From: Micromonospora echinaurantiaca
Lineage (GTDB): Bacteria; Actinomycetota; Actinomycetes; Mycobacteriales; Micromonosporaceae
Reading direction: 5' to 3'
NCBI RefSeq assembly: GCF_900090235.1
Contig: NZ_LT607750.1
Location: 6,529,501 to 6,593,500 of the forward strand
Length of the DNA stretch: 64,000 nt
Below the pieces are notes generated by a model, which saw nothing but the letters and a program-made list of their open reading frames with translations, did no database searches and was not told where the DNA came from. Shown one piece after another: positions 1 to 64,000 of this stretch (the first letter of the stretch is position 1; each line of letters starts with the position of its first letter). Both the position numbers and the translations under genes were made by a program.

Positions 1-315
1 ATGCGCCAGCCCCGGGCGTGCAGCACCTCCTGCCCGCCCGCCTCGGCGATCCCCTCCACCAGGGTGATCCGGCGACCGGCGCGCAGCGTCCGGACGCGCA
101 GGCTCAGCTCCGCCACCGGAACCGGGCGCAGGATGTCCACCGACACCCGGGTGAGCGGCTGACCGTCGACCGGATCGTGGTCGGCGAGCGCCCGGGCGAG
201 CAGCGCCGACGGCGGTCCGGCGTGCTGGGCGGCGGGATCCCACGGGCCGGCGGTCGCCGGGGTGGCCACGAACCGGTTCGCGCCGGCCGGCTCGTAGAAC
301 GCCTCGTACGTCATG
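1..315 (-). CDS. Thioesterase-family (hotdog-fold) protein, partial
   Basis: The N-terminal 105 codons are present and the gene runs off the left window edge. The start is the ATG at 315. The protein begins MTYEAFYEPAG and has the pattern of acyl-CoA thioesterase-like hotdog proteins: a GPWDPAAQHAGPPSALLARAL stretch, a VSVDILRPVPV strand, then the repeated-strand region [16 protein letters not shown]. Substrate is unknown. It lies 51 nt downstream of the Pnkp stop on the same strand, so it may be the last gene of the hen1-pnkp transcript, though no Shine-Dalgarno sequence is obvious before its ATG. The family call is fairly good; any role in RNA repair would be guesswork. Confidence 0.65.
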
Positions 316-366
316 GTCGGCGACCATACCCGCCGGTACGCCCCGCCCGGGTGCCCCGCCGGCCGC

Positions 367-2892
367 CTACAGCCGCGGGTCGACCGGCTCCGACTCGCAG
401 GCCAGGATCGCGAAGACCAGCTCGTGCCGCCGCCACAGCGGCGCACCGGCCACCAGGGCGTCCAGCGCCGCCAGCCCCAGGCCGTGCTCGCGCAGCGCCA
501 GCCCCCGCTTGCGCCCCAGCGACCGGCCGCGCAGCGCGGCCAGCTGCTCCGGCTCGGTGTAGCCGGGGCCGTAGATGATCCGCAGGTACTCCCGGCCCCG
601 GCACTTGATGCCCGGCTGGAGCAGCGAGCCCCGCTCGCTACGCGCGGCGAGCCCGGCGTACGGCTTGACCACCATGCCCTCGCCCCCGGCTGCGGTGAGC
701 GCCAACCACCAGTCGGTGGCGTCGGCCACCGCGTCGGCGTCGGCCAGGTCCACCACCTGCCGCCGGGTCGGCGTGAAGAACTCCGGGTCGGCGGCGCAGA
801 GCCGGTCGGCCAGCGCCAGGTGCCAGCCGTGGTCCCGGTCGGCGTAGCCGGCCTTCGCGCCGGCGAGCACCGCGAACGGGGCGAGGGTCACCCCGCGCAG
901 CCCGTCGGTCGGCCCCACGTACGCCCGGTAGGCGGCCGAGTAGGCCAGCACCTCGTCCCGGCGGCGGGCCATCCGGTCGCGCAGCTCACCCACCGGCAGG
1001 CCCCGACCGGCGGCGGCGTCCAGGGCCGCCAGCGCCGCCGGCAGCGCTGCCCGGCCCGCCGCGCCGACCCCGGCGTACTGGTCGCGGATCAGCCCGCCCG
1101 CCTTGGCCGACCAGGGCAGCAGCTCGCAGTCGAGCAGCAGCCAGTCGGTCTCCAGCTCGGCCCAGAGGCCCGCCGCGGTCACCGCCGCGCGGACCCGGCC
1201 GAGCAGTTCGTCGTCCAGCGGCGCGCCGAAGAACGGCCGGCCGGTGCGGGTGTGCACCACCCCGCCGCCCGGCCCGAACGGGCCGGCGTCCGGCTCCCGG
1301 CAGACCAGCACCACCGCCCGCGAGCCCATGTGCTTCTCCTCGCAGACCACCCGGTCCACGCCGGCGGCCCGGTAGTCGGCGAACGCCTCCGCCGGGTGCT
1401 CCAGGAAGCCGTCCCGCTGCGAGGTCGAGCAGGGCGCCATCGTCGGCGGCAGCCAGGCCAGCCAGCGCGGGTCCACCGCGAACCGGCTCATCACCTCCAG
1501 CGCGGCGGCGGCGTTCTCCGCCGGCACCGTGAGCGAGCCGTACGGGTGCTCGACGTGCCGCCGGCCGACCACGTCGGTCAGCTCCAGCACCAGGTCGGGC
1601 CGGGCCGGAGCGGCGGTCAGCGGGCGGACCGGGGCGTACCACTCCCGCTCCGCCGGCACCGAGACCAGCTCCTTCTCCGGGTAGCGCAGCGCGGTGAGCC
1701 GGCCGCCGAACACGCAGCCGGTGTCGACGCAGATGGTGTTGTTCACCCACTCCGGCTCCGGGGTGGGCGTGTGCCCGTAGACCACCATGGCCGAGCCCCG
1801 GTAGTCGCGCGCCCACGGGTAGCGCACCGGCAGGCCGTACTCGTCGGTCTCGCCGGTGGTCTCGCCGAACAGCGCGAACGCCCGCACCCGCCCCGAGGCG
1901 CGGCCCTGGTACTCCTCCTTCAGCCCGGCGTGCGCCACCACCAGCCGGCCGCCGTCCAGCACGAAGTGGCTGACCAGGCCGTCGACGAAGGCCGCCACCT
2001 CGGCCACGAACTCCTCGGGCTCCGCCGCCAGCTGCTCCATCGTCTCGGCCAGGCCGTGGGTGAGCCGCACGTTGCGGCCGCGCAGCCGGCGCAGCAGCTT
2101 CTGCTCGTGGTTGCCGGGCACGCAGATCGCGTGCCCGGCGGCGACCATGCCCATCACCAGGCGCAGCACACCGGGCGAGTCCGGGCCGCGGTCCATCAGG
2201 TCACCGACGAAGATGGCGGTACGCCCCGACGGGTGCGTCGCGTCCACCGGCCGGCCGTGCTCGTCCCGGTGCAGCTGCCAGCCCAGCCGGGTCAGCAGCG
2301 CCTCCAGCTCGGCCCGGCAGCCGTGCACGTCGCCGACGATGTCGAACGGCCCGGTCAGCTCGCGCCGGTCGTTGAACAGCTTCTCGTAGCGGATCTCGGC
2401 GGCGTCGATCTCGTCCACGCCGCGCAGCACGTGCACCTTGCGGAAGCCCTCCCGGGCCAGCTGCCCGTACGAGCGACGCAGGTCGCGCTGCATCCGGGCG
2501 AGCACCTGCCGGCCGAAGGTGCGGTCGGCACGGGCGCCCGTGCGCTCCCAGGCCAGCGCCTCCGGCACGTCCAGCACGATGGCCACCGGCAGTACGTCCT
2601 GCTCGCGGGCCACCCGCACCAGGGCGGCCCGGGCGTGCGGCTGGAGGTTGGTCGCGTCGACGACGGTGAGCCGGCCACGCCGCAGCCGGGTGGCGGCGAC
2701 GTGGTGCAGCGCCTCGAACGCGTCGGCGGAGGCGGACTGGTCGTTCTCGTCGTCGGCGACCATCGCCCGGAACGCGTCCGAGGAGAGCACCTGGCTGGGC
2801 GCGAAGTGCCGGCGGGCGAAGGTGGACTTGCCCGAGCCGGAGATGCCGACCAGCGCCACCAGGGCCAGCTCGGGGATGTCGAGGGTGCTCAT
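367..2892 (-). CDS. pnkp: Polynucleotide kinase-phosphatase-ligase Pnkp (bacterial RNA repair)
   Basis: An 841-residue three-domain RNA end-healing and sealing enzyme. Residues 16-24 form a P-loop (GISGSGKST) of the 5'-kinase domain. A calcineurin-type 2',3'-phosphatase domain follows, with D188 and H190 in GDVHG, GDLMDRG near 230-236 and GNHE at 260-263. The C-terminal nucleotidyltransferase (ligase) half has EEKHMGSR, placing the candidate adenylated lysine at K520, and a GEGMVVKPY motif V. Length and order match the Clostridium thermocellum Pnkp family (about 870 residues). The start ATG at 2892 overlaps the hen1 stop (ATGA), so the two are translationally coupled. In the known pathway Pnkp repairs cleaved RNA, with Hen1 adding a protective 2'-O-methyl mark. 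All key motifs look intact. Confidence 0.93.
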   Translation of the reverse strand: MSTLDIPELALVALVGISGSGKSTFARRHFAPSQVLSSDAFRAMVADDENDQSASADAFEALHHVAATRLRRGRLTVVDATNLQPHARAALVRVAREQDVLPVAIVLDVPEALAWERTGARADRTFGRQVLARMQRDLRRSYGQLAREGFRKVHVLRGVDEIDAAEIRYEKLFNDRRELTGPFDIVGDVHGCRAELEALLTRLGWQLHRDEHGRPVDATHPSGRTAIFVGDLMDRGPDSPGVLRLVMGMVAAGHAICVPGNHEQKLLRRLRGRNVRLTHGLAETMEQLAAEPEEFVAEVAAFVDGLVSHFVLDGGRLVVAHAGLKEEYQGRASGRVRAFALFGETTGETDEYGLPVRYPWARDYRGSAMVVYGHTPTPEPEWVNNTICVDTGCVFGGRLTALRYPEKELVSVPAEREWYAPVRPLTAAPARPDLVLELTDVVGRRHVEHPYGSLTVPAENAAAALEVMSRFAVDPRWLAWLPPTMAPCSTSQRDGFLEHPAEAFADYRAAGVDRVVCEEKHMGSRAVVLVCREPDAGPFGPGGGVVHTRTGRPFFGAPLDDELLGRVRAAVTAAGLWAELETDWLLLDCELLPWSAKAGGLIRDQYAGVGAAGRAALPAALAALDAAAGRGLPVGELRDRMARRRDEVLAYSAAYRAYVGPTDGLRGVTLAPFAVLAGAKAGYADRDHGWHLALADRLCAADPEFFTPTRRQVVDLADADAVADATDWWLALTAAGGEGMVVKPYAGLAARSERGSLLQPGIKCRGREYLRIIYGPGYTEPEQLAALRGRSLGRKRGLALREHGLGLAALDALVAGAPLWRRHELVFAILACESEPVDPRL

Positions 2893-4322
2893 CGGTTCGC
2901 CTCCTCCCGGGTGAACACGGCCAGTTGGGTCGGGGTGCCGACCTCGGGGTCGTCGTCGCCGACCCCGCGGATCACGGCGGAGTAGCCGTAGCTGGTGGCC
3001 ACCCGGTCGACCCAGGCGGCGAACTCGGCGCGGGTCCACTCGAACCGGTGGTCCGGGTGCCGGAGCCGGCCCGCCGGCAGGCCGTCGTAGCGGACGTTGT
3101 ACTCGACGTTGGGCGTGGTCACCACGACGGTGCCGGGGCGGGCGTGACCGAACACGGTGTCCTCCAGCGCCGGCAGCCGGGCCGGGTCGACGTGCTCGAC
3201 CACCTCCATCAGCACCGCGGCGTCGTAGCCGCGCAGCCGGTCGTCCCGGTAGGTCAGCGCGGACTGCCAGAGCCGTACCCGGTCGCGCTGCCGCTCGGGC
3301 AGCCGGTCGAGCCGCAGCCGCCGGGCGGCCAGGGCCAGCGCGTGGGTGGCCACGTCGGTGCCGACGACCTCGGTGAACCGGCGGTCGCCGACCAGCGCCG
3401 CGAGCAGCGCACCCCCGCCGCAGCCCAGGTCGAGCACCCGGGTCGCGCCCGCCTCGGTGAGCGCGGCGAGGACCGCCTCCCGGCGGCGCGCGGCCAGCGA
3501 CGGCTGGCGCACGCTGCCCTCGGCGACGCTCTCGTCCACCGCGTCGGGCTCGGCGGCGGCCGGCTCGTCGGCCAGCCGCTGCTCGGCGAGGCGGGCCAGG
3601 GCCAGCCCGGCGAGCGCCCGCCGGTGCGCCAGGTACCGGCGGGTGATCATGCCCCGCTCCGGGTGGTCGGCTAGCCAGCCGGCGCCGGCCCGGAGCAGCT
3701 TGTCCACCTCGTCCGGGGCCACCCAGTAGTGCTTGGCGTCGTCCAGCACCGGCAGCAGGACGTAGAGGTGGTTGAGCGCGTCGGCGACCCGCACGGTGCC
3801 GGTCAGGGTCAGGTCGACGTACCGGCTGTCGCCCCACTCCGGGTGCTGCTCGTCGAGCGGAATGGCGCGGGCGGTGACCGACCAGCCGAGCGGGGCGAAG
3901 AGCCGGACCGCCACCTCGGCCCCGCCGCGGCAGCGCAGCACCGGGACGTTGACCTCCAGCGGGATCGGCGTACCGGCCAGCTCCGGCCGCTCCCGGGACT
4001 CGCCGCGCAGCGCCGACCGGTACACCTTGGACAGCGCCGAGGAGAGCAGGCTCGACGCCGCGTACGGGCGGTCGTTGACGTACCGCCCGAGGGTGAAGCC
4101 CTCCGGGGCCGGCTGCCGGCCGCGACGGCGCCCGCCGGCCAGCCGCTGCGGGTCGACGTCGAGCAGCAGGGCGGCGGTGCAGCGCTGCTCGCCGGCCTCC
4201 GGGTAGAACACGTGCGCGGTGCCCACCGGCACGTCGAAGGAGTGCGCCCGGTCGGGGTGCTTGACCAGCAGGTGACCGAGGTCGGTCGCCGGCCGGTGGG
4301 TGGTGGTCAGGGTGAGCAGCAC
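2889..4322 (-). CDS. hen1: 3'-terminal RNA ribose 2'-O-methyltransferase Hen1
   Basis: The protein of 477 residues starts at GTG 4322 (VLLTLTTTHRPATDLG, the usual beginning of bacterial Hen1). The N-terminal half is the ligase-activating region that partners Pnkp. The C-terminal half is an SAM methyltransferase with motif I LDLGCGGG near 297-304. Its metal-site residues are E373, E376 and H377 in MEVVEH plus H425 in DHRFEW; the spacing matches the E-E-H-H set known from C. thermocellum Hen1. Hen1 marks the 3' end of cleaved RNA so that it resists being cut again at the same site. An in-frame ATG at 4424 would add 34 residues, but that segment lies in an inverted repeat and looks non-coding. 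The stop overlaps the pnkp start. Confidence 0.92.
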   Translation of the reverse strand: MLLTLTTTHRPATDLGHLLVKHPDRAHSFDVPVGTAHVFYPEAGEQRCTAALLLDVDPQRLAGGRRRGRQPAPEGFTLGRYVNDRPYAASSLLSSALSKVYRSALRGESRERPELAGTPIPLEVNVPVLRCRGGAEVAVRLFAPLGWSVTARAIPLDEQHPEWGDSRYVDLTLTGTVRVADALNHLYVLLPVLDDAKHYWVAPDEVDKLLRAGAGWLADHPERGMITRRYLAHRRALAGLALARLAEQRLADEPAAAEPDAVDESVAEGSVRQPSLAARRREAVLAALTEAGATRVLDLGCGGGALLAALVGDRRFTEVVGTDVATHALALAARRLRLDRLPERQRDRVRLWQSALTYRDDRLRGYDAAVLMEVVEHVDPARLPALEDTVFGHARPGTVVVTTPNVEYNVRYDGLPAGRLRHPDHRFEWTRAEFAAWVDRVATSYGYSAVIRGVGDDDPEVGTPTQLAVFTREEANR

Positions 4323-4403
4323 GCGCCCAATGGTGTCAGTGCCTTCGATCTTGCGTCGTCCCGTTTTCGGGTCCGGCCGTGGGGCTTCGGTGGTTGCGGT
4401 GGG

Positions 4404-4479
4404 GGGTTTCCGGGGGAGCCCCACCCGCTCCGGGCGGTCAGGCTTGATCCCTGCGCGGGCGGGGCTCCCCCGGAAACCC
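4404..4479. repeat. 25-nt inverted repeat, 26-nt spacer
   Basis: Left arm 4404-4428 and right arm 4455-4479 pair at 24 of 25 positions. The core of the left arm is GGTTTCCGGGGGAGCCCC. It lies between the hen1 start and the preceding gene. It could act as a second terminator, or be a copy of a dispersed repeat. Confidence 0.7.
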
Positions 4480-4632
4480 TCGGTGGTCCGGCGCCGTCCG
4501 TCGGTTCCTCCTGGCTGCTGATGGTGGGGTGCGTGCTGCCGGGTCTGGGGCGGGGAAGGGGGTGCGTGCTGTCGGGTTCGGGGTCTGGGGGTGGGGATGG
4601 CGGTGGGTGCTGCTTGGGTTCGGGTGGAAAAG

Positions 4633-4668
4633 CCGGTGCCCCGCCAACGGGGGTCGGCGGGGCACCGG
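4633..4668 (-). terminator. Hairpin terminator of the first LPITG gene
   Basis: A perfect 13-bp stem (CCGGTGCCCCGCC with its complement) and a 10-nt loop start 15 nt past the stop codon of the gene ending at 4683. There is no U-tract, as is usual in high-GC actinobacteria. Confidence 0.7.
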
Positions 4669-4682
4669 TGGTGCGTGGTGGG

Positions 4683-6221
4683 TCAGGCGACGAAGCGGGT
4701 GCGGCGGCGCTTGGCCACCAGGTAGCCGCCGACGCCGGCGGCGAGCAGCAGGGCGCCGAGGCTGGCGATCAGGCCGGTGGAGGCGCCGGTGATCGGCAGC
4801 GTGCCGCCGTCCCCGCCACCCTCGCCGCCACTGGCGTTCACCAGGATCTTCGCGGTGTCGTTGGCCGGCTTCAGGTCGGCGTAGAAACCACCGTCACACT
4901 GGCACGGAATGTTGATCTTGACGGTACCGGTCGCGTTCGCGATGACCTTGTCGATCCGGAGGGCGAACTCGAAGGTCTCCTCGTCGCCGGCCTTGAGGAA
5001 CGGCGGGGCGTAGCAGAAGTAGTTGCGAGCGCCCGGCTCGCCCGGTTCGCCCTGCTCCTCGCCCTTGGTCGGCAGGCAGTTGTCGGGGGCGTCGACCACT
5101 GTGGTGCCCTCGGGAACCGCCACCGCCATGTAGGTGACCGACGAGAAGCCGCGGCTGTAGTCGAGGGTGGCGGGGCCGTTGTTGTGGAAGCCGACGGTTG
5201 CGATGACCTTGTCGCCGGCCTTGCCCTTCACCTTGTCTCCGATGGCGGCGAGGTCGGTGCCGTTCGTGCCGGTCGCGGTGACCTCCAGGCTCGACCAGTT
5301 GTTCTCCGGGTCGATGTCCGCCTGGAACGAACGTGCGCTAGGGGACGAGAGGGTCAGCGGCTCGCCGTCACCGGGCTCACCGACCGAGTACCCGTTGTCG
5401 GTGAGGTACTTGGTGAAGTCCTCGAACTCGGCGACGGTCATCCAGTTGTAGTAGCCGTAGTCCCGGCCGGGGGCGTAGGTGTCCTCGCCCAGGCGGTACG
5501 CCAGGGTCCCGGAGAGCGACTGGCCCGGGGCCACCTCTTCGGAGAACCGACAGGTGCGAAGCTGTCCGTCCTCGTAGGTGCAGTTGCTGTGCCGCTTGTC
5601 AGCGCGGATGGCGTAGTCGTTGTCGAACACGGCGACGGCACCCTTGGCGGTGGTCTGTCCGGCGTTGCCGAGCTTGATCGGCGCGGTGAACCGGCTGCCG
5701 GGCGCCGCCGAAACCTTCACCTCATCGCCGCCGGCGAGGTCGACGCCCTCACCGACGCGGATCTGCCCGGTGGCACTCGTCGACGCGAGACCGTCGGCGC
5801 TGATGGTGACCTTGAGGTTGCCGACGTCGCCGTCCTTCGCCTCCGCGGTGGGCGCGATGACCACCCTGAAGTAGCCGGAGCCCCAGTCGTAGAGGTCGTG
5901 CTCGAAGGGGTCCGTGCACACGAGCACGCCCTCTTCCGGCGCGGTGCAGTCGTCGAAGCCGCCCTCCGACGTGAGCTTCACCTTGCCCCCGAGGTCGCGG
6001 TAGTCGAACCGGGCGGTCAGGCCGAACACGGTTACGGGCTCGGAGCTGAACAGGATGGGCGACTCGACCTTGCCGTCTGAGCCAGCGGCGATGGTGGTGT
6101 CGTTGACATAGACGCCGAGTTCGATGGCCTCCTCGGCGAAGGCGGGGGTGGCGGAGGCGGCGACGAGCGCGCCTGCGACGCCCAACCCGGCGAGCCAGCG
6201 CCGGGTGGAGTTCCTGAGCAT
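4683..6221 (-). CDS. LPITG cell-wall-anchored surface protein A
   Basis: A 512-residue secreted protein. The Sec signal peptide spans roughly residues 1-29 (MLRNSTRRWL, hydrophobic core, ATPAFA cleavage). A long beta-rich extracellular part follows with no recognised enzymatic motif and several Cys residues. The C-terminus is a sorting signal: LPITG, a hydrophobic segment, and the basic tail KRRRTRF. Sortase would cleave between T and G and join the protein to peptidoglycan. The ATG at 6221 is the first start and precedes the signal peptide directly. The next gene upstream (6431-7948) is a paralog with almost the same tail. The ligand or function of the exposed part is unknown. Confidence 0.85.
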   Translation of the reverse strand: MLRNSTRRWLAGLGVAGALVAASATPAFAEEAIELGVYVNDTTIAAGSDGKVESPILFSSEPVTVFGLTARFDYRDLGGKVKLTSEGGFDDCTAPEEGVLVCTDPFEHDLYDWGSGYFRVVIAPTAEAKDGDVGNLKVTISADGLASTSATGQIRVGEGVDLAGGDEVKVSAAPGSRFTAPIKLGNAGQTTAKGAVAVFDNDYAIRADKRHSNCTYEDGQLRTCRFSEEVAPGQSLSGTLAYRLGEDTYAPGRDYGYYNWMTVAEFEDFTKYLTDNGYSVGEPGDGEPLTLSSPSARSFQADIDPENNWSSLEVTATGTNGTDLAAIGDKVKGKAGDKVIATVGFHNNGPATLDYSRGFSSVTYMAVAVPEGTTVVDAPDNCLPTKGEEQGEPGEPGARNYFCYAPPFLKAGDEETFEFALRIDKVIANATGTVKINIPCQCDGGFYADLKPANDTAKILVNASGGEGGGDGGTLPITGASTGLIASLGALLLAAGVGGYLVAKRRRTRFVA

Positions 6222-6263
6222 TGGGGGTTTCCTCCCGTGGGGGTTACCGGTGGAGTCCGTGGA

Positions 6264-6282
6264 GCTTAAGGAACCGTTAAGC
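6264..6282. promoter_or_regulatory. Small palindrome upstream of LPITG protein A
   Basis: GCTTAA and TTAAGC flank a 7-nt spacer, 43 nt before the start codon at 6221. It is an AT-rich spot in a GC-rich region and could be an operator or promoter element. The support is weak. Confidence 0.3.
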
Positions 6283-6430
6283 CGCGCCGCTGACCGGAGA
6301 AGCCGCTACCTGCGAATATGGGCCGAACGGCTGATCGGATCGGGCGCAATGCCCGGGTCGCCGGACACGGTCCGTCACCCGCCACCCTGGCTGGTGACGA
6401 GTCGCCGGTATCGCGGAAACAGTGCTGTGG

Positions 6431-7948
6431 TCAGGCGATGAAGCGGGTGCGGCGGCCTCGGGTCAACAGGTAGCCGGCGAGGCCGGCGGCGAGCAGCAGG
6501 GCGCCGAGGCCGGCGATCAGGCCGGTGGAGGCACCGGTGATCGGCAGCGAACCGCCGTCCCCGCCGTTGCCACCGGTGCCGCCGTCGCGCGGGGTGACGG
6601 TGATCCGCGCGGTGTCGTTGGCCGGGTTGGTGTTGCCGGCCACGTCGATGGTCACGGTGCCGGAGGTGGGCCCGGTCAGCCTGTCGACCCGGAGGGTGAA
6701 GGCGAACTCGTGGCGTTGACCCGCTTCGACGAAGTCGGCGTAGGCGCTGCACCCGTATTCCCGGGCGCCCGGCTTGCCGAACTCCTCCATCGGGTTCCAG
6801 CCGTCCGCGTCGATCGGAGCGCAGAAGTGGGTCACCTCGACCGCCGTGGTGCCCTCGGGAATGCGTACCCGCAGGTGCGGTTGGGACCGCCAGATCTCCA
6901 CCCTGGTCGGCCCGAGGTTCTGGTACGCGGCGGTCACCCGCACCCGCTCGCCCAACCGGGCGCTGACGCTGCTGCCGACGGCGGCCATGTCGGCCGTCCG
7001 GTCACCGGTGACGGTGAGGTCCACGGCGGTCCAGTTGTTCCACGGCGCGGTGTCGGTCTGCCGGGTCGCCGGCTGCTCGACCAGACGCAACTCCGCGCCG
7101 CTGCCACCGGGCGTGTCCGGTGGCAGCGAAACCCCCGGGGCCTGCTCGGCCAGCGCCCAGTCGTCGGGCGTCCACCACTGCAGACGGTTGGCCAGCGCGA
7201 TGCCGCTGCGCGCGGTCGGATTGAGGACGAGCGGCAGCGGCGCCGAGAGCCGGTAGGTCACCCCGGGCCGCAGTTGCGTGTCGAAGCGGCAAATGGTGGG
7301 CAGGCCCTCCCGGTGCCGGCAGTTGCGGAAGTTGCCGGTGTATTCCAGCAGCCAGTCCGCGGTGAAGACCAGCACCGCGCCGTCCGCCGGCCCGGGGCCG
7401 GCGTTGCGTACGGTGCTCGGCAGCTCGAGCCGGGCGCCGGGGTCGCCGCTGAACCTGAACCGCGGCTCCGTCTGCAGGTCGACCCCCTCGACGACGGTCA
7501 CCGTGCTGGACCCGGTGGCGGTGCCGAGCGCCGACGTCGCCGTGATCGTCAGCTCGGCCTCTTCGGCCAGTTCGGCGTCCGCTCCGGCGATCACCTGGTA
7601 GTGCAGCCGCGGCGCGTCGCCCTGTCGGTCGAAGGCCGCCGCGCAGCGCACCACGTCACGGTCGCGTGCGCAGTCCCAGCCGTCGCCGGTGACGTCGAAG
7701 GCACCCAGCGCCGCCGCCTCGGACGCGTCGATCTCGACGGTCACTGGCACCGGGTTCGGTGGCCAGGGGCCCTCGAGCACGACGTCGATCTGGCCGAGCG
7801 CGCTGTGGCCGGGCGCGACGATCACGTCCCGGGTGTAGATCTTCACATCCCCGGCTGGGGCTGCGGCGGCGGGAACGGCGGCGACGGTGACGATCGCGGC
7901 CGCGACGGCGGTCCCGGCGAGCCAGCGTCGGACGGAGTGCCGGAGCAT
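6431..7948 (-). CDS. LPITG cell-wall-anchored surface protein B
   Basis: A 505-residue paralog of the protein encoded next to it. The start at ATG 7948 is chosen because GGGAGGA lies 8 nt upstream and the signal peptide (MLRHSVRRWLAGTAVAAAIV, cleaved near AAAAPA) begins there. The middle is a beta-rich extracellular region with conserved Cys-containing loops. The C-terminus has an LPITG sorting motif, a hydrophobic stretch and a final TRGRRTRF tail. The last about 40 residues nearly repeat those of the neighbour, while the bodies have diverged. This indicates tandem duplication followed by divergence of the exposed part. No sortase gene is present in this window. Confidence 0.85.
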   Translation of the reverse strand: MLRHSVRRWLAGTAVAAAIVTVAAVPAAAAPAGDVKIYTRDVIVAPGHSALGQIDVVLEGPWPPNPVPVTVEIDASEAAALGAFDVTGDGWDCARDRDVVRCAAAFDRQGDAPRLHYQVIAGADAELAEEAELTITATSALGTATGSSTVTVVEGVDLQTEPRFRFSGDPGARLELPSTVRNAGPGPADGAVLVFTADWLLEYTGNFRNCRHREGLPTICRFDTQLRPGVTYRLSAPLPLVLNPTARSGIALANRLQWWTPDDWALAEQAPGVSLPPDTPGGSGAELRLVEQPATRQTDTAPWNNWTAVDLTVTGDRTADMAAVGSSVSARLGERVRVTAAYQNLGPTRVEIWRSQPHLRVRIPEGTTAVEVTHFCAPIDADGWNPMEEFGKPGAREYGCSAYADFVEAGQRHEFAFTLRVDRLTGPTSGTVTIDVAGNTNPANDTARITVTPRDGGTGGNGGDGGSLPITGASTGLIAGLGALLLAAGLAGYLLTRGRRTRFIA

Positions 7949-8105
7949 GGTGGCGTCCTCCCGGTTGACAGCGGAGCGTGGCCAGGCTCTCACGGAAATC
8001 GCTCTACCAGGGGACCGCCGTGCCCGGGCGGCGGGCCGATCGCAACCCGATCGCAACGTTCCGCCGACCCGTACCCGTCATCTGGGGCAGAGCCCGGGAG
8101 GTGCA

Positions 8106-8585
8106 GTGACGTACGAGGAGTTCGCGGACTCGCGGCTGGCCGCGCTGCTGCGGTACGCGGTCATGCTGACCGGTGACCCGCACCAGGCGCAGGACCTGGT
8201 GCAGGACACCATGGTGCGGGTCCAGCTCAACTGGCGCCGGGTGGCCCGGGCGGACTCGCCCGAACGCTACGTACGCCGGATGCTGACCAACCAGTACGTC
8301 GACTGGCGCCGGGGTTCCTGGATGCGGCGGGTGCTGCTGCGCGCGGAGCCCGACGACGCGCTGCCGGCGCCGGCCGACCACGCCCAGCACGCGGTGGACC
8401 GGGACCAGGTCTGGTCCTGGCTCGCCCGGCTGCCCCGCCGGCAACGGGCCACCCTGGTGCTCCGCTACTACGAGGACCTGCCCGACGCCGAGATCGCCGA
8501 CATCCTGGGCTGCGCCGTCGGCACCGTCCGCTCGTCCATCTCCCGCGCCCTGGCCACGCTGCGCGCCGAATACGTGGAGGCCTGA
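8106..8585 (+). CDS. SigE-family ECF RNA polymerase sigma factor
   Basis: A 159-residue protein starting at GTG 8106 behind the ribosome-binding site GGGAGG. Region 2 (residues about 8-70) carries the LLRYAVMLTGDPHQAQDLVQ pattern with the usual D-L-V-Q-D core. Region 4 (about 105-155) has LPRRQRATLVLRYYEDL, then the helix-turn-helix GCAVGTVRSSISRAL. This is the actinobacterial SigE-type ECF family, which is typically encoded beside an anti-sigma or membrane partner. The stop at 8583-8585 is followed after 2 nt by the GTG of an LCP-type membrane protein, implying coupled translation. Target promoters are unknown; the cell-envelope neighbours suggest an envelope response. Confidence 0.9.
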   Translation: MTYEEFADSRLAALLRYAVMLTGDPHQAQDLVQDTMVRVQLNWRRVARADSPERYVRRMLTNQYVDWRRGSWMRRVLLRAEPDDALPAPADHAQHAVDRDQVWSWLARLPRRQRATLVLRYYEDLPDAEIADILGCAVGTVRSSISRALATLRAEYVEA

Positions 8586-8587
8586 CC

Positions 8588-9655
8588 GTGATCGAAGACG
8601 ACCTGCGTGCCGCCTTCGCCCGGCACGAGCCGCTGGCCCCACCCGCCGGTCCGGTGCGGGCCGCGATCGCCCGGCTCGTCGCCGTCCGGCGCCGCCGCCG
8701 GCGGCGGTTGCGGGCCGGCGGCGCCGCGCTCGCCCTGCTCGCGCTGCTGGGCGTCGGGATACCGCAGTTCACGCCCGACCGGGTCGCCGAGGACGCCACC
8801 CTGCTCACCGAGCCGGGCCGGCGCGCTCCCACCGGGGCGCTGAACGTGCTGCTGCTCGGCGTCGACTCGCGTGGAGACCAGGTACCCCCGCTGGCCGACT
8901 CGGTGCTGCTCGTGCACATTCCCGCCGACCGCGGCCGGCCGTTCCTGGTCTCCCTTCCCCGCGACCTGGAGGTGGCCATCCCGGGCCACGGGCGGGACAA
9001 ACTCAACGCGGCCGCCGCGTACGGCGCGCGGGTGGACGGGGGGCTCGACCTGGTGCGCGGCTACGAGCTGACCCGGCGGACGGTGACCGACCTGACCGGC
9101 GTACGCGTCGACGCCGGTGCGGTGATCACCTATCCGGTGCTGCGCCAGTTGACCGACCTGCTGAGCGGGGTGGAGGTCTGCGTGCCGCAGCGGATCCGGT
9201 CGAGCCACACCGACCGGGTCTTCCCGGCCGGCTGCCAGCACCTCGACGGCCGCGCCTCGGTCGACCTGCTCCGGCAGCGCCGGGACCTGCCCGACAGCGG
9301 CTTCGACCGGGACCGCAACGCCCAGCGCTTCGCGGCCGGCCTGATCCGGCGGGCCGGTGAGCAGGGCGTGCTGCACGATCCGGTGCGGCTCTCCCGCATC
9401 GTCGCCGAGATCGGACCGGACCTGAGCGTGGCCACCACCGGCGGATCGCTGCTCGACCTGCTGCAGGTGGTCCCCGAGCTGGCGTCGGTCGAACCGGTCG
9501 GGCTCAACCTCCCGGTCGCCGAATCGACGAAGGGCGGCCACTGGGTCCTGCGTCCGGACCCGAAGGCCGCCCCGGTCTTCCTCGCCGCGCTACGCGAGGA
9601 CCGGCTGGCGCAGTGGACCGCGCAGCACCCGGAGCGGGTCACCCGGCTCCGCTGA
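8588..9655 (+). CDS. LytR-CpsA-Psr (LCP) family protein, sigma-factor partner
   Basis: A 355-residue type II membrane protein. Residues 1-42 are a cytoplasmic segment (MIEDDLRAAFARHEP, then a run of eight Arg), followed by one membrane helix (about 43-59). The LCP catalytic domain begins at LNVLLLGVDSR and includes the SLPRDLEV motif, with Arg and Asp residues expected to bind a polyprenyl-pyrophosphate lipid. LCP enzymes attach teichoic acids, arabinogalactan or other glycopolymers to peptidoglycan. The cytoplasmic segment resembles those of proteins encoded after SigE-type sigma factors, so it may also hold the sigma factor; that part is inference. The start GTG lies 2 nt after the sigma gene. 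Confidence 0.82.
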   Translation: MIEDDLRAAFARHEPLAPPAGPVRAAIARLVAVRRRRRRRLRAGGAALALLALLGVGIPQFTPDRVAEDATLLTEPGRRAPTGALNVLLLGVDSRGDQVPPLADSVLLVHIPADRGRPFLVSLPRDLEVAIPGHGRDKLNAAAAYGARVDGGLDLVRGYELTRRTVTDLTGVRVDAGAVITYPVLRQLTDLLSGVEVCVPQRIRSSHTDRVFPAGCQHLDGRASVDLLRQRRDLPDSGFDRDRNAQRFAAGLIRRAGEQGVLHDPVRLSRIVAEIGPDLSVATTGGSLLDLLQVVPELASVEPVGLNLPVAESTKGGHWVLRPDPKAAPVFLAALREDRLAQWTAQHPERVTRLR

Positions 9656-9660
9656 GCGGG

Positions 9661-9873
9661 TCAGCGGTAGTCGTCCTCGTCGCCGGCGACCACCCGGGCC
9701 TGCTCCATCGCGTCCCAGTCGTCGACCTCCAGGCCCCGGTGCGGCTCGGTGTCGCCGTCGGCGGGGTCGATCGACGCGGCCTGCTCGACCGCGTCGGCCG
9801 GCTCCGCCTCCGGGTCGCGCTCCTCCGGGGTGAGGTGGTCGCTGGGGGCGAAGTCCTCCTCGGGCTGAGCCAT
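9661..9873 (-). CDS. Small acidic conserved actinobacterial protein
   Basis: A 70-residue, strongly acidic soluble protein. I chose ATG 9873 (MAQPEEDFAPSD) because the sequence GAGGGACTG precedes it and the LTPEERDPEAEP pattern begins soon after. The C-terminal HRGLEVDDWDAMEQARVV resembles small conserved proteins seen in many actinobacteria, with no assigned function. There is no signal peptide, membrane helix or known motif. Its end is 5 nt from the convergent LCP gene. Confidence 0.65.
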   Translation of the reverse strand: MAQPEEDFAPSDHLTPEERDPEAEPADAVEQAASIDPADGDTEPHRGLEVDDWDAMEQARVVAGDEDDYR

Positions 9874-10028
9874 CAGTCCCTCCCTGGATCTCGGCGGACG
9901 GTCACCACACACCGTACGGGCTGCGCCGGTCGTCCGCTCGGAACGCGGGTGGAAGGCCGGCCCGGGGGGACCCGCCCAGTCGACGGAATCGCCCCACCGG
10001 CCGGTGGGCCCGGTGCCAGGATGGAACG

Positions 10029-10412
10029 GTGGGCTTCCTGATCCGGCTGGCGATCACCGCCGTCGCGCTGTGGATCACCACGCTGATCGTGCCCGGGGTG
10101 GAGGTGAGCGGCCGGTCCGGCGCCGACGACGCGCTCACGCTGGTGGTCGTGGCCCTGATCTTCGGCGTGGTCAACGCGGTGTTGAAGCCGTTGATCAAGG
10201 TGGTCGGTTGTGTCTTCTACCTGCTCACCCTCGGCCTGTTCGCGCTGGTGGTGAACGCGCTGCTGTTCCTGCTCACCGACGCCATCGCCGGGGCGCTCGA
10301 CCTGCCGTTCCAGGTGGACGGTTTCTGGGCGGCGTTCTGGGGCGCCATCGTGATGGCCGTGGTGACCTGGCTGATCAGCGTGGTCCTGCCGGACCGGTTG
10401 GAGGCCCGGTGA
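10029..10412 (+). CDS. Phage-holin-family (holin 4-type) small membrane protein
   Basis: A 127-residue protein made of four hydrophobic helices (about residues 4-22, 35-52, 60-80 and 95-118) with short charged loops. It starts at GTG 10029. The pattern ALIFGVVNAVLKPLIK and LLTLGLFALVVNALLFLL is typical of the chromosomal holin superfamily IV proteins common in actinobacteria. Despite the name there is no phage context here, and the cellular role is unknown. It precedes fba by 167 nt on the same strand and is probably transcribed separately. Confidence 0.75.
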   Translation: MGFLIRLAITAVALWITTLIVPGVEVSGRSGADDALTLVVVALIFGVVNAVLKPLIKVVGCVFYLLTLGLFALVVNALLFLLTDAIAGALDLPFQVDGFWAAFWGAIVMAVVTWLISVVLPDRLEAR

Positions 10413-10579
10413 CGGCACCCGTCCGGCCGCCCGCCGCCGAAGTGCGGACGCGCCCCGGGTCGGTTGTGCCGGTACGGCGCTCCTACGGGATACTGCCGGC
10501 GGAGGACAGCGCGGTCCGGCGCACCCAATGGACAACAGCGGCCAGCATGGCCGACAGCGGTTAGTAAGGAGCGTTCGAC

Positions 10580-11602
10580 ATGCCCATCGCTTCCCCCGAG
10601 GCTTACGCGGAGATGCTGGACCGCGCCAAGGCCGGCCGGTACGCGTACCCCGCGATCAACGTGACGTCCTCGCAGACGCTGAACGCCGCGTTGAAGGGCT
10701 TCGCCGACGCGGAGAGTGACGGCATCATCCAGGTCTCCACCGGTGGCGCGGAGTACCTCTCCGGACCGTCGGTGAAGGACATGGTCACCGGCGCCGCCGC
10801 GTTCGCCGCGTACGCGCACGAGGTCGCCAAGAACTACCCGGTGAACATCGCCCTGCACACCGACCACTGCCCCAAGGAGAAGCTGGACAAGTTCGTCCGG
10901 CCGCTGATGAAGATCTCCCAGGAGCGGGTGCAGCGGGGCGAGGAGCCGCTGTTCCAGTCGCACATGTGGGACGGCTCGGCCGTGCCGGTGGCGGAGAACC
11001 TGGAGATCGCCGAGCAGCTGCTCACCGAGGCCGCCAAGGGCAAGATCGTCCTGGAGATCGAGGTCGGCGTGGTCGGCGGCGAGGAGGACGGCGTCGAGAA
11101 CGCCATCAACGAGAAGCTGTACACCACCGTCGAGGACGGCTTGGCCATGGTCGACGCGCTCGGCCTCGGCGAGAAGGGCCGCTACATGGCGGCGCTGACC
11201 TTCGGCAACGTGCACGGCGTCTACAAGCCGGGCAACGTCAAGCTCCGCCCGCAGGTGCTGCACGACATCCAGGTGGCGGTCGGCGCCAAGTACGGCAAGG
11301 AGAAGCCGCTCAGCCTGGTCTTCCACGGCGGTTCCGGCTCGCTGCTCTCGGAGATCCGCGAGGCGCTGGACTACGGCGTGGTGAAGATGAACATCGACAC
11401 CGACACCCAGTACTGCTTCACCCGGCCGGTCGCGGACCACATGTTCCGCAACTACGACGGCGTGCTCAAGGTCGACGGCGAGGTCGGCAACAAGAAGATG
11501 TACGACCCTCGGGTCTGGGGCAAGGCCGCCGAGGCCGGCATGGCGGCCCGGGTCGTGGAGGCCTGCGAGGCCCTGCGCTCGACCGGCACCAAGATGAAGT
11601 GA
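10580..11602 (+). CDS. fba: Class II fructose-bisphosphate aldolase
   Basis: A 340-residue zinc-dependent aldolase that splits fructose 1,6-bisphosphate into glyceraldehyde 3-phosphate and dihydroxyacetone phosphate in glycolysis, and does the reverse in gluconeogenesis. Class II motifs are visible: the HTDHC metal/catalytic segment, EIEVGVVGGEEDG, the GNVHGVYKPG loop and the HGGSGS phosphate-binding loop, then the NIDTDTQ substrate region. The start ATG 10580 follows AAGGAG at a good distance. A strong hairpin terminator follows the stop. It appears monocistronic. Confidence 0.96.
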   Translation: MPIASPEAYAEMLDRAKAGRYAYPAINVTSSQTLNAALKGFADAESDGIIQVSTGGAEYLSGPSVKDMVTGAAAFAAYAHEVAKNYPVNIALHTDHCPKEKLDKFVRPLMKISQERVQRGEEPLFQSHMWDGSAVPVAENLEIAEQLLTEAAKGKIVLEIEVGVVGGEEDGVENAINEKLYTTVEDGLAMVDALGLGEKGRYMAALTFGNVHGVYKPGNVKLRPQVLHDIQVAVGAKYGKEKPLSLVFHGGSGSLLSEIREALDYGVVKMNIDTDTQYCFTRPVADHMFRNYDGVLKVDGEVGNKKMYDPRVWGKAAEAGMAARVVEACEALRSTGTKMK

Positions 11603-11616
11603 CGGGCTGAGACCCT

Positions 11617-11652
11617 CGACGGCCGGCTCCCCGCCCGGGGAGCCGGCCGTCG
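11617..11652. terminator. Bidirectional hairpin terminator after fba
   Basis: A perfect 16-bp stem (CGACGGCCGGCTCCCC and its complement) with a 4-nt loop lies between the convergent fba and LOG-family genes, 15 nt from each stop codon. Confidence 0.85.
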
Positions 11653-11667
11653 GCGTTCCCGCCCCGG

Positions 11668-12873
11668 TCAGGCGCTCGCCGTTAGCAGCCGGACGGCCTC
11701 GTGCACGTCGTCGGTGAGGTGCACGGTCGCCGACAGGTCGCCGAACGGGGAGGCCGCCAGCAGTGGCCGCAGCAGCGACTCCACCGGCAACTCCCGGGTC
11801 CAGTAGGCACGGTCCAGGAAGACGTACGCGCCGCTCGCCCCGTCGGTGCCGTAGTAGGTCTTCGTGGCCGCCTGGAACACCTCCTGGAGGGTGCCGGCCC
11901 GGCCGGGGGCGAAGACGATCCCGCCCCGGGCCAGCCGCAGGATGGTGTCCTCCCGGATCGCGTTCGAGAAGTACTTGGCGATCCGGCCGGCGAACAGGTT
12001 CGCCGGTTCGTGCCCGTACAGCCAGGTGGGGATGGCCAGCCCACCGGTGCGCGCCCAGTCCAGGTCCAGGCCGCGCTGACGGGGCACGGCCGTCGGCGCG
12101 TACCGCTCGCGGACCTGGAGCGCGACCGCCGTGTAGCGGTCGTGGTCGGTGAAGTCGGGGGCCGTGGCGAGCAGGTCGATCGCCGCGGTCAGTTCCTCGG
12201 CGGGGCGGGGGGCGAGGTAGGCGCCGAGGTTCGCCGCCTCCATCACCCCGGGCCCGCCGCCGGTGACCACCAGTCGGTCGGCCCGGGCCAGCTCCCAGCC
12301 CAGCACGGCGGCCATCCGGTACGGGACGCTGCCACGCGGCACCGCGTGGCCGCCCATCACGCCGACCACCGACTGCGGCCCGTGCACGGCCAGCCAGGCG
12401 CGGGTGGCGTCGGCCAGTGCGTTGTCCACGCCGTGGTCGTGCAGCCGCTGCCCGAGCGCCTCCTTCACCTCCGGCAGCGCCCCGCCGTGCGCGCGGAAGT
12501 GCTCGTAGACCCGGGTGTCGTACATCCCGGCGAACCCGGCCTCGGCGAAGCCGGCGGCGAGGTCCTCCGGGGTGTAGAGGTGCGACGGCTGGGTCGGGTA
12601 CGGCAGCCCGGAGAACGGTGGCACCACGTTCGCGCCGCGCCGGACCAGGTCGGCGCCGACCTCCCGGTTGGCGAACCGGCAGCCGACGAAGAGGGTGCCG
12701 GTGACCGGGACGGCGGTGAGGTCGGGCACCGGGTCCAGGTCGAGCCGGAGCCCCTGCACGGTCAGGCCGGCGAGGCTGCCGGTGGCGAGCCGTTCGTCGA
12801 AGGCGGCCCGGGTCTCGATCTCGTCGGTGCAGATGTGCGGCTCGATGACGTCCGCGGGTGGTGGAGTCGGCAC
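11668..12873 (-). CDS. LOG-family / Rossmann nucleotide-binding protein
   Basis: About 401 residues, starting at the GTG at 12873; the start is uncertain because the frame stays open further upstream and no clear ribosome-binding site is visible. The middle holds VVGVMGGHAVPRG and VVTGGGPGVMEAANLGAYLA. The C-terminal part has GGIVFAPGRAGTLQEVFQAAT, which corresponds to the PGGxGTxxE signature of lysine-decarboxylase-like (LOG) proteins. In smaller family members this site cleaves nucleoside monophosphates to free cytokinin-type bases. This long actinobacterial form has an extra N-terminal domain of about 150 residues and no established substrate. Confidence 0.75.
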   Translation of the reverse strand: MPTPPPADVIEPHICTDEIETRAAFDERLATGSLAGLTVQGLRLDLDPVPDLTAVPVTGTLFVGCRFANREVGADLVRRGANVVPPFSGLPYPTQPSHLYTPEDLAAGFAEAGFAGMYDTRVYEHFRAHGGALPEVKEALGQRLHDHGVDNALADATRAWLAVHGPQSVVGVMGGHAVPRGSVPYRMAAVLGWELARADRLVVTGGGPGVMEAANLGAYLAPRPAEELTAAIDLLATAPDFTDHDRYTAVALQVRERYAPTAVPRQRGLDLDWARTGGLAIPTWLYGHEPANLFAGRIAKYFSNAIREDTILRLARGGIVFAPGRAGTLQEVFQAATKTYYGTDGASGAYVFLDRAYWTRELPVESLLRPLLAASPFGDLSATVHLTDDVHEAVRLLTASA

Positions 12874-12924
12874 CGGATCATCGTGCCCAACGCCGTCCAG
12901 CCGGCAAACCTGGGCCGGGACCGA

Positions 12925-12958
12925 CAGGAGCCCGGCGGCTGCGGCCACCGGGCTCCTG
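12925..12958. other. Strong hairpin upstream of the LOG-family gene
   Basis: CAGGAGCCCGGCGG pairs with 12945-12958 at 13 of 14 positions around a 6-nt loop. It lies 52-85 nt upstream of the GTG start at 12873. It resembles a terminator but sits in the 5' region. It could be an attenuator or mRNA-stability element, or the gene may start elsewhere. Confidence 0.45.
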
Positions 12959-13115
12959 CGTAACCGGGTCCTGGGGAGGCTCCGGACCAATAGTTGTAGT
13001 GGAAAATTCTTGACGGCGGCATAGGCCGCAGGCGTGACCAACTCCTCAGCCGTTCAGCCATCCCGGTTGCCCGACCCCCTCGCGTGTCGGTCCGCGAAGC
13101 GGGTTGAATGGGACG

Positions 13116-13544
13116 ATGCAGAACCTGTTGCCGGAGCCACCGGCCACCCTCCTCCCCGCGCACGACGAGGCCGACGCCGCCCTGTCCGCCGCCGAGCAGG
13201 CCGGCAGCGACCAGGCCTACGCCGAGGTGGCGGCGCGATTCCCGAGCTACAGCGCGGGCTGGGGCGCACTGGCGGCCCGCGCCTTCGCCGAGGGCCAGGT
13301 GATTCCGGCGTACGCGTACGCGCGCACCGGCTACCACCGGGGCCTGGACCAGCTGCGCCGCAGCGGCTGGAAGGGGCACGGCCCGGTGCCGTGGTCGCAC
13401 GAGCCGAACCGCGGCTTCCTACGCTGCCTCTACGTGCTGTCCCGGGCGGCCGACGCGATCGGCGAGGCGGACGAGGCGGCCCGCTGCGCCCAGTTCCTGC
13501 GGGACTGCGACCCGGCCGCCGCGGACGCGCTGGCCAGCAACTGA
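13116..13544 (+). CDS. DUF3151 domain protein
   Basis: A 142-residue soluble protein beginning MQNLLPEPPATLLP, the normal start of DUF3151 proteins; an in-frame ATG 12 nt earlier is less likely. Conserved blocks are the PSYSAGWGALAARAF, AYAYARTGYHRGLDQLRRSGW and PNRGFLRCLYVLSRAA segments, which suggest a helical TPR-like fold. The family is conserved across actinobacteria and has no proven function. It is convergent with the large ATPase gene, with an inverted-repeat terminator between them. Confidence 0.88.
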   Translation: MQNLLPEPPATLLPAHDEADAALSAAEQAGSDQAYAEVAARFPSYSAGWGALAARAFAEGQVIPAYAYARTGYHRGLDQLRRSGWKGHGPVPWSHEPNRGFLRCLYVLSRAADAIGEADEAARCAQFLRDCDPAAADALASN

Positions 13545-13560
13545 CCCGCGCGCTCGACCC

Positions 13561-13632
13561 CGCGATCTTGCAGTTCCGCTCCCCGCTTCACGGCATTCGC
13601 CCGTTCCGCCCGGGCGGAACTGCAAGATCGCG
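13561..13632. terminator. Bidirectional inverted repeat, 19-bp perfect stem
   Basis: Arms 13561-13579 (CGCGATCTTGCAGTTCCGC) and 13614-13632 are perfectly complementary and separated by 34 nt. The repeat sits between two convergent genes. The long spacer and the GATCTTGCAGTT core suggest it may also be one copy of a dispersed genomic repeat. Confidence 0.7.
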
Positions 13633-13645
13633 GCCGCCGAGGGCT

Positions 13646-16600
13646 CTACAGGCCCTCGGCGACCGCTGCGGCGATCTTGAGCCAGGCGTCCCGGGTGGCC
13701 GCGGAGAGCGCGCCGTACCGGATCGGCTCGCCGGTGTCGATGAGCCGCTCGTACGGCGCGAGCAGCACCGCCCGGGTGCGGGCGGCGAAGTGATCCTGGA
13801 TCGCGGGTAGATCGATCTCCTTGCGGGACGGGGGCATGGAGACCACGCTGACCGCCTGTCGGACCAGCCGCTGCCGTCCGCTCTGCTCCAGGTGGTCGAG
13901 CATCCGGGCGGCCGTCTCGGCCGAGTCGTTGCGGGCCGACATGGTGACCACCAGTTGGTCGGTGGCGTCCATCGCTGCCTGCCAGTTCTGCGCCCGGACG
14001 TTGTTCCCGGTGTCCACGAAGATCAGCTTGTAGAAGCGGCTGACCACCTCGCGGATCTCGGCGAACGCGGCGGCGGTGAGCATCTCGCCGCCGGTGGCCG
14101 ACTCGTCCGAGGCGAGGACGTCGAACATCCCCTCGCCCTGCGACCGGACGTACTGCGACAGGTCGCCGATCCGCCCGTGCGCTCCCTGGAACTGACCCAG
14201 GTCACGCAGCAGGTCACGGACCGTACGGGCGTGGAAGTCCTGCTGGGCGCGCATGCCCAGGGTGCCCTGGGTCTCGTTGTTGTCCCAGGCCAGCACGTAG
14301 CCGCCGCGCTTCTGGCCGAACGTCATGGCCAGCAGCAGGATGGCCACCGTCTTGCCGGCCCCGCCCTTCGGGTTCACCACGGTCACCTGGCGCAGCCCGC
14401 CGAAGTTGCGCCGGACCATCTCGATGTCCCGCTTCATTTCCAGCTCGTGCCGGCCGGGCGGCAGGCGCAACCCGACCTTGTTGAACACCGCCCGTACGCC
14501 CATGGTGGCCACCGGCTCGGCCGGGCGTACCTGCCGGCGCCGGGCGAAGTCCTCGGCGGTCGGCGGCGCGGTCGTCTCCGGGCTCCAGTCCGGGTCCGGT
14601 TGCGCCGGCGGCACCCCGGTCACCCCGTCCGCCGGCCGGTACGGCTGCCGTGGGGCGGGGCCGGCCTGCGGCGGGCCCTGCTGCCAGCCCGGCGGATACC
14701 AGCCCGGCTGCGGCGGGAACGGCCCCGGCGGTGGCGCTTCCTGTCGCGGGCCGGCCGGTTCCTCCGCCGCTGGGCTGAGCGGCGCGTCCTGCCCTGGGCC
14801 CGGTGACGCGTCGTACTGCGGCGTGGGTGCCGGGACGGCTGGTTGCGGCATCACCGGCGGCTGCGCCGCGCCCGAGGCCCCGCCCGGCGAGGACGCGGCC
14901 CCACCGGGCTGCAGCGGCACGCGCCCGCCGGGCGGGGTCGCTCCGCCCTGCCGATCGACTGTTCCACCCGCCCCGGTCGGGGCGCCGGCCTGCTGCGGGA
15001 CGGTGTGGTGCGGCGTGGCGGCGACGGCACCGTGCACGAGGGCGGGTGCCGTGGAGGCCGGCGCTGCGGGGGCGGGCGGCGTGCCCTGGACGGAGCCGGG
15101 GAATTCGGGGGCCGGGCCGGGCGAAGCGCTCGCCGGTCCGGGCGAGGCGCTGCTCAACCCGAGCGGAGCATTGGCCGGCCCGGTCGAGCCGTTGGACGAC
15201 TCGGCGGCGGACCGCTGCGGCGGCTGGGCCCAGGGCGAGGTGGCACCCCGGCCAGCGCCCGGAGCCGGACCGGCGCTCGGGGGCGGGCCCGGGGTGGAGG
15301 TTGGGTCGCTGGCGGGGGCCGTTCCGCTGGTCGGGGTCGGGTCGCTGGTCAGGGGTAAGCCATCGGCCGGGGTCGGGTCGCTGGTGGGGGTCGCGCTGCC
15401 GGCTGAGGTCGGGCTGCTGGTCGGGGTCGTGCTGCCGGCTGGGGTCGGGGGTGGGCCGCTGCTGGGGGCGGCGCTGCCGGTCGGTGATGGGCCGCTGGTG
15501 GAGGCCGTGCTGCCGGCTGGGGTCGGGCCGCTGGTGGGGGCGGCGCTGCCGGTTGGAGGTGGGCTGCTGGTGGGGGCCGTGCTGCCGGTCGAGGGTGGGC
15601 CGCTGGTGGGGGCCGGGCTGCCGGCTGGGGTCGGGCCGCTGGTGGGGGCCGGGCTGCCGGTCTTGGGTGGGTTGTTGGTCGGCCGAGGGCTGGCCGGTTG
15701 CCGGTCGTCGGAGGGATTGCCCGGCGTGGTCGGGTCGGGTGTCGCGGGGGGCGGCCCTTCTCCACGGGCGGGTTGGGATGCGGCGGGCTGCACCGGCTGG
15801 GGTTGGGCCGCGCCCGCCGAGGAAGCCGCCGCCAGGTTGGCTGGCGGCCGGGACGGTGCCGGTCCGGCCATCGTGTCCTGGTCGAGGGTGAAGGGCAGGT
15901 GGAGATCGACCCGGGTCGGCTGCCCGGTCCTGGGTGCCGGCACGCCGATCGCCGCCGGTCGAGCCGTTGCTGCCTCGTCCGTCGCGGGGTCCGTCAGGGC
16001 GACGTCCGGCCCGCCTGCGATGCCGGGCGAGGCGCCGAGGGCAGCGTTGGCCCCCGCGTTGTCCCGTCCGGGCAGCATCGTCCGGCCGGCCGAAGCGGGC
16101 ACATCGGGTGCCGGGGCCGGTGCGGCGGCTGGCGTGGGCGATCCGGTCGCCGGAGTCGGCGGGCCGGGCGGTTCGACCGGTGGCGCTGGCGGAGTGGGCG
16201 ATCCGGGCGACGGGGCACCGGACGGTTGGGCTGGCGGGATTCGTGTGCCGGTTGCCGATGCCTGCGGGCCGGACGTCTGGGCCGGTGGCGCTGCCGGGGT
16301 CGGCGATGCGGGGGGCGGGGCACCGGGCGCCGCAGCTGGTGCGATCGGCGCCTCGGCTGGCGGGGTCGGGGCGCCGGGCGGCTGGGGTGGTGGGGCTGGC
16401 AGGGCCTCGTCCGCCGCCGGGGCGTCAGGCGCCTGCGGTGGGGCGGGCGGAGCCGGCGGCACAGGTGCCGGGGACATGGGCTGCGGGGCGGCGCTGGTCG
16501 GGGGCGAGGGAACTGCCGGAGGCGGGGTGTCCACCGGCGGGGGTGCCCAGCCCTGGCCGGCCGTCCAGGCGGCGGGTTGATCGGCGCTCGTCCATCCGCC

Positions 16601-16810
16601 GGGCGGCGACATCCCGCCGGTCAGCGACGGGTAGTCGGCGGGCGAGGGCGGGGCGGCGCTCGACGAGGCCGGTGACCGGGCGGCCCAGGGCGGGGTGCCG
16701 GCACCCGTGGTGCCGTCGAGCTGTTCGGGCGGCCAGAGTGGTTCGATGTCCCGCTCCGGTACCGGCTGCTGGCCGGGCTTGTGGACCCGGTCGGCGTTGT
16801 CGTCCACCAC
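13646..16810 (-). CDS. EspI-like protein: long Pro/Ala-rich N-terminus plus MinD/ParA-type ATPase
   Basis: A 1054-residue protein. Residues 1 to about 765 are low-complexity Pro/Ala/Gly/Ser/Thr, including tandem PTSGP-PAGS-type repeats near 370-490. The C-terminal about 285 residues are a SIMIBI-class ATPase: MGVRAVFNKVG, a deviant Walker A NPKGGAGKT near 815, then IFVDTGNN, VVTMSARNDSAETA and a conserved end. This layout matches EspI-type proteins (M. tuberculosis Rv3876) associated with type VII secretion, but no ESX genes occur in the window. The start ATG 16810 is followed by MVDDNADRVH and preceded by GGGAGGAA. The next gene upstream on the same strand is DAG-kinase-like. Confidence 0.72.
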   Translation of the reverse strand: MVDDNADRVHKPGQQPVPERDIEPLWPPEQLDGTTGAGTPPWAARSPASSSAAPPSPADYPSLTGGMSPPGGWTSADQPAAWTAGQGWAPPPVDTPPPAVPSPPTSAAPQPMSPAPVPPAPPAPPQAPDAPAADEALPAPPPQPPGAPTPPAEAPIAPAAAPGAPPPASPTPAAPPAQTSGPQASATGTRIPPAQPSGAPSPGSPTPPAPPVEPPGPPTPATGSPTPAAAPAPAPDVPASAGRTMLPGRDNAGANAALGASPGIAGGPDVALTDPATDEAATARPAAIGVPAPRTGQPTRVDLHLPFTLDQDTMAGPAPSRPPANLAAASSAGAAQPQPVQPAASQPARGEGPPPATPDPTTPGNPSDDRQPASPRPTNNPPKTGSPAPTSGPTPAGSPAPTSGPPSTGSTAPTSSPPPTGSAAPTSGPTPAGSTASTSGPSPTGSAAPSSGPPPTPAGSTTPTSSPTSAGSATPTSDPTPADGLPLTSDPTPTSGTAPASDPTSTPGPPPSAGPAPGAGRGATSPWAQPPQRSAAESSNGSTGPANAPLGLSSASPGPASASPGPAPEFPGSVQGTPPAPAAPASTAPALVHGAVAATPHHTVPQQAGAPTGAGGTVDRQGGATPPGGRVPLQPGGAASSPGGASGAAQPPVMPQPAVPAPTPQYDASPGPGQDAPLSPAAEEPAGPRQEAPPPGPFPPQPGWYPPGWQQGPPQAGPAPRQPYRPADGVTGVPPAQPDPDWSPETTAPPTAEDFARRRQVRPAEPVATMGVRAVFNKVGLRLPPGRHELEMKRDIEMVRRNFGGLRQVTVVNPKGGAGKTVAILLLAMTFGQKRGGYVLAWDNNETQGTLGMRAQQDFHARTVRDLLRDLGQFQGAHGRIGDLSQYVRSQGEGMFDVLASDESATGGEMLTAAAFAEIREVVSRFYKLIFVDTGNNVRAQNWQAAMDATDQLVVTMSARNDSAETAARMLDHLEQSGRQRLVRQAVSVVSMPPSRKEIDLPAIQDHFAARTRAVLLAPYERLIDTGEPIRYGALSAATRDAWLKIAAAVAEGL
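15349..15700 (-). repeat. In-frame tandem repeats in the Pro-rich region
   Basis: On the coding strand, units reading roughly PAPTSGPTPAGS recur about ten times with small variations. At DNA level the units are 30-36 nt. Such repeats expand and contract easily, so the length of this region may differ between strains. Confidence 0.7.
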
Positions 16811-16885
16811 GGTTCCTCCCCATTCCTCCTGCCGAGGATAGGCCCACCGGCCGTACCCGACCGGCCGGCGCGGAGGCGCCCGGGG

Positions 16886-19326
<2,441 letters not shown>

Positions 19327-19355
19327 CCCCACCCCGGGCCCCCGGGGGATCGCCC

Positions 19356-19420
19356 CCGTTGATCATGAAGTTATTGCGCTCTCGACCGGCGTGTCGCACC
19401 AACAACTTCATGATCAACGG
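19356..19420 (+). repeat. Inverted repeat family copy A
   Basis: Arms 19356-19376 (containing GTTGATCATGAAGTTATTG) and 19400-19420 match at 20 of 21 positions. The loop contains CGGCGTGTCGCAC. The same arms and loop occur at 20433-20493 and, inverted, at 37881-37941. It lies 30 nt downstream of purA. Confidence 0.85.
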
Positions 19421-19507
19421 AGCGGGTTGGCGGGGTTGTCCACAGGAGGGGGCGGGTTATCCACAGGGGGTTTAGTCGATCTTTGTTGGCCGGGACAGTC
19501 GGTCGGC

Positions 19508-20437
19508 GTGGATCCTCTGACAGTCATCCGGCGGGTGGCAGCCGCGCGGGACGGCATCGTCACGCTGGCCCAGGCGCGTGCGGCGGGGTTGACGGTGCAC
19601 GACGTGCACCGGTTCTGCCGGGCCGGTCGCTGGCGAGCCGTGATCCGGGGCGGGTACCTCGTCGATGCCGACCTGAATGACGGGATCCCACGGCGGGCGA
19701 GGATCAGGGCCGCTGTCGCATCCTTTGGACCGGGTGCTGCCGCGGTCCTGACCACCGCCGCGGAGTTGCACGGGATCGGCGGAGCAAGGGCGACCGAGGC
19801 CGTTCACCTTTCGGTGCCGGGTCCGATTGCGCGGCCGGCTCGGCTCGCCCAACCCGACGTGGTGGTGCACCAGTTGGTCGTTGCGCCCGATCAGTTGGTC
19901 CGGATCAGTGGCATCGCCGCTACCAGCCCGCTCCGAACCGTGGTCGATCTCATCCTCCGCGAGGACCGCTACCCGGCAGTCTGCGTGCTCGACTCGGCCC
20001 TCAACCGAGGGCCGATCGACGGCGATGACCTGCTGGCGGTCCCCCGGCTGATCAGGGGTCGACGGGGCGCGGTGGCGGCGCGGGGCTACCTGGCCGAGGC
20101 GGACGGGCGGGCGCAGTCCCCGCTGGAGACCCGCACCCGGCTGCGCTGCGTCGACGGCAAGGTGCCACCGGACGCACTGCAACTGGAGGTGCGCGACGAC
20201 GACGGCTACCTGCTCGGCATCGGTGACCTGGGCTGGCGTGGACCAAAGGTGATCGCCGAAGCCGACGGTCGAGGCCCGCACGGCACCCCCGATGCGGCCT
20301 ACGCCGACCGCCGCCGCCAGAACCGCCTGGTCAACGCTGGCTGGACCATCCTCCGCTTCACCTGGCGCGACACCCTCGACCCCCACTACATCCCCTGGAC
20401 CGTCCGCCAAGCCAGCGCCGCAACCCAGCCCCGTTGA
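19508..20437 (+). CDS. AbiEi-antitoxin-like N-terminus with C-terminal DUF559/Vsr-type nuclease-like domain
   Basis: About 309 residues from GTG 19508 (VDPLTVIRRVAAARDGIVTL). The N-terminal winged-helix region (VTLAQARAAGLTVHDVHRFCRAGRWRAVIRGGYLV, about 14-58) is the type seen in AbiEi-family antitoxins. The C-terminal region (about 215-300) has SPLETRTRLRC, LGIGDLGWRGPKVIAEADG and RQNRLVNAGWTILRFTW, which resembles the short PD-(D/E)XK-like DUF559 fold with its E, D and E residues in order. Similar single-gene proteins are common in actinobacteria and poorly understood. No toxin partner is adjacent. Its TGA stop lies inside the left arm of repeat copy B. Confidence 0.65.
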   Translation: MDPLTVIRRVAAARDGIVTLAQARAAGLTVHDVHRFCRAGRWRAVIRGGYLVDADLNDGIPRRARIRAAVASFGPGAAAVLTTAAELHGIGGARATEAVHLSVPGPIARPARLAQPDVVVHQLVVAPDQLVRISGIAATSPLRTVVDLILREDRYPAVCVLDSALNRGPIDGDDLLAVPRLIRGRRGAVAARGYLAEADGRAQSPLETRTRLRCVDGKVPPDALQLEVRDDDGYLLGIGDLGWRGPKVIAEADGRGPHGTPDAAYADRRRQNRLVNAGWTILRFTWRDTLDPHYIPWTVRQASAATQPR

Positions 20438-20493
20438 TCATGAAGTTATTGACATCCCCATCGGCGTGTCACCGCAATAACTTCATGATCAAC
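20433..20493 (+). repeat. Inverted repeat family copy B
   Basis: Arms 20433-20451 (GTTGATCATGAAGTTATTG) and 20475-20493 are perfectly complementary. The loop includes CATCGGCGTGTCACCG, matching copy A in the same orientation. The repeat overlaps the stop codon of the preceding gene. Confidence 0.88.
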
Positions 20494-20539
20494 AAGGGCT
20501 GGGTGGGGCGGCGGGGGGCCGTGGGTAGGATGCGGGGTC

Positions 20540-21787
20540 GTGCGGGTACTTCTTGTGGGTGGTGGGGGGCGGGAGCACGCGCTCGCGCTCGGGCTGGCGG
20601 CCGATCCGGCCGTGGACAAGCTGTTCGCGGCGCCGGGCAATCCGGGCATCGGGCAGCTGGCCGAGCTGCGGCAGGTCACTCCGACCGATCCGGTGGCCGT
20701 CGCCGCGCTGGCGGTGGAGACCGGCGCCGACCTGGTGGTGATCGGTCCCGAGGCGCCGCTGGTCGCCGGGGTCGCCGACGCGGTGCGGGCGAAGGGGATC
20801 GCGGTGTTCGGTCCGTCCGCCGCGGCGGCCCGGCTGGAGGGCTCCAAGGCGTTCGCCAAGGACGTGATGACCGCCGCCGGCGTACCTACCGCCCGCGCGT
20901 ACGCCTGCGCCGACGAGGCGGCCACCGCCGCCGCGCTGGACGAGTTCGGCGCGCCGTACGTGGTGAAGAACGACGGGCTCGCCGCCGGCAAGGGCGTCGT
21001 GGTGACCGACGACCGGGCCGTCGCGCTCCGGCACGCCGCCGAGTGCGGGCAGGTCGTGGTCGAGGAATACCTGGCCGGTCCCGAGGTGTCGCTGTTCGTG
21101 GTCACCGACGGCGAGGCCGCCCTGCCGCTGCTGCCGGCGCAGGACTTCAAGCGGGTCGGCGACAACGACAGCGGCCCGAACACCGGCGGCATGGGGGCGT
21201 ACGCCCCGCTGCCCTGGGCGCCGCCCGGCCTGGTGGACGAGGTGATGCGCGACGTCGTGCACCCCACCCTGGCCGAGTTGCGCCGCCGCGGCGCCCCGTT
21301 CGCCGGCCTGCTCTACGTCGGGCTGGCGATCACCGCCGACGGCCCGCGGGTGATCGAGTTCAACGCCCGCTTCGGCGACCCGGAGACCCAGGTGGTGCTG
21401 GCGCTGCTGGAGACGCCGCTGGGTGGGCTGCTGCACGCCGCCGCCACCGGTACGCTCGCCGACCACCCGCCGCTGCGCTGGCGGGACGGCGCCGCCGTGA
21501 CGGTGGTGGTGGCCGCCGAGGGCTACCCGGCCGCACCGCGCACCGGTGACGTGATCAGCGGCGCCGAGGGCGCGGGCTTCATCCACGCCGGCACCCGCCG
21601 GGCCCCCGACGGCTCGCTCTGCTCGGCGGGTGGTCGGGTGCTCTGCGCCACCGCCACCGGCGCCGACCTGACCGCCGCCCGGGACGCCGCGTACGCGCTG
21701 GTGTCCGGCGTCGGGCTGGCCGGCTCCCACTACCGGACGGACATCGCGGCCGCCGCCGTCGCGGATCGGATCACGATTCCCGGCTGA
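20540..21787 (+). CDS. purD: Phosphoribosylamine-glycine ligase (GAR synthetase)
   Basis: A 415-residue ATP-grasp enzyme joining phosphoribosylamine and glycine, the second step of purine synthesis. It starts at GTG 20540 (VRVLLVGGGGREHALALGL, the usual N-terminus). Visible motifs are PGNPGIGQLAE, GPEAPLVAGVAD, the ATP-grasp lysine segment VVKNDGLAAGKGVVV, the DFKRVGDNDSGPNTGGMGAY signature and EFNARFGDPETQ. Full length for the family. It lies just downstream of repeat copy B and appears monocistronic. Confidence 0.97.
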   Translation: MRVLLVGGGGREHALALGLAADPAVDKLFAAPGNPGIGQLAELRQVTPTDPVAVAALAVETGADLVVIGPEAPLVAGVADAVRAKGIAVFGPSAAAARLEGSKAFAKDVMTAAGVPTARAYACADEAATAAALDEFGAPYVVKNDGLAAGKGVVVTDDRAVALRHAAECGQVVVEEYLAGPEVSLFVVTDGEAALPLLPAQDFKRVGDNDSGPNTGGMGAYAPLPWAPPGLVDEVMRDVVHPTLAELRRRGAPFAGLLYVGLAITADGPRVIEFNARFGDPETQVVLALLETPLGGLLHAAATGTLADHPPLRWRDGAAVTVVVAAEGYPAAPRTGDVISGAEGAGFIHAGTRRAPDGSLCSAGGRVLCATATGADLTAARDAAYALVSGVGLAGSHYRTDIAAAAVADRITIPG

Positions 21788-21959
21788 CCCGGGCAACCCC
21801 CACCGCCGCCGCCTCCGGTTGACCGGTGAGGCGAGGAGGTGGCGGGATTGCCGGCTGACATCGAGGGCGGGCCTCGCCTCCGGCGCGCGCCGGGCCGCCG
21901 GACGGGCGGGTGGCGGGCCGACGGACGGACAGGGCGGGTGGGGGGCCGGCGTCTGCCGG

Positions 21960-23525
21960 TCAGCCGTAGTAGCGGCGTAGCTCCCGGGTGAGCACCTTGC
22001 CGGTGGCGTTGCGCGGCAGGTACTTCACGAAGACGACGTCCCGGGGCACGGAGAACCGGGCCAGGTAGTGCCGGACGTACTCGCGGACCGCCTCGGGGTC
22101 GAGGGTCTCGCCGGGGTGCAGGGCGAGGAACGCGGCGAGTCGCTGGCCGTACTCCGGATCCGGCACCCCGATGACGGCGGCCTCGCGGACCTGCGGCAGC
22201 CGGGCGAGCAGATCCTCGACCTCGGACGGGAAGACGTTCTCCCCGCCGGAGACGATCATGTCGTCGGCCCGGCCGTCGACGAAGAGCAGCCCGTCGGCGT
22301 TGATCCGGCCCAGGTCGCCGGTGTCCAGCAGGCCGTCCCGGCTCTCCCGCCCCGCCCCGGAGGTGTAGCCCTCGAAGAGCATCTCGTTGCCGACGAAGAT
22401 CCGGCCGACCCGGCCGGTGGGCACCGGCTGGCCCGCGTCATCGAGGATCCGCAGCTTGGTTCCGTGCGGCGGTCGGCCGGCGGTGGTGGGCGCCGCGCGC
22501 AGCTCGGCCGGGCCGGCGATGGAGGCCCAGGAGACCTCGGTGGAGCCGTAGAGGTTGTAGAGCACGTCGCCGTAGACGTCCATGAACCGGTGGGCGAGGT
22601 TGCCGGGCAGCGCGGAGCCGCTGATCGCGACCACCTTCAGCGGCGGCCGCGGGTCCGGCGCCGGCACCTCCAGCAGCCGCTGCACCATCACCGGTACGGC
22701 GAAGAGCGCGTCGCACCGGTGGGTGACCAGCGCGGCCAGCGTGGCGGCCGGGTCGAAGCGCCGGTGCAGCACGATGGTGGCGCGGAGCGCGAAGCAGACC
22801 TGGAGGGCGGCGAATCCCCAGGTGTGGAAGATCGGCGCGGCGATCATCACGCGGTCCCGGGTGTGCAGCGGGATGCGGTCGATGATGGACACCAGTGGGC
22901 CGAACCCGTTCGGGGTGGGTCGCCGGGCGCCCTTCGGCGTGCCGGTGGTGCCGGAGGTGAGCACGATGATCCGGCCGTCGCGCTCCGGCGGGCGCAGGTC
23001 GTCGCCGGGGAGCGCGCCGGCGATCAGTTCCTCGCGGGCCCGCTCGTCGACCCGGTGCAGCTCGGCGGGGAGGCCGAGGGTCCGCTCGGCGAACTCGTCG
23101 TCGTGCACCAGCACCCGCAGCGCCTGCTCGTCGGCCACGGTGCCGAGCTGGGCGGCGGAGAGACCGGTGTTCACCAGCACCGCGTCCACGCCGAGCAGGG
23201 TCGCCGCGACGATGGTCTCGATCAGGCCGTGGTGGTTGCGGCAGAGCACGCCGATCCGGTCGCCGGGCTGCACGCCGAACCCCGCGCGCAGCGCCCGGGC
23301 CAGCCGCTCGGCCCGGTCCAGCAGTTCCTGGTAGGTCAGCTCGGCACCCTGCTCGTCGACGATCGCGGTCCGGTCCGGGTCCCGGGCGGCCGCCTGGCGC
23401 AGCTCGCCGGCGAGGCTCCAGCCCCACTTGCGCAGCGCGCCGAGCTGGGAGGCGACCCGGATCGGGCGGCCGGGGGTGAGCAGTCCGCGGCGGGTCAGCG
23501 TGGCGACGATGAACGGCAGATCCAT
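21960..23525 (-). CDS. AMP-binding acyl-CoA synthetase
   Basis: A 521-residue ANL-superfamily enzyme that activates a carboxylic (fatty) acid with ATP and CoA. The start ATG 23525 (MDLPFIVATLTRRG) follows AAGGAGG. Motifs are IIVLTSGTTGTPKGARR (P-loop, about residue 180), YNLYGSTEVSW (A5), LDTGDLGRINADGLLFVDGR (A7-A8), and the C-terminal PRNATGKVLTRELR with the catalytic lysine. Chain-length preference cannot be read off. It lies downstream of, and in the same direction as, the SCP2-acyl-CoA dehydrogenase operon, but a hairpin separates them. Confidence 0.9.
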   Translation of the reverse strand: MDLPFIVATLTRRGLLTPGRPIRVASQLGALRKWGWSLAGELRQAAARDPDRTAIVDEQGAELTYQELLDRAERLARALRAGFGVQPGDRIGVLCRNHHGLIETIVAATLLGVDAVLVNTGLSAAQLGTVADEQALRVLVHDDEFAERTLGLPAELHRVDERAREELIAGALPGDDLRPPERDGRIIVLTSGTTGTPKGARRPTPNGFGPLVSIIDRIPLHTRDRVMIAAPIFHTWGFAALQVCFALRATIVLHRRFDPAATLAALVTHRCDALFAVPVMVQRLLEVPAPDPRPPLKVVAISGSALPGNLAHRFMDVYGDVLYNLYGSTEVSWASIAGPAELRAAPTTAGRPPHGTKLRILDDAGQPVPTGRVGRIFVGNEMLFEGYTSGAGRESRDGLLDTGDLGRINADGLLFVDGRADDMIVSGGENVFPSEVEDLLARLPQVREAAVIGVPDPEYGQRLAAFLALHPGETLDPEAVREYVRHYLARFSVPRDVVFVKYLPRNATGKVLTRELRRYYG

Positions 23526-23550
23526 GCCACGGGCCTCCTTCGGCGGTGCG

Positions 23551-23579
23551 CGGAGGGCCCCCGACCTGGGGGCCCTCCG
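23551..23579 (-). terminator. Hairpin terminator of the SCP2-acyl-CoA dehydrogenase operon
   Basis: A perfect 12-bp stem (CGGAGGGCCCCC) with a 5-nt loop sits 93 nt past the dehydrogenase stop codon and 26 nt before the acyl-CoA synthetase start. Confidence 0.65.
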
Positions 23580-23671
23580 TGAACGGTCTTCTCGATCATG
23601 CACCGGGCGCCGGGTCGGGCCCCGCCGGCGGTGATCCGGACCACCTGCCGGACGCCGGTCGGCGCCGGCCG

Positions 23672-24886
23672 TCAGCGGATCTGGAGCCCGGAGATCGCCC
23701 GGGAGATGACCAGGCGCTGGATCTCCGAGGTGCCCTCGAAGATGGTGTAGATCTTCGCGTCCCGGTACCAGCGCTCGACCGGGTGGTCGCGCAGGAACCC
23801 GGCGCCGCCGAGCAACTGCACCGCCTTCTCGGTCACCGCGACGGCCACCTCACCGGCCTTGAGCTTGGACATCGAGCCCTCGCCGGCGGTGAACGGCCGG
23901 TTGTTGCGCCCCATCCAGGAGGCGCGCCAGACCAGCAGCCGGGCCGCGTCGATCTCCATCTTCATGTCGGCCAGCGCGAACGCGACCGCCTGGTTCTCGA
24001 TGATCGGGCGTCCGAACTGGACCCGGTCCTTGGCGTAGTCCAGCGCGTACTCGTACGCGGCGCGGGCCACCCCGAGCGCCTGGGCACCGACGGTCGGCCG
24101 GGACAGCTCGAAGGTGCGCATCGCGGCCTGCGCCGAGGCCCGCTTTCCGGTGCGGGCCCGGTCCAGCCGTTCCAGCAGCGCCTCCCGGCCGCCGAGCAGG
24201 CAGCGCCCGGGCACCCGTACGTCGTCGAGGAAGACGTCGGCGGTGTGCGACGCGCGCAGCCCGAGCTTGCGCAGCTTGCGGGTCGCGGACAGCCCCGCGG
24301 TGCCCGGCGGTACGACGAACGCGGCCTGCCCGCGCGAGCCGAGTTCCGGCTCGACCGAGGCGGTGACCACGTGCACCCCGGCGATCCCGCCGTTGGTGGC
24401 GTACGCCTTCTGGCCGCGCAGCACCCACTCGTCGGTGGCCTCGTCGTAGACCGCCCGGGTCCGCATCGCGCCGACGTCGGAGCCGGCCTCCGGCTCGCTG
24501 GTGCAGAATGCCGCCACGGCCGGCTCGTCGACCGACCCGAAGCACTGTGGCACCCATTCGACCAGCTGGTCGGGCGTGCCGGCGCCGTAGATGGCGGCGA
24601 CCGCGAGCGAGGTGCCGAAGATGCTCAGCCCGATGCCGGCGTCACCCCAGAAGAGTTCCTCGCTGGCGATCGGCAGGGAGAGGCCGGTGGGGTCGGCCCA
24701 GCAGGTGGCGAGGAACTCGAAGCCGTAGAGGCCGACCTTCGCCGCCTCCTGGATGATCGGCCAGGGAGTCTCCTCCCGGGCGTCCCACTCGGCCGCGGCC
24801 GGGCGCACGACCTCGGCGGCGAAGCCGTGCACCCAGTCCCGCAGATCCCGCTGTTCCTCGTTCAGGTCGAGCGAGAACTCGGCCAT
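23672..24886 (-). CDS. Acyl-CoA dehydrogenase
   Basis: A 404-residue flavoenzyme that introduces the alpha-beta double bond in an acyl-CoA during beta-oxidation, passing electrons to ETF. It has the three-part family layout: N-terminal helical region (NEEQRDLRDWVHGFAAEVV), middle beta region with FCTSEPEAGSD, and a C-terminal four-helix region with GRPIIENQAVAFALADM, QLLGGAGFLRDHPVERWYRDAK and YTIFEGTSEIQ, in which the Glu is the expected catalytic base. The start ATG 24886 is 1 nt past the SCP2 gene stop, so the two are coupled. Substrate is not predictable. Confidence 0.93.
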   Translation of the reverse strand: MAEFSLDLNEEQRDLRDWVHGFAAEVVRPAAAEWDAREETPWPIIQEAAKVGLYGFEFLATCWADPTGLSLPIASEELFWGDAGIGLSIFGTSLAVAAIYGAGTPDQLVEWVPQCFGSVDEPAVAAFCTSEPEAGSDVGAMRTRAVYDEATDEWVLRGQKAYATNGGIAGVHVVTASVEPELGSRGQAAFVVPPGTAGLSATRKLRKLGLRASHTADVFLDDVRVPGRCLLGGREALLERLDRARTGKRASAQAAMRTFELSRPTVGAQALGVARAAYEYALDYAKDRVQFGRPIIENQAVAFALADMKMEIDAARLLVWRASWMGRNNRPFTAGEGSMSKLKAGEVAVAVTEKAVQLLGGAGFLRDHPVERWYRDAKIYTIFEGTSEIQRLVISRAISGLQIR

Positions 24887-24887
24887 G

Positions 24888-25340
24888 TCAGGCCTTGGGG
24901 ATGTCGAACAGGTTGGCGATGTTGGCGGCCAGGCCCAGGTCGCCCTTGGCCTTCAGCTTGCCGGTCATGAACATCATCACCGGGTTGGCGCCACCGGAGA
25001 CGATCTTCAGGAACTCGACCGGGCCCATGGTCAGGCTCAGCTTCGGGTCGTGCTGCGGGGTCTCGTTGACGGTGCAGGTGCCGTCGGCGATGACCACCTC
25101 GTAGGTGTCGGTGCCGCCGTCGGGGCGCCCGGTGATGTTCCAGTGGATGACCGCGTTGGTGGAACCCGCCCGGTCGGCGCGGAACAGCGACGGCATCCGG
25201 CCGAAGACCTCGCCGAGGATCTTGCCGCGCAGGTCGCCGGACATCACCTCGGCGATCTTGTCGTCGGGGGTGGACTTGACCAGCTGGGCGAACTCCTTGG
25301 GGCCGACGTTGGCGAAGTTGGCCGGGTCGAAGTCAGTCAT
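24888..25340 (-). CDS. SCP2 sterol-binding-domain protein
   Basis: A 150-residue single-domain lipid-carrier protein of the SCP2 family (MTDFDPANFANVGPKEFAQLVKS). The fold's hydrophobic-tunnel elements are suggested by AVIHWNITGRPDGGTDTYEVVI, KLSLTMGPVEFLKIVSGGANPVMMFMTGKLKAKGDLGLAANI. Such proteins bind acyl-CoAs or sterols in the cytoplasm. The ATG 25340 is preceded by GGAAGG; an upstream ATG three codons earlier is less well placed. It is the first gene of an operon with the acyl-CoA dehydrogenase and is divergent from a TetR regulator 66 nt away. Confidence 0.88.
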   Translation of the reverse strand: MTDFDPANFANVGPKEFAQLVKSTPDDKIAEVMSGDLRGKILGEVFGRMPSLFRADRAGSTNAVIHWNITGRPDGGTDTYEVVIADGTCTVNETPQHDPKLSLTMGPVEFLKIVSGGANPVMMFMTGKLKAKGDLGLAANIANLFDIPKA

Positions 25341-25364
25341 GAGGCGCACCTTCCGGGTATTGGC

Positions 25365-25392
25365 TACTCGTGCGTAACCTTACGGGCGAGTA
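25365..25392. promoter_or_regulatory. Candidate TetR operator between SCP2 gene and tetR
   Basis: A 28-bp imperfect palindrome: TACTCGTGCGTAA, two bases, TTACGGGCGAGTA (11 of 13 positions pair). It occupies most of the 66-nt divergent intergenic region. A -10-like TATGCT at 25395-25400 just beyond it would give a leaderless tetR mRNA starting at GTG 25407. A related palindrome lies between fabG4 and fadA2 at 31608-31623. Confidence 0.65.
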
Positions 25393-25406
25393 GGTATGCT
25401 CGCAAG

Positions 25407-26045
25407 GTGTCCGGCACACCCACCTTCAAGCGCCTGCCCCGGGCCGTACGCGAGCAGCAGATGCTCGACGCCGCGGTCAAGGTCTTCTCCCGACGCGGCT
25501 ACCACGCGTCCAGCATGGACGAGATCGCCGAGGACGCCGGCATCTCCAAGCCCATGGTCTACGCCTACCTGGGCACCAAGGAGGAACTCTTCGTCGCCTG
25601 CCTGCACCGCGAGGGCACCCGGATGATGCAGGCCATCGCCGGGGCGGCGGCCCCCGACCTGCCGGCCGACGAACGGCTCTGGCGGGGGCTGCGGGCGTTC
25701 TTCGGCTTCGTCGGGGCGCACCGGGACGGCTGGGCGGTGCTCTACCGGCAGGCCCGGGGCGAGCAGCCGTTCGCCGGCGAACTCGCCGCCATGCGGGCCC
25801 GGCTGGTCGAGGTGGTCGCCGGCATGCTCGACCACGCGCTGCGCGCCGAGGGGCGCGAGGTGGGCGAGACCGACCTGGAGGTGGTGGCGTACGCCCTGGT
25901 GGGGGCGACCGAGTCGCTGGCCGACTGGCTCGCCGACCACCCGGACGCCGACCCGGAGAAGACCGCCACCCGGATGATGAACGTCGCCTGGCTCGGCGCC
26001 GGCCAGTTGCTGCGCGGTGCCGCCTGGCGGCCCCCGGCGGGTTGA
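25407..26045 (+). CDS. TetR-family transcriptional regulator, probably of fatty-acid genes
   Basis: A 212-residue repressor-type protein starting at GTG 25407. The N-terminal helix-turn-helix is clear: REQQMLDAAVKVFSRRGYHASSMDEIAEDAGISKPMVYAYLGTKEELFVACL (about residues 13-65). The C-terminal ligand-binding helices are diverse, as expected. It is divergent from the SCP2-acyl-CoA dehydrogenase operon, with a palindrome between them. By analogy with actinobacterial fatty-acid TetR proteins the ligand may be an acyl-CoA; that is inference. Its end is 4 nt from the convergent DedA gene. Confidence 0.9.
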   Translation: MSGTPTFKRLPRAVREQQMLDAAVKVFSRRGYHASSMDEIAEDAGISKPMVYAYLGTKEELFVACLHREGTRMMQAIAGAAAPDLPADERLWRGLRAFFGFVGAHRDGWAVLYRQARGEQPFAGELAAMRARLVEVVAGMLDHALRAEGREVGETDLEVVAYALVGATESLADWLADHPDADPEKTATRMMNVAWLGAGQLLRGAAWRPPAG

Positions 26046-26049
26046 GGGC

Positions 26050-26691
26050 TCACCGGAGCAGCCCGGCGTACTCCGGCTCCGTGGTCGCGGCGCGCGCCCG
26101 ATGCCGGCCCCGCGCCCAGCGGACCACCTCGACCACCAGGGTCACGGTGAGTGCCAGGCCGAGCCCGAGCAGCAGGCCGCGCAGCGGGTCCTGCTCGAAG
26201 GCGAGCCCGCCCAGGTAGCCGACCAGCGCCGAGTAGACGCCCCAGGAGACCGCGGCGAGCGTGTCGAAGGCGAGGAACCGCAGCCGGGGGAAGCCGATCG
26301 CGCCCATGGTCAGGGTGACCGCCGTCCGGCCGCCCGGGATGTACCGGGCCACGGTGAGGATCAGCCCGCCGCGCCTGCCGATGCCCCGCTGGGCCCGGTC
26401 GAGCGCCGCGCGCCGCCGGCCGCCGGCCGGCATCCGGGCCAGCAGCCGCCCGCCGCCGCCCCGGCCGATGGCGTACGAGACGTGGTCGCCGACCAGCGCG
26501 CCGGCCGCCGCGACCGCGATCACGACCGGCAGGTCCGGCTGGCCGGTCGCGGCGAACACGCCGGCGGTGATGACCGCCGTCTCGCTCGGCACGACCGGGA
26601 AGAACCCGTCCACCACCGCGATCGCGAAGAGTGCCAGGTAGACCCAGGGCGAGGACATGGTCTGGTGGAGCAGGTCGAGTACCGAATCCAT
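26050..26691 (-). CDS. DedA-family membrane protein 1
   Basis: A 213-residue polytopic membrane protein with about five hydrophobic segments. It carries the DedA/VTT signature elements: VDGFFPVVPSETAVITAGVFAA, GDHVSYAIGRGGG, the conserved re-entrant VARYIPGGRTAVTLTMGAIGFPRLRFLAFD with the R-x-x-PG-R motif, and WGVYSALVGYLGGLAFE. DedA proteins act in membrane homeostasis, with some members flipping undecaprenyl phosphate. It begins at ATG 26691, divergent from the histidine kinase gene. A second paralog follows the response regulator. Confidence 0.9.
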   Translation of the reverse strand: MDSVLDLLHQTMSSPWVYLALFAIAVVDGFFPVVPSETAVITAGVFAATGQPDLPVVIAVAAAGALVGDHVSYAIGRGGGGRLLARMPAGGRRRAALDRAQRGIGRRGGLILTVARYIPGGRTAVTLTMGAIGFPRLRFLAFDTLAAVSWGVYSALVGYLGGLAFEQDPLRGLLLGLGLALTVTLVVEVVRWARGRHRARAATTEPEYAGLLR

Positions 26692-26748
26692 GCCCCGATG
26701 CTGCTGCCGGCCCGGCCCGCCGCCATCGGCCGTGGGTCAGCCCGCGTC

Positions 26749-26764
26749 CACTACTTAAGTAGTG
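26749..26764. promoter_or_regulatory. Perfect 16-bp palindrome, candidate operator
   Basis: CACTACTTAAGTAGTG is a fully symmetric AT-rich site within a very GC-rich divergent region, 58 nt before dedA1 and 95 nt before the histidine kinase. It is a good candidate for the binding site of the LuxR-type response regulator, which dimerises on symmetric sites. Confidence 0.55.
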
Positions 26765-26769
26765 CCCGT

Positions 26770-26809
26770 CCCCGAGCGGTCTCAGGGGCGCCGGCCGGAC
26801 CGCTCGGGG
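26770..26809. repeat. Inverted repeat in the dedA1-kinase intergenic region
   Basis: CCCCGAGCGGT (26770-26780) pairs perfectly with 26799-26809 across an 18-nt spacer. It lies 50 nt before the kinase start and next to the palindrome. It may be a leader hairpin or part of the same regulatory region. Confidence 0.5.
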
Positions 26810-26859
26810 TACGCCCTCGGCGCGCGGGCGACCGGCCGGGCAGCGCCTACCCTCGGAGC

Positions 26860-28062
26860 GTGACCTCCAGCCTCGCCGGGCTCCGGCGGACCGTCGAGCG
26901 GTACCGCCCGCTCGGGCTGGCCGTGCTGGTCGGCGGCGGGGTCTGGTACTCGGCGGCCGGGGCGCTCGGCGTGCGGTCGCCGCTGCCCGGCGTGCTGGTC
27001 CTGGCCGTCGCCGTGACCGCCGGCTGGGCCGCCGCGACCGTGCACCGCCGGCGGTGGCCGCTCTTCGTCGCGGCGGCCGCCGCCTGGCTGCTGCTGGCCG
27101 CCTGGCCCGCGCCGGTCGCCGCCTCCTGGCAGGCCGGCCTGCGGCTGCGTGGCCGGCGCCGGCTCGGCGGCTTCCTGGCCGGCGCCGCGCTGGTGCTCGC
27201 GCTGGGTGTGCTGATCGGCCGGGCGGTGGGCGGCGAGCGCGGGTTGACCACCGCCACCCCGGGCAACGCCATCGCGATGGCCGCCTGGCTGGTGGTCTTC
27301 CCGCTGGTGGTCGGGCTGTGGATCGGGGCGCGCCGGGACACCCTCGCCGCGCTCCGCGACCGGGCCGCGCGGCTGGAGCGGGAGCAGGAGGCCCGCGCGG
27401 AGCGGGCCCGGGCCGAGGAGCGGGCCCGGATCGCCCGGGAGATGCACGACGTGGTGGCGCACCGGGTGTCGCTGATGGTGGTGCACGCGGGCGCGCTGGA
27501 GGTGACCGCCGCCGATCCGGCCACCGTCGAGGCGGCCGCGCTGATCCGGTCCACCGGCCGGCAGGCCCTCACCGATCTGCGCGAGGTGCTCGGCGTGCTG
27601 CGGCAGGCCGGCGGCGCGGCCGAACCCGCCCCGGCCGGGCCAGCCGCCGCCGCGGGACTGCCGGACACCGCCCCGCTGCCCGGCCTCGGCGCGGTGGACG
27701 ATCTGGTCGGCGAGTCCCGGGCCGCCGGGCTGCGGGTGCAGCGGCAGGACGAGGGGACACCGGCGGCGGTGCCGGCGACGGTGGGGCGGACGGTGTACCG
27801 GGTCGTCCAGGAGGCGCTGACCAACGTCCGCAAGCACGCGGCCGACGCGGAGGTGACGGTCCGGCTGCGCCACCTGACCGGCGGGATCGAGGTCACCGTC
27901 CGCAACGGCCCGTCCACCGCTGGCGCCGGCCTGCCCGGCGCCGGGCTCGGCCTGGTCGGCCTGCGGGAACGGGTGGAACTGCTGGGCGGGCGGCTGGAGG
28001 CCGGCCCCCGCGACGGCGGCTTCCTGGTCCGGGCGCTGATTCCGGTGGAGGAGGAGCGGTGA
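26860..28062 (+). CDS. Sensor histidine kinase (NarL-type two-component system)
   Basis: A 400-residue membrane kinase from GTG 26860. The first about 155 residues contain four or five hydrophobic segments with short loops and no separate sensor domain. After a coiled region (about 160-188) comes the HisKA_3 dimerisation/phosphoacceptor box EERARIAREMHDVVAHRVS, with phosphoacceptor H196. The HATPase domain follows, with VQEALTNVRKHA (N box) and GAGLGLVGLRERVELLGG (G boxes). The stop overlaps the response regulator start by 4 nt (GTGA). The few exposed residues suggest it senses the membrane itself, in keeping with its DedA neighbours. Confidence 0.92.
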   Translation: MTSSLAGLRRTVERYRPLGLAVLVGGGVWYSAAGALGVRSPLPGVLVLAVAVTAGWAAATVHRRRWPLFVAAAAAWLLLAAWPAPVAASWQAGLRLRGRRRLGGFLAGAALVLALGVLIGRAVGGERGLTTATPGNAIAMAAWLVVFPLVVGLWIGARRDTLAALRDRAARLEREQEARAERARAEERARIAREMHDVVAHRVSLMVVHAGALEVTAADPATVEAAALIRSTGRQALTDLREVLGVLRQAGGAAEPAPAGPAAAAGLPDTAPLPGLGAVDDLVGESRAAGLRVQRQDEGTPAAVPATVGRTVYRVVQEALTNVRKHAADAEVTVRLRHLTGGIEVTVRNGPSTAGAGLPGAGLGLVGLRERVELLGGRLEAGPRDGGFLVRALIPVEEER

Positions 28063-28700
28063 TCCGGGTCCTGGTCGCCGACGACGAGCAGTTGGTCCGC
28101 TCCGGGCTGCGGCTGATCCTGGAGGCGGCACCGGAGATCACCGTGGTCGGCGAGGCGGCCGACGGCGCCGAGGCGCTGGCCGAGACCCGCCGGCTCCGCC
28201 CCGACGTGGTGCTGCTGGACGTGCGGATGCCCGGCACCGACGGGCTGACCGCCGCGCCGCGGATCGTCGCCGACGGAGCGAAGGTGATCATGCTGACCAC
28301 CTTCGACCGGGACGAGTACGTGCACCGCGCCCTGCGCGCCGGGGCGGTCGGCTTCCTGCTCAAGGACACCCCGCCCCGGGACCTCGCCGCCGCGGTGCGG
28401 ACCGTGGCCGCCGGGAACGCGATGCTTTCGCCGACGGTGACCCGGCGGCTGATCGAGTCCTTCGCCGAACGGGGCCCGGACCGGCGGGAGGCTGCCCGGC
28501 GGCGGCTCGGCGAACTCACCGTGCGGGAGTTGGAGATCGTCCGGGAGGTCGCCCGGGGGCACGCCAACGCCGGCATCGCCCGCCGCCTGGGGATGAGCGA
28601 GGCCACGGTGAAGGCGCACGTCAGCCGCGCCCTGGCGAAGCTGGGCGCGGAGAACCGGGTGCAACTGGCGATCCTGGTGCACGACGCCGACCTGCCCTGA
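28059..28700 (+). CDS. LuxR/NarL-type response regulator
   Basis: A 213-residue regulator translationally coupled to the kinase (start GTG 28059). The receiver domain has the acidic pair D8-D9, phosphoacceptor D54 (VVLLDVRMPG), T in MLTTFD and K in FLLKDTPP. The C-terminal LuxR helix-turn-helix spans about residues 150-210 (LTVRELEIVREVARGHANAGIARRLGMSEATVKAHVSRALAKLGAENR). A perfect palindrome upstream of the kinase may be its own operator. Likely targets are the two flanking dedA genes and its own operon, which is inference from position. Confidence 0.93.
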   Translation: MIRVLVADDEQLVRSGLRLILEAAPEITVVGEAADGAEALAETRRLRPDVVLLDVRMPGTDGLTAAPRIVADGAKVIMLTTFDRDEYVHRALRAGAVGFLLKDTPPRDLAAAVRTVAAGNAMLSPTVTRRLIESFAERGPDRREAARRRLGELTVRELEIVREVARGHANAGIARRLGMSEATVKAHVSRALAKLGAENRVQLAILVHDADLP

Positions 28701-28711
28701 ACCCGCCGGGC

Positions 28712-29317
28712 TCAGGGCGGGGCGGACGGGCCGCGGCGGTGGCGCAGCCGCCGGGCCGCCTCCAGTAGCAGGGTGATGACCACGGAGAGGCCCACCCCGA
28801 CCAGCACGCCCCGGACCGGGTCGCGTTCGAAGGCAAGCCCGCCGAAGTAGCCGAGCAGCGCGCAGTAGACGGCCCAGGTGAACGCGCCGACGGCGTCGAA
28901 GAGCAGGAACGACCGGCGGGAGTAGCGCAGCGCGCCCATGGTCAGGGTGACCGCGGTCCGCCCGCCGGGGACGTACCGGGAGGTGGTCAGGATCAGGCCG
29001 CCGCGCCGTTCGACCGCGCGCCGGGCCCACTCCGAGCTGGCCCGCCGCCGCCCGTCCCGGCGGAGCCGGGCCAGCGGCCGGGCGCCCCGGCCGATGGCGT
29101 ACGAGATGTGGTCGCCGGCGAGCGCGCCGAGGAAGGCCGCCACGATCACCCACGCCAGGTCGGGGTGCCCGCCGGCGGAGAGGACGGCGGCAGTGATCAC
29201 CGCCGCCTCGCCCGGCACCGCCGGGAAGAACGCGTCGACCGCGGTGACCCCGAAGAGCACCAGGTACACCCACGGCGAGGCGACCGTCTCCCGGAGCAGG
29301 TCGAGCACCGCTTCCAT
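28712..29317 (-). CDS. DedA-family membrane protein 2
   Basis: A 201-residue paralog of the protein at 26050-26691. The same signature pieces are present: VDAFFPAVPGEAAVITAAVL, GDHISYAIGRGARP, TSRYVPGGRTAVTLTMGALRYSRRSFLLFD and WAVYCALLGYFGGLAFERDPVRG. It is convergent with the response regulator (11 nt between stops). The two paralogs begin (MDSVLDLLHQT and MEAVLDLLRET) and run alike, so they stem from a duplication now placed on both sides of the two-component genes. Function is presumed lipid-carrier recycling or membrane homeostasis. Confidence 0.88.
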   Translation of the reverse strand: MEAVLDLLRETVASPWVYLVLFGVTAVDAFFPAVPGEAAVITAAVLSAGGHPDLAWVIVAAFLGALAGDHISYAIGRGARPLARLRRDGRRRASSEWARRAVERRGGLILTTSRYVPGGRTAVTLTMGALRYSRRSFLLFDAVGAFTWAVYCALLGYFGGLAFERDPVRGVLVGVGLSVVITLLLEAARRLRHRRGPSAPP

Positions 29318-29357
29318 GCCCCCATGCTGGCCGGGTGCCGGCCGCGCGGGGGCCGAG

Positions 29358-30239
29358 TCAGCGGATCGTGCCGATCAGGTGGGGCCGGCCGGTACGCGCG
29401 TCGTGCAGGGCGAACTCCCAGGCCGGGGTGGCGCTGAAGGCGACCGTGCCGGGCAGCGGCACGGGCAGCTTGAAGGCCACGTCGACGGTGAACGCGTCCG
29501 GCAGCCGACTCTCCAGCGCGGCCAGGCAGCGGGCCTTGCTCCACATCCCGTGCGCGATCGGGCGAGGGAACCCGAGCAGCCGGGCGCCCAGCCGGGAGGT
29601 GTGGATCGGGTTGTGGTCGCCGGAGACCCGCGCGTAGTCGGTGCCCACCCGGGGTTCGACCCGCCAGTGCGTGGAGGCGGGCGGCGGCGCCGGCCGCTCG
29701 CCCCGGTCGCGCCGCTCGCCGCCGCCGGTGCCGCGCTCCTTGCCGAGGTACGTCGAGACGCCCCGCCACACCTCCGCCCCGGCCACCGAGGCGACCAGGA
29801 CCACGTCCAGTTGCCGGCCCCGGTCGTGCGGGCGCAGGTTCTCCGCGTACGTGGTGAAGTCGAGCGGCTCGTCGGCGGTGAGCGGGCGGTGCACGGTGAT
29901 CCGGTTGCCCACGTGCACCACGCCGGTCAGCGGGATCGGGAAGTCGGCCGCGGTCATCAGCCGCAGCGCCAGCGGGAAGCCGAGCACGTGCGGGTACGTC
30001 GGCGGCAGCCGGTCGGCCAGCCGGAACCCGCAGACCCGGTCGTACTCGGCCAGGTGGGCCCGGTCGACGGTGGCCCCGGTGACGGCCAGCTCGACAGCGG
30101 GCACGGTGTCGCCGCGCCGGCCACCCGCGCCGGGCAGCGCGCCGAGCAGGGCGCGCCGGTAGAGCGCGCCGGCCGCGGGCATCGCCGGCAGCTCGACCCG
30201 GGCCCGGGTGGCGGCGGGACGGTCCTCGGTGGTCGCCAT
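29358..30239 (-). CDS. MaoC/HtdX-like 3-hydroxyacyl dehydratase
   Basis: A 293-residue hotdog-fold dehydratase. The hydratase-2 motif YARVSGDHNPIHTSRLGARLLGFPRPIAHGMW lies near residues 205-235, with the catalytic Asp and His visible. The N-terminal half is a second, degenerate hotdog unit. The likely reaction is reversible hydration of enoyl-CoA or enoyl-ACP. The start ATG is 1 nt past the stop of the fabG4-like gene, so they form one operon. The order htdX-fabG4-(divergent)fadA2 matches M. tuberculosis Rv0241c-Rv0242c-Rv0243, which supports the HtdX-like call. Confidence 0.85.
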   Translation of the reverse strand: MATTEDRPAATRARVELPAMPAAGALYRRALLGALPGAGGRRGDTVPAVELAVTGATVDRAHLAEYDRVCGFRLADRLPPTYPHVLGFPLALRLMTAADFPIPLTGVVHVGNRITVHRPLTADEPLDFTTYAENLRPHDRGRQLDVVLVASVAGAEVWRGVSTYLGKERGTGGGERRDRGERPAPPPASTHWRVEPRVGTDYARVSGDHNPIHTSRLGARLLGFPRPIAHGMWSKARCLAALESRLPDAFTVDVAFKLPVPLPGTVAFSATPAWEFALHDARTGRPHLIGTIR

Positions 30240-30240
30240 C

Positions 30241-31599
30241 TCAGGCCCCCAGCAGGCTCTGGCCGCAGACCCGGACCACGTTGCCGCTGACCGCGCCGGA
30301 GGCCGGCCAGGACAGCCAGCCGATGGTCTCCGCCACGTCGACCGGCAGGCCGCCCTGGGACATGCTGTTCATCCGCCGGCCCGCCTCGCGCAGCATCAGC
30401 GGGATCCGGGCGGTCAGCCGGGTCTCGATGAACCCGGGGGCCACCGCGTTGACGCTGATCTGCCGGTCGCGCAGCGCCGGGGCGAGCGAGTCGACCAGCC
30501 CGATCACGCCGGCCTTGCTGGTGGCGTAGTTGGTCTGGCCGCGGTTGCCGGCGATGCCGGCGATCGAGGAGACGGAGACCAGCCGGCCGCCGGCCGGGAT
30601 CAGCTCCCGCTCCAGCAGCACGTCGTTGATCCGTTCCTGGCTGGAGAGGTTGACGTCGATCACCGAGTCCCAGCGGTCGGCGTCCATCCGGCCGAGGGTC
30701 TTGTCCCGGGTGATGCCGGCGTTGTGCACCACCACGTCGACCCGGCCGTGCCGGGCGGCCAGGTGGTCGGCGAGCCGGGTGGGTGCGTCCGGGGCGGTCA
30801 GGTCGAGCTGCACGGCGCTGCCGCCGATCTCGTTCGCCACCGCGGCCAGCTCGTCCCCGGCGGCCGGGATGTCCAGCGCCACCACCTGGGCGCCGTCGCG
30901 GGCCAGCACCCGGGCCAGCGCCGCCCCGATGCCCCGGGCCGCGCCGGTGACCAGCACGACCTGCCCGTCCAGCGGGTGGTCCCAGTCGGCCGGCGGTGCG
31001 GCCCGCCCGGCGCCGACCCGGACGACCTGCCCCGAGACGTACGCGGACCGGCCGGAGAGCAGGAACCGGAGGGTCGCTTCCAGGCTGGTCAGGGTGCCCG
31101 GGTCGGTGCCGGCGGTGACGTAGACCAGTTGGGCGGTGACGCCCCGGCCGAACTCCTTGCCGATGCTGCGGGTCAGCCCCTCCAGGGCGCGCTGCGCGGT
31201 GGCCTCCCGGGGTGTGCCGCACTCGGCGGGCGGGGTGCCGAGCACGATCACCCGGCCGCTGGGCAGCACCGAGCGGGCCCGCGGGTGGAAGAAGTCGTAG
31301 AGCTGCCGCAGCCCGGTCGAGTCGGTGATCCCGGTGGCGTCGTACACCAGGGCGCCGAAGCGGGCGGCGGCGTCGGTGTCGGCGGCGGGGTCGCGCACCT
31401 CGACCCCGGCGGCGGTGAGGATCTTGCCGACCGGCTCGGCGAGGCGGCCGTCGGTGGCCGCGCCGAGCAGGGCCGGCCCGGGCAGGAGGGGGTCGCCGGG
31501 GGTGTGCCGGCGCAGTCGCGGCGGGTCGGGCAGCCCGAGGCGCTTGACCAGCGCGCGGCCGGCCCCCGATTGGACGAAGCTCGCGTACCTGTCGGTCAT
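30241..31599 (-). CDS. fabG4: High-molecular-weight 3-oxoacyl-ACP/CoA reductase (FabG4-like)
   Basis: A 452-residue SDR enzyme, larger than standard FabG (about 245) because of an N-terminal flavodoxin-like domain (residues about 1-205), as in mycobacterial FabG4. The C-terminal SDR domain has the cofactor loop VTGAARGIGAAL, NAGITRDKTL, the catalytic Ser in VSSIAG, and YATSKAG (Tyr and Lys), then AVAPGFIETRLT. It reduces 3-oxoacyl thioesters, probably with NADH. It starts at ATG 31599 and is divergent from the thiolase gene. A TAGGCT -10-like element ends 6 nt before the ATG, suggesting a leaderless transcript. Confidence 0.9.
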   Translation of the reverse strand: MTDRYASFVQSGAGRALVKRLGLPDPPRLRRHTPGDPLLPGPALLGAATDGRLAEPVGKILTAAGVEVRDPAADTDAAARFGALVYDATGITDSTGLRQLYDFFHPRARSVLPSGRVIVLGTPPAECGTPREATAQRALEGLTRSIGKEFGRGVTAQLVYVTAGTDPGTLTSLEATLRFLLSGRSAYVSGQVVRVGAGRAAPPADWDHPLDGQVVLVTGAARGIGAALARVLARDGAQVVALDIPAAGDELAAVANEIGGSAVQLDLTAPDAPTRLADHLAARHGRVDVVVHNAGITRDKTLGRMDADRWDSVIDVNLSSQERINDVLLERELIPAGGRLVSVSSIAGIAGNRGQTNYATSKAGVIGLVDSLAPALRDRQISVNAVAPGFIETRLTARIPLMLREAGRRMNSMSQGGLPVDVAETIGWLSWPASGAVSGNVVRVCGQSLLGA

Positions 31600-31605
31600 A
31601 GGCGT

Positions 31606-31633
31606 AGCCTACTGACGAGTAGGGTTCGGGCAA
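31606..31633 (-). promoter_or_regulatory. Candidate leaderless promoter of fabG4-htdX
   Basis: On the minus strand, TTGCCC (31633-31628), a 16-nt spacer and TAGGCT (31611-31606) place the transcription start at or next to ATG 31599. The palindrome at 31608-31623 overlaps the -10 and spacer, so a bound repressor would block it. Confidence 0.4.
31608..31623. promoter_or_regulatory. Candidate TetR operator between fabG4 and fadA2
   Basis: CCTACTGACGAGTAGG is palindromic in its outer six bases on each side. Its half CTACTGACGAGTA matches TTACGGGCGAGTA of the site beside tetR at 10 of 13 positions. The same regulator may therefore control both regions. Confidence 0.55.
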
Positions 31634-31653
31634 GACTTTCCAGGAGGCGGATC

Positions 31654-32946
31654 GTGCAGAACATCCGGCGGGTCGCGGTCATCGGTGGCAACCGCATCCC
31701 CTTCGCCCGCTCCAACTCCCGCTATGCGAGCGCGTCCAACGCGGACATGTTGGGCGCGGCGCTCGACGGGCTGGTCGCCCGCTACGGGCTGGCCGGCGAG
31801 CGGGTCGGCGAGGTGGTCGCCGGGGCGGTGCTGAAGCACTCCCGGGACTTCAACCTCACCCGCGAGGTGGTGCTCGGTTCCCGGCTCGACCCGCACACCC
31901 CCGCGTACGACATCCAGCAGGCCTGCGGCACCGGGCTGGAGGCGGCCATCCTGGTCGCCAACAAGATCGCCCTCGGGCAGATCGACGTCGGCATCGCCGG
32001 CGGGGTCGACACCACCTCGGACGCGCCGCTGGCGGTCAACGAGGAGTTGCGCCGCACGCTGATCAAGCTGAACAGCGCCCGCACCCTGGGCGAGCGGCTG
32101 CGGCTGGCCGCGAAGCTGCGCCCGTCGCAGCCGTTCAAGCCGGAGATCCCGCGCAACGCCGAGCCGCGTACCGGGCTGTCCATGGGTGAGCACGCGGCCC
32201 GCACCGCGCTGCGCTGGAACATCGACCGGCAGTCCCAGGACGAGCTGGCGCTGCGCTCGCACCAGCGGCTCGCCGCCGCGTACGACCGGGGTTTCTTCGA
32301 CGACCTGATGACGCCCTACCTCGGGTTGACCCGGGACCAGAACCTGCGTCCCGACACCAGCCTGGAGAAGCTCGGCTCGCTGAAGCCGGTGTTCGGCGCC
32401 AAGGGGCCGGACGCCGAGCAGGCCACCATGACCGCGGGCAACTCCTCGCCGCTGACCGACGGGGCGTCCACTGTGCTGCTCGCCTCCGAGGAGTGGGCCC
32501 GCGCGCACAGCCTGCCGGTGCTGGCCTGGTTCAGCTGGTCGGAGACGGCGGCGGTGGACTTCGTGCACGGCGACGAGGGGCTGCTGATGGCCCCCGCGTA
32601 CGCGGTGCCGCGGATGCTGGCCCGGGCCGGGCTCACCCTTCAGGACTTCGACTACTACGAGATCCACGAGGCGTTCGCCTCGCAGGTGCTGGCCACCCTG
32701 GCCGCCTGGGAGTCGGCGGAGTTCTGCAAGGACCGGCTCGGCCTGGACGCCCCGCTCGGCGCGATCGACCGGGACCGGCTCAACGTCAACGGCTCGTCGC
32801 TGGCGGCCGGGCACCCGTTCGCAGCCACCGGCGGCCGGATCGTGGCCACCCTGGCCAAGCTGCTCGCCGAGTCCGGCAGCGGGCGCGGCCTGATCTCCAT
32901 CTGCGCGGCCGGCGGCCAGGGCGTGACCGCGATCCTGGAACGTTGA
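31654..32946 (+). CDS. fadA2: Acetyl-CoA C-acyltransferase (thiolase, FadA2-like)
   Basis: A 430-residue thiolase, starting at GTG 31654 behind CAGGAGG. It cleaves 3-ketoacyl-CoA with CoA in the last step of beta-oxidation, or runs in reverse to condense. Active-site pieces are the nucleophilic Cys in DIQQACGTGLEAA (about residue 92), the His in YYEIHEAFASQVL, LNVNGSSLAAGHPFAATGGR, and the C-terminal Cys in CAAGGQG. Slightly longer than the about 390-residue typical form. It is divergent from fabG4-htdX, the same arrangement as in mycobacteria (Rv0241c-Rv0243). A hairpin terminator follows directly. Confidence 0.92.
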   Translation: MQNIRRVAVIGGNRIPFARSNSRYASASNADMLGAALDGLVARYGLAGERVGEVVAGAVLKHSRDFNLTREVVLGSRLDPHTPAYDIQQACGTGLEAAILVANKIALGQIDVGIAGGVDTTSDAPLAVNEELRRTLIKLNSARTLGERLRLAAKLRPSQPFKPEIPRNAEPRTGLSMGEHAARTALRWNIDRQSQDELALRSHQRLAAAYDRGFFDDLMTPYLGLTRDQNLRPDTSLEKLGSLKPVFGAKGPDAEQATMTAGNSSPLTDGASTVLLASEEWARAHSLPVLAWFSWSETAAVDFVHGDEGLLMAPAYAVPRMLARAGLTLQDFDYYEIHEAFASQVLATLAAWESAEFCKDRLGLDAPLGAIDRDRLNVNGSSLAAGHPFAATGGRIVATLAKLLAESGSGRGLISICAAGGQGVTAILER

Positions 32947-32950
32947 GCGG

Positions 32951-32986
32951 ACGGCTGCCCCGGCGATCGACAGCCGGGGCAGCCGT
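32951..32986 (+). terminator. Hairpin terminator of fadA2
   Basis: A perfect 14-bp stem (ACGGCTGCCCCGGC) with an 8-nt loop, starting 5 nt after the thiolase stop codon. Confidence 0.85.
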
Positions 32987-33078
32987 GCCGTGGATCCGGT
33001 GTGGACCGACGCCTCGACCCGGAGCCCAGCGCGGTGGCCTAGCCTGGGACGGCTTCCCAGTCGACCGAAGGACAGCCT

Positions 33079-34767
33079 GTGTCAGCCACCCCGACGTCCG
33101 CGTCCGATCCGCGGGCCCACCCCGCGCCACCGTTGCCGCCCCCGGCGCCTCCCGCGCCGACCGGGGGCGTCCGGATCGGCCGCGGCGCCCAGGTGGTCAC
33201 CGGCCTGGTGCTGCTCGTGCCGGGGGCCGTCGCCCTGCTCTGGTCGTACGTGCTCCCGTCGGTCAGCACGCTGGCGGAGAGCTTCCGGCGGGGGCGGCTC
33301 CCGGGCGGCCCGAGCGAGCCGGCCGGCGGCGACAACTACACGCAGGTGATCGAGCGCGGGTTCCTCGGTGACCTGGGTCACGCGCTGCTGCTCGCGCTGG
33401 TGCCGCTGCTGCTCGCGCTGCTCGTCGCCCCCCTGCTCGCGTTCGCCGCGGAGCGGGCCGGCCGGGTGCCACGCCTGGTGACCCGGGCGCTGCTGGCCCT
33501 GCCGCTGGCGGCCTACGCCCCGCTCGCCATCGGGCTGGCCCGGACCCTGGACCGGTTCGAGGCCGACCGGGACGCCTGGACGCAGGCGCCCACCCTGACC
33601 GCCGTACGCAGCGGGGCGCTGCTGGTGGCCGGGCTGGTGGTCGCGGTCGGTGCCACCGCCTTCCTGGCCGCGCTGCGCCGCCGCCCCGGCGGTGGCCGGT
33701 CCGTTCCGGCGGCCCTCGCCGTCGGCGGCGTGCTCGGGTTGACCGTCGTCGCGGTGACCGTGCAGTCCTGGTCCCTCCAGTGGCCCGTCCTCGGCGGTGG
33801 CCGCGACGAGCGGACCGGCCCGATGGTGCGGATCGTGCGGGAGAGCCTGAGCCGCCTCGACTTCGGCGTCGGCGCCGCCGGCAGCGTGCTGCTGCTGGCG
33901 CTGCTGGCCGTGCTCGGCGTCCTCGCCGTCGGCCTGCTCCTGGTGACCCGCACCCGGATCTCCTTCACCGGTTGGCGCGACCGTCCGGCGGGTGCGGCGC
34001 CCGCCGAGCGGAACCTGGTCGCGCTCGGTGCGCTGGCCGTGGGGCTGGTGGCCTTCCTCGGCGTGCTCGGGTACGTGCTGGCGCCGTGGCTGCGGCTGCT
34101 CACCGCCGACGCGCCGCCGCTGCCGTCCGGCGTCTCCACCGGCCGGATCCAGGTCAACACCTGGCTCCCGCCGCTGATCTCGGCGGTGGTCGGGGTGGGC
34201 CTCGCCGCGCTGGCCGGCTTCGCCATCGGTGGTCTGCGCCCGCTGGGCCGGGCCAGCGAGCTGCTCCTGCTGCCCTTCGCGCCCTGGCTCTTCGTCGGCG
34301 ACGGCCCGCTGGCCATCGCCCACTTTCTCCGGGCCGAGGAGGCCGACCAGCTCGACACCTTCGTCGGGCTGATCCCGCCGGGTTGGCTCTCGATCCCCGC
34401 GCTCGTGGTGTTCACCCTGTTCTTCCGGGGCCAGCGGGAACGCTGGGAAACCGGCGGCCGGTTCGCCTCGACGATGCTGCTGCCCGCCCTGCCGATGCTG
34501 GCCGGGGCGGGGCTGCTGAGCTGGCTGGTCGGCGCGCAGAGCTGGCTGTGGCCGCAGCTGGTCGTCCGGGACGTCCAGCACGCGCCGGCGGCGAACCTCG
34601 TCCTCCTGCGGCTCGCGCAGTCGTTCGGCGACCCGGAGGCGATGCGCGGGTTCGTCGCCCAGGTGCTGCCGCTGCCGATGCTGCTGCTCTTGCTGGCCGC
34701 GTTCCTGGCCTTGCAACTGGGCTACCTGGACCGCCTCGTCGTCTCCGCCGGGTCGAAGCGCGGTTGA
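33079..34767 (+). CDS. Two-in-one ABC sugar-permease-like membrane protein
   Basis: A 562-residue protein with about 13 hydrophobic segments, starting at GTG 33079. The N-terminal about 30 residues are Pro-rich and cytoplasmic. The stretch LLVPGAVALLWSYVLPSVSTLAESFR resembles the first helix and periplasmic entry of MalF-type permeases. The second half (from about residue 315; VLAPWLRLL, then LSWLVGAQSWLWPQLVVRDVQHAPAANLVLLRLAQSF) resembles a MalG-type permease, including the W-N/W-x-x-PL region. So this appears to be two permease halves in one chain. The cytoplasmic EAA loops are poorly conserved, and no binding protein or ATPase is nearby. It may have lost ABC transport; the function is unknown. 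Confidence 0.6.
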   Translation: MSATPTSASDPRAHPAPPLPPPAPPAPTGGVRIGRGAQVVTGLVLLVPGAVALLWSYVLPSVSTLAESFRRGRLPGGPSEPAGGDNYTQVIERGFLGDLGHALLLALVPLLLALLVAPLLAFAAERAGRVPRLVTRALLALPLAAYAPLAIGLARTLDRFEADRDAWTQAPTLTAVRSGALLVAGLVVAVGATAFLAALRRRPGGGRSVPAALAVGGVLGLTVVAVTVQSWSLQWPVLGGGRDERTGPMVRIVRESLSRLDFGVGAAGSVLLLALLAVLGVLAVGLLLVTRTRISFTGWRDRPAGAAPAERNLVALGALAVGLVAFLGVLGYVLAPWLRLLTADAPPLPSGVSTGRIQVNTWLPPLISAVVGVGLAALAGFAIGGLRPLGRASELLLLPFAPWLFVGDGPLAIAHFLRAEEADQLDTFVGLIPPGWLSIPALVVFTLFFRGQRERWETGGRFASTMLLPALPMLAGAGLLSWLVGAQSWLWPQLVVRDVQHAPAANLVLLRLAQSFGDPEAMRGFVAQVLPLPMLLLLLAAFLALQLGYLDRLVVSAGSKRG

Positions 34768-34782
34768 TCTACCCCTGCCGCG

Positions 34783-34821
34783 GCAGGTGGCGGTGTCCGT
34801 CGGTGCGGACACCCCACCTGC
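34783..34821. terminator. Bidirectional hairpin terminator
   Basis: GCAGGTGG-C-GGTGTCCG pairs with 34806-34821 as two 8-bp stems with one bulged base and a 6-nt loop, between the convergent permease-like and SDR genes. Confidence 0.7.
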
Positions 34822-34847
34822 GCGGCCGCGGGGCGCGCCGGTCCGGG

Positions 34848-35588
34848 TCAGACGGTGGAGCCACCGTCGATGGCGATCGACGCGCCGGTGATGTGCCGTC
34901 CGCCCTCGCCCACCAGGTGGCTGACCGTCGCCGCCACGTCGTCCGGTGTCCCGTACCGGCCGAGCGCGATGTGCGACCGCTGCGCGTCGGCGCCGGTGCT
35001 GTCCGCCGGGTTCATGTCGGTGTCGGTGGAGCCGGGAAGGACCAGGTTCACGGTGATCCCGCGCGGGCCGAGTTCGCGGGCGAGCGCCCGGGTCAGGCCG
35101 TTGATCGCGCTCTTGGTCATGGCGTAGGCGCTCACCCCGGGAGCCGGGACGCGGCTGGCGAAGCTGCTGCCGATGTTGACGATCCGCCCGCCGTGACCCA
35201 GGTGGCGTACCGCTGCCTGGGTCACCAGGAACACCCCCCGCACGTGGACGGCGATGGCCCGGTCCAGGTAGTCGAGGCTGACCTCCTCGAACGGTCCGGA
35301 CGAGAAGACTCCGGCGTTGTTGACCAGGATGTCCAGCCGTCCCAACTCGGCGACGGCGTGCGAGACCGCGCCGGTCAGAGCGGTCGCGTCGGCGCTGTCG
35401 GCGCGGATCGCCAGGCCGGTGCGGCCGTACGACTCGACGTCGGCGACGACCGCCTTGGCGCTCTGCTCCGCCTCGCGGTACGTGAACGCCACGTCGGCGC
35501 CGTCCTGCGCCAACCGGCGGACGACCGAGGCACCGATCCCGCGACTGCCGCCCGTGACCAGGGCGACCCTACCGGCAAGGCTGGCCAC
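34848..35588 (-). CDS. SDR-family NAD(P)-dependent oxidoreductase
   Basis: A 246-residue classical short-chain dehydrogenase starting at GTG 35588 behind GGGGGAGG. Visible are the cofactor loop VTGGSRGIGASV, the ADSAD adenine-ring pocket, NNAGVFSSG, the catalytic Ser in NIGSSFAS, YAMTKSA (Tyr and Lys), and LPGSTDTDMNP. The C-terminus ITGASIAIDGGSTV is typical of 3-oxoacyl-ACP-reductase-like members. Substrate is unknown. It is a single gene, divergent from a lipoprotein gene. Confidence 0.9.
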   Translation of the reverse strand: MASLAGRVALVTGGSRGIGASVVRRLAQDGADVAFTYREAEQSAKAVVADVESYGRTGLAIRADSADATALTGAVSHAVAELGRLDILVNNAGVFSSGPFEEVSLDYLDRAIAVHVRGVFLVTQAAVRHLGHGGRIVNIGSSFASRVPAPGVSAYAMTKSAINGLTRALARELGPRGITVNLVLPGSTDTDMNPADSTGADAQRSHIALGRYGTPDDVAATVSHLVGEGGRHITGASIAIDGGSTV

Positions 35589-35767
35589 GCCTCCCCCATT
35601 CCGTTCGTCTACTCAGGAGGCCGATCATGGTAGCCCGGTCGGCCGGCGGCGGATCGGGCGCGGTCGGCTCGGGTCGGTGGCGGGAAAGGACGGCGTATTG
35701 CCCGCCGTCACTACCGTGGATCCAGCCCGCCCGACCGAACGGCGGCGGCCCTCGCGAGGGAGTTGTC

Positions 35768-36358
35768 ATGCGCCGGCAAACTCTGCTCCGTACCCCCGTC
35801 GTCGTGCTGGCCGCCGCGCTGGCGGTCAGCGGCTGCTCGTCCGGCGGCACGAGCGACACGAAGGCCACCGCCACCACCACGGTCACCGAGGCGCCGGCGG
35901 ATGCGACGGCGCCCCCGTCCGACGCGGCGGCGACCGCAACGCCCGCCGCCCGGGGCACGACCGACGCCGGGTCGACGGGCGGCGGCAGCACCGGGCGGCC
36001 CGACAGCGGGTCGACGACCGGTGCTCCGCGGTCCGCCGGCCCGACCATCGACTACTTCCGGGTCGCCCGCAAACCGTCCTGCCCGGCCGGGACCAGCGCG
36101 AACCCGATCCCGGGCACCCCGGTGACCGTGGAGTGGAAGGTCGGCAACGTCGACTCCGTCGCCCTCTCGGTCGACGGCCCGGGCGTGTACGCCGACAACC
36201 TCCCGCCCACCGGCAGCGAGACGCTGACCTTCCCCTGCTCCGGCGCCGAGGGCGACGTCCAGCGGCACACCTACCTGTTGACGGTCCGCAACTCCAGCGG
36301 CAAGCGGACGAAGACCCTCGTGGTGAGCGCGACGGTGCACGACATCCCGGAGGTGTGA
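35768..36358 (+). CDS. Small lipoprotein with Thr/Ala-rich linker
   Basis: A 196-residue secreted lipoprotein. The signal peptide MRRQTLLRTPVVVLAAALAVSGC ends in a lipobox (A-V-S-G-C) with the acylated Cys at residue 23. Residues about 25-90 are a Thr/Ala/Ser/Gly-rich linker through the wall. The C-terminal about 100 residues are a beta-sandwich-like domain with a Cys pair (KPSCPAGT and LTFPCSG) and an Ig-like VTVEWKVGNVDSVALSVDG pattern. No enzyme motif is visible. ATG 35768 is the only start that gives a proper signal peptide. Its neighbours give no clue to its role. Confidence 0.8.
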   Translation: MRRQTLLRTPVVVLAAALAVSGCSSGGTSDTKATATTTVTEAPADATAPPSDAAATATPAARGTTDAGSTGGGSTGRPDSGSTTGAPRSAGPTIDYFRVARKPSCPAGTSANPIPGTPVTVEWKVGNVDSVALSVDGPGVYADNLPPTGSETLTFPCSGAEGDVQRHTYLLTVRNSSGKRTKTLVVSATVHDIPEV

Positions 36359-36420
36359 CCTCGGCCCGTCCGGGCCATGCCGGTGGGGCGGGGACCGGCG
36401 GGTACGGGAGAATGAGGGCC

Positions 36421-37845
36421 GTGACGACGATCCCGAACGTGCTCGCCAACCGGTACGCATCGCCCGAACTGGTCGCCCTCTGGTCGCCGGAGGAGAAGGT
36501 CCGGATGGAGCGGCAGCTCTGGCTCGCCGTGCTCCGGGCGCAGCGCGACCTCGGGGTGCCGGTGCCGGACGGGGTGGTCGAGGCGTACGAGCGGGTGCTC
36601 GACCAGGTCGACCTGGCCTCGATCGCCGAGCGCGAGCGGGTCACCCGGCACGACGTGAAGGCCCGGATCGAGGAGTTCAGCGCGCTCGCCGGGCACGAGC
36701 ACGTGCACAAGGGGATGACCTCCCGGGACCTCACCGAGAACGTCGAGCAGCTCCAGGTGCGCCGCTCGCTGGAGCTGATCCGGGACCGGGTGGTGGCCAC
36801 CCTGGCCCGGCTGGCCCGGCTCGCCGTCGAGCACTCCGACCTGGTGCTGACCGGCCGTTCGCACAACGTCGCGGCGCAGGCCACCACGCTGGGCAAGCGC
36901 TTCGCGTCGGCCGCCGAGGAGCTGCTGATCGCGTACGAGCGGCTGGTCGACCTCATCGACTGGTACCCGCTGCGCGGCATCAAGGGCCCGGTGGGCACCG
37001 CCGCCGACCAGCTCGACCTCTTCGACGGCGACGCCGACAAGGTGGCCGAGCTGGAACGCCGGGTGGCCGGGCACCTCGGCTTCACCCGGGTGCTGGACAG
37101 CGTCGGCCAGGTCTACCCGCGCTCGATCGACCTGGCGGTGCTCTCCGCGCTGGCCCAGATCGCCGCCGCGCCATCGTCGCTGGCCACCACGATCCGGCTG
37201 ATGGTCGGCCAGGAGCTGGCGACCGAGGGCTTCAAGCCGGGTCAGGTGGGCTCCAGCGCGATGCCGCACAAGATGAACACCCGGTCGAGCGAGCGGGTGA
37301 ACGGCTTCGCGGTGATCATCCGGGGCTACCTGTCGATGGTCGGCGAGCTGGCCGGCGACCAGTGGAACGAGGGGGACGTCTCCTGCTCGGTGGTCCGCCG
37401 GGTGGCCCTGCCGGACGCCTTCTTCGCCGCCGACGGGCTGTTCCAGACCTTCCTCACCGTGCTGGACGAGTTCGGGGCGTACCCGGCGGTGATCAACCGG
37501 GAGCTGGAGCGGTTCCTGCCGTTCCTGGCCACCACCAAGATCCTGGTGGCCGCGGTCCGGCGCGGCGTCGGGCGCGAGGCGGCGCACGAGGCGATCAAGG
37601 AGCACGCCGTCGCCGTGGCGCTGAACATGCGGGAGAAGGGGGCCGCCGAGAACGACCTCTTCGACCGCCTCGCCGCCGACGACCGGCTCGGCCTCACCCG
37701 AGCCGAGATCGACGCCCTGGTCGCCGACCGCACCGCCTTCGTCGGCGCCGCCCCCGCCCAGGTCGACTCCGTCGCCCGCCGGGTGGCCGCCGTGGTCGAC
37801 ACCCACCCCACCGCCGCCACCTACACCCCACCCCCCATCCTCTAA
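36421..37845 (+). CDS. purB: Adenylosuccinate lyase
   Basis: A 474-residue member of the fumarase/aspartase superfamily acting twice in purine synthesis: on SAICAR and on adenylosuccinate, releasing fumarate. I prefer GTG 36421 (GAGGG 4 nt upstream); ATG 36412, three codons earlier, is the alternative. Motifs: KGMTSRDLTENVEQ, the catalytic His region TGRSHNVAAQATTLGKR, and the flexible signature loop GQVGSSAMPHKMNTRSSER with its serine. The family length fits. Repeat copy C lies 35 nt after the stop. Confidence 0.97.
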   Translation: MTTIPNVLANRYASPELVALWSPEEKVRMERQLWLAVLRAQRDLGVPVPDGVVEAYERVLDQVDLASIAERERVTRHDVKARIEEFSALAGHEHVHKGMTSRDLTENVEQLQVRRSLELIRDRVVATLARLARLAVEHSDLVLTGRSHNVAAQATTLGKRFASAAEELLIAYERLVDLIDWYPLRGIKGPVGTAADQLDLFDGDADKVAELERRVAGHLGFTRVLDSVGQVYPRSIDLAVLSALAQIAAAPSSLATTIRLMVGQELATEGFKPGQVGSSAMPHKMNTRSSERVNGFAVIIRGYLSMVGELAGDQWNEGDVSCSVVRRVALPDAFFAADGLFQTFLTVLDEFGAYPAVINRELERFLPFLATTKILVAAVRRGVGREAAHEAIKEHAVAVALNMREKGAAENDLFDRLAADDRLGLTRAEIDALVADRTAFVGAAPAQVDSVARRVAAVVDTHPTAATYTPPPIL

Positions 37846-37880
37846 CCCCCACCCAGGCAGCATCCCCCGCCCAGGCCGCC

Positions 37881-37941
37881 GTCGATCATGAAGTTGTTGC
37901 CGCGGCACGCCGATCCGGGTGGCAACGACTTCATGATCAAC
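37881..37941 (-). repeat. Inverted repeat family copy C (inverted orientation)
   Basis: Arms 37881-37900 (GTCGATCATGAAGTTGTTGC) and 37922-37941 match at 18 of 20 positions. Read on the minus strand, the loop contains GGATCGGCGTGCCGCG, which aligns with the loops of copies A and B, so this copy is inverted. It lies between purB and the YbjQ-like gene. Confidence 0.82.
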
Positions 37942-37979
37942 CGGGCCGGGGCCGGGGCCGGGGCCGGGGTGGGGCGGGG

Positions 37980-38441
37980 TCAGGAGTCGCGGGTGGGGGT
38001 TTCGGCGGCGGTGCGGAGGTTGGGGGCGCTGGCCGGCTCGGCGATGCCGCCGGGGGCCTCCGCGATCTCGCCCTCGTGCGCGGTCTCCGCGGCGACCAGC
38101 GGCTGGTCGGGCGGCATGACGTCGGGCACCTTGGGTACCACGATCACCGCGGTGCCATACGCGCAGATCTCCATCCACATCTCTCCGCAGTCGCGGCTGT
38201 CGAACCGCATGCCGACCACGGCGTTCGCGCCGAGCCGGCGGGCCTCCTCGCCGAGCCGGGCCACCGAGTCGGTACGCCACCGGGTGAGGTTGTCCGGCGC
38301 CATCGGGTCGTACGCGCCACCGCGCAGGTTCTTGACCCCCTCGCGGTACGGGTTCCGCGTCCTGGCCATCGATGACACCACTTCGCCGAGAATCTGGCGG
38401 ATCTCGTACCCGGGTAGTTGCTCCGTCGTCACGACCAGCAC
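37980..38441 (-). CDS. YbjQ-family (heavy-metal-binding domain-like) protein
   Basis: A 153-residue protein starting at GTG 38441 (VLVVTTEQLPGYEIRQILGEVVSSMAR, the normal start of this family). The conserved core includes RLGEEARRLGANAVVGMRFDS and WMEICAYGTAVIVVP, matching the small pentamer-forming YbjQ/UPF0145 proteins. An extra C-terminal about 40 residues are Ala/Glu/Pro-rich. Function is not established. It lies downstream of the secreted protease gene on the same strand, 128 nt away. Confidence 0.85.
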   Translation of the reverse strand: MLVVTTEQLPGYEIRQILGEVVSSMARTRNPYREGVKNLRGGAYDPMAPDNLTRWRTDSVARLGEEARRLGANAVVGMRFDSRDCGEMWMEICAYGTAVIVVPKVPDVMPPDQPLVAAETAHEGEIAEAPGGIAEPASAPNLRTAAETPTRDS

Positions 38442-38569
38442 GTTTCCGATGCTGTCAGGGGACCCCGCACCCCATCGTGAGGGTTGTTCACCTGATCGGA
38501 TGCTGCAAAACGGCGCGGCGCGGACGGCCGGCACGCCGCCGACCATCCGCGCCGCCCGGGCGCTAACCG

Positions 38570-39253
38570 TCAGACACCGGCCACCGAGGTGATCCAGGCC
38601 CGGTTGTACGCGACACTGCCGTAGTTCTGGATGTTCACGCCGTCGGCGGTCGAGGCGACGCCGACCTGGCGGCCGTTGTAGAACTGCGGGCCGCCCGAGT
38701 CGCCCCGCCACGCGTTGCCGTTGATCCGGGTGCTCCGGATCGCCTGGCCGCCGTACGCGTCGGTGGCGCTGTTGCTGGTCACCCGGACCGAGGCGGTCTT
38801 GAGCTGGGTGGAGGCCGAGCAACCGCTGTAGCAGGTCATGCCCCAGCCGTAGATGGTGTTGGTGGAGTTGATCGGCGGGTTGCTGGTGGCCAGCGAGACG
38901 TACGAGGTGCTCACCGAGCTGGACAGCCGCATCAGGGCCAGGTCGTAGCGGCTGTAGGTGGCGCTCACGGTGCGGGTGACGCCGCCGGAGGAGCGGTAGA
39001 CGCTGCCCACCCGGACCGACATCGAGCCGCCGAGGCAGTGCCGGGCGGTGAGCACCCACTGCGGGGCGATGATCGTGCCGGAGCAGGTGAACGAGCCGTT
39101 GCTGAACACCGCGGCCGCCCACGGGGCGGACGAGACGGTGCCGCCGCCGATGATCGGGTCCGGGCCGGCCGGGGCGGCGACGGCGCCGGAGCTGGCACCG
39201 AGCAGGGTGGCCGCGGTGGTGGCGAGGACCGCGACCAGGGATCGGATGCGCAT
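38570..39253 (-). CDS. Secreted trypsin-like (S1) serine protease
   Basis: A 227-residue exported protease. The signal peptide spans about 1-27 (MRIRSLVAVLATTAATLLGA), followed by a short propeptide ending near IIGGGTVSSAPW, the usual S1 activation site. The catalytic triad is H72 (LTARHC), D104 (RYDLALMRL) and S186 (GDSGGP). There are paired Cys residues (C57-C73 and C141-C145). The Asp at the S1-pocket position expected for trypsin-like specificity was not assigned. ATG 39253 has AAGGAG upstream, and a promoter-like pair is visible at 39364-39392. Confidence 0.92.
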   Translation of the reverse strand: MRIRSLVAVLATTAATLLGASSGAVAAPAGPDPIIGGGTVSSAPWAAAVFSNGSFTCSGTIIAPQWVLTARHCLGGSMSVRVGSVYRSSGGVTRTVSATYSRYDLALMRLSSSVSTSYVSLATSNPPINSTNTIYGWGMTCYSGCSASTQLKTASVRVTSNSATDAYGGQAIRSTRINGNAWRGDSGGPQFYNGRQVGVASTADGVNIQNYGSVAYNRAWITSVAGV

Positions 39254-39665
39254 TGCGGGGGCTCCTTCTGCGGAGATGGACCCGGGTTCGCCGGGTCCGG
39301 CCTGCCGGTCGGCGGGCGGGGGTGGCCCGGCGGCCGGGGACAATCATCGACGTCCGACGATGTACCGTAGAGCCCTGAGATGTCGTTCACAAGAGTTTCA
39401 TCGAAATTGAGCGATGTCCCGGATGGGGGCGGTCCGGCCCGGCGCGCCGGACCGGTCGAACCGGGCGAAACGGCACGTGCGGCAACGAACACGCATCGGG
39501 ATCGCAACGACTCGGCATCGGTCCCACCGGCCCGCCGCCGATTACGTCGATCACTGCCTGACCCGCGTCCGGCCGGTGCGGCCGGGGCGGGATCTGCCAG
39601 GTAGGCTGGCTGCGCTCGCCCGTTGTGGGTCGGCACCCAACTGCGTACACAGTCAGGAGTGCCCA
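39254..39665. other. Divergent intergenic region, protease and purS
   Basis: 412 nt without a convincing gene. The stretch 39355-39420 is AT-rich for this genome and carries the candidate protease promoter. I saw no riboswitch structure; purS probably has its promoter in the right half. Confidence 0.55.
39364..39392 (-). promoter_or_regulatory. Candidate promoter of the S1 protease
   Basis: On the minus strand TTGTGA (39392-39387), a 17-nt spacer and TACGGT (39369-39364) resemble a housekeeping sigma promoter. The transcript leader would be about 105 nt. Confidence 0.4.
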
Positions 39666-39929
39666 GTGCCTCGCGTCGTCGTCGACGTCATGCTCAAGCC
39701 CGAGATCCTCGATCCGCAGGGCCAGGCCGTCGCAAACGCGCTGCCCCGGATCGGCGTCAGCGACGTCGCCTCGGTCCGGATCGGCAGGCGGATCGAGATC
39801 GAGTTCACCGGTGAACCGGACCTGGACCGGGCCCGGGAGATCGCCGACAAGCTGCTCGCCAACCCGGTCATCGAGGACTTCACGGTCCGCCTGGTCGAGG
39901 CCGACGAGACCGCGGACGCCCGCTCGTGA
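39666..39929 (+). CDS. purS: Phosphoribosylformylglycinamidine synthase subunit PurS
   Basis: An 87-residue small subunit of the FGAM synthase complex, starting at GTG 39666 behind CAGGAG. The sequence [31 protein letters not shown] and [11 protein letters not shown] is the standard PurS pattern. PurS bridges PurL and PurQ and is needed for ammonia transfer. The stop overlaps the purQ start by 4 nt (GTGA), so purS and purQ are coupled. Confidence 0.95.
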
Positions 39930-40609
39930 CCGCGCGGGTCGGTGTGGTGACCTTCCCCGGCTCGCTCGACGACGGGGACGCGGCCCGGGCCGTCCGGATC
40001 GCCGGCGCCGAGCCGGTCCGCCTCTGGCACGGCGACCCGGCGCTGCACGGGGTGGACGCGGTCGTGCTGCCCGGCGGCTTCTCCTACGGTGACTACCTGC
40101 GTTGCGGCGCCATCGCCCGGTTCGCCCCGGTGATGGAGACGATCGTGGACGCGGCCCGGGGCGGCCTGCCGGTGCTCGGCATCTGCAACGGCTTCCAGAT
40201 CCTCTGCGAGGCCCACCTGCTCCCCGGCGCGCTGACCCGCAACCAGCACCTGCACTTCCGCAACCGCGACCAGTTCCTCCGGATCGAGTCGGTCGGCACC
40301 GCCTGGACCAACACCTTCCAGCCCGGCCAGGAGGTGCTGATCCCGGTCAAGAACGGCGAGGGCTGCTACGTCGCCGACCCCGCGACCCTGGACCAGCTCG
40401 AGGCCGAGGGCCGGGTGGTCGCCCGGTACATCGGCGGCAACCCGAACGGGTCGCAGCGCGACATCGCGGCGATCACCAACTCCGCCGGCAACGTCGTCGG
40501 CATCATGCCGCATCCCGAGCACGCGGTGGAGGAGCTGACCGGCCCCTCCCTGGACGGTCTCGGCTTCTTCACCTCGGTCCTCAAGCACCTGGTGGGGGCG
40601 CCGGCGTGA
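39926..40609 (+). CDS. purQ: Phosphoribosylformylglycinamidine synthase subunit PurQ (glutaminase)
   Basis: A 227-residue class I glutamine amidotransferase supplying ammonia to PurL for converting FGAR to FGAM. The catalytic triad is visible: Cys in [12 protein letters not shown] and His/Glu in [12 protein letters not shown]. The start GTG 39926 overlaps the purS stop. An oxyanion-type [12 protein letters not shown] segment is present. It is followed by purL after 70 nt, in one likely transcript. Confidence 0.96.
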
Positions 40610-40679
40610 CCGGTCGCGGCGGGATCATCGGTCGGCTCACCCGCCCGCAGGGCGGCCCCGAGCGCAGCGAGGAGAGGTC

Positions 40680-43463
<2,784 letters not shown>

Positions 43464-44326
43464 GGCGTTGGCCGCGGCGGTCTACGCGCAGCCCGGTTCG
43501 GGCGCCCGGTTGGACTGGGGGCTGAGCGGGGCGGCCGAACTCGGCCGGGTCTGCGCGGTGCTGGTGGTGGTGGACGTGCTCTCGTTCACCACCGCCGTCG
43601 AGGTGGCGGTCGGCCGCGGCATGCGGGTGCACCCGTTCCCGTGGGGCGAGCAGGCCGCCGAGTACGCGCGCCGGGTCGGTGCGGTCGCCGCGGTGGGCCG
43701 CCGGAGGACCACCCCCGAGCATCCGTGGTCGCTCTCGCCGGCGGCGCTGAGCACCGCCCCGGTCGTGGCCGACCTGGTGCTGCCCTCGCCGAACGGTTCG
43801 GCGATCAGCGCCGCGGCCAGCGCCACCGGCCTGCCGGTGGTCGCGGCCTGCCTGCGCAACGCCCGCGCCGTCGGGCGCTGGCTCCAGCGACAGGGGTACG
43901 GCTCGACGGACGCGCCGGTCGGCGTGATCGCCGCCGGCGAGCGCTGGCCGGACGGGTCACTGCGACCCTCGGTGGAGGACCAGCTCGGCGCGGCCTGCGT
44001 GCTGGACGCGGTGTCGAACGTGCCGGGCGGGCTCTCCGTGGAGGCGGCCATGGCGCTCGCCGCGCTGGCCAGCACCCCGGACGTGCCGGCCGCCGTCCGG
44101 GGCTGCGTCTCGGGCCGGGAGCTGATCGAGGGCGGCTTCGCCCAGGACGTCGAGATCGCGGTACGGGTCGGGGTCTCGGACGTGGTCCCGGTGCTCCGCT
44201 CCGGCGTCTTCTCCGCCGCCTGACCCCACCGCCCGGCGTACGCCCGGCGAACCGTGCCCTCCGTGCTGTCCCTACGGCCCCGCCCCGGCCAGCGGGTGGC
44301 CTGCCCCGGCGACAGCGGCGAACGGA

Positions 44327-44356
44327 AAGGGCCGCCCGGTCGACCGGGCGGCCCTT
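44327..44356. terminator. Perfect 30-bp palindromic terminator
   Basis: The 30 nt are fully self-complementary, starting AAGGGCCGCCCGGTC and centred on GTCGAC. They lie between the convergent ComB-like gene and the signal-peptide protein ending at 44389. Confidence 0.85.
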
Positions 44357-44388
44357 CGGTGTTCGTACGGGCCGGAAGGCCCGGATGG

Positions 44389-46278
44389 TCAGTCGTCCAG
44401 CCAGTCCAGCCGGCGGCCACCCCGGTCCTGCGGCGGCGGGCCGTCCGGCCGACCGCGCCCGCCCTGCGGCTGGTCGCCGTAGTAGCCGCCCTGCTCGTAG
44501 CCGTTGTCGTAGCCGCCGCGCTGGGTCGGCGGCTCCTGACCGTAGCCGCCCTGCTGGCCGTAGCCGCCCTGGTCGTAGCCGCCGTCATAGCCGCCGCGCT
44601 GGGTCGGCGGCTCCTGGCGGTAGCCACCCTGCTGGCCGTAACCGCCCTGGTCGTACCCGCCGGTCGGCTCGCCGCCCCGGCCGTAGGGGGCCGGGTCGGG
44701 CTGGCCGTAGCCGCCCTGGTCGTAGCCACCGGTGGGCTCGCCGCCCCGACCGTAGCCGCCCTGGTCCGGCTGGTAGGTGCCGGTCGCGTACGGGTCGGCG
44801 GGGGCCGGGTACTGGGTGGCGTCGCCGGTGTACCGGCCGGTCGGCTCGTCGTACCGGTCGCCGTAGCCGCCGCCGTTGGGCGGGTAGCCCGCGGCGCCAC
44901 CGGCCGGGGGGCCGTAGTCCCGGCTGCCGTAGCCGCCGCCCGAGGAGGGGGCGTTGCCGTAGCCACCGCCCGAGGACGGCGCGTTGCCGTAGCCGCCACC
45001 GGAGGAGGGGGCGTTGCCGTAACCGCCGCCGTAGCCACCCGGGCCGGCCGGCTCGTCGCCGTAGCCGGCGCCCGCCCAGCCCGACTGCGGGCTCGCCGCG
45101 CCGTACGGCTGCGGCGGGGCGCCGTACGGGTCCGGCGGCACGTCGTCGACCACCGGCCGGTGCATCATCGTCGGCGCGTCGGCGAGCGACCCGCCGCCGG
45201 CAACCATGGTCCGGTCCGGTCCGGCGCCGACCCCGTTCACCACCCGGGTCTGGTCGTCCGCACCCCGGTACGCGCCCCGGGCGGCGGGGACCGCGCCGGC
45301 GCCGGCGGCGGCACCCATCGGGGCGTCCCCGTCGGCGTCGTCGGTGTTCTCCCGGCGCTTCATCCAGAGCAGCACGATGGTGCCGACACCCGCCGCGACC
45401 AGCAGGCCGCCGAGTAGGATGATCAGGTAGGAGCCCATGCCGCCGCCATCGGAGTTGCTGGCGTTGTTCGCCGCGCCCGCCGTCGCCTCCGGCGTCTCCT
45501 CGGTCGTCTCGTCGGTGGCCTCGTCGGTCGGCAGGGGCTCCTCGGACGCCGACGGGGTGGCGCTCGGCGTCACCTCGACCTTGATCGCCAGCGCGACGCG
45601 AATGCCGGTGACATTGTCCCCGGCACCGGCGGTGAAGCTCTTGGTGGCGAGGATGTTGTCGAAGCTCGCGCCGACGGCGAGCCGGCCCGGGGCGATCGGC
45701 TTGCTGCTGGTGCCCGTGAAGCGGAAGTTGCCGCTGTCGTCGCTGACCGCCTCGAACCGCTTGTTGTTGGCGTCCTGGAGGATCACCACCGCGTTCGGCA
45801 CGGAGGTGCCGTCGGCCTGCTTGACCACCTTGCCGGCGACCGACTTGACGGTCTGTACCTCCGGCGGGGCCGCTGCCTTGACGGTCACGCTGAGCGAAGC
45901 CGAGTCGGTCCCGTTGCCCTCGACCCGGATCGTCGCCCGGGTGCCGTTCGCCGCCGGAGCGTTCGCGTTCGCCGTCAGGGTCAGGGTGACCGAGGCCCGC
46001 GGCGGTACGCCGTCGAAGTTGACGTCTCCGCAACCCCCGGTGCACTGCACGCCGCTCGGCAGGCCGGTGACGCTGACCTTGGCGGAGTCCTCACCGATCT
46101 CCCCGGCGATCTCGACAGCCACGGTGCCGCTGCGGCCGGCGTCGATGGTGACCGAGTTGCCGGAGGATGTGATGCGGGCGGCCTGGGCTGGTGTGGCGGG
46201 GACGGCGAGCAGGGCGCCGACGACCAGCGCCACGACCACACCGGCCCGCTGCTTCCAGGCTCGTCGGTGTGTTGACAC
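44389..46278 (-). CDS. Membrane protein with extracellular beta domains and Gly/Tyr-rich cytoplasmic tail
   Basis: A 629-residue protein; GTG 46278 is preferred (GGAAGG 8 nt upstream; GTG 46284 also possible). The signal peptide (about 1-33, ending AQA) leads to an extracellular part: residues 34-135 are beta-rich and about 140-232 resemble a carboxypeptidase-regulatory-like fold ([33 protein letters not shown]). A Thr/Glu-rich stalk leads to a membrane helix at about 283-306, then KRR. The remaining about 320 residues are cytoplasmic and become extremely rich in Gly, Tyr, Gln and Pro ([10 protein letters not shown] and [10 protein letters not shown] repeats). No catalytic motif is seen. Topology is a prediction. 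Confidence 0.7.
44927..45016 (-). repeat. Three near-identical 30-nt tandem repeats in the Gly/Tyr-rich tail
   Basis: Each unit encodes [10 protein letters not shown] on the minus strand. Differences between units are one to three bases, implying recent expansion. Confidence 0.8.
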
Positions 46279-46436
46279 GTCCACCGCCTTCCGGGCTGAC
46301 TTCCCTGGACCGGCGGGCGCCGGCCGGGGATCATCACGGTACGAATACGCCGTCGGCAACTATGCCTTGTCTGACCGGATCAGCGCGACCCAGGGGCAGC
46401 GTCGGGCCGGCTCCGGGCGAGTCGTATCGTCCCGTG

Positions 46437-46811
46437 GTGTCCTCTCCGCACATTAAGTCCGCCGCGGTGACGGCGGCGTTGTCGGCGCTCGACGAGGGGC
46501 TTACCCCCGAACGACCGGTGCTCCGAGAGGCGGTCCGTGCCCTGTTGACCGCCCTCGCGGATCGCGCCCCCGGCCGATCGGTGGAGGTGCGTGTCCCACC
46601 TTACGGTGCAGTTCAGTGCATTTCCGGTCCCCGACACACCCGTGGCACGCCGCCGAACGTGGTGGAGACGGATCCGCGTACCTGGCTGGAACTGGCGACC
46701 GGGCGGCTCGACTGGGAACGGGCGGTTACGCAGGGTCGCGTATCGGTGAGCGGGGTCCGGGCGGATCTTTCCGAATATCTGCCGCTCCACGCGGACGGGG
46801 AAGCGATCTAG
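46437..46811 (+). CDS. Sterol-carrier-family (SCP-like) small protein
   Basis: A 124-residue protein from GTG 46437; GTG 46434, one codon earlier, is an alternative. The ending [41 protein letters not shown] is the typical last part of the sterol-carrier-like fold found in actinobacteria. The first half ([29 protein letters not shown]) contains a conserved PP-YGAVQC pattern. The ligand is unknown. It lies 145 nt upstream of purF on the same strand, a position also seen in related actinobacteria to my recollection. Confidence 0.75.
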
Positions 46812-46839
46812 GTAACGGATCGGAGCGATTCCGTGACTT

Positions 46840-46868
46840 TCTGTATCGACACCGATTCGCGTACACTG
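46840..46868 (+). promoter_or_regulatory. Candidate purF promoter
   Basis: TTCTGT (46840-46845), a 17-nt spacer and TACACT (46863-46868), in a locally AT-richer stretch between the sterol-carrier gene and purF. The leader would be about 80 nt. Confidence 0.45.
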
Positions 46869-46956
46869 TCAGGCGACGACAGAGGTCCCGGCCGAGACGT
46901 GTGGGTCGCCCCCGTGATCCGCCAGGCCAGTCCAGATCAGCATGAGGGAGCGGCAG

Positions 46957-48498
46957 GTGCCCCGAGGCGACGGCCGGCTGAGCCACGACCTTGACCCCCA
47001 ACGACCCGGCCCGCAGGACGCGTGTGGCGTCTTCGGCGTCTGGGCGCCCGGGGAGGAGGTCGCCAACCTCACCTACTTCGGGCTCTACGCGCTGCAGCAC
47101 CGGGGTCAGGAGGCGGCCGGCATCGCGGTGAGCGACGGCTCCGGCGTGGTGGTCTACAAGGATCTCGGCCTGGTCGCCCAGGTCTTCGACGAGCCGACCC
47201 TGGCCAGCCTGCGCGGGCACGTCGCGATCGGGCACGCGCGCTACTCCACCACCGGCGGCTCGACCTGGGAGAACGCCCAGCCGACCATCCGGTCCACGAG
47301 TTCCGGCACGACCATCGCGCTGGCCCACAACGGCAACCTGGTCAACACCGCCGAGCTGCAGCGCGAGGTCGCCGACCGGGGCCTCGTCGCGGACGGCTCG
47401 ACCAACGACACCTCGCTGGTGACCATGCTGCTGGCCAGCCGCCCCGACCTCTCCGTCGAGGCGGCCGCGCTGGAGGTGCTGCCGCAGCTGCGCGGCGCGT
47501 TCAGCTTCGTCTTCATGGACGAGTCGACGCTCTACGCGGCCCGCGACGCCCACGGCGTACGCCCGCTGGTGCTCGGCCGGCTGGAGCGCGGCTGGGTGGT
47601 GGCCAGCGAGACCGCGGCGCTGGACATCGTCGGCGCCAGCGTGGTGCGCGAGGTGGAGCCCGGCGAGCTGATCGCCATCGACGAGGACGGGCTGCGCTCC
47701 ACCCGGTTCGCCGTCCCGGAACCCAAGGGCTGCCTCTTCGAGTACGTCTACATCGCCCGCCCGGACGCCACCATCGCCGGCCGGAACGTGCACGCCGCCC
47801 GGGTGCAGATCGGCCGCCAACTGGCCAAGGAGCACCCGGTCGAGGCCGACCTGGTGATCCCGGTGCCGGAGTCGGGCACCCCGGCGGCGATCGGCTACGC
47901 CGAAGAGTCCGGGATCACCTACGGCGCCGGCCTGATGAAGAACCCGTACGTCGGGCGGACCTTCATCCAGCCCTCGCAGACCCTGCGCCAGCTCGGCATC
48001 CGGCTCAAGCTCAACCCGCTGCGGCAGAACGTGCGGGGCAAGCGGCTGGTCGTGGTCGACGACTCGATCGTGCGCGGCAACACCCAGCGGGCGATCGTCC
48101 GGATGCTGCGCGAGGCCGGCGCGCTGGAGGTGCACGTACGCATCTCCTCGCCGCCGGTGAAGTGGCCGTGCTTCTACGGCATCGACTTCGCCACCCGGGC
48201 CGAGTTGCTGGCCAACGGCCTGGACACGGAGGGCGTCCGCCGCTCGATCGGCGCCGACACGCTCGGCTACGTGTCGCTGCCCGGGCTGATCGCCGCCACC
48301 GAGCAGCCGAAGACCCGGCTGTGCCGCGCCTGCTTCGACGGGGAGTACCCGATCGAGCTGCCGGCCGGCAACCTGATCGGCAAGCACGTGCTCGAAGGGG
48401 TGGGCCGTCGGGTCGCGAACACCACCCCGGACGCCCTCGACCGCACCACCCCGCCACTCGTCGCCACTCCGGGCGGCGCGACCGCACACCGCCCGTAG
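46957..48498 (+). CDS. purF: Amidophosphoribosyltransferase
   Basis: About 513 residues from GTG 46957, chosen because AGGGAG lies 6 nt upstream; ATG 46942, five codons earlier, has no such site. The first enzyme of purine synthesis: glutamine plus PRPP gives phosphoribosylamine. A propeptide of 22 residues precedes the catalytic Cys (C23 in DACGVFGVW), which becomes N-terminal after self-cleavage. The Ntn-glutaminase domain has HRGQEAAGIAVSDG and GHARYSTTGGS. The PRPP site is VVVDDSIVRGNTQRAIV. The three C-terminal Cys-containing segments resemble the iron-sulfur-type PurF (CFYGIDF, LCRACFDG). It forms a unit with purM. Confidence 0.96.
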   Translation: MPRGDGRLSHDLDPQRPGPQDACGVFGVWAPGEEVANLTYFGLYALQHRGQEAAGIAVSDGSGVVVYKDLGLVAQVFDEPTLASLRGHVAIGHARYSTTGGSTWENAQPTIRSTSSGTTIALAHNGNLVNTAELQREVADRGLVADGSTNDTSLVTMLLASRPDLSVEAAALEVLPQLRGAFSFVFMDESTLYAARDAHGVRPLVLGRLERGWVVASETAALDIVGASVVREVEPGELIAIDEDGLRSTRFAVPEPKGCLFEYVYIARPDATIAGRNVHAARVQIGRQLAKEHPVEADLVIPVPESGTPAAIGYAEESGITYGAGLMKNPYVGRTFIQPSQTLRQLGIRLKLNPLRQNVRGKRLVVVDDSIVRGNTQRAIVRMLREAGALEVHVRISSPPVKWPCFYGIDFATRAELLANGLDTEGVRRSIGADTLGYVSLPGLIAATEQPKTRLCRACFDGEYPIELPAGNLIGKHVLEGVGRRVANTTPDALDRTTPPLVATPGGATAHRP

Positions 48499-48553
48499 CA
48501 CCACCGGCGCCCCGGCCACCGCCACGGCGCCGAGAACCACAAAGGGGAGAACC

Positions 48554-49708
48554 GTGACGCACGTGTCCGAGCGCAGCGGCGCAGGAAGCAGCCCGACCGG
48601 CGCCGGCGGCGAGCGCCAGCCGTGGACGGCCGGTGCCGGCCGCCAGGCGCGCAAACGCTCGGTCTCGTACGCGGACGCCGGCGTGTCGATCGAGGCGGGC
48701 GACCGCGCGGTCGAGCTGCTGAAGTCCAAGGTGCGCCAGACCCGGCGGCCCGAGGTGCTGGGTGACCTGGGTGGCTTCGCCGGCCTGTTCCGGCTGGACA
48801 CCAAGAAGTACAAGAACCCGATCCTGGCCTCGTCCACCGACGGCGTGGGCACCAAGCTGGTGATCGCCCAGCAGATGGACATCCACGACACGGTCGGCAT
48901 CGACCTGGTCGCGATGGTCGTCGACGACCTGGTCGCCTGCGGCGCGGAGCCGCTCTTCCTGCTCGACTACATCGCCACCGGCGAGGTCGTGCCGGACAAG
49001 GTCGCCGAGATCGGCGCCGGCATCGCCGACGGCTGCCGGTACGCCGGCTGCGCGCTGCTGGGCGGCGAAACCGCCGAGCACCCGGGCGTGCTCCGGCCGG
49101 ACGAGTACGACATCTCCGCCACCGGCGTCGGCGTGGTGGAGGAGAGCGAGATCCTCAGCCCGGAGCGGGTCGAGGTGGGCGACGTGGTCATCGCGATGCG
49201 CTCCTCCGGCCTGCACTCCAACGGCTACTCGCTGGTCCGGCACGTGCTGCTCGGCGCCGGCCGGATGCGGCTGGACGTGGTGATCGAGGACTTCGGCCGG
49301 CAGCGGACGCTCGGCGAGGAGCTGCTCACCCCGACCAAGATCTACGCGCAGGACTGCCTCAAGCTGATCGCCGAGGCCGAGGTGCGGGCGCTGGCCCACG
49401 TCACCGGCGGCGGCATCCCGGGCAACCTGGTCCGGGTGCTGCCGGAGCACGTGGACGCCGTGGTCAACCGCTCCACCTGGAAGCCGCAGCCGATCTTCGA
49501 CCTGATCCAGGCCAAGGGCCGGATCGAGGACCCGGAGATGGAGGCGACCTTCAACATGGGCGTGGGCATGTTCGCCATCGTGTCGGCGGAGGACGCCGAC
49601 CGCGCGCTGGCCACGCTGACCGGCCGCGGCGTCGACGCCTGGCAGGCCGGCGAGATCATCGAGGGCTCCGGCAACGTGCAGATGATCGGTCACCACACCC
49701 GCGGATGA
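48554..49708 (+). CDS. purM: Phosphoribosylformylglycinamidine cyclo-ligase
   Basis: A 384-residue AIR synthetase from GTG 48554 (GGGGAG upstream). It closes the imidazole ring, turning FGAM into AIR with ATP. The first about 35 residues are an unusual Gly/Ser/Arg-rich extension, and the standard fold begins at SVSYADAGVSIEAGDRAVELL. Motifs: ILASSTDGVGTKLVIA, GIDLVAMVVDDLVACGAEPLFLLDYIATG, GGETAEHPG, GLHSNGYSLVR and HVTGGGIPGNLVRVLP. It is 55 nt after purF, most likely one operon. Confidence 0.97.
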   Translation: MTHVSERSGAGSSPTGAGGERQPWTAGAGRQARKRSVSYADAGVSIEAGDRAVELLKSKVRQTRRPEVLGDLGGFAGLFRLDTKKYKNPILASSTDGVGTKLVIAQQMDIHDTVGIDLVAMVVDDLVACGAEPLFLLDYIATGEVVPDKVAEIGAGIADGCRYAGCALLGGETAEHPGVLRPDEYDISATGVGVVEESEILSPERVEVGDVVIAMRSSGLHSNGYSLVRHVLLGAGRMRLDVVIEDFGRQRTLGEELLTPTKIYAQDCLKLIAEAEVRALAHVTGGGIPGNLVRVLPEHVDAVVNRSTWKPQPIFDLIQAKGRIEDPEMEATFNMGVGMFAIVSAEDADRALATLTGRGVDAWQAGEIIEGSGNVQMIGHHTRG

Positions 49709-49745
49709 TCACGCTCTGGTGATCGTACGGGCACCTGATCAGGGC

Positions 49746-49775
49746 TTCACCCGAGTGGCCATCGCCGCCTAGCCT
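49746..49775 (+). promoter_or_regulatory. Candidate promoter of the radical SAM RiPP locus
   Basis: TTCACC (49746-49751), an 18-nt spacer and TAGCCT (49770-49775) lie 33 nt before the enzyme's ATG. A TAGNNT -10 is common in actinobacteria. The spacing and sequence are plausible but not strong. Confidence 0.35.
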
Positions 49776-49808
49776 GAAGGGCACCCTCAGGCACAGCGGA
49801 GGAGGGCG

Positions 49809-50939
49809 ATGGCTGCTCGGGGACAGTCGTTCAGCGGAATGCGCGGCCTGGCCGCCGTTCCGTCGTACGTCGTGATGCAGCCCACCACCCTCTGCAACCT
49901 GGACTGCGCGTACTGCTACCTGCCCTTCCGCTCGGCCGATCGGCGGATGCCGGTACCGGTGGCCGAGGCGGTCGCGGCGTCGGTCAACCCGTGGGCGGCG
50001 GCCGGGCGGTTCTCGGTGGTGTGGCACGGCGGTGAGCCGCTGGCCGCCGGCCGGGAGCACCTGGCCGCGCTGTTCGCGCCGTTCGGGCCGGAGGTCGAGC
50101 ACCACGTCCAGACCAACGCCACGCTGATCGACGACGCCTGGTGTGCGTTCTTCGCCGAGCACCGGGTGCGGGTGAGCGTGAGCGTGGACGGGCCGCGGGA
50201 GCGCAACGGCGACCGGGTGACCCGGGTCGGCCGGCCGGCGTACGACCGGATCCTGCGCGGGGTGGCCGCGCTGCGCCGGCACGGCCTGCCGTTCTCGGCG
50301 CTGGCGGTGGTGAGCCGCCCGGAGCCGGGCCTGGCCACCGAGCTGTACGACTACTTCCTCGCGCTCGGCTGCGACGTGCTCGGCATCAACATCGAGGAGA
50401 CCGAGGGGGTCAACACCCGCGACAACTCCCACGACGCCGGGGTGGTGACCGCCTTCTGGGCGGAGCTGGTGGCGGCCTGGCGCCGGGACCCGCGGATCCA
50501 CCTGCGGGAGGTCGAGTGGTCGCTGCGGTACACCGCGGCGGTGCTGGACGGCACCGCTGACGACCTGCTGCCGCGCCGGCTGGACCCGATCCCCACAGTG
50601 GGCCACGACGGCTCGGTGACCGTGCTCTCGCCGGAGCTGGCCGGCTTCACCGACGCCCGGTACGGCGACTTCAGCAGTGGCAACGTGCTGGCCACGCCGC
50701 TGGCCGAGATCCTGGCCGGCGCGGCGGGCACGCCCTGGGTGGGCGAGTTCCTGACCGGCGTGGAGGCGTGCCGCTCGTCCTGCCCCTACTTCGGTTTCTG
50801 TGGCGGGGGTCACGCGGCCAACCGCTACTTCGAGCTGGGGCGTTTTGACGGTACGGAGACCGAGCACTGCCGCAACAGCAAGATCCGCCTACTGGAGGGA
50901 GTGTTGGAGCATGCCCGAGACCACCAGTCACCGGCCTGA
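49809..50939 (+). CDS. amcB: Radical SAM/SPASM peptide maturase, AmcB-like (cyclophane-forming)
   Basis: A 376-residue enzyme starting at ATG 49809 behind GGAGGAGG. The radical SAM [4Fe-4S] site is C29-x3-C33-x2-C36 (TLCNLDCAYCYL), with WHGGEP at about 72-77 as the SAM-binding GGE. The C-terminal SPASM-type region has C321, C325, C331 and C354 (CRSSCPYFGFCGGG...EHC) for auxiliary clusters. A small precursor gene overlaps its last 29 nt. This pair matches, from my knowledge of family names, the AmcB/AmcA RiPP type in which aromatic side chains are linked to the beta-carbon of the residue two positions later. No peptidase or exporter gene is in the window. Confidence 0.82.
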   Translation: MAARGQSFSGMRGLAAVPSYVVMQPTTLCNLDCAYCYLPFRSADRRMPVPVAEAVAASVNPWAAAGRFSVVWHGGEPLAAGREHLAALFAPFGPEVEHHVQTNATLIDDAWCAFFAEHRVRVSVSVDGPRERNGDRVTRVGRPAYDRILRGVAALRRHGLPFSALAVVSRPEPGLATELYDYFLALGCDVLGINIEETEGVNTRDNSHDAGVVTAFWAELVAAWRRDPRIHLREVEWSLRYTAAVLDGTADDLLPRRLDPIPTVGHDGSVTVLSPELAGFTDARYGDFSSGNVLATPLAEILAGAAGTPWVGEFLTGVEACRSSCPYFGFCGGGHAANRYFELGRFDGTETEHCRNSKIRLLEGVLEHARDHQSPA

Positions 50940-51144
50940 GCGCGTGGCGGGTGCCGCCCCGGACGGGGTCGCCGAGCGGGTGCGGGAGGCCGCCCCGGGA
51001 CTCACCGCGCTACTGCACGAGGCCGAGGCCGCGCGACGGCTGCGGGCGGAGGTGTCGGGCGGCGACGGTGCCAGCGCGGTCTGCGCCTGGAACCACTTCG
51101 AGAACATCCCGACGTTCTACAACTGGAACAACCGGCCCCGCTGA
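50911..51144 (+). CDS. amcA: AmcA-like RiPP precursor peptide with four aromatic-X-X motifs
   Basis: A 77-residue peptide from ATG 50911, overlapping the end of the maturase by 29 nt, with GGAGGGAG 9 nt upstream. Residues 1 to about 50 are a leader rich in Ala, Glu and Arg (a helix LTALLHEAEAARRLRAEV). The core is residues 58-77, CAWNHFENIPTFYNWNNRPR. It contains four possible three-residue cyclophane motifs: W60-N-H62, F63-E-N65, F69-Y-N71 and W72-N-N74. Each has an aromatic first residue and a polar third residue, as in known triceptide-type products. The overlap implies tightly coupled production of enzyme and substrate. The core is unlike any ordinary small protein tail. Confidence 0.8.
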   Translation: MPETTSHRPERVAGAAPDGVAERVREAAPGLTALLHEAEAARRLRAEVSGGDGASAVCAWNHFENIPTFYNWNNRPR

Positions 51145-51154
51145 GGCGGACCGG

Positions 51155-51210
51155 GATCAGGGACCTGCCGATCGACCGGAGTCGCCTCCGGCGCGGTCAG
51201 GTCCCTGATC
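51155..51210 (+). terminator. Terminator of the RiPP locus
   Basis: GATCAGGGACCTG (51155-51167) pairs perfectly with 51198-51210, and a smaller CCGGA/TCCGG hairpin sits in the loop. It begins 11 nt after the precursor stop. Confidence 0.8.
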
Positions 51211-51243
51211 GTCGGTCGTGGCGCCGCTCGATGGGCACATGCG

Positions 51244-51272
51244 TGAGCACGCGGGAGGCTACCGCGTGCTCA
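51244..51272 (-). terminator. Terminator of the DUF3073 gene
   Basis: TGAGCACGCGG pairs perfectly with 51262-51272 around a 7-nt loop, 17 nt past the DUF3073 stop. Confidence 0.7.
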
Positions 51273-51288
51273 GCTACGACCGGAGAGG

Positions 51289-51504
51289 TCAGCGGGTCGG
51301 GCGGACCCAGGTGTCCGGGTCCTCGTCCGCGTGATCCTCATCATCGTCGTCGACATACTCTTTGTAGTCGTCGTCGAAGTTGTGCTCAGACTTACCAGCA
51401 CCCGCCAACTCGCGCTGCAAGGCGGTGAGGTCGGTGTTCGGGGAGTGGTACTTCAACTCCCGGGCCACCTTCGTCTGCTTGGCCTTAGCACGGCCGCGCC
51501 CCAT
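51289..51504 (-). CDS. DUF3073 small acidic protein
   Basis: A 71-residue protein beginning MGRGRAKAKQTKVARELKYHSPNTDL, the hallmark of actinobacterial DUF3073, with a basic first third and an acidic end (DDDYKEYVDDDDEDHADEDPDTW). It is conserved widely in actinobacteria and has no proven function; the charge layout suggests RNA or ribosome association, which is inference. It stands alone, with its own terminator, in a 293-nt spacing from the valine dehydrogenase gene upstream. Confidence 0.92.
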   Translation of the reverse strand: MGRGRAKAKQTKVARELKYHSPNTDLTALQRELAGAGKSEHNFDDDYKEYVDDDDEDHADEDPDTWVRPTR

Positions 51505-51758
51505 GGCTCGACCCCCTCGCACAGAATGCGGGGCAGCCCGAAGGCGGGCCCCGATGACGTCAGGCATCTCTCGTGGCTCTTACGGTACATGGGGATGCCA
51601 CCGTTCGGCACCTCGGGTTACCGTCGACCGGCCCTGCGCGTCGCGGTTATCCGGTCGTCACACAGTGTACCCGGTAAGGAGCGGTGCTGCGAGCACCCAT
51701 GACACCGGACGAATCCCCACGAACCGACCCGATTCTCAGCTTAACGGCGTGCCCCGGT

Positions 51759-51790
51759 CCGGGGGCGGAACCGGCACGGCCCGCCCCCGG
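51759..51790 (-). terminator. Terminator of the valine dehydrogenase gene
   Basis: CCGGGGGCGG pairs perfectly with CCGCCCCCGG around a 12-nt loop, beginning 8 nt after the stop codon. Confidence 0.7.
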
Positions 51791-51797
51791 TGACCGG

Positions 51798-52880
51798 TCA
51801 GCGCAGGTGGATCGTGCGCAGCCGGCCGACGTCGGCCATCCGCCGCTCGGCCAGCCGGTCGGCGGCGACCGCCGGCGGCACGCCCTCGGCGTCGGCGAGC
51901 TGGAGGATCTCCCGGGTGGTGTCGTAGATCCGGGTGGCCCGCAGCTTGGCCCGATCGAAGTTGAAGCCCTCGATCTCGTCGGCGACCTGGATCACACCGC
52001 CGGCGTTCACCACGTAGTCCGGGGCGTAGAGGATGCCCCGGTCGGCCAGCAGCTTCTCGATGCCCGGGTGGGCGAGCTGGTTGTTGGCCGCCCCGGCGAC
52101 CACCTTCGCGCGCAGCGCCGGCACCGTGTCGTCGTTGAGCGCGCCGCCCAGCGCGCACGGGGCGTACACGTCGATGTCGGCGGCGACCAGCATCGCGGCG
52201 TCGTCGACCAGGGTGACCTGCGGGTGGGTGGTGCGCGCCCACTCCAGCGCCTTCGGGTTGACGTCGGTGGCCACCACCTCGGCGCCGTCGTCGAGCAGGT
52301 GGCCGACCAGGTACTTGCCGACCTTGCCCAGGCCGGCCACGCCGACCCGCCTGCCGTGCAGCGTCGGGACGCCCCAGACGTGCTCGGCGGCCGCCCGCAT
52401 GCCCTGGAACACGCCCCACGCGGTGAGGATCGAGGAGTCGCCGGCGCCGCCGTGCTCGACGCTGCGCCCGGTCACGTAGCTCGTCTCGCGGGCGATCACG
52501 TCCATGTCGGCGACGTAGGTGCCGACGTCGCAGGCGGTGTAGTAGCGCCCGGCCAGCGACTCCACGAAGCGGCCGTACGCGCGCAGCAGCGCCTCGGTCT
52601 TGATCTGCTCGGGGTCACCCCAGATGACCGCCTTGCCGCCGCCCAGGTCCAGCCCGGCGAGGGCGTTCTTGTAGGCCATCCCGCGGGACAGGTCGAGCAC
52701 GTCGGCGAGGGCCGCCTCCTCGCTGTCGTACGGGTAGAACCGGGTGCCGCCGAGCGCGGGCCCGAGCGCGGTGGAGTAGATGCCGATGATCGCCTTCAGG
52801 CCGGTCTGCTTGTCCTGGCAGAAGACCACCTGTTCGTGACCGGTCGATCCCGGGTCGTCGTTGCTGGCGAATACGCCCAT
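51798..52880 (-). CDS. vdh: Leucine/valine dehydrogenase (Glu/Leu/Phe/Val family)
   Basis: A 360-residue NAD-dependent amino acid dehydrogenase, deaminating branched-chain amino acids to 2-oxo acids. The start ATG 52880 has AGGAG upstream. Motifs: [12 protein letters not shown], the catalytic-lysine regions [38 protein letters not shown], the Rossmann loop [18 protein letters not shown], and [13 protein letters not shown]. In Streptomyces the homologue is valine dehydrogenase supplying precursors for polyketides and fatty acids. Valine versus leucine preference cannot be told here. Confidence 0.92.
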
Positions 52881-53050
52881 GGCTTGCTCCTGTGTCGGTG
52901 TGCGTCCTTGTGGGGCGCGGACCTGGTGGGACGCCGGCGGGATGCTGCCGGTGCCGCTGAGCCTAGTATCGGCCGACGCCGTCCGGTCGCCCCAGGCACG
53001 TGGGGGCGGCGCGACGGCGCTCGGGTCCCGATTCGTGGGAGGATCGCGCC

Positions 53051-53890
53051 GTGCCGTCGCTCTTCGCTTCATACCTGCGCGTGTACGAGCCGCTGACCGC
53101 CTTCGACCGGGACCGCCAGTCGTACTGGCGGCGCTACGTCGAACAGGGCCGGGCGGTCGCCCCGGTCGAGGGGCCGGGCCGGCAACGGACGTCGGTGATC
53201 GAGGCGCTCGGCGCCGGGTGGACCCGGCTGCCCGATCCGCCGGACGAGGCGTACGTCCTGGAGACGGACGACACGCTGCTGGTCTGCCCCTGGAACCTGC
53301 GCATCCGGGTGGCCGAGGCGGCGCTGAGCGCCCGCGACGGGGTGCCCCCGGTGCTCGCCGACGCGTTCGTGCCGCCGGTGCTCGCCGGCCAGGCCAAGGC
53401 GGTGGTGGAGGACTGGCGCAGCGGCGCCCGGGTGCTGGAGCACGGCGTGCCGCGGGTGCACGAGCAGGTGGCCACCTGGGGCGTGCCGCTGCGCTGGTTC
53501 GTACTCTTCGAGCCGGCCGAGCGGGACCTGGTCACCCGGCCCGGGCGGCGGGCGCTGCGCTACCGGACGGAGATCTCCAAGGCCCGGCGCCGGTCGTCGC
53601 GGGCGCTGTCCGTGCTGCGCAAGTCGGTCGGCGAGGCGCCGATCACCGAGGCGGTCGAGGAGGCCGCCCGCTGGCTGGAGGAGTTCCACCCGCGCTCGGT
53701 GGTCGAACTGGACTACGGCGGCCTGGTCGAACTGCTCTCCGACGAGACGCTGGCCGCCGACGACTCGCCCGAACTGGTCGCGACGGGTCTGGCCGGGCTG
53801 TCCCGGGGCGAGGCCGAGGAGGCGTCCGCGGCGTACGACAAGCTGGTGGCCCGGTGGCGCGCGGTGCAGTTGCTGGAAAGGTGCAACTGA
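53051..53890 (+). CDS. Conserved actinobacterial protein of unknown function
   Basis: A 279-residue soluble protein from GTG 53051 ([30 protein letters not shown]). Recognisable blocks include [58 protein letters not shown], and an acidic end. No catalytic motif, signal peptide or membrane helix is seen. The gene stands between vdh and bldC and is divergent from vdh. I do not recognise its function; the fairly dense Trp/Arg content suggests a folded, conserved protein rather than a shadow frame. Confidence 0.6.
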
Positions 53891-54141
53891 TCACCAACCG
53901 GTCAGGGAGCGCGCCCAAGGTGAGCAAGACTCGTAGCTAGCGCATCACGAACCGTGATCATGAGTCCGAATAAGGTACTTTCTGCCGTGTAAAAGTCGCA
54001 TAAATCGGGCATGGTTCATCCGTCCGTCTAGGGACGTTCGGCCGTTCGGCCCATGTCGGACATCGGGGACTAGCCGGACCATGGGAGACGCGTCGGCCGG
54101 CGGGACCCCGGCCGATGTCTATACATGTGGAGGAGTGACCG

Positions 54142-54351
54142 ATGGCATCGCGAACGCACGAACCAGAGCCGCTACTCACGCCGGCCGAGGTGGCGTCGAT
54201 GTTCCGTGTCGACCCGAAGACGGTGACCCGGTGGGCGAAGGCTGGCAAGCTCAGCGCCATCCGGACCCTCGGTGGCCACCGCCGTTACCGCGAGTCGGAG
54301 GTCAGGGCCCTGCTGCAGGGGCAGATCCCCCAGCAGCGCCAGGGGGACTGA
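54142..54351 (+). CDS. bldC: Developmental regulator BldC
   Basis: A 69-residue MerR-like winged-helix DNA-binding protein: LLTPAEVASMFRVDPKTVTRWAKAGKLSAIRTLGGHRRYRESEVRALL. It lacks the effector domain and coiled coil of MerR proteins. In Streptomyces BldC delays entry into sporulation by binding direct repeats cooperatively, so its presence fits a differentiating actinobacterium. The ATG 54142 follows GGAGGAG. The 251-nt upstream region is AT-richer than its surroundings and contains a small palindrome (ATCACGAACCGTGAT, 53944-53958) that may be regulatory. Confidence 0.95.
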   Translation: MASRTHEPEPLLTPAEVASMFRVDPKTVTRWAKAGKLSAIRTLGGHRRYRESEVRALLQGQIPQQRQGD

Positions 54352-54380
54352 CGGCCGGGAGCCAGCAGACGAACTGCCCG

Positions 54381-54413
54381 AGGGGGCGGTGGAGCCATTC
54401 CACCGCCCCCTCG
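54381..54413. terminator. Bidirectional terminator between bldC and the F420-type oxidoreductase
   Basis: A perfect 14-bp stem (GAGGGGGCGGTGGA) with a 5-nt loop lies between two convergent genes. Confidence 0.88.
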
Positions 54414-54450
54414 TCGCGTCCGGTGAAGCGTCGTCCACGCGTGTCCCCGC

Positions 54451-54831
54451 TCAGCCGGCCAGGGTGACCCGGACGCCGACCGTCCCGCCCTCGCCCCGGC
54501 GCAACCGGCTGCCGAGCAACGAGAGCCGGCCGATCAGCCGGTACTTCTGCTTGATCAGGCCGCGTACGCGGCGGGTGCCGGCCGGGTCGCAGAGGGTGGC
54601 GTGGCCCGGCACCGGCTCGCCGTGCGGCCGACCCCGCACGTCGCACGGGGCCACGGTCACCTCGCCGCTGCGCCGGATCCGCTTCACCTTGCCGGAGTTC
54701 GCCGCCGTCCACACCGCCAGCGCGTCGCCGTCGCGGACCGCCCAGACCGGGGTCGCCACCGCCCGGCCGTCCTTGCGGAAGGTCGTGAGCAGCAGGTACT
54801 TCTCCGCCGCCAGGCGGTCCAAGGTGGTCAC
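54451..54831 (-). CDS. PPOX-class F420-dependent oxidoreductase-like protein
   Basis: A 126-residue split-barrel protein from GTG 54831 (VTTLDRLAAEKYLLLTTFRKDGRAVATPVWAVRDGDALAVWTAANSGKVKRIRRSGEVTVAPCDVRG). This is the pattern of the PPOX F420-binding family, with TxSGKxKRIR/NPxVTVAxCD type contacts to the cofactor. It probably reduces or oxidises a small molecule with F420 (or FMN). Substrate is unknown. It is divergent from the methyltransferase by about 50 nt. Confidence 0.85.
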   Translation of the reverse strand: MTTLDRLAAEKYLLLTTFRKDGRAVATPVWAVRDGDALAVWTAANSGKVKRIRRSGEVTVAPCDVRGRPHGEPVPGHATLCDPAGTRRVRGLIKQKYRLIGRLSLLGSRLRRGEGGTVGVRVTLAG

Positions 54832-54884
54832 GCCGCCAGGATACGACCGCGCGGTTCACTGACCGGCCGGATAGCGTGAAGCCC

Positions 54885-55664
54885 GTGACGGGTGAGCCAC
54901 GGATCGGTGACGTCTTCGGTGAACTGCTGCGCGATGCGTACGCGGTGGCCACCGGGGTCGGTCCGCGGCCACTGGCCGGCGGGCGGCTGCCCCGGCCGGT
55001 CATCGAGATCATCGAACGGGACGACGGGCTGGTCAACGGCGCGCCCGCCGCGCACTACCTGGACGGTCCCGCCGACTGGCAGCCGTACGACCGGCGGGCG
55101 GTGGACCGGGTGCGGGGCGCCACCCTGGACGTGGGCGTCGGCGCCGGCCGGATCGCGCTGGAGTTGCAGGACCGGGGCGTGCCGGTGACCGGGTTGGACA
55201 CCTCGGCCGGGGCGCTGGACGTATGCCGGCGCCGGGGCGTACGCGACCTGGTGCACGGCACCGTCGACGAGCACGTCGCCGACGGCCGGCGGTACGACAC
55301 GTTCTTGCTGCTGGGCAACAATCTCGGTCTGATCGAGGGGCGGGAGCGCGCCCCGGCGTTCCTCGCCGCGCTCGCCGCGCTGGCCCGCCCGGGCGCGCAG
55401 GTCATCGCGCACGGCACCGACCCGTACGGCACCCGCGACCCGGTGCACACCGGGTACCACGAACAGAACCGCCGGCGGGGCCGGCTCGGCGGCCAGCTGC
55501 GGCTGCGGCTGCGCTACCGCGAGCTGGGCACCCCGTGGTTCGACTACCTGGTCTGCTCGCCGGAGGAGCTGAGCACGCTGGTCCGGGGCACCGCCTGGCG
55601 ACTGGCCGACGTGGACGACCGGGACGCCCCGTACTACCTGGCCACGCTCCGGCTGGCCGGCTGA
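54885..55664 (+). CDS. SAM-dependent methyltransferase (class I)
   Basis: A 259-residue protein; GTG 54885 is preferred (VTGEPRIGDVFGELL), with GTG 54876 three codons earlier possible. Class I Rossmann motifs: TLDVGVGAGRIALELQDRG (motif I), VTGLDTSAGALDVCRRRG (motif II), and RYDTFLLLGNNLGLIEG (motif IV). The last about 90 residues form a substrate cap with no identified partner. Target molecule is unknown. It is divergent from the F420-type gene. Confidence 0.85.
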   Translation: MTGEPRIGDVFGELLRDAYAVATGVGPRPLAGGRLPRPVIEIIERDDGLVNGAPAAHYLDGPADWQPYDRRAVDRVRGATLDVGVGAGRIALELQDRGVPVTGLDTSAGALDVCRRRGVRDLVHGTVDEHVADGRRYDTFLLLGNNLGLIEGRERAPAFLAALAALARPGAQVIAHGTDPYGTRDPVHTGYHEQNRRRGRLGGQLRLRLRYRELGTPWFDYLVCSPEELSTLVRGTAWRLADVDDRDAPYYLATLRLAG

Positions 55665-55677
55665 CGCGGACGGACCC

Positions 55678-55692
55678 CCGCCGCGTGGCGGG
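55678..55692. terminator. Short hairpin after the methyltransferase
   Basis: CCGCC and GGCGG (extended to 6 bp on 55677-55692) flank a 4-nt loop between the convergent methyltransferase and DxDxDG-repeat genes. The stem is short and the call is weak. Confidence 0.4.
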
Positions 55693-55708
55693 AGCCCGGG
55701 CGGATCGG

Positions 55709-56005
55709 TCAGACCTGGACGGTCGGCGGCAGCTGCTCGGGCGGGAGGCCACCGTCGCCGTCGATCACCTCGTCCGGGGTGCCGTCCTCGTCGAGGTCGA
55801 CCATGGTGACGTCGACCTTGCCGTCGTGGTCCGTGTCGAACTGGAACAGGTCGGCCTTGCCGTCGCCGTCGGTGTCCACCACCCACACGTCGGTCCGGCC
55901 GTCGTTGTTGGTGTCGGCGCGCAGCAGCTCCACCCGCTCGTCCCCGCGGGTCTGCACGGTCTCGGTGGTCTCCGCGCCCGCGACGCCCTCCGGTGCCTGG
56001 CTCAT
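55709..56005 (-). CDS. Short acidic protein with four DxDxDG calcium-type repeats
   Basis: A 98-residue protein; ATG 56005 (MSQAPEGVAGAE) is preferred, with an AAGGA about 11 nt upstream. Residues about 38-89 hold four tandem 13-residue units: DTNNDGRTDVWVV, DTDGDGKADLFQF, DTDHDGKVDVTMV, DLDEDGTPDEVI. Each has D-x-D/N-x-D-G spacing as in calcium-binding loops of dockerin, EF-hand-like or VCBS/FG-GAP-type repeats. There is no signal peptide, so it appears cytoplasmic. It could be a calcium buffer or sensor. The repeat is clear; the function is not known. Confidence 0.7.
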   Translation of the reverse strand: MSQAPEGVAGAETTETVQTRGDERVELLRADTNNDGRTDVWVVDTDGDGKADLFQFDTDHDGKVDVTMVDLDEDGTPDEVIDGDGGLPPEQLPPTVQV

Positions 56006-56242
56006 CTCCACTGGTCCTTCCCTCGGTTGACCGCCGTCTGTACCCGATCCGCCGCGCCCCCACGCGTGCCGGCGTGACCGGGGCTCATAGGGTCGCACCA
56101 TGAGCGAGCGTCAGCGAGCGGTTCATCGGTGCAGCGCGGTCGTGCCTCATGGCGGCATGAAGCGTGCCGGTGTGAGCGGACGGAGCGGACCGTCGGGCGC
56201 GGGTGACCCTCGCGTCGCCGCCGGACGCGGTGGGGAGGCGTG

Positions 56243-57100
56243 ATGGGCGATCGGTTCGTCGTGGTGGGCGCCGGCACGATGGGGCTCGGCATCGCGTACG
56301 TGGCGGCGGACGCGGGACACGCCGTCGAGCTGGTGGAGGTCGACCCCGACCGGGGCGCGGCGGCCATGACGCGGCTCGACGAGCTGTGGGACCGGGCGGT
56401 GCGGCGCGGCAAGCTGACCGCCGACCGGGCGGCGGAGGACCGGGCGCGGGTCACCCTGCGCGCCGCCCTGACCGAGGTGGCCGACGGGCCGGAGGTGGTG
56501 GTGGAGGCGGTGCCGGAGCGGCTCGACCTCAAGCGGTCGGTGCTGCGCGACGCCGAGGCGCTGCGCCCGGCGCTGCTGGGCAGCAACACCTCCAGCATCC
56601 CGATCGCCGAGCTGGCCACCGGCCTGGCCCGGCCGGAGCGATTCCTCGGGCTGCACTTCTTCAACCCGGTCTGGGCGATGGCGCTGCTGGAGATCGTGGT
56701 CGGGCAGGCCACCGCCGAGGAAACCACCGCCGCGGCCGTCGCGCTCGCCGGGCGGCTGGGCAAGGACCCCGTCGTGGTACGCGACATGCCGGGCTTCGCC
56801 ACCTCCCGGCTCGGCGTCACCCTCGGTCTGGAGGCGATCCGGATGGTGGCCGACGGGGTGGCCTCCCCGGCCGACATCGACAAGGCGATGGTCCTCGGCT
56901 ACCGGCACCCGGTCGGTCCGCTGGAACTCACCGACCTGGTCGGGCTGGACGTGCGGCTGGACATCGCGCGCACCCTCCAGGCCGCGTACGGCGACCGGTT
57001 CGCGCCGCCGCCGCTGCTGGTGGAGATGGTGGCCGACGGGCGGCTGGGCAAGAAGTCCGGGCAGGGCTTCTACCGCTGGGAGAACGGGGTGAAGCAGTGA
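56243..57100 (+). CDS. 3-hydroxyacyl-CoA dehydrogenase
   Basis: A 285-residue single-function enzyme; ATG 56243 is chosen over GTG 56240 because GGGGAGG lies 4 nt upstream. The NAD-binding loop VVGAGTMGLGIAYVAADAGH and VVVEAVPERLDLK are followed by the catalytic NTSSIPI, GLHFFNPVWAMALLEIVVG (His) and VRDMPGFATSRLG segments, then the C-terminal LGYRHPVGPLELTDLVGLDV. It oxidises 3-hydroxyacyl-CoA to 3-oxoacyl-CoA. The next gene is an enoyl-CoA hydratase, the preceding step of beta-oxidation, so the pair is functionally linked. Confidence 0.92.
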   Translation: MGDRFVVVGAGTMGLGIAYVAADAGHAVELVEVDPDRGAAAMTRLDELWDRAVRRGKLTADRAAEDRARVTLRAALTEVADGPEVVVEAVPERLDLKRSVLRDAEALRPALLGSNTSSIPIAELATGLARPERFLGLHFFNPVWAMALLEIVVGQATAEETTAAAVALAGRLGKDPVVVRDMPGFATSRLGVTLGLEAIRMVADGVASPADIDKAMVLGYRHPVGPLELTDLVGLDVRLDIARTLQAAYGDRFAPPPLLVEMVADGRLGKKSGQGFYRWENGVKQ

Positions 57101-57146
57101 GCGCGAAGCTCGCGGGCCCCGCGATCACGAACGGGAGGCGAGCCGG

Positions 57147-57890
57147 GTGAGTGGGCTGCGAATCGAGGAGCACCCGGACCGGCTGGTGGTCACGCTGGAC
57201 CGGCCGGAGAAGCGCAACGCGATCGACGCCGACCTGATCGCCGAGCTGCACGCGGTCTGCGCCGAGTTGGAGGCGCGGCCGCGGCTGCTGCTGCTCACCG
57301 GCGGGACGGACGGCATCTTCGCCGGCGGGGCGGACATCGGGCAGCTGCGCGAGCGTGGCCGACTGGAGGCACTCGCCGCGATCAACTCCGCCGCGTTCGC
57401 CCGGATCCGGGCGCTGCCGATGCCGACCGTGGCGGCGGTGGACGGCCCGGCGCTGGGCGGCGGCGCCGAGCTGGCGTACGCCTGCGATCTGCGGGTCTGC
57501 ACGGAGCGCGCGGTCTTCGGCCAGCCCGAGGTGCGGCTCGGCATCCTGGCCGGCGCCGGCGCGACGCATCGGCTGCCGGCGCTGGTCGGCGAGGCCCGGG
57601 CCAAGGAACTGCTCTTCACTGGGCGCCGGGTGGATGCCGCGGAGGCGTTGCGGATCGGGCTGGTCAACCGGGTGGTGACTGAGCCCGCCGAGCTGCTGCC
57701 CAGCGCGCACGGTCTGATCGACGAGATGGCCAAGGGTTCCGCGCTGGCGCTGCGGCTGACGAAGCTGGCCGTCGACGCGCCGGCCGCCGCCCACCCCCAG
57801 CTCGACCTGGTCAGCCAGGCGGTGCTCTTCGAGGACGAGGAGAAGCACCGGCGGATGACCGAGTTCCTCGAACGGCGCCGCCCGCGCTGA
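57147..57890 (+). CDS. Enoyl-CoA hydratase/isomerase
   Basis: A 247-residue crotonase-fold enzyme starting at GTG 57147. Expected signature pieces: LDRPEKRNAIDADLIAEL, FAGGADIGQLRERG (oxyanion-hole segment), ALGGGAELAYACDLRVCTERAVFGQPEVRLGILAGAGATHRLP with both candidate Glu residues, and KELLFTGRRVDAAEALRIGLVNRVV. It hydrates enoyl-CoA in beta-oxidation. It is 46 nt after the dehydrogenase and ends in a terminator. Confidence 0.92.
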   Translation: MSGLRIEEHPDRLVVTLDRPEKRNAIDADLIAELHAVCAELEARPRLLLLTGGTDGIFAGGADIGQLRERGRLEALAAINSAAFARIRALPMPTVAAVDGPALGGGAELAYACDLRVCTERAVFGQPEVRLGILAGAGATHRLPALVGEARAKELLFTGRRVDAAEALRIGLVNRVVTEPAELLPSAHGLIDEMAKGSALALRLTKLAVDAPAAAHPQLDLVSQAVLFEDEEKHRRMTEFLERRRPR

Positions 57891-57904
57891 CCCCGGAACG
57901 ACGG

Positions 57905-57934
57905 ACGGCCGCACCGGTCAACCGGTGCGGCCGT
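57905..57934. terminator. Bidirectional terminator after the enoyl-CoA hydratase
   Basis: ACGGCCGCACCGGT pairs perfectly with 57921-57934; the effective loop is TCAA. It lies between two convergent genes. Confidence 0.85.
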
Positions 57935-57953
57935 CCCGCGTCTGGTGCGGCGG

Positions 57954-59291
57954 TCAGTGCCGGATCTGCACCCCGGCGTCCGCCAGCGCCCGGATCACCT
58001 GCGCCGACTCGGCGAACCCTATGATCAGCACGGCCTCGGCGCCGAAGTCCTTGATCTCCTTCGCCCCGGCGGTGAAGTCGACCGGCGCGGCCTTGGCGTC
58101 CTCCGGCGGGTCGTAGGTGAGCAGCTTGACCCGGTCGGAGCCGAAGCCGGCCCGCTCCAACTCCTCGCGGACGTTGCCCTGCAGGCCCTCACCGTAGGAG
58201 TCCTTGCGGGCGACCAGAGCGATCTTGCGCGGACCGTCGCGCAGTATCACGTCGGCGAGCGCCCGGCCCTGGAGGCTGTCCGGCGGCGCGGTACGGAAGT
58301 AGAGGCCGTTGTCGTCCACCTCGGTCAGGCTGGCGTCGGTGTTCGACGGGGAGATCATCACCTTGCCGGCCTTCACCACCTCCGGCAGCACGGCCCGGGA
58401 GATGCCCGAACCGCCGGCGCCGATGATGACGTGCACGCCCGCCTCGACGTGGCTGGCCACGGTGGCCTTGGCGATCTCCGGGTTGGTGCCGTCGTCGCCG
58501 TCGATCCAGGTCACCGGCTCGCCGAGCACGCCGCCGGCCGCGTTGATCTCCTTGAGGGCCAGCGCCGCGCCGGCCGCGATCGGCGGGTTGGCCAGGGCCA
58601 GGTCACCCGTCTTCGGCAGCAGGCCGCCCAGCACCAGCGGGGCGTCCGCGGCCTTGCCGCGCTGCTTCTTCGGCTTCGGCGGGGCCTTGCTGCTGGCCGC
58701 CGACTCGTCGCCGGCACCGACGAACTCGGTCTTGCCGTCGTTGAGCTGCTGACCGTCGAAGTGCAGCGTGGCGTAGCTGGCGGTGGCCGGCTCGCCGGCG
58801 TCGGTGAAGCCCGCCCGGGTCAGCGAGACGCTGCGGTACTCGACGTCCTGCCCGTTGCGGGCCAACGCGAGGCAGCTCGCCGGGTCCTCGCAGCGCTGCC
58901 CGCCGTTGGTGACGCCGACGATCTGCTTGGCGATGGCGGCCGGGTCGGTGGTGCCGGCCAACTGGGCGGCCAGCGCGCTGATCACGACCGCGTCGTACGC
59001 CTCGGCGGAGTAGAGGAAGTCGCCCAGCTTCGGGTCCACGGTGCGTAGCCGGTTCTTGAAGTCCTCCGGCAGCGGCGTGAGCGGCGTGGTGCCCTTCATG
59101 CCGTCGACCAGATTGGCCCGCTCCTTCAACTCGGCGGGGTACGAGTTGAGCATGTTGCCGTCGGTCCCGTAGAGGCGCACCTGGTGGGTGGTCGCCTCCT
59201 CGGGCTGGTCGGTCCCGCAGGCGCTGGTAGCGAGCAGGAACGTCGCGCAGGCGGCCAGGGTGGCTGCCCGCGAGGCGCGTGAGATGAGCAT
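57954..59291 (-). CDS. Periplasmic-binding-fold lipoprotein of LivJ type with permuted halves
   Basis: A 445-residue exported lipoprotein (ATSAC lipobox, C25). Residues about 38-185 read like the C-terminal half of a branched-chain amino acid binding protein: VRLYGTDGNMLNSYPAEL, TTPLTPLPEDFKNRL, YSAEAYDAVVISALAAQL, a Cys pair (C134 and C140), YATLHFDG. A Lys/Pro-rich linker (about 200-216, KAPPKPKKQRGK) follows. Residues about 218-445 read like the N-terminal half: PLVLGGLLPKTGDLALANPP, ALALKEINAAGGVLGEPV, DDNGLYFRTAPPDSLQGRAL, VLIIGFAESAQVIRALADAGVQIRH, which ends where the first part would continue. This indicates circular permutation. A terminator follows the stop, and no permease or ATPase gene adjoins it. 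Confidence 0.8.
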   Translation of the reverse strand: MLISRASRAATLAACATFLLATSACGTDQPEEATTHQVRLYGTDGNMLNSYPAELKERANLVDGMKGTTPLTPLPEDFKNRLRTVDPKLGDFLYSAEAYDAVVISALAAQLAGTTDPAAIAKQIVGVTNGGQRCEDPASCLALARNGQDVEYRSVSLTRAGFTDAGEPATASYATLHFDGQQLNDGKTEFVGAGDESAASSKAPPKPKKQRGKAADAPLVLGGLLPKTGDLALANPPIAAGAALALKEINAAGGVLGEPVTWIDGDDGTNPEIAKATVASHVEAGVHVIIGAGGSGISRAVLPEVVKAGKVMISPSNTDASLTEVDDNGLYFRTAPPDSLQGRALADVILRDGPRKIALVARKDSYGEGLQGNVREELERAGFGSDRVKLLTYDPPEDAKAAPVDFTAGAKEIKDFGAEAVLIIGFAESAQVIRALADAGVQIRH

Positions 59292-59452
59292 GGTCGTCCT
59301 TCCTCCGGCGAAGGTCCGTTGCGCACATTAGCGTGCCGGCTCGAACCGTGGGACCGTGGAGCCCTGTCAATCCGCAGGTAGACCGCGCTGCCTACGCAGA
59401 GTGACGAGTGGCCGGAGGTGGTGGCTTGACCCGTCCCTCTACTGTGCGGTGC

Positions 59453-59842
59453 GTGACGAACTCACCACAGCAGATCCGCGACGACGCGGCCGCCGTGCTC
59501 CACTCCGCGCTGGCCGGCGACGGCGACGCGGTGGTGGGCACGTTCGACGCGGTGGTCGACCGGTCCGGCCTGGCCGGCGCGTACGGAGTGGCGTGGTGTC
59601 TGGCCGCGGCGATGGTGGGCGACGAGGTGCCGCGGGGGGCGTGCGCGCTGGACTTCCCCGGCATCGACCAGGCCGGCTACGACACCCGCTGGGTGGCCCG
59701 GTTCGTCAGCGCGTACGCCAACGCCGACGTGGACACCGGCGAGGCCCTGTTCGGCGCGGCCGCCGCCGACGGTCTGCTGTCGGACTGCCTGCTCACCCTC
59801 GCCGGCTCGACGGTCGCCACGCTGCGCCACCGAGCCGGCTGA
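59453..59842 (+). CDS. Small conserved actinobacterial protein
   Basis: About 129 residues from GTG 59453 (VTNSPQQIRDDAAAVLHSALAGDGDAVV). It is Ala/Gly/Asp-rich and helical, with GLAGAYGVAWCLAAAMVG, CALDFPGIDQAGYDTRWVARFVSAYANADVDTGEALF and a short C-terminus. No known family motif is apparent. It is soluble, with no signal peptide. It lies next to a DUF2786 gene (62 nt upstream). Function is not recognised. Confidence 0.6.
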   Translation: MTNSPQQIRDDAAAVLHSALAGDGDAVVGTFDAVVDRSGLAGAYGVAWCLAAAMVGDEVPRGACALDFPGIDQAGYDTRWVARFVSAYANADVDTGEALFGAAAADGLLSDCLLTLAGSTVATLRHRAG

Positions 59843-59903
59843 GCCCCTCCCGACCGGTGGTCGGCGCGCCGGGAGGTCGGGCCGCCGTGATAGGTCTGTG
59901 GGC

Positions 59904-60608
59904 ATGTCCGAGGCCATGCTGAGCAAGGTGCGCAAGCTGCTGGCCCAGGCCGAGGACCCGGCCTGCACACCGGCCGAGGCGGCCGCGTTCACCGCCAAGG
60001 CTACCGAGTTGATCGCCCGCTACGGTGTGGACCGGGCGCTGCTCGCCGTCCGTGACCCGGCCACCGACCCGGTCGGCGACCGGGTGGTCGAGGTGGTCGC
60101 ACCGTACGCCCGGGACAAGGCCGGTCTGCTCGCCGCGGTCGCCGAGCCGCTGCGCTGCCGCTGCGTACGCCGCCGCCAGGGCAGCGGGTTCGCGATGCAC
60201 CTGTTCGGGTTCGCCAGCGACCTGGAGCGGGTGGACCTGCTCTTCACCTCGCTGCTGGTGCAGGCGGCACACGGGCTGGCCGCCGCCGTGGTGCCGGCGG
60301 GGGAGCATCCGGCCGCGTACCGGCGCTCCTGGCTGGCCGGCTTCGCGCAGGTCGTCGGCGGCCGGCTGCGCGCCGCCGAGGAGGTCGCGGCCACCGAGGC
60401 GGGCGGCCGATCGGTCGCGTTGGTGCTCGCCGACCGGTCCGACCGGGTGCAGCGGCGGCTAGCCGAGGTCTATCCGCGGCTGCGTACCGCGCCGCCGCGC
60501 CGGTTGGCCGGCTCCGGGTTCGGCTCCGGTGCGGCCGCCGGTCGCCGCGCCGACCTGGGTGGCCGGGGAGTTCCCGCCCCCGGCGGCCGGCCCGGCCTGG
60601 GCCGCTGA
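59904..60608 (+). CDS. DUF2786 domain protein
   Basis: About 234 residues from ATG 59904; GTG 59898 is a near alternative. The N-terminal DUF2786 region (MLSKVRKLLAQAEDPACTPAEAAAFTAKATELIARYGVDRALL) is clear. The middle section RCRCVRRRQGSGFAMHLFGFASDLERVDLLFTSLLVQAAHGL and the Arg-rich tail follow. Similar proteins occur in actinobacteria and phages; the role is unknown. The basic C-terminus suggests nucleic-acid contact. Confidence 0.8.
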   Translation: MSEAMLSKVRKLLAQAEDPACTPAEAAAFTAKATELIARYGVDRALLAVRDPATDPVGDRVVEVVAPYARDKAGLLAAVAEPLRCRCVRRRQGSGFAMHLFGFASDLERVDLLFTSLLVQAAHGLAAAVVPAGEHPAAYRRSWLAGFAQVVGGRLRAAEEVAATEAGGRSVALVLADRSDRVQRRLAEVYPRLRTAPPRRLAGSGFGSGAAAGRRADLGGRGVPAPGGRPGLGR

Positions 60609-60615
60609 GCCGCCG

Positions 60616-61137
60616 TCAGCTGATGTCGGCGTGCCGTCCCACCGAGGCGGCGTAGCGGGATAGCAGTTCGTGCCAGCCGGCGGTGAGCGCCTGCCGGTAA
60701 CCCTCCGCGGCGTCGCCGTGCCGGTCGAAGTGCCGGTGCACGACCTCGACCCGGGTCTGCCCGGGACCCTCCGGGTGGAAGAGCACCTCCACCTCGCTGG
60801 CCTGTGCCGGGTCCGGCACCGGCACCCGGTCGGCGCCGATCTGCCAGGTGAAGACCAGCCGCCGGGGCGGGTCCCAGGTCAGCACCCGGCCCCAGTCGTT
60901 GCGGAAGCCGTACGGGCCGACCTCGTAGAGCATGCCGCCGGCCCGCGGCTCGATCCCCAGCTCGGCCAGGTGCGCCGGCCCGGACCAGGTGTACTCGGTC
61001 ACCCACCAGTCGGTCAGCGCCCCGGTGAACACCGCGAACGCCTGCGCGGTGGAAGCGGGAACGAGGAGACTGCTGCGTAACGAGAACCGCTCGGAATCCT
61101 GCTGGATCGTCGCCGGACCGGCCGTCTCCTGTCCCAT
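60616..61137 (-). CDS. SRPBCC/AHSA1-like small-molecule-binding protein
   Basis: A 173-residue START/Bet v1-type fold: FSLRSSLLVPASTAQAFAVFTGALTDWWVTEYTWSG, LGIEPRAGGMLYEVGPYGFRNDWGRVLTWDPPRRLVFTWQIG, then TRVEVVHRHFDRHG and the C-terminal helix GYRQALTAGWHELLSRYAA. Such proteins bind hydrophobic ligands or act as co-chaperones. The ligand is unknown. It is convergent with the DUF2786 gene. Confidence 0.85.
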   Translation of the reverse strand: MGQETAGPATIQQDSERFSLRSSLLVPASTAQAFAVFTGALTDWWVTEYTWSGPAHLAELGIEPRAGGMLYEVGPYGFRNDWGRVLTWDPPRRLVFTWQIGADRVPVPDPAQASEVEVLFHPEGPGQTRVEVVHRHFDRHGDAAEGYRQALTAGWHELLSRYAASVGRHADIS

Positions 61138-61297
61138 AGGCCCGGACCATACCGGCTGATGCCCCGGTGTGCAGCTTCGAGCGGTGCCCGGTTCCGGACA
61201 GCCGACGCGGGCAGGGATGGTCGCCCCGCGAACGGGTAACCGCGCCCGGTGCGGCCGGGCCCTCCCGGCCGCAGTCGTCAGCGGGGGAGCGACGGAG

Positions 61298-62263
61298 ATG
61301 AGTGAAACCGGGTCGGGCCAGCAGGGTCAGCGGCAGGAGCAGCCGGGGGGCCAGCAGCCGGGCGAGCGCACCCGGCACGCGCAGTACGGCGAGGAGCCGC
61401 GCGGGCCGGGCCGGCAGGGTGAGCCGGACGTGCTGCTGGACGTGCCCGACCTCCGGGTGGAGTCGATCCGGCTGGCCGTCGACGACCTGCGGGCCGACCT
61501 CTCGCTCAAGGCCCGGCTGGCGAACCTGGTGCAGTTGGACGCCGGCGTGCGGGTCGACCTGCACGGCGTCGAGCTGGACATCACCGACGTACACGCCGAG
61601 GCCGTGCTGAAGGTGCGGCTGGAGGAGCTGCGCCGGATCCTGGACCGCGCCCTGACCACCATCGAGCGGAACCCGCAGATCATCGAGACGCTGGCCGGCA
61701 GCGTCGGCGGGGTGGTCGACGACGTGCACCGGAGCGCCCAGCAGGTCACCGGCAGCACCGAGCACCTCGACACCGTGGTGGACCGGCTCGGCAAGCAGAT
61801 CGGCTCGATCAGCGCGCAGGCCAGGTACCAGGGGCCGGAAGCGGTCGTCCAGCAGGCTGCCAAAGGCGGCCAGGAGCAGCGCGGTGGTGGCGAGGAGCAG
61901 GGTGGCGGTGGCCAGCAGCAGGGTGGCGAGGCCGGGCAGCGGCAGCAGGGCGGCGGGGCGCCCGGCGGTGGCCAGGCCGAGCAGGCGCGGCCGGGCGGTG
62001 CGCCGGGCCGGCCGGGTGGCGGCCAGGGGCAGCAGCCGGGTGGTGGCGGGCGCCAGCCGAGCGGTGCCGGGCCGGGCCGGCCGGAACAGGGTGCGCAGGG
62101 CGCCGGTCAGGGCAAGCCGGGCGCCGGTCAGGGTGGGCAGGGTGCCGAGGCCGCTCCCAGCTCGGCGGACCTGGCCGCGCAGGCCAGCGAGGCGCTCCGG
62201 CAGGCCGGGCGCAGTGTCTGGGAGGCGATCCAGAGCGGGGTGAGCCAGCACCGGCCGCGCTGA
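61298..62263 (+). CDS. Coiled/helical protein with long Gly/Gln-rich tail
   Basis: A 321-residue protein from ATG 61298, which follows GACGGAG. Residues 1-42 are Gln/Gly/Arg-rich. Residues about 43-185 are a structured part (DVLLDVPDLRVESIRLAVDDLRADLSLKARLANLVQLDAGVRVDLHGVELDITDVHAEAVLKVRLEELRRILDRAL) with regular leucine spacing, resembling the helical domain of a small actinobacterial family of unknown role. Residues about 190-290 are Gly/Gln repeats, and the last about 35 are helical again. No enzymatic motif is seen. Confidence 0.55.
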   Translation: MSETGSGQQGQRQEQPGGQQPGERTRHAQYGEEPRGPGRQGEPDVLLDVPDLRVESIRLAVDDLRADLSLKARLANLVQLDAGVRVDLHGVELDITDVHAEAVLKVRLEELRRILDRALTTIERNPQIIETLAGSVGGVVDDVHRSAQQVTGSTEHLDTVVDRLGKQIGSISAQARYQGPEAVVQQAAKGGQEQRGGGEEQGGGGQQQGGEAGQRQQGGGAPGGGQAEQARPGGAPGRPGGGQGQQPGGGGRQPSGAGPGRPEQGAQGAGQGKPGAGQGGQGAEAAPSSADLAAQASEALRQAGRSVWEAIQSGVSQHRPR

Positions 62264-62281
62264 CCGGAGGGATTCCACGCG

Positions 62282-62758
62282 TCACATCGGGCCCAGGTGC
62301 TCGATCGTGACGCGGTGCTGCTCGGCCAGCCGCTGGGCGATCAGCGAGCGGTGACAGGCCTCAGCGTCGCGCTCGACGCAGAGCAGCGCCGCGGTCCCGC
62401 CGCTCGGCAGCGCCGACACGATCGGCGTGAGGTCGACGCGATCGAGGATCTCCATGCGGTAGCGGCGGGTGTACTCGGCGGCGAGCTGTTGGCGCGATCG
62501 CTTGCCGACCCCGTGGCGGTCGTCCTCGGCGTACTGGAGTCGGCGTAGCTCGGTGGTCGGGGCGAGTTCGGGGTGATGCGCGTAGGCGATCCAGGCCTGG
62601 GCGAGGGCCGCCTGCAGGCGGAGGGAGTTCGCCCAGGCGTACTCGGGGCCGCGGACGCTGCGGCGCTGGCGAACGTCGAGCAGCAGGCGGACGTCCGCGT
62701 GCCGCAGTCGTCGCAGGAAGGACTCGGCGTCGAAGCCGTAGACGCCGATCGTCGCCAT
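62282..62758 (-). CDS. DUF488 family protein
   Basis: A 158-residue protein; ATG 62758 (MATIGVYGFDAESFLRRL) is preferred over an upstream in-frame ATG six codons earlier. The two family patterns are visible: DVRQRRSVRGPEYA near residue 30 and the C-terminal LLCVERDAEACHRSLIAQRL. The conserved Cys and CHR give it the look of a metal-binding or nucleotide-related fold, but DUF488 has no settled function. Its stop is 18 nt from a convergent gene. Confidence 0.85.
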   Translation of the reverse strand: MATIGVYGFDAESFLRRLRHADVRLLLDVRQRRSVRGPEYAWANSLRLQAALAQAWIAYAHHPELAPTTELRRLQYAEDDRHGVGKRSRQQLAAEYTRRYRMEILDRVDLTPIVSALPSGGTAALLCVERDAEACHRSLIAQRLAEQHRVTIEHLGPM

Positions 62759-62795
62759 TCCGCGCACCGGAACCACCCGCCTGTCTGCTACTCGT

Positions 62796-62825
62796 GCCGC
62801 CCCCGGCAGCCCTGCCGGGGGCGGC
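62796..62825 (-). terminator. Terminator of the RidA gene
   Basis: GCCGCCCCCGGCAG (62796-62809) and 62812-62825 are perfect complements. The 2-nt centre means the real loop is a few bases larger. It lies 9 nt past the stop. Confidence 0.75.
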
Positions 62826-62834
62826 GAGGTCGGA

Positions 62835-63236
62835 TCACGCGACGGCGGTCCCCTCGAGCTCGACCATCAGGTCGGGGATCGCCAGCCGGGTCACCCCGAG
62901 CATCGTGGTGGTCGGCGCCACCCCGGCCGCGCCCAACCGCGACGCCAGCACGCCGTAGTGCTCGAAGAGCAGATCGACGTCGGTGGTGTAGACGTTGAGC
63001 CGGACGAGGTTCTCCAGGGACATGCCGGCCTCGCCGAGCACAGCCTCCAGGTTGTCGAGGCTCAGCGCCAGCTGTGCCGCCATGTCACCGGCATGCTGGG
63101 GCTTGCCCTCGTCGTTCGTCGCGGTCTGCCCCGAGCAGTACAGGGTCCGGGTGTGCCGGGAGACGAGCTCACCCTGGTTGAATCCCATCGGCACCGACCA
63201 GGTCACCGGGTTGACCGCCGTTCGCTCCACAGCCAC
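62835..63236 (-). CDS. RidA-family (YjgF/UK114) imine deaminase-like protein
   Basis: A 133-residue protein from GTG 63236 (GTG 63230 possible). The trimer-forming family pattern is present: YCSGQTATNDEGKPQHAGDMAAQLALSLDNLEAVL, RLNVYTTDVDLL with the Arg expected to be catalytic, and MVELEGTAVA at the C-terminus. RidA proteins hydrolyse reactive enamine/imine intermediates; more distant members have other roles. It is divergent from a WYL-type regulator, which may control it. Confidence 0.85.
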   Translation of the reverse strand: MAVERTAVNPVTWSVPMGFNQGELVSRHTRTLYCSGQTATNDEGKPQHAGDMAAQLALSLDNLEAVLGEAGMSLENLVRLNVYTTDVDLLFEHYGVLASRLGAAGVAPTTTMLGVTRLAIPDLMVELEGTAVA

Positions 63237-63311
63237 ATCTGCTCCATTCGGCTCATCGTCGATCGGCTCGGTAGCCAGCTCGACGTCGTGGTGAGGAGCC
63301 TGTCAACGAAT

Positions 63312-63330
63312 CACGACATCCTGTGTCGTG
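63312..63330. promoter_or_regulatory. Candidate operator between ridA and the WYL regulator
   Basis: CACGACA and TGTCGTG flank a 5-nt spacer in the 104-nt divergent region. A dimeric regulator could bind here and control both genes. Confidence 0.45.
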
Positions 63331-63340
63331 TATTCCTGGC

Positions 63341-64000
63341 ATGATCTTCCGGGTGCGGGCCGACCGGTTGGTCTCGCTGGTGCTGCTGCTGCGCCAGCGC
63401 GGTCGGCTGTCGGCGACCACGCTGGCCCGGGAGCTGGAGGTGTCCACCCGCACCGTGCTGCGGGACATCGAGGCGCTGTCCGCGGCCGGCGTTCCGGTCT
63501 ACGCCGAACGCGGCCGGCGCGGCGGTTTCGCGTTGTTGCCCGGCTTCCGGACCGAACTCACCGGACTGAACCACGAGGAAGCGCTCGCCCTGCTGGTCGC
63601 CGGATCGCGGCGCGGCGCGCAGGCATTCGGCCTCGGCTCGGCGCTCGCTTCGGCCATGCTCAAGGTGGTCGACGCGCTGCCCGAAAGCTATCGGGACACC
63701 GCGGCCGGCGCTGTCGAGCGACTGCTCATCGACCCGGAGACCGACCTGCTCGCGCGCCGGCAGGTCGCCGAGGAGGTGCCCGACGCCATCGTGGCCGAGG
63801 TCCGGCGCGCGGTGTTCGCCGGGCACAAGCTGCGCATCCACTACGCGGCCGTGGGCCGGGCCCCGCGGTGGCGCACGGTGGACCCGATCGGCCTGGTCAC
63901 GGTGCGCGACCAGGGCTACCTGCTGGCCACGCGGGCTGGCGAGGACCGTACCTACCGGCTGTCCCGGGTGCTGGCCGCCGAGGAACTCGCCGAACCCGCA
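63341..64000 (+). CDS. WYL-domain helix-turn-helix transcriptional regulator, partial
   Basis: The first 220 codons are present and the gene runs off the right window edge. ATG 63341 (MIFRVRADRLVSLVLLLRQRGRLSATTLARELEVSTRTVLRDIEALSAAGVPVYAERGRRGGFALLPGF) begins with an HTH_11 domain (residues about 6-60). A linker region (about 70-150) is followed by the WYL sensor fold (VRRAVFAGHKLRIHYAAVGRAPRWRTVDPIGLVTVRDQGYLLATRAGEDRTYRLSRVLAAEELAEP). Such regulators often respond to nucleic-acid or small-molecule signals. It is divergent from ridA. Confidence 0.88.
   Translation, partial: MIFRVRADRLVSLVLLLRQRGRLSATTLARELEVSTRTVLRDIEALSAAGVPVYAERGRRGGFALLPGFRTELTGLNHEEALALLVAGSRRGAQAFGLGSALASAMLKVVDALPESYRDTAAGAVERLLIDPETDLLARRQVAEEVPDAIVAEVRRAVFAGHKLRIHYAAVGRAPRWRTVDPIGLVTVRDQGYLLATRAGEDRTYRLSRVLAAEELAEPA

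Follow-up and report, generated by a model that had tools for sequence, protein, structure and literature searches.

A conserved AmcB/AmcA locus for a predicted cyclophane-type peptide in Micromonosporaceae, with enzyme-fused relatives

Micromonosporaceae are known for antibiotic production. A locus of Micromonospora echinaurantiaca in which the gene of a radical SAM enzyme overlaps that of its own precursor peptide raises the question of whether the product of such a pair is another antibiotic or has a physiological role in the cells that make it. The DNA analysed (the window) is a stretch of 64,000 nucleotides (contig NZ_LT607750.1 of assembly GCF_900090235.1, forward-strand positions 6,529,501 to 6,593,500), and all coordinates below are positions within it.

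The amcB gene (49809..50939, +) encodes a predicted cyclophane-forming radical SAM peptide maturase of 376 aa and is overlapped by 29 nt by amcA (50911..51144, +), which encodes a precursor peptide of 77 aa and starts at an ATG inside amcB in frame +1. Positions, peptide length and overlap were all as an earlier sequence-only reading had given them. That reading had also called the enzyme AmcB-like, and profile searches agreed: it scored 522.7 bits against the AmcB model NF041718 (curated cut-off 425), whereas the models for GrrM/OscB (TIGR04261, second best; 234.3 bits, cut-off 310), anaerobic sulfatase maturase (TIGR03942; 103 bits, cut-off 349.45) and mycofactocin maturase (TIGR03962; 35.2 bits, cut-off 265) remained below theirs. 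AmcA scored 120.1 bits against the group 3a model NF041722, above its cut-off of 65, and 39.3 bits against the group 3b model NF041723, below its cut-off of 65, and its nearest relatives among the matches listed carry the NCBI name AmcA (e.g. P0001 at 94% identity). Judged by these scores, the pair is a member of the already curated AmcB/AmcA family, group 3a, and a typical one that nothing in the window sets apart. The family was reportedly founded by Phan and Morinaka in 2022 (ACS Chem Biol).

The description of AmcB as a radical SAM/SPASM enzyme held for its first part only. Pfam recognised PF04055 alone, and the CX3CX2C motif read from the translation (Cys 29, 33 and 36; 49893..49916, +) and the auxiliary-cluster cysteines (Cys 321, 325, 331 and 354; 50769..50870, +) were present as described and invariant in all 100 AmcB sequences aligned from syntenic loci, the latter four also in 52/52 rows of a wider alignment. 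A full SPASM domain has seven cysteines and two auxiliary clusters. The AmcB family of the window conserves four at this end of the protein, which would be enough for one auxiliary cluster and short of a full SPASM domain.

The layout of the two genes was compared over 111 syntenic loci, which represent 111 genomes (the window's own included) with 24 genus codes and in which purM and the DUF3073 gene were both seen in 101 cases and one of the two in 10. The amcA frame was +1 relative to amcB in every locus, its ATG lay 17 to 71 nt before the end of amcB (32 nt in 73/111), and no locus was fused, amcB and amcA being separate genes in the window as well. A GGGAG-like stretch preceded the amcA ATG in 12/12 loci inspected, and the N-terminus of AmcA read MPE in all 10 hand-picked rows of one alignment. 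Programmed frameshifting from amcB into amcA was considered on account of the constant frame and set aside, as an ordinary overlapping ATG explains it. Because both proteins pass curated models, the core is kept while its codons vary synonymously (see below) and the frame is constant in 111/111 loci, amcBA is not a chance arrangement.

AmcA comprises a leader (50911..51075, +) with a helix-like stretch, GLTALLHEAEAAR, and a core, AVCAWNHFENIPTFYNWNNRPR (51076..51141, +). Its tail, CAWNHFENIPTFYNWNNRPR, has the single Cys and the four aromatic-X-X units that the sequence-only reading had noted, so that an AmcA precursor with Omega-X-X motifs lies adjacent to AmcB. The core pattern VCAWNHFENIPTF[Y/F]NWNNRP was found in 109 of the 111 syntenic loci: 92 were identical to the window's AVCAWNHFENIPTFYNWNNRPR, 12 had FFN for FYN, four ended in RPPR and one in RPSR, and the other two loci had group 3b cores. 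A scan of named genomes with the core pattern returned at least 120 stretches, with Micromonosporaceae alone, in 21 genera, among the matches listed; since such a scan selects for the motif, invariance was judged on loci found by AmcB. A motif-bearing frame lay downstream in 112/112 AmcB loci adjoining purM or DUF3073, a count that is partly circular as precursors were recognised by such motifs. Seven of the 141 loci from the AmcB search had no recognised precursor, none of them adjoining purM or DUF3073: L002 and L003 (further radical SAM genes from the genome under study), L020, L028, L314, L315 and L316. Under a looser search, group 1-like precursors appeared at L020 and L028.

The core was far more conserved than the rest of the precursor. 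Over 98 loci with a 3a core (100 were compared, and the two of group 3b were left out of the core comparison), mean pairwise identity was 99.7% for the core, 49% for the last 52 leader residues and 77% for AmcB. The best 21-residue windows in these loci reached 0.937 in AmcB, 0.997 in PurM and 0.637 in the leader, against a mean core identity of 0.997; conservation of the core equals that of the best PurM stretch and is not above it. Among 109 loci, an amino-acid change was seen at 1 of 20 core positions examined and synonymous variation at 14 of 18 non-Trp core codons examined, which indicates that selection acts on the peptide. An RNA-level reason for the conservation was ruled out, as synonymous codons vary and one Arg is written with six codons.

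Four motifs within the core are putative ring sites: W-N-H (motif 1; 51088..51096), F-E-N (motif 2; 51097..51105), F-Y-N (motif 3; 51115..51123) and W-N-N (motif 4; 51124..51132), all on the + strand. The four group 3b cores (G098, G068, G102 and G121) follow the pattern (P/W)RPFEDAFPTFYQF(S/T)N, with W-R-P or P-R-P in place of W-N-H, F-E-D as motif 2, F-Y-Q as motif 3 and F-S/T-N as motif 4. Six reduced cores from fused proteins, described below, retain motifs 3 and 4 only, as F/Y-Y-N (F-Y-G in one, P0129) and W-N/H-N. Across relatives, motif 3 thus occurs as F-F-N, F-Y-Q or Y-Y-N and motif 4 as F-S-N, F-T-N or W-H-N, its third residue being Asn in all. In precursors of group 1 type (22 rows, in which two places are counted twice), F-D-N, W-D-N and F-D-S predominate. 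Motifs 2 to 4 are supported by natural variants, which keep the aromatic residue at position i and mostly N, D or Q at i+2; W-N-H, which is confined to group 3a, has no such support. In P0129, i+2 of motif 3 is Gly, and as this offers no beta carbon to link to, ring 3 cannot be closed there in the usual way.

In triceptides, according to the accessible part of a review (PMC10373908), Trp and Phe are linked to Asn, Lys, Gln, Arg, Asp or Ser. Motifs 2 to 4 fit these acceptors and the His of W-N-H is not among them, so the case for a ring at W-N-H comes from its pattern and its invariance. By analogy with triceptides, the AmcA core may carry three or four putative cyclophanes; for the tryptic core peptide AEVSGGDGASAVCAWNHFENIPTFYNWNNRPR, the computed mass is 3578.617 Da unlinked, 3572.570 Da with three links and 3570.555 Da with four (Cys unmodified). 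An alternative, to which we give somewhat less than an even chance, is that only some motifs (2 to 4, or fewer) are cross-linked and that W-N-H and the Cys serve for binding or metal ligation. Motif 1 is missing in group 3b and in the reduced fused cores, despite an AmcB that is otherwise alike, and this would fit such partial linking, as would the choice of acceptors and the position of the motif 1 Trp between Cys and His. Against it, W-N-H was invariant in 109/109 group 3a loci (found via AmcB, but recognised as 3a by a string that itself includes W-N-H), and new partners keep turning up in the cyclophane class, according to the part of PMC11002830 available.

The pair lies beside purine genes. 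Upstream of amcB are an adenylosuccinate-lyase-type frame, PurS, a glutamine amidotransferase domain, PurL-type AIR-synthase domains, purF and the conserved neighbour purM (48554..49708, +; assigned by TIGR00878 and synteny); downstream of amcA are the conserved DUF3073 gene (51289..51567, -; PF11273), a Glu/Leu/Phe/Val dehydrogenase gene and bldC. Ahead of amcB, CTAGCCTG (49769..49776, +) is a possible -10 region whose columns are 75-90% conserved in an alignment of 111 loci; a promoter scan found no match to the sigma-70 consensus there. The strong terminator that the sequence-only reading had placed after amcA proved to be a long stable hairpin without a T tract (51155..51211, +; -62.3 kcal/mol for the 101-nt fold, z -4.2): an intrinsic-terminator scan after amcA found none, and hairpins with z below -2 occurred downstream of amcA in 63/111 loci compared with 1/60 control stretches inside amcB. 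As that reading had also stated, no exporter or leader peptidase is nearby, in so far as Pfam recognised none in 18 neighbouring frames over about 29 to 63 kb of the window, 17 of them picked by codon composition, a set that does not cover every gene and in which some starts are perhaps wrong. One frame, at 57954-59291, has a periplasmic-binding-protein domain.

Two further conserved stretches were observed in this region. The DNA at 51504-51600 (-), upstream of the likely true start of DUF3073, looks well conserved, with the same reverse-frame string in many relatives; Rfam, run on the whole window at the gathering threshold, gave no match there or elsewhere. A conserved gene without a Pfam match precedes bldC at 53000-53890 (+) and was seen in 37/40 larger loci.

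In the genus of the window, AmcB exceeded the cut-off in 61/61 genomes and an AmcA match was found in 121/121 genomes, one in each. In the GTDB family Micromonosporaceae, AmcB exceeded the cut-off in 158/200 genomes, and fragments at contig ends were found in three more (G102, G117 and G121, with one TGA inside the G121 match); G147, an 86% complete family genome from an otherwise AmcB-positive genus, had no AmcB match. The order sample gave 48/298 over the cut-off, with 2/244 outside the family (G814 and G870, at which a motif search recognised no precursor), and the phylum sample 2/396, both of the window's genus. AmcB is thus rare outside the family, which argues against a general bacterial function, and the amcBA locus is a conserved core locus of Micromonosporaceae.

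Among 40 larger loci, of about 9 to 15.5 kb, DUF3073 adjoined amcBA in 38, some of which were rearranged (L078, L079, L093 and L096). The two exceptions, L075 and L088, are paralogous AmcB genes with group 1-type precursors (the group 1 assignment of precursors having been scored on three other loci). Paralogous AmcB genes with group 1-type precursors (FDNRP.WDN..FDSRP.WDNWNKK and the like) were also observed at other sites in L004-L019, L021, L030, L259 and L261, and several of these loci (e.g. L005-L009) have a small conserved frame, MT.Y.SR, upstream. In L316 (G036), two tandem AmcB-like genes with 34-35% identity to the window's AmcB are preceded by a frame with several W-x-x motifs at its end (RWNQSSWNNAFRDTGTWTNTW).

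AmcB distances followed those of PurM over 100 loci (Mantel r 0.81, with 0/999 permutations as high). On a quick PurM tree, the presence of amcBA needed one change (SH-aLRT 99; 48 present and 19 absent rows), the 67 rows being hand-chosen and the tree itself not distinguishing gain from loss. The absent rows stood for 19 of 42 family genomes in which no AmcB exceeded the cut-off, and one positive locus, L262, was dropped as its stretch held no purM. In an empty-site comparison of 19 AmcB-negative genomes, tblastn on stretches of about 3 to 4 kb with purM detected neither AmcB nor AmcA next to it, and DUF3073 was seen in 2/19. An AmcA search at E up to 1 gave matches in all of 27 AmcB-negative or doubtful genomes, a real core being present only in G102 (4e-5) and G121 (4e-4); the best match among the others had an E of 0.006. 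Since the carriers of amcBA make up one clade of the PurM tree, the other family members sampled lacking the pair, a single gain within Micromonosporaceae, next to purM and the DUF3073 gene, would be the simplest account.

At the same site in G092, with purM before and DUF3073 after, one 413-residue frame (L323:1510-2751) comprised AmcB, a leader-like stretch and CESTGTYYNWNNRSR. A search with this fused protein found 7 proteins that end in a core among the best 120 of 1709. Six carry the reduced core (P0121, which is the G092 protein, P0122, P0125, P0126, P0127 and P0129), and P0208 has a full core on a shortened leader fused to AmcB; a separate search for more full-core fusions turned up P0208 and no other. 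A core-pattern scan of 7 genomes detected the reduced fused core in G092, whose genus-mate G117 had none. On a quick tree, the six reduced fusions and two unfused proteins formed one supported set of eight (SH-aLRT 99; P0125 on a long branch), P0208 lay elsewhere and the fusion label needed three changes.

It could be argued that these fusions are artefacts of assembly or gene calling and say nothing of how the pair works, given that P0121 comes from a 430-contig draft genome (G092) labelled a MAG by NCBI and that P0208 sits on a single 1688-base contig, for which a second copy was looked for and not found. We consider this improbable in view of six fused proteins with 59-100% identity to the query, from several sources (ncbi, lgn and jgi), that fall in one supported set with two unfused proteins, and of an L323 frame with no stop between enzyme and core. 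In the fused side lineage, the core is by sequence the tail of the enzyme, and it is plausible that it is modified in cis and that the product is not released as a free natural product. AlphaFold predicted a good fold for P0122, at a mean pLDDT of 83, with a leader helix spanning 382-394 (mean 90 over 381-390); most of the core tail is below pLDDT 50, so the model does not locate the tail in the active site.

To our knowledge, a precursor fused to its enzyme is known only from borosins. We found no report of a fused radical SAM peptide maturase and precursor in the literature searched, most subscription journals lying outside its reach. In the borosin OphMA, as in the six fusions of AmcB with AmcA, enzyme and precursor core share one polypeptide (PMC11285071, seen in part), but OphMA is a methyltransferase that carries out backbone N-methylation, and the pair of the window is not fused. 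Of the solved folds, ChlB with ChlA leader or precursor (PDB 9gm3 and 9gmc) comes closest to the P0122 model, with 21-22% identity and a TM of 0.65-0.66 normalised to query length. The window's AmcB also matches 9gm3_A weakly in sequence, and ChlB belongs to a separate protein family. GrrM/OscB, XncB and other triceptide enzymes are radical SAM enzymes that make i to i+2 links on Trp/Phe motifs (PMC11002830, in the part available), as AmcB is predicted to do; AmcB scores 234 of 310 on TIGR04261 and has a different precursor. What is new here is the pattern, namely conservation of the core at one site across the family, and the fused relatives; the enzyme and peptide family is already curated.

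Taken together, we propose, with a probability of roughly 0.6, that AmcA receives three or four cyclophanes and has a physiological, probably intracellular, role rather than that of an arms-race antibiotic. Going by its family, AmcB would bind the AmcA leader and, by radical SAM chemistry, link the aromatic residue at position i of each Omega-X-X motif with the side chain at i+2, giving three or four small rings near the C-terminus of AmcA; this chemistry is argued from family membership and the triceptide literature. Once gained, the pair would have been held with an almost unchanged core, and the product may have a fixed physiological partner within the producing family, for instance as a peptide cofactor, regulator or signal. 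The physiological role is suggested by the occurrence of the pair in every genome sampled from the genus, by its descent with PurM, by a core that hardly varies, by the fusions and by the lack of an export gene recognised in the neighbouring frames; the distribution and the near-invariant core fit a fixed physiological partner better than a diversifying antibiotic. Counting against it, a fixed target of any kind, also an external one, would account for an invariant core.

An ordinary secreted triceptide, antibiotic or signal, with its core held by a fixed target and its exporter and leader peptidase elsewhere, is the chief alternative and in our view an unlikely one. Export or cleavage by genes elsewhere in the genome is possible: leader proteases outside the cluster, such as TldD/E, are described in PMC10885120, and darobactin, a related cross-linked peptide, is active against Gram-negative bacteria (PMC9055067), both sources being seen in part. 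A secreted product sits less well with a pair found in every sampled genome of the genus, with its descent alongside PurM at one locus, with the lack of a recognised export or peptidase gene in the 18 neighbouring frames and with a core fused to the enzyme in a side lineage. According to the accessible part of PMC12026744, dynobactin and darobactin are the only peptides with such three-residue cross-links whose activity is well understood. Among the papers listed in the same search of the literature, none dealt with the function of AmcA.

Among the comparable systems are the precursors of PQQ and mycofactocin, conserved ribosomal peptide cores that are made into cofactors with the help of a radical SAM enzyme; AmcB differs in scoring 35 of 265 bits on the mycofactocin maturase model, and no partner enzyme is known for AmcA. 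A stronger form of the physiological reading, slightly less likely still than secretion, is that AmcA 3a falls outside what is usually called a natural product, being instead a ring-stapled peptide factor inside the cell that Micromonosporaceae need, and that the fused proteins cross-link and keep their own tails. If so, fused AmcB-AmcA would be the first case among radical SAM enzymes of what borosins are among methyltransferases, and its tail a protein-borne modified group of a new kind.

With a core fixed across the family, a single site next to purine genes and no export gene recognised in its surroundings, amcBA is a good place to seek a role other than antibiosis for cyclophane peptides, while the fused proteins offer a single-protein system in which such a role may be tested.
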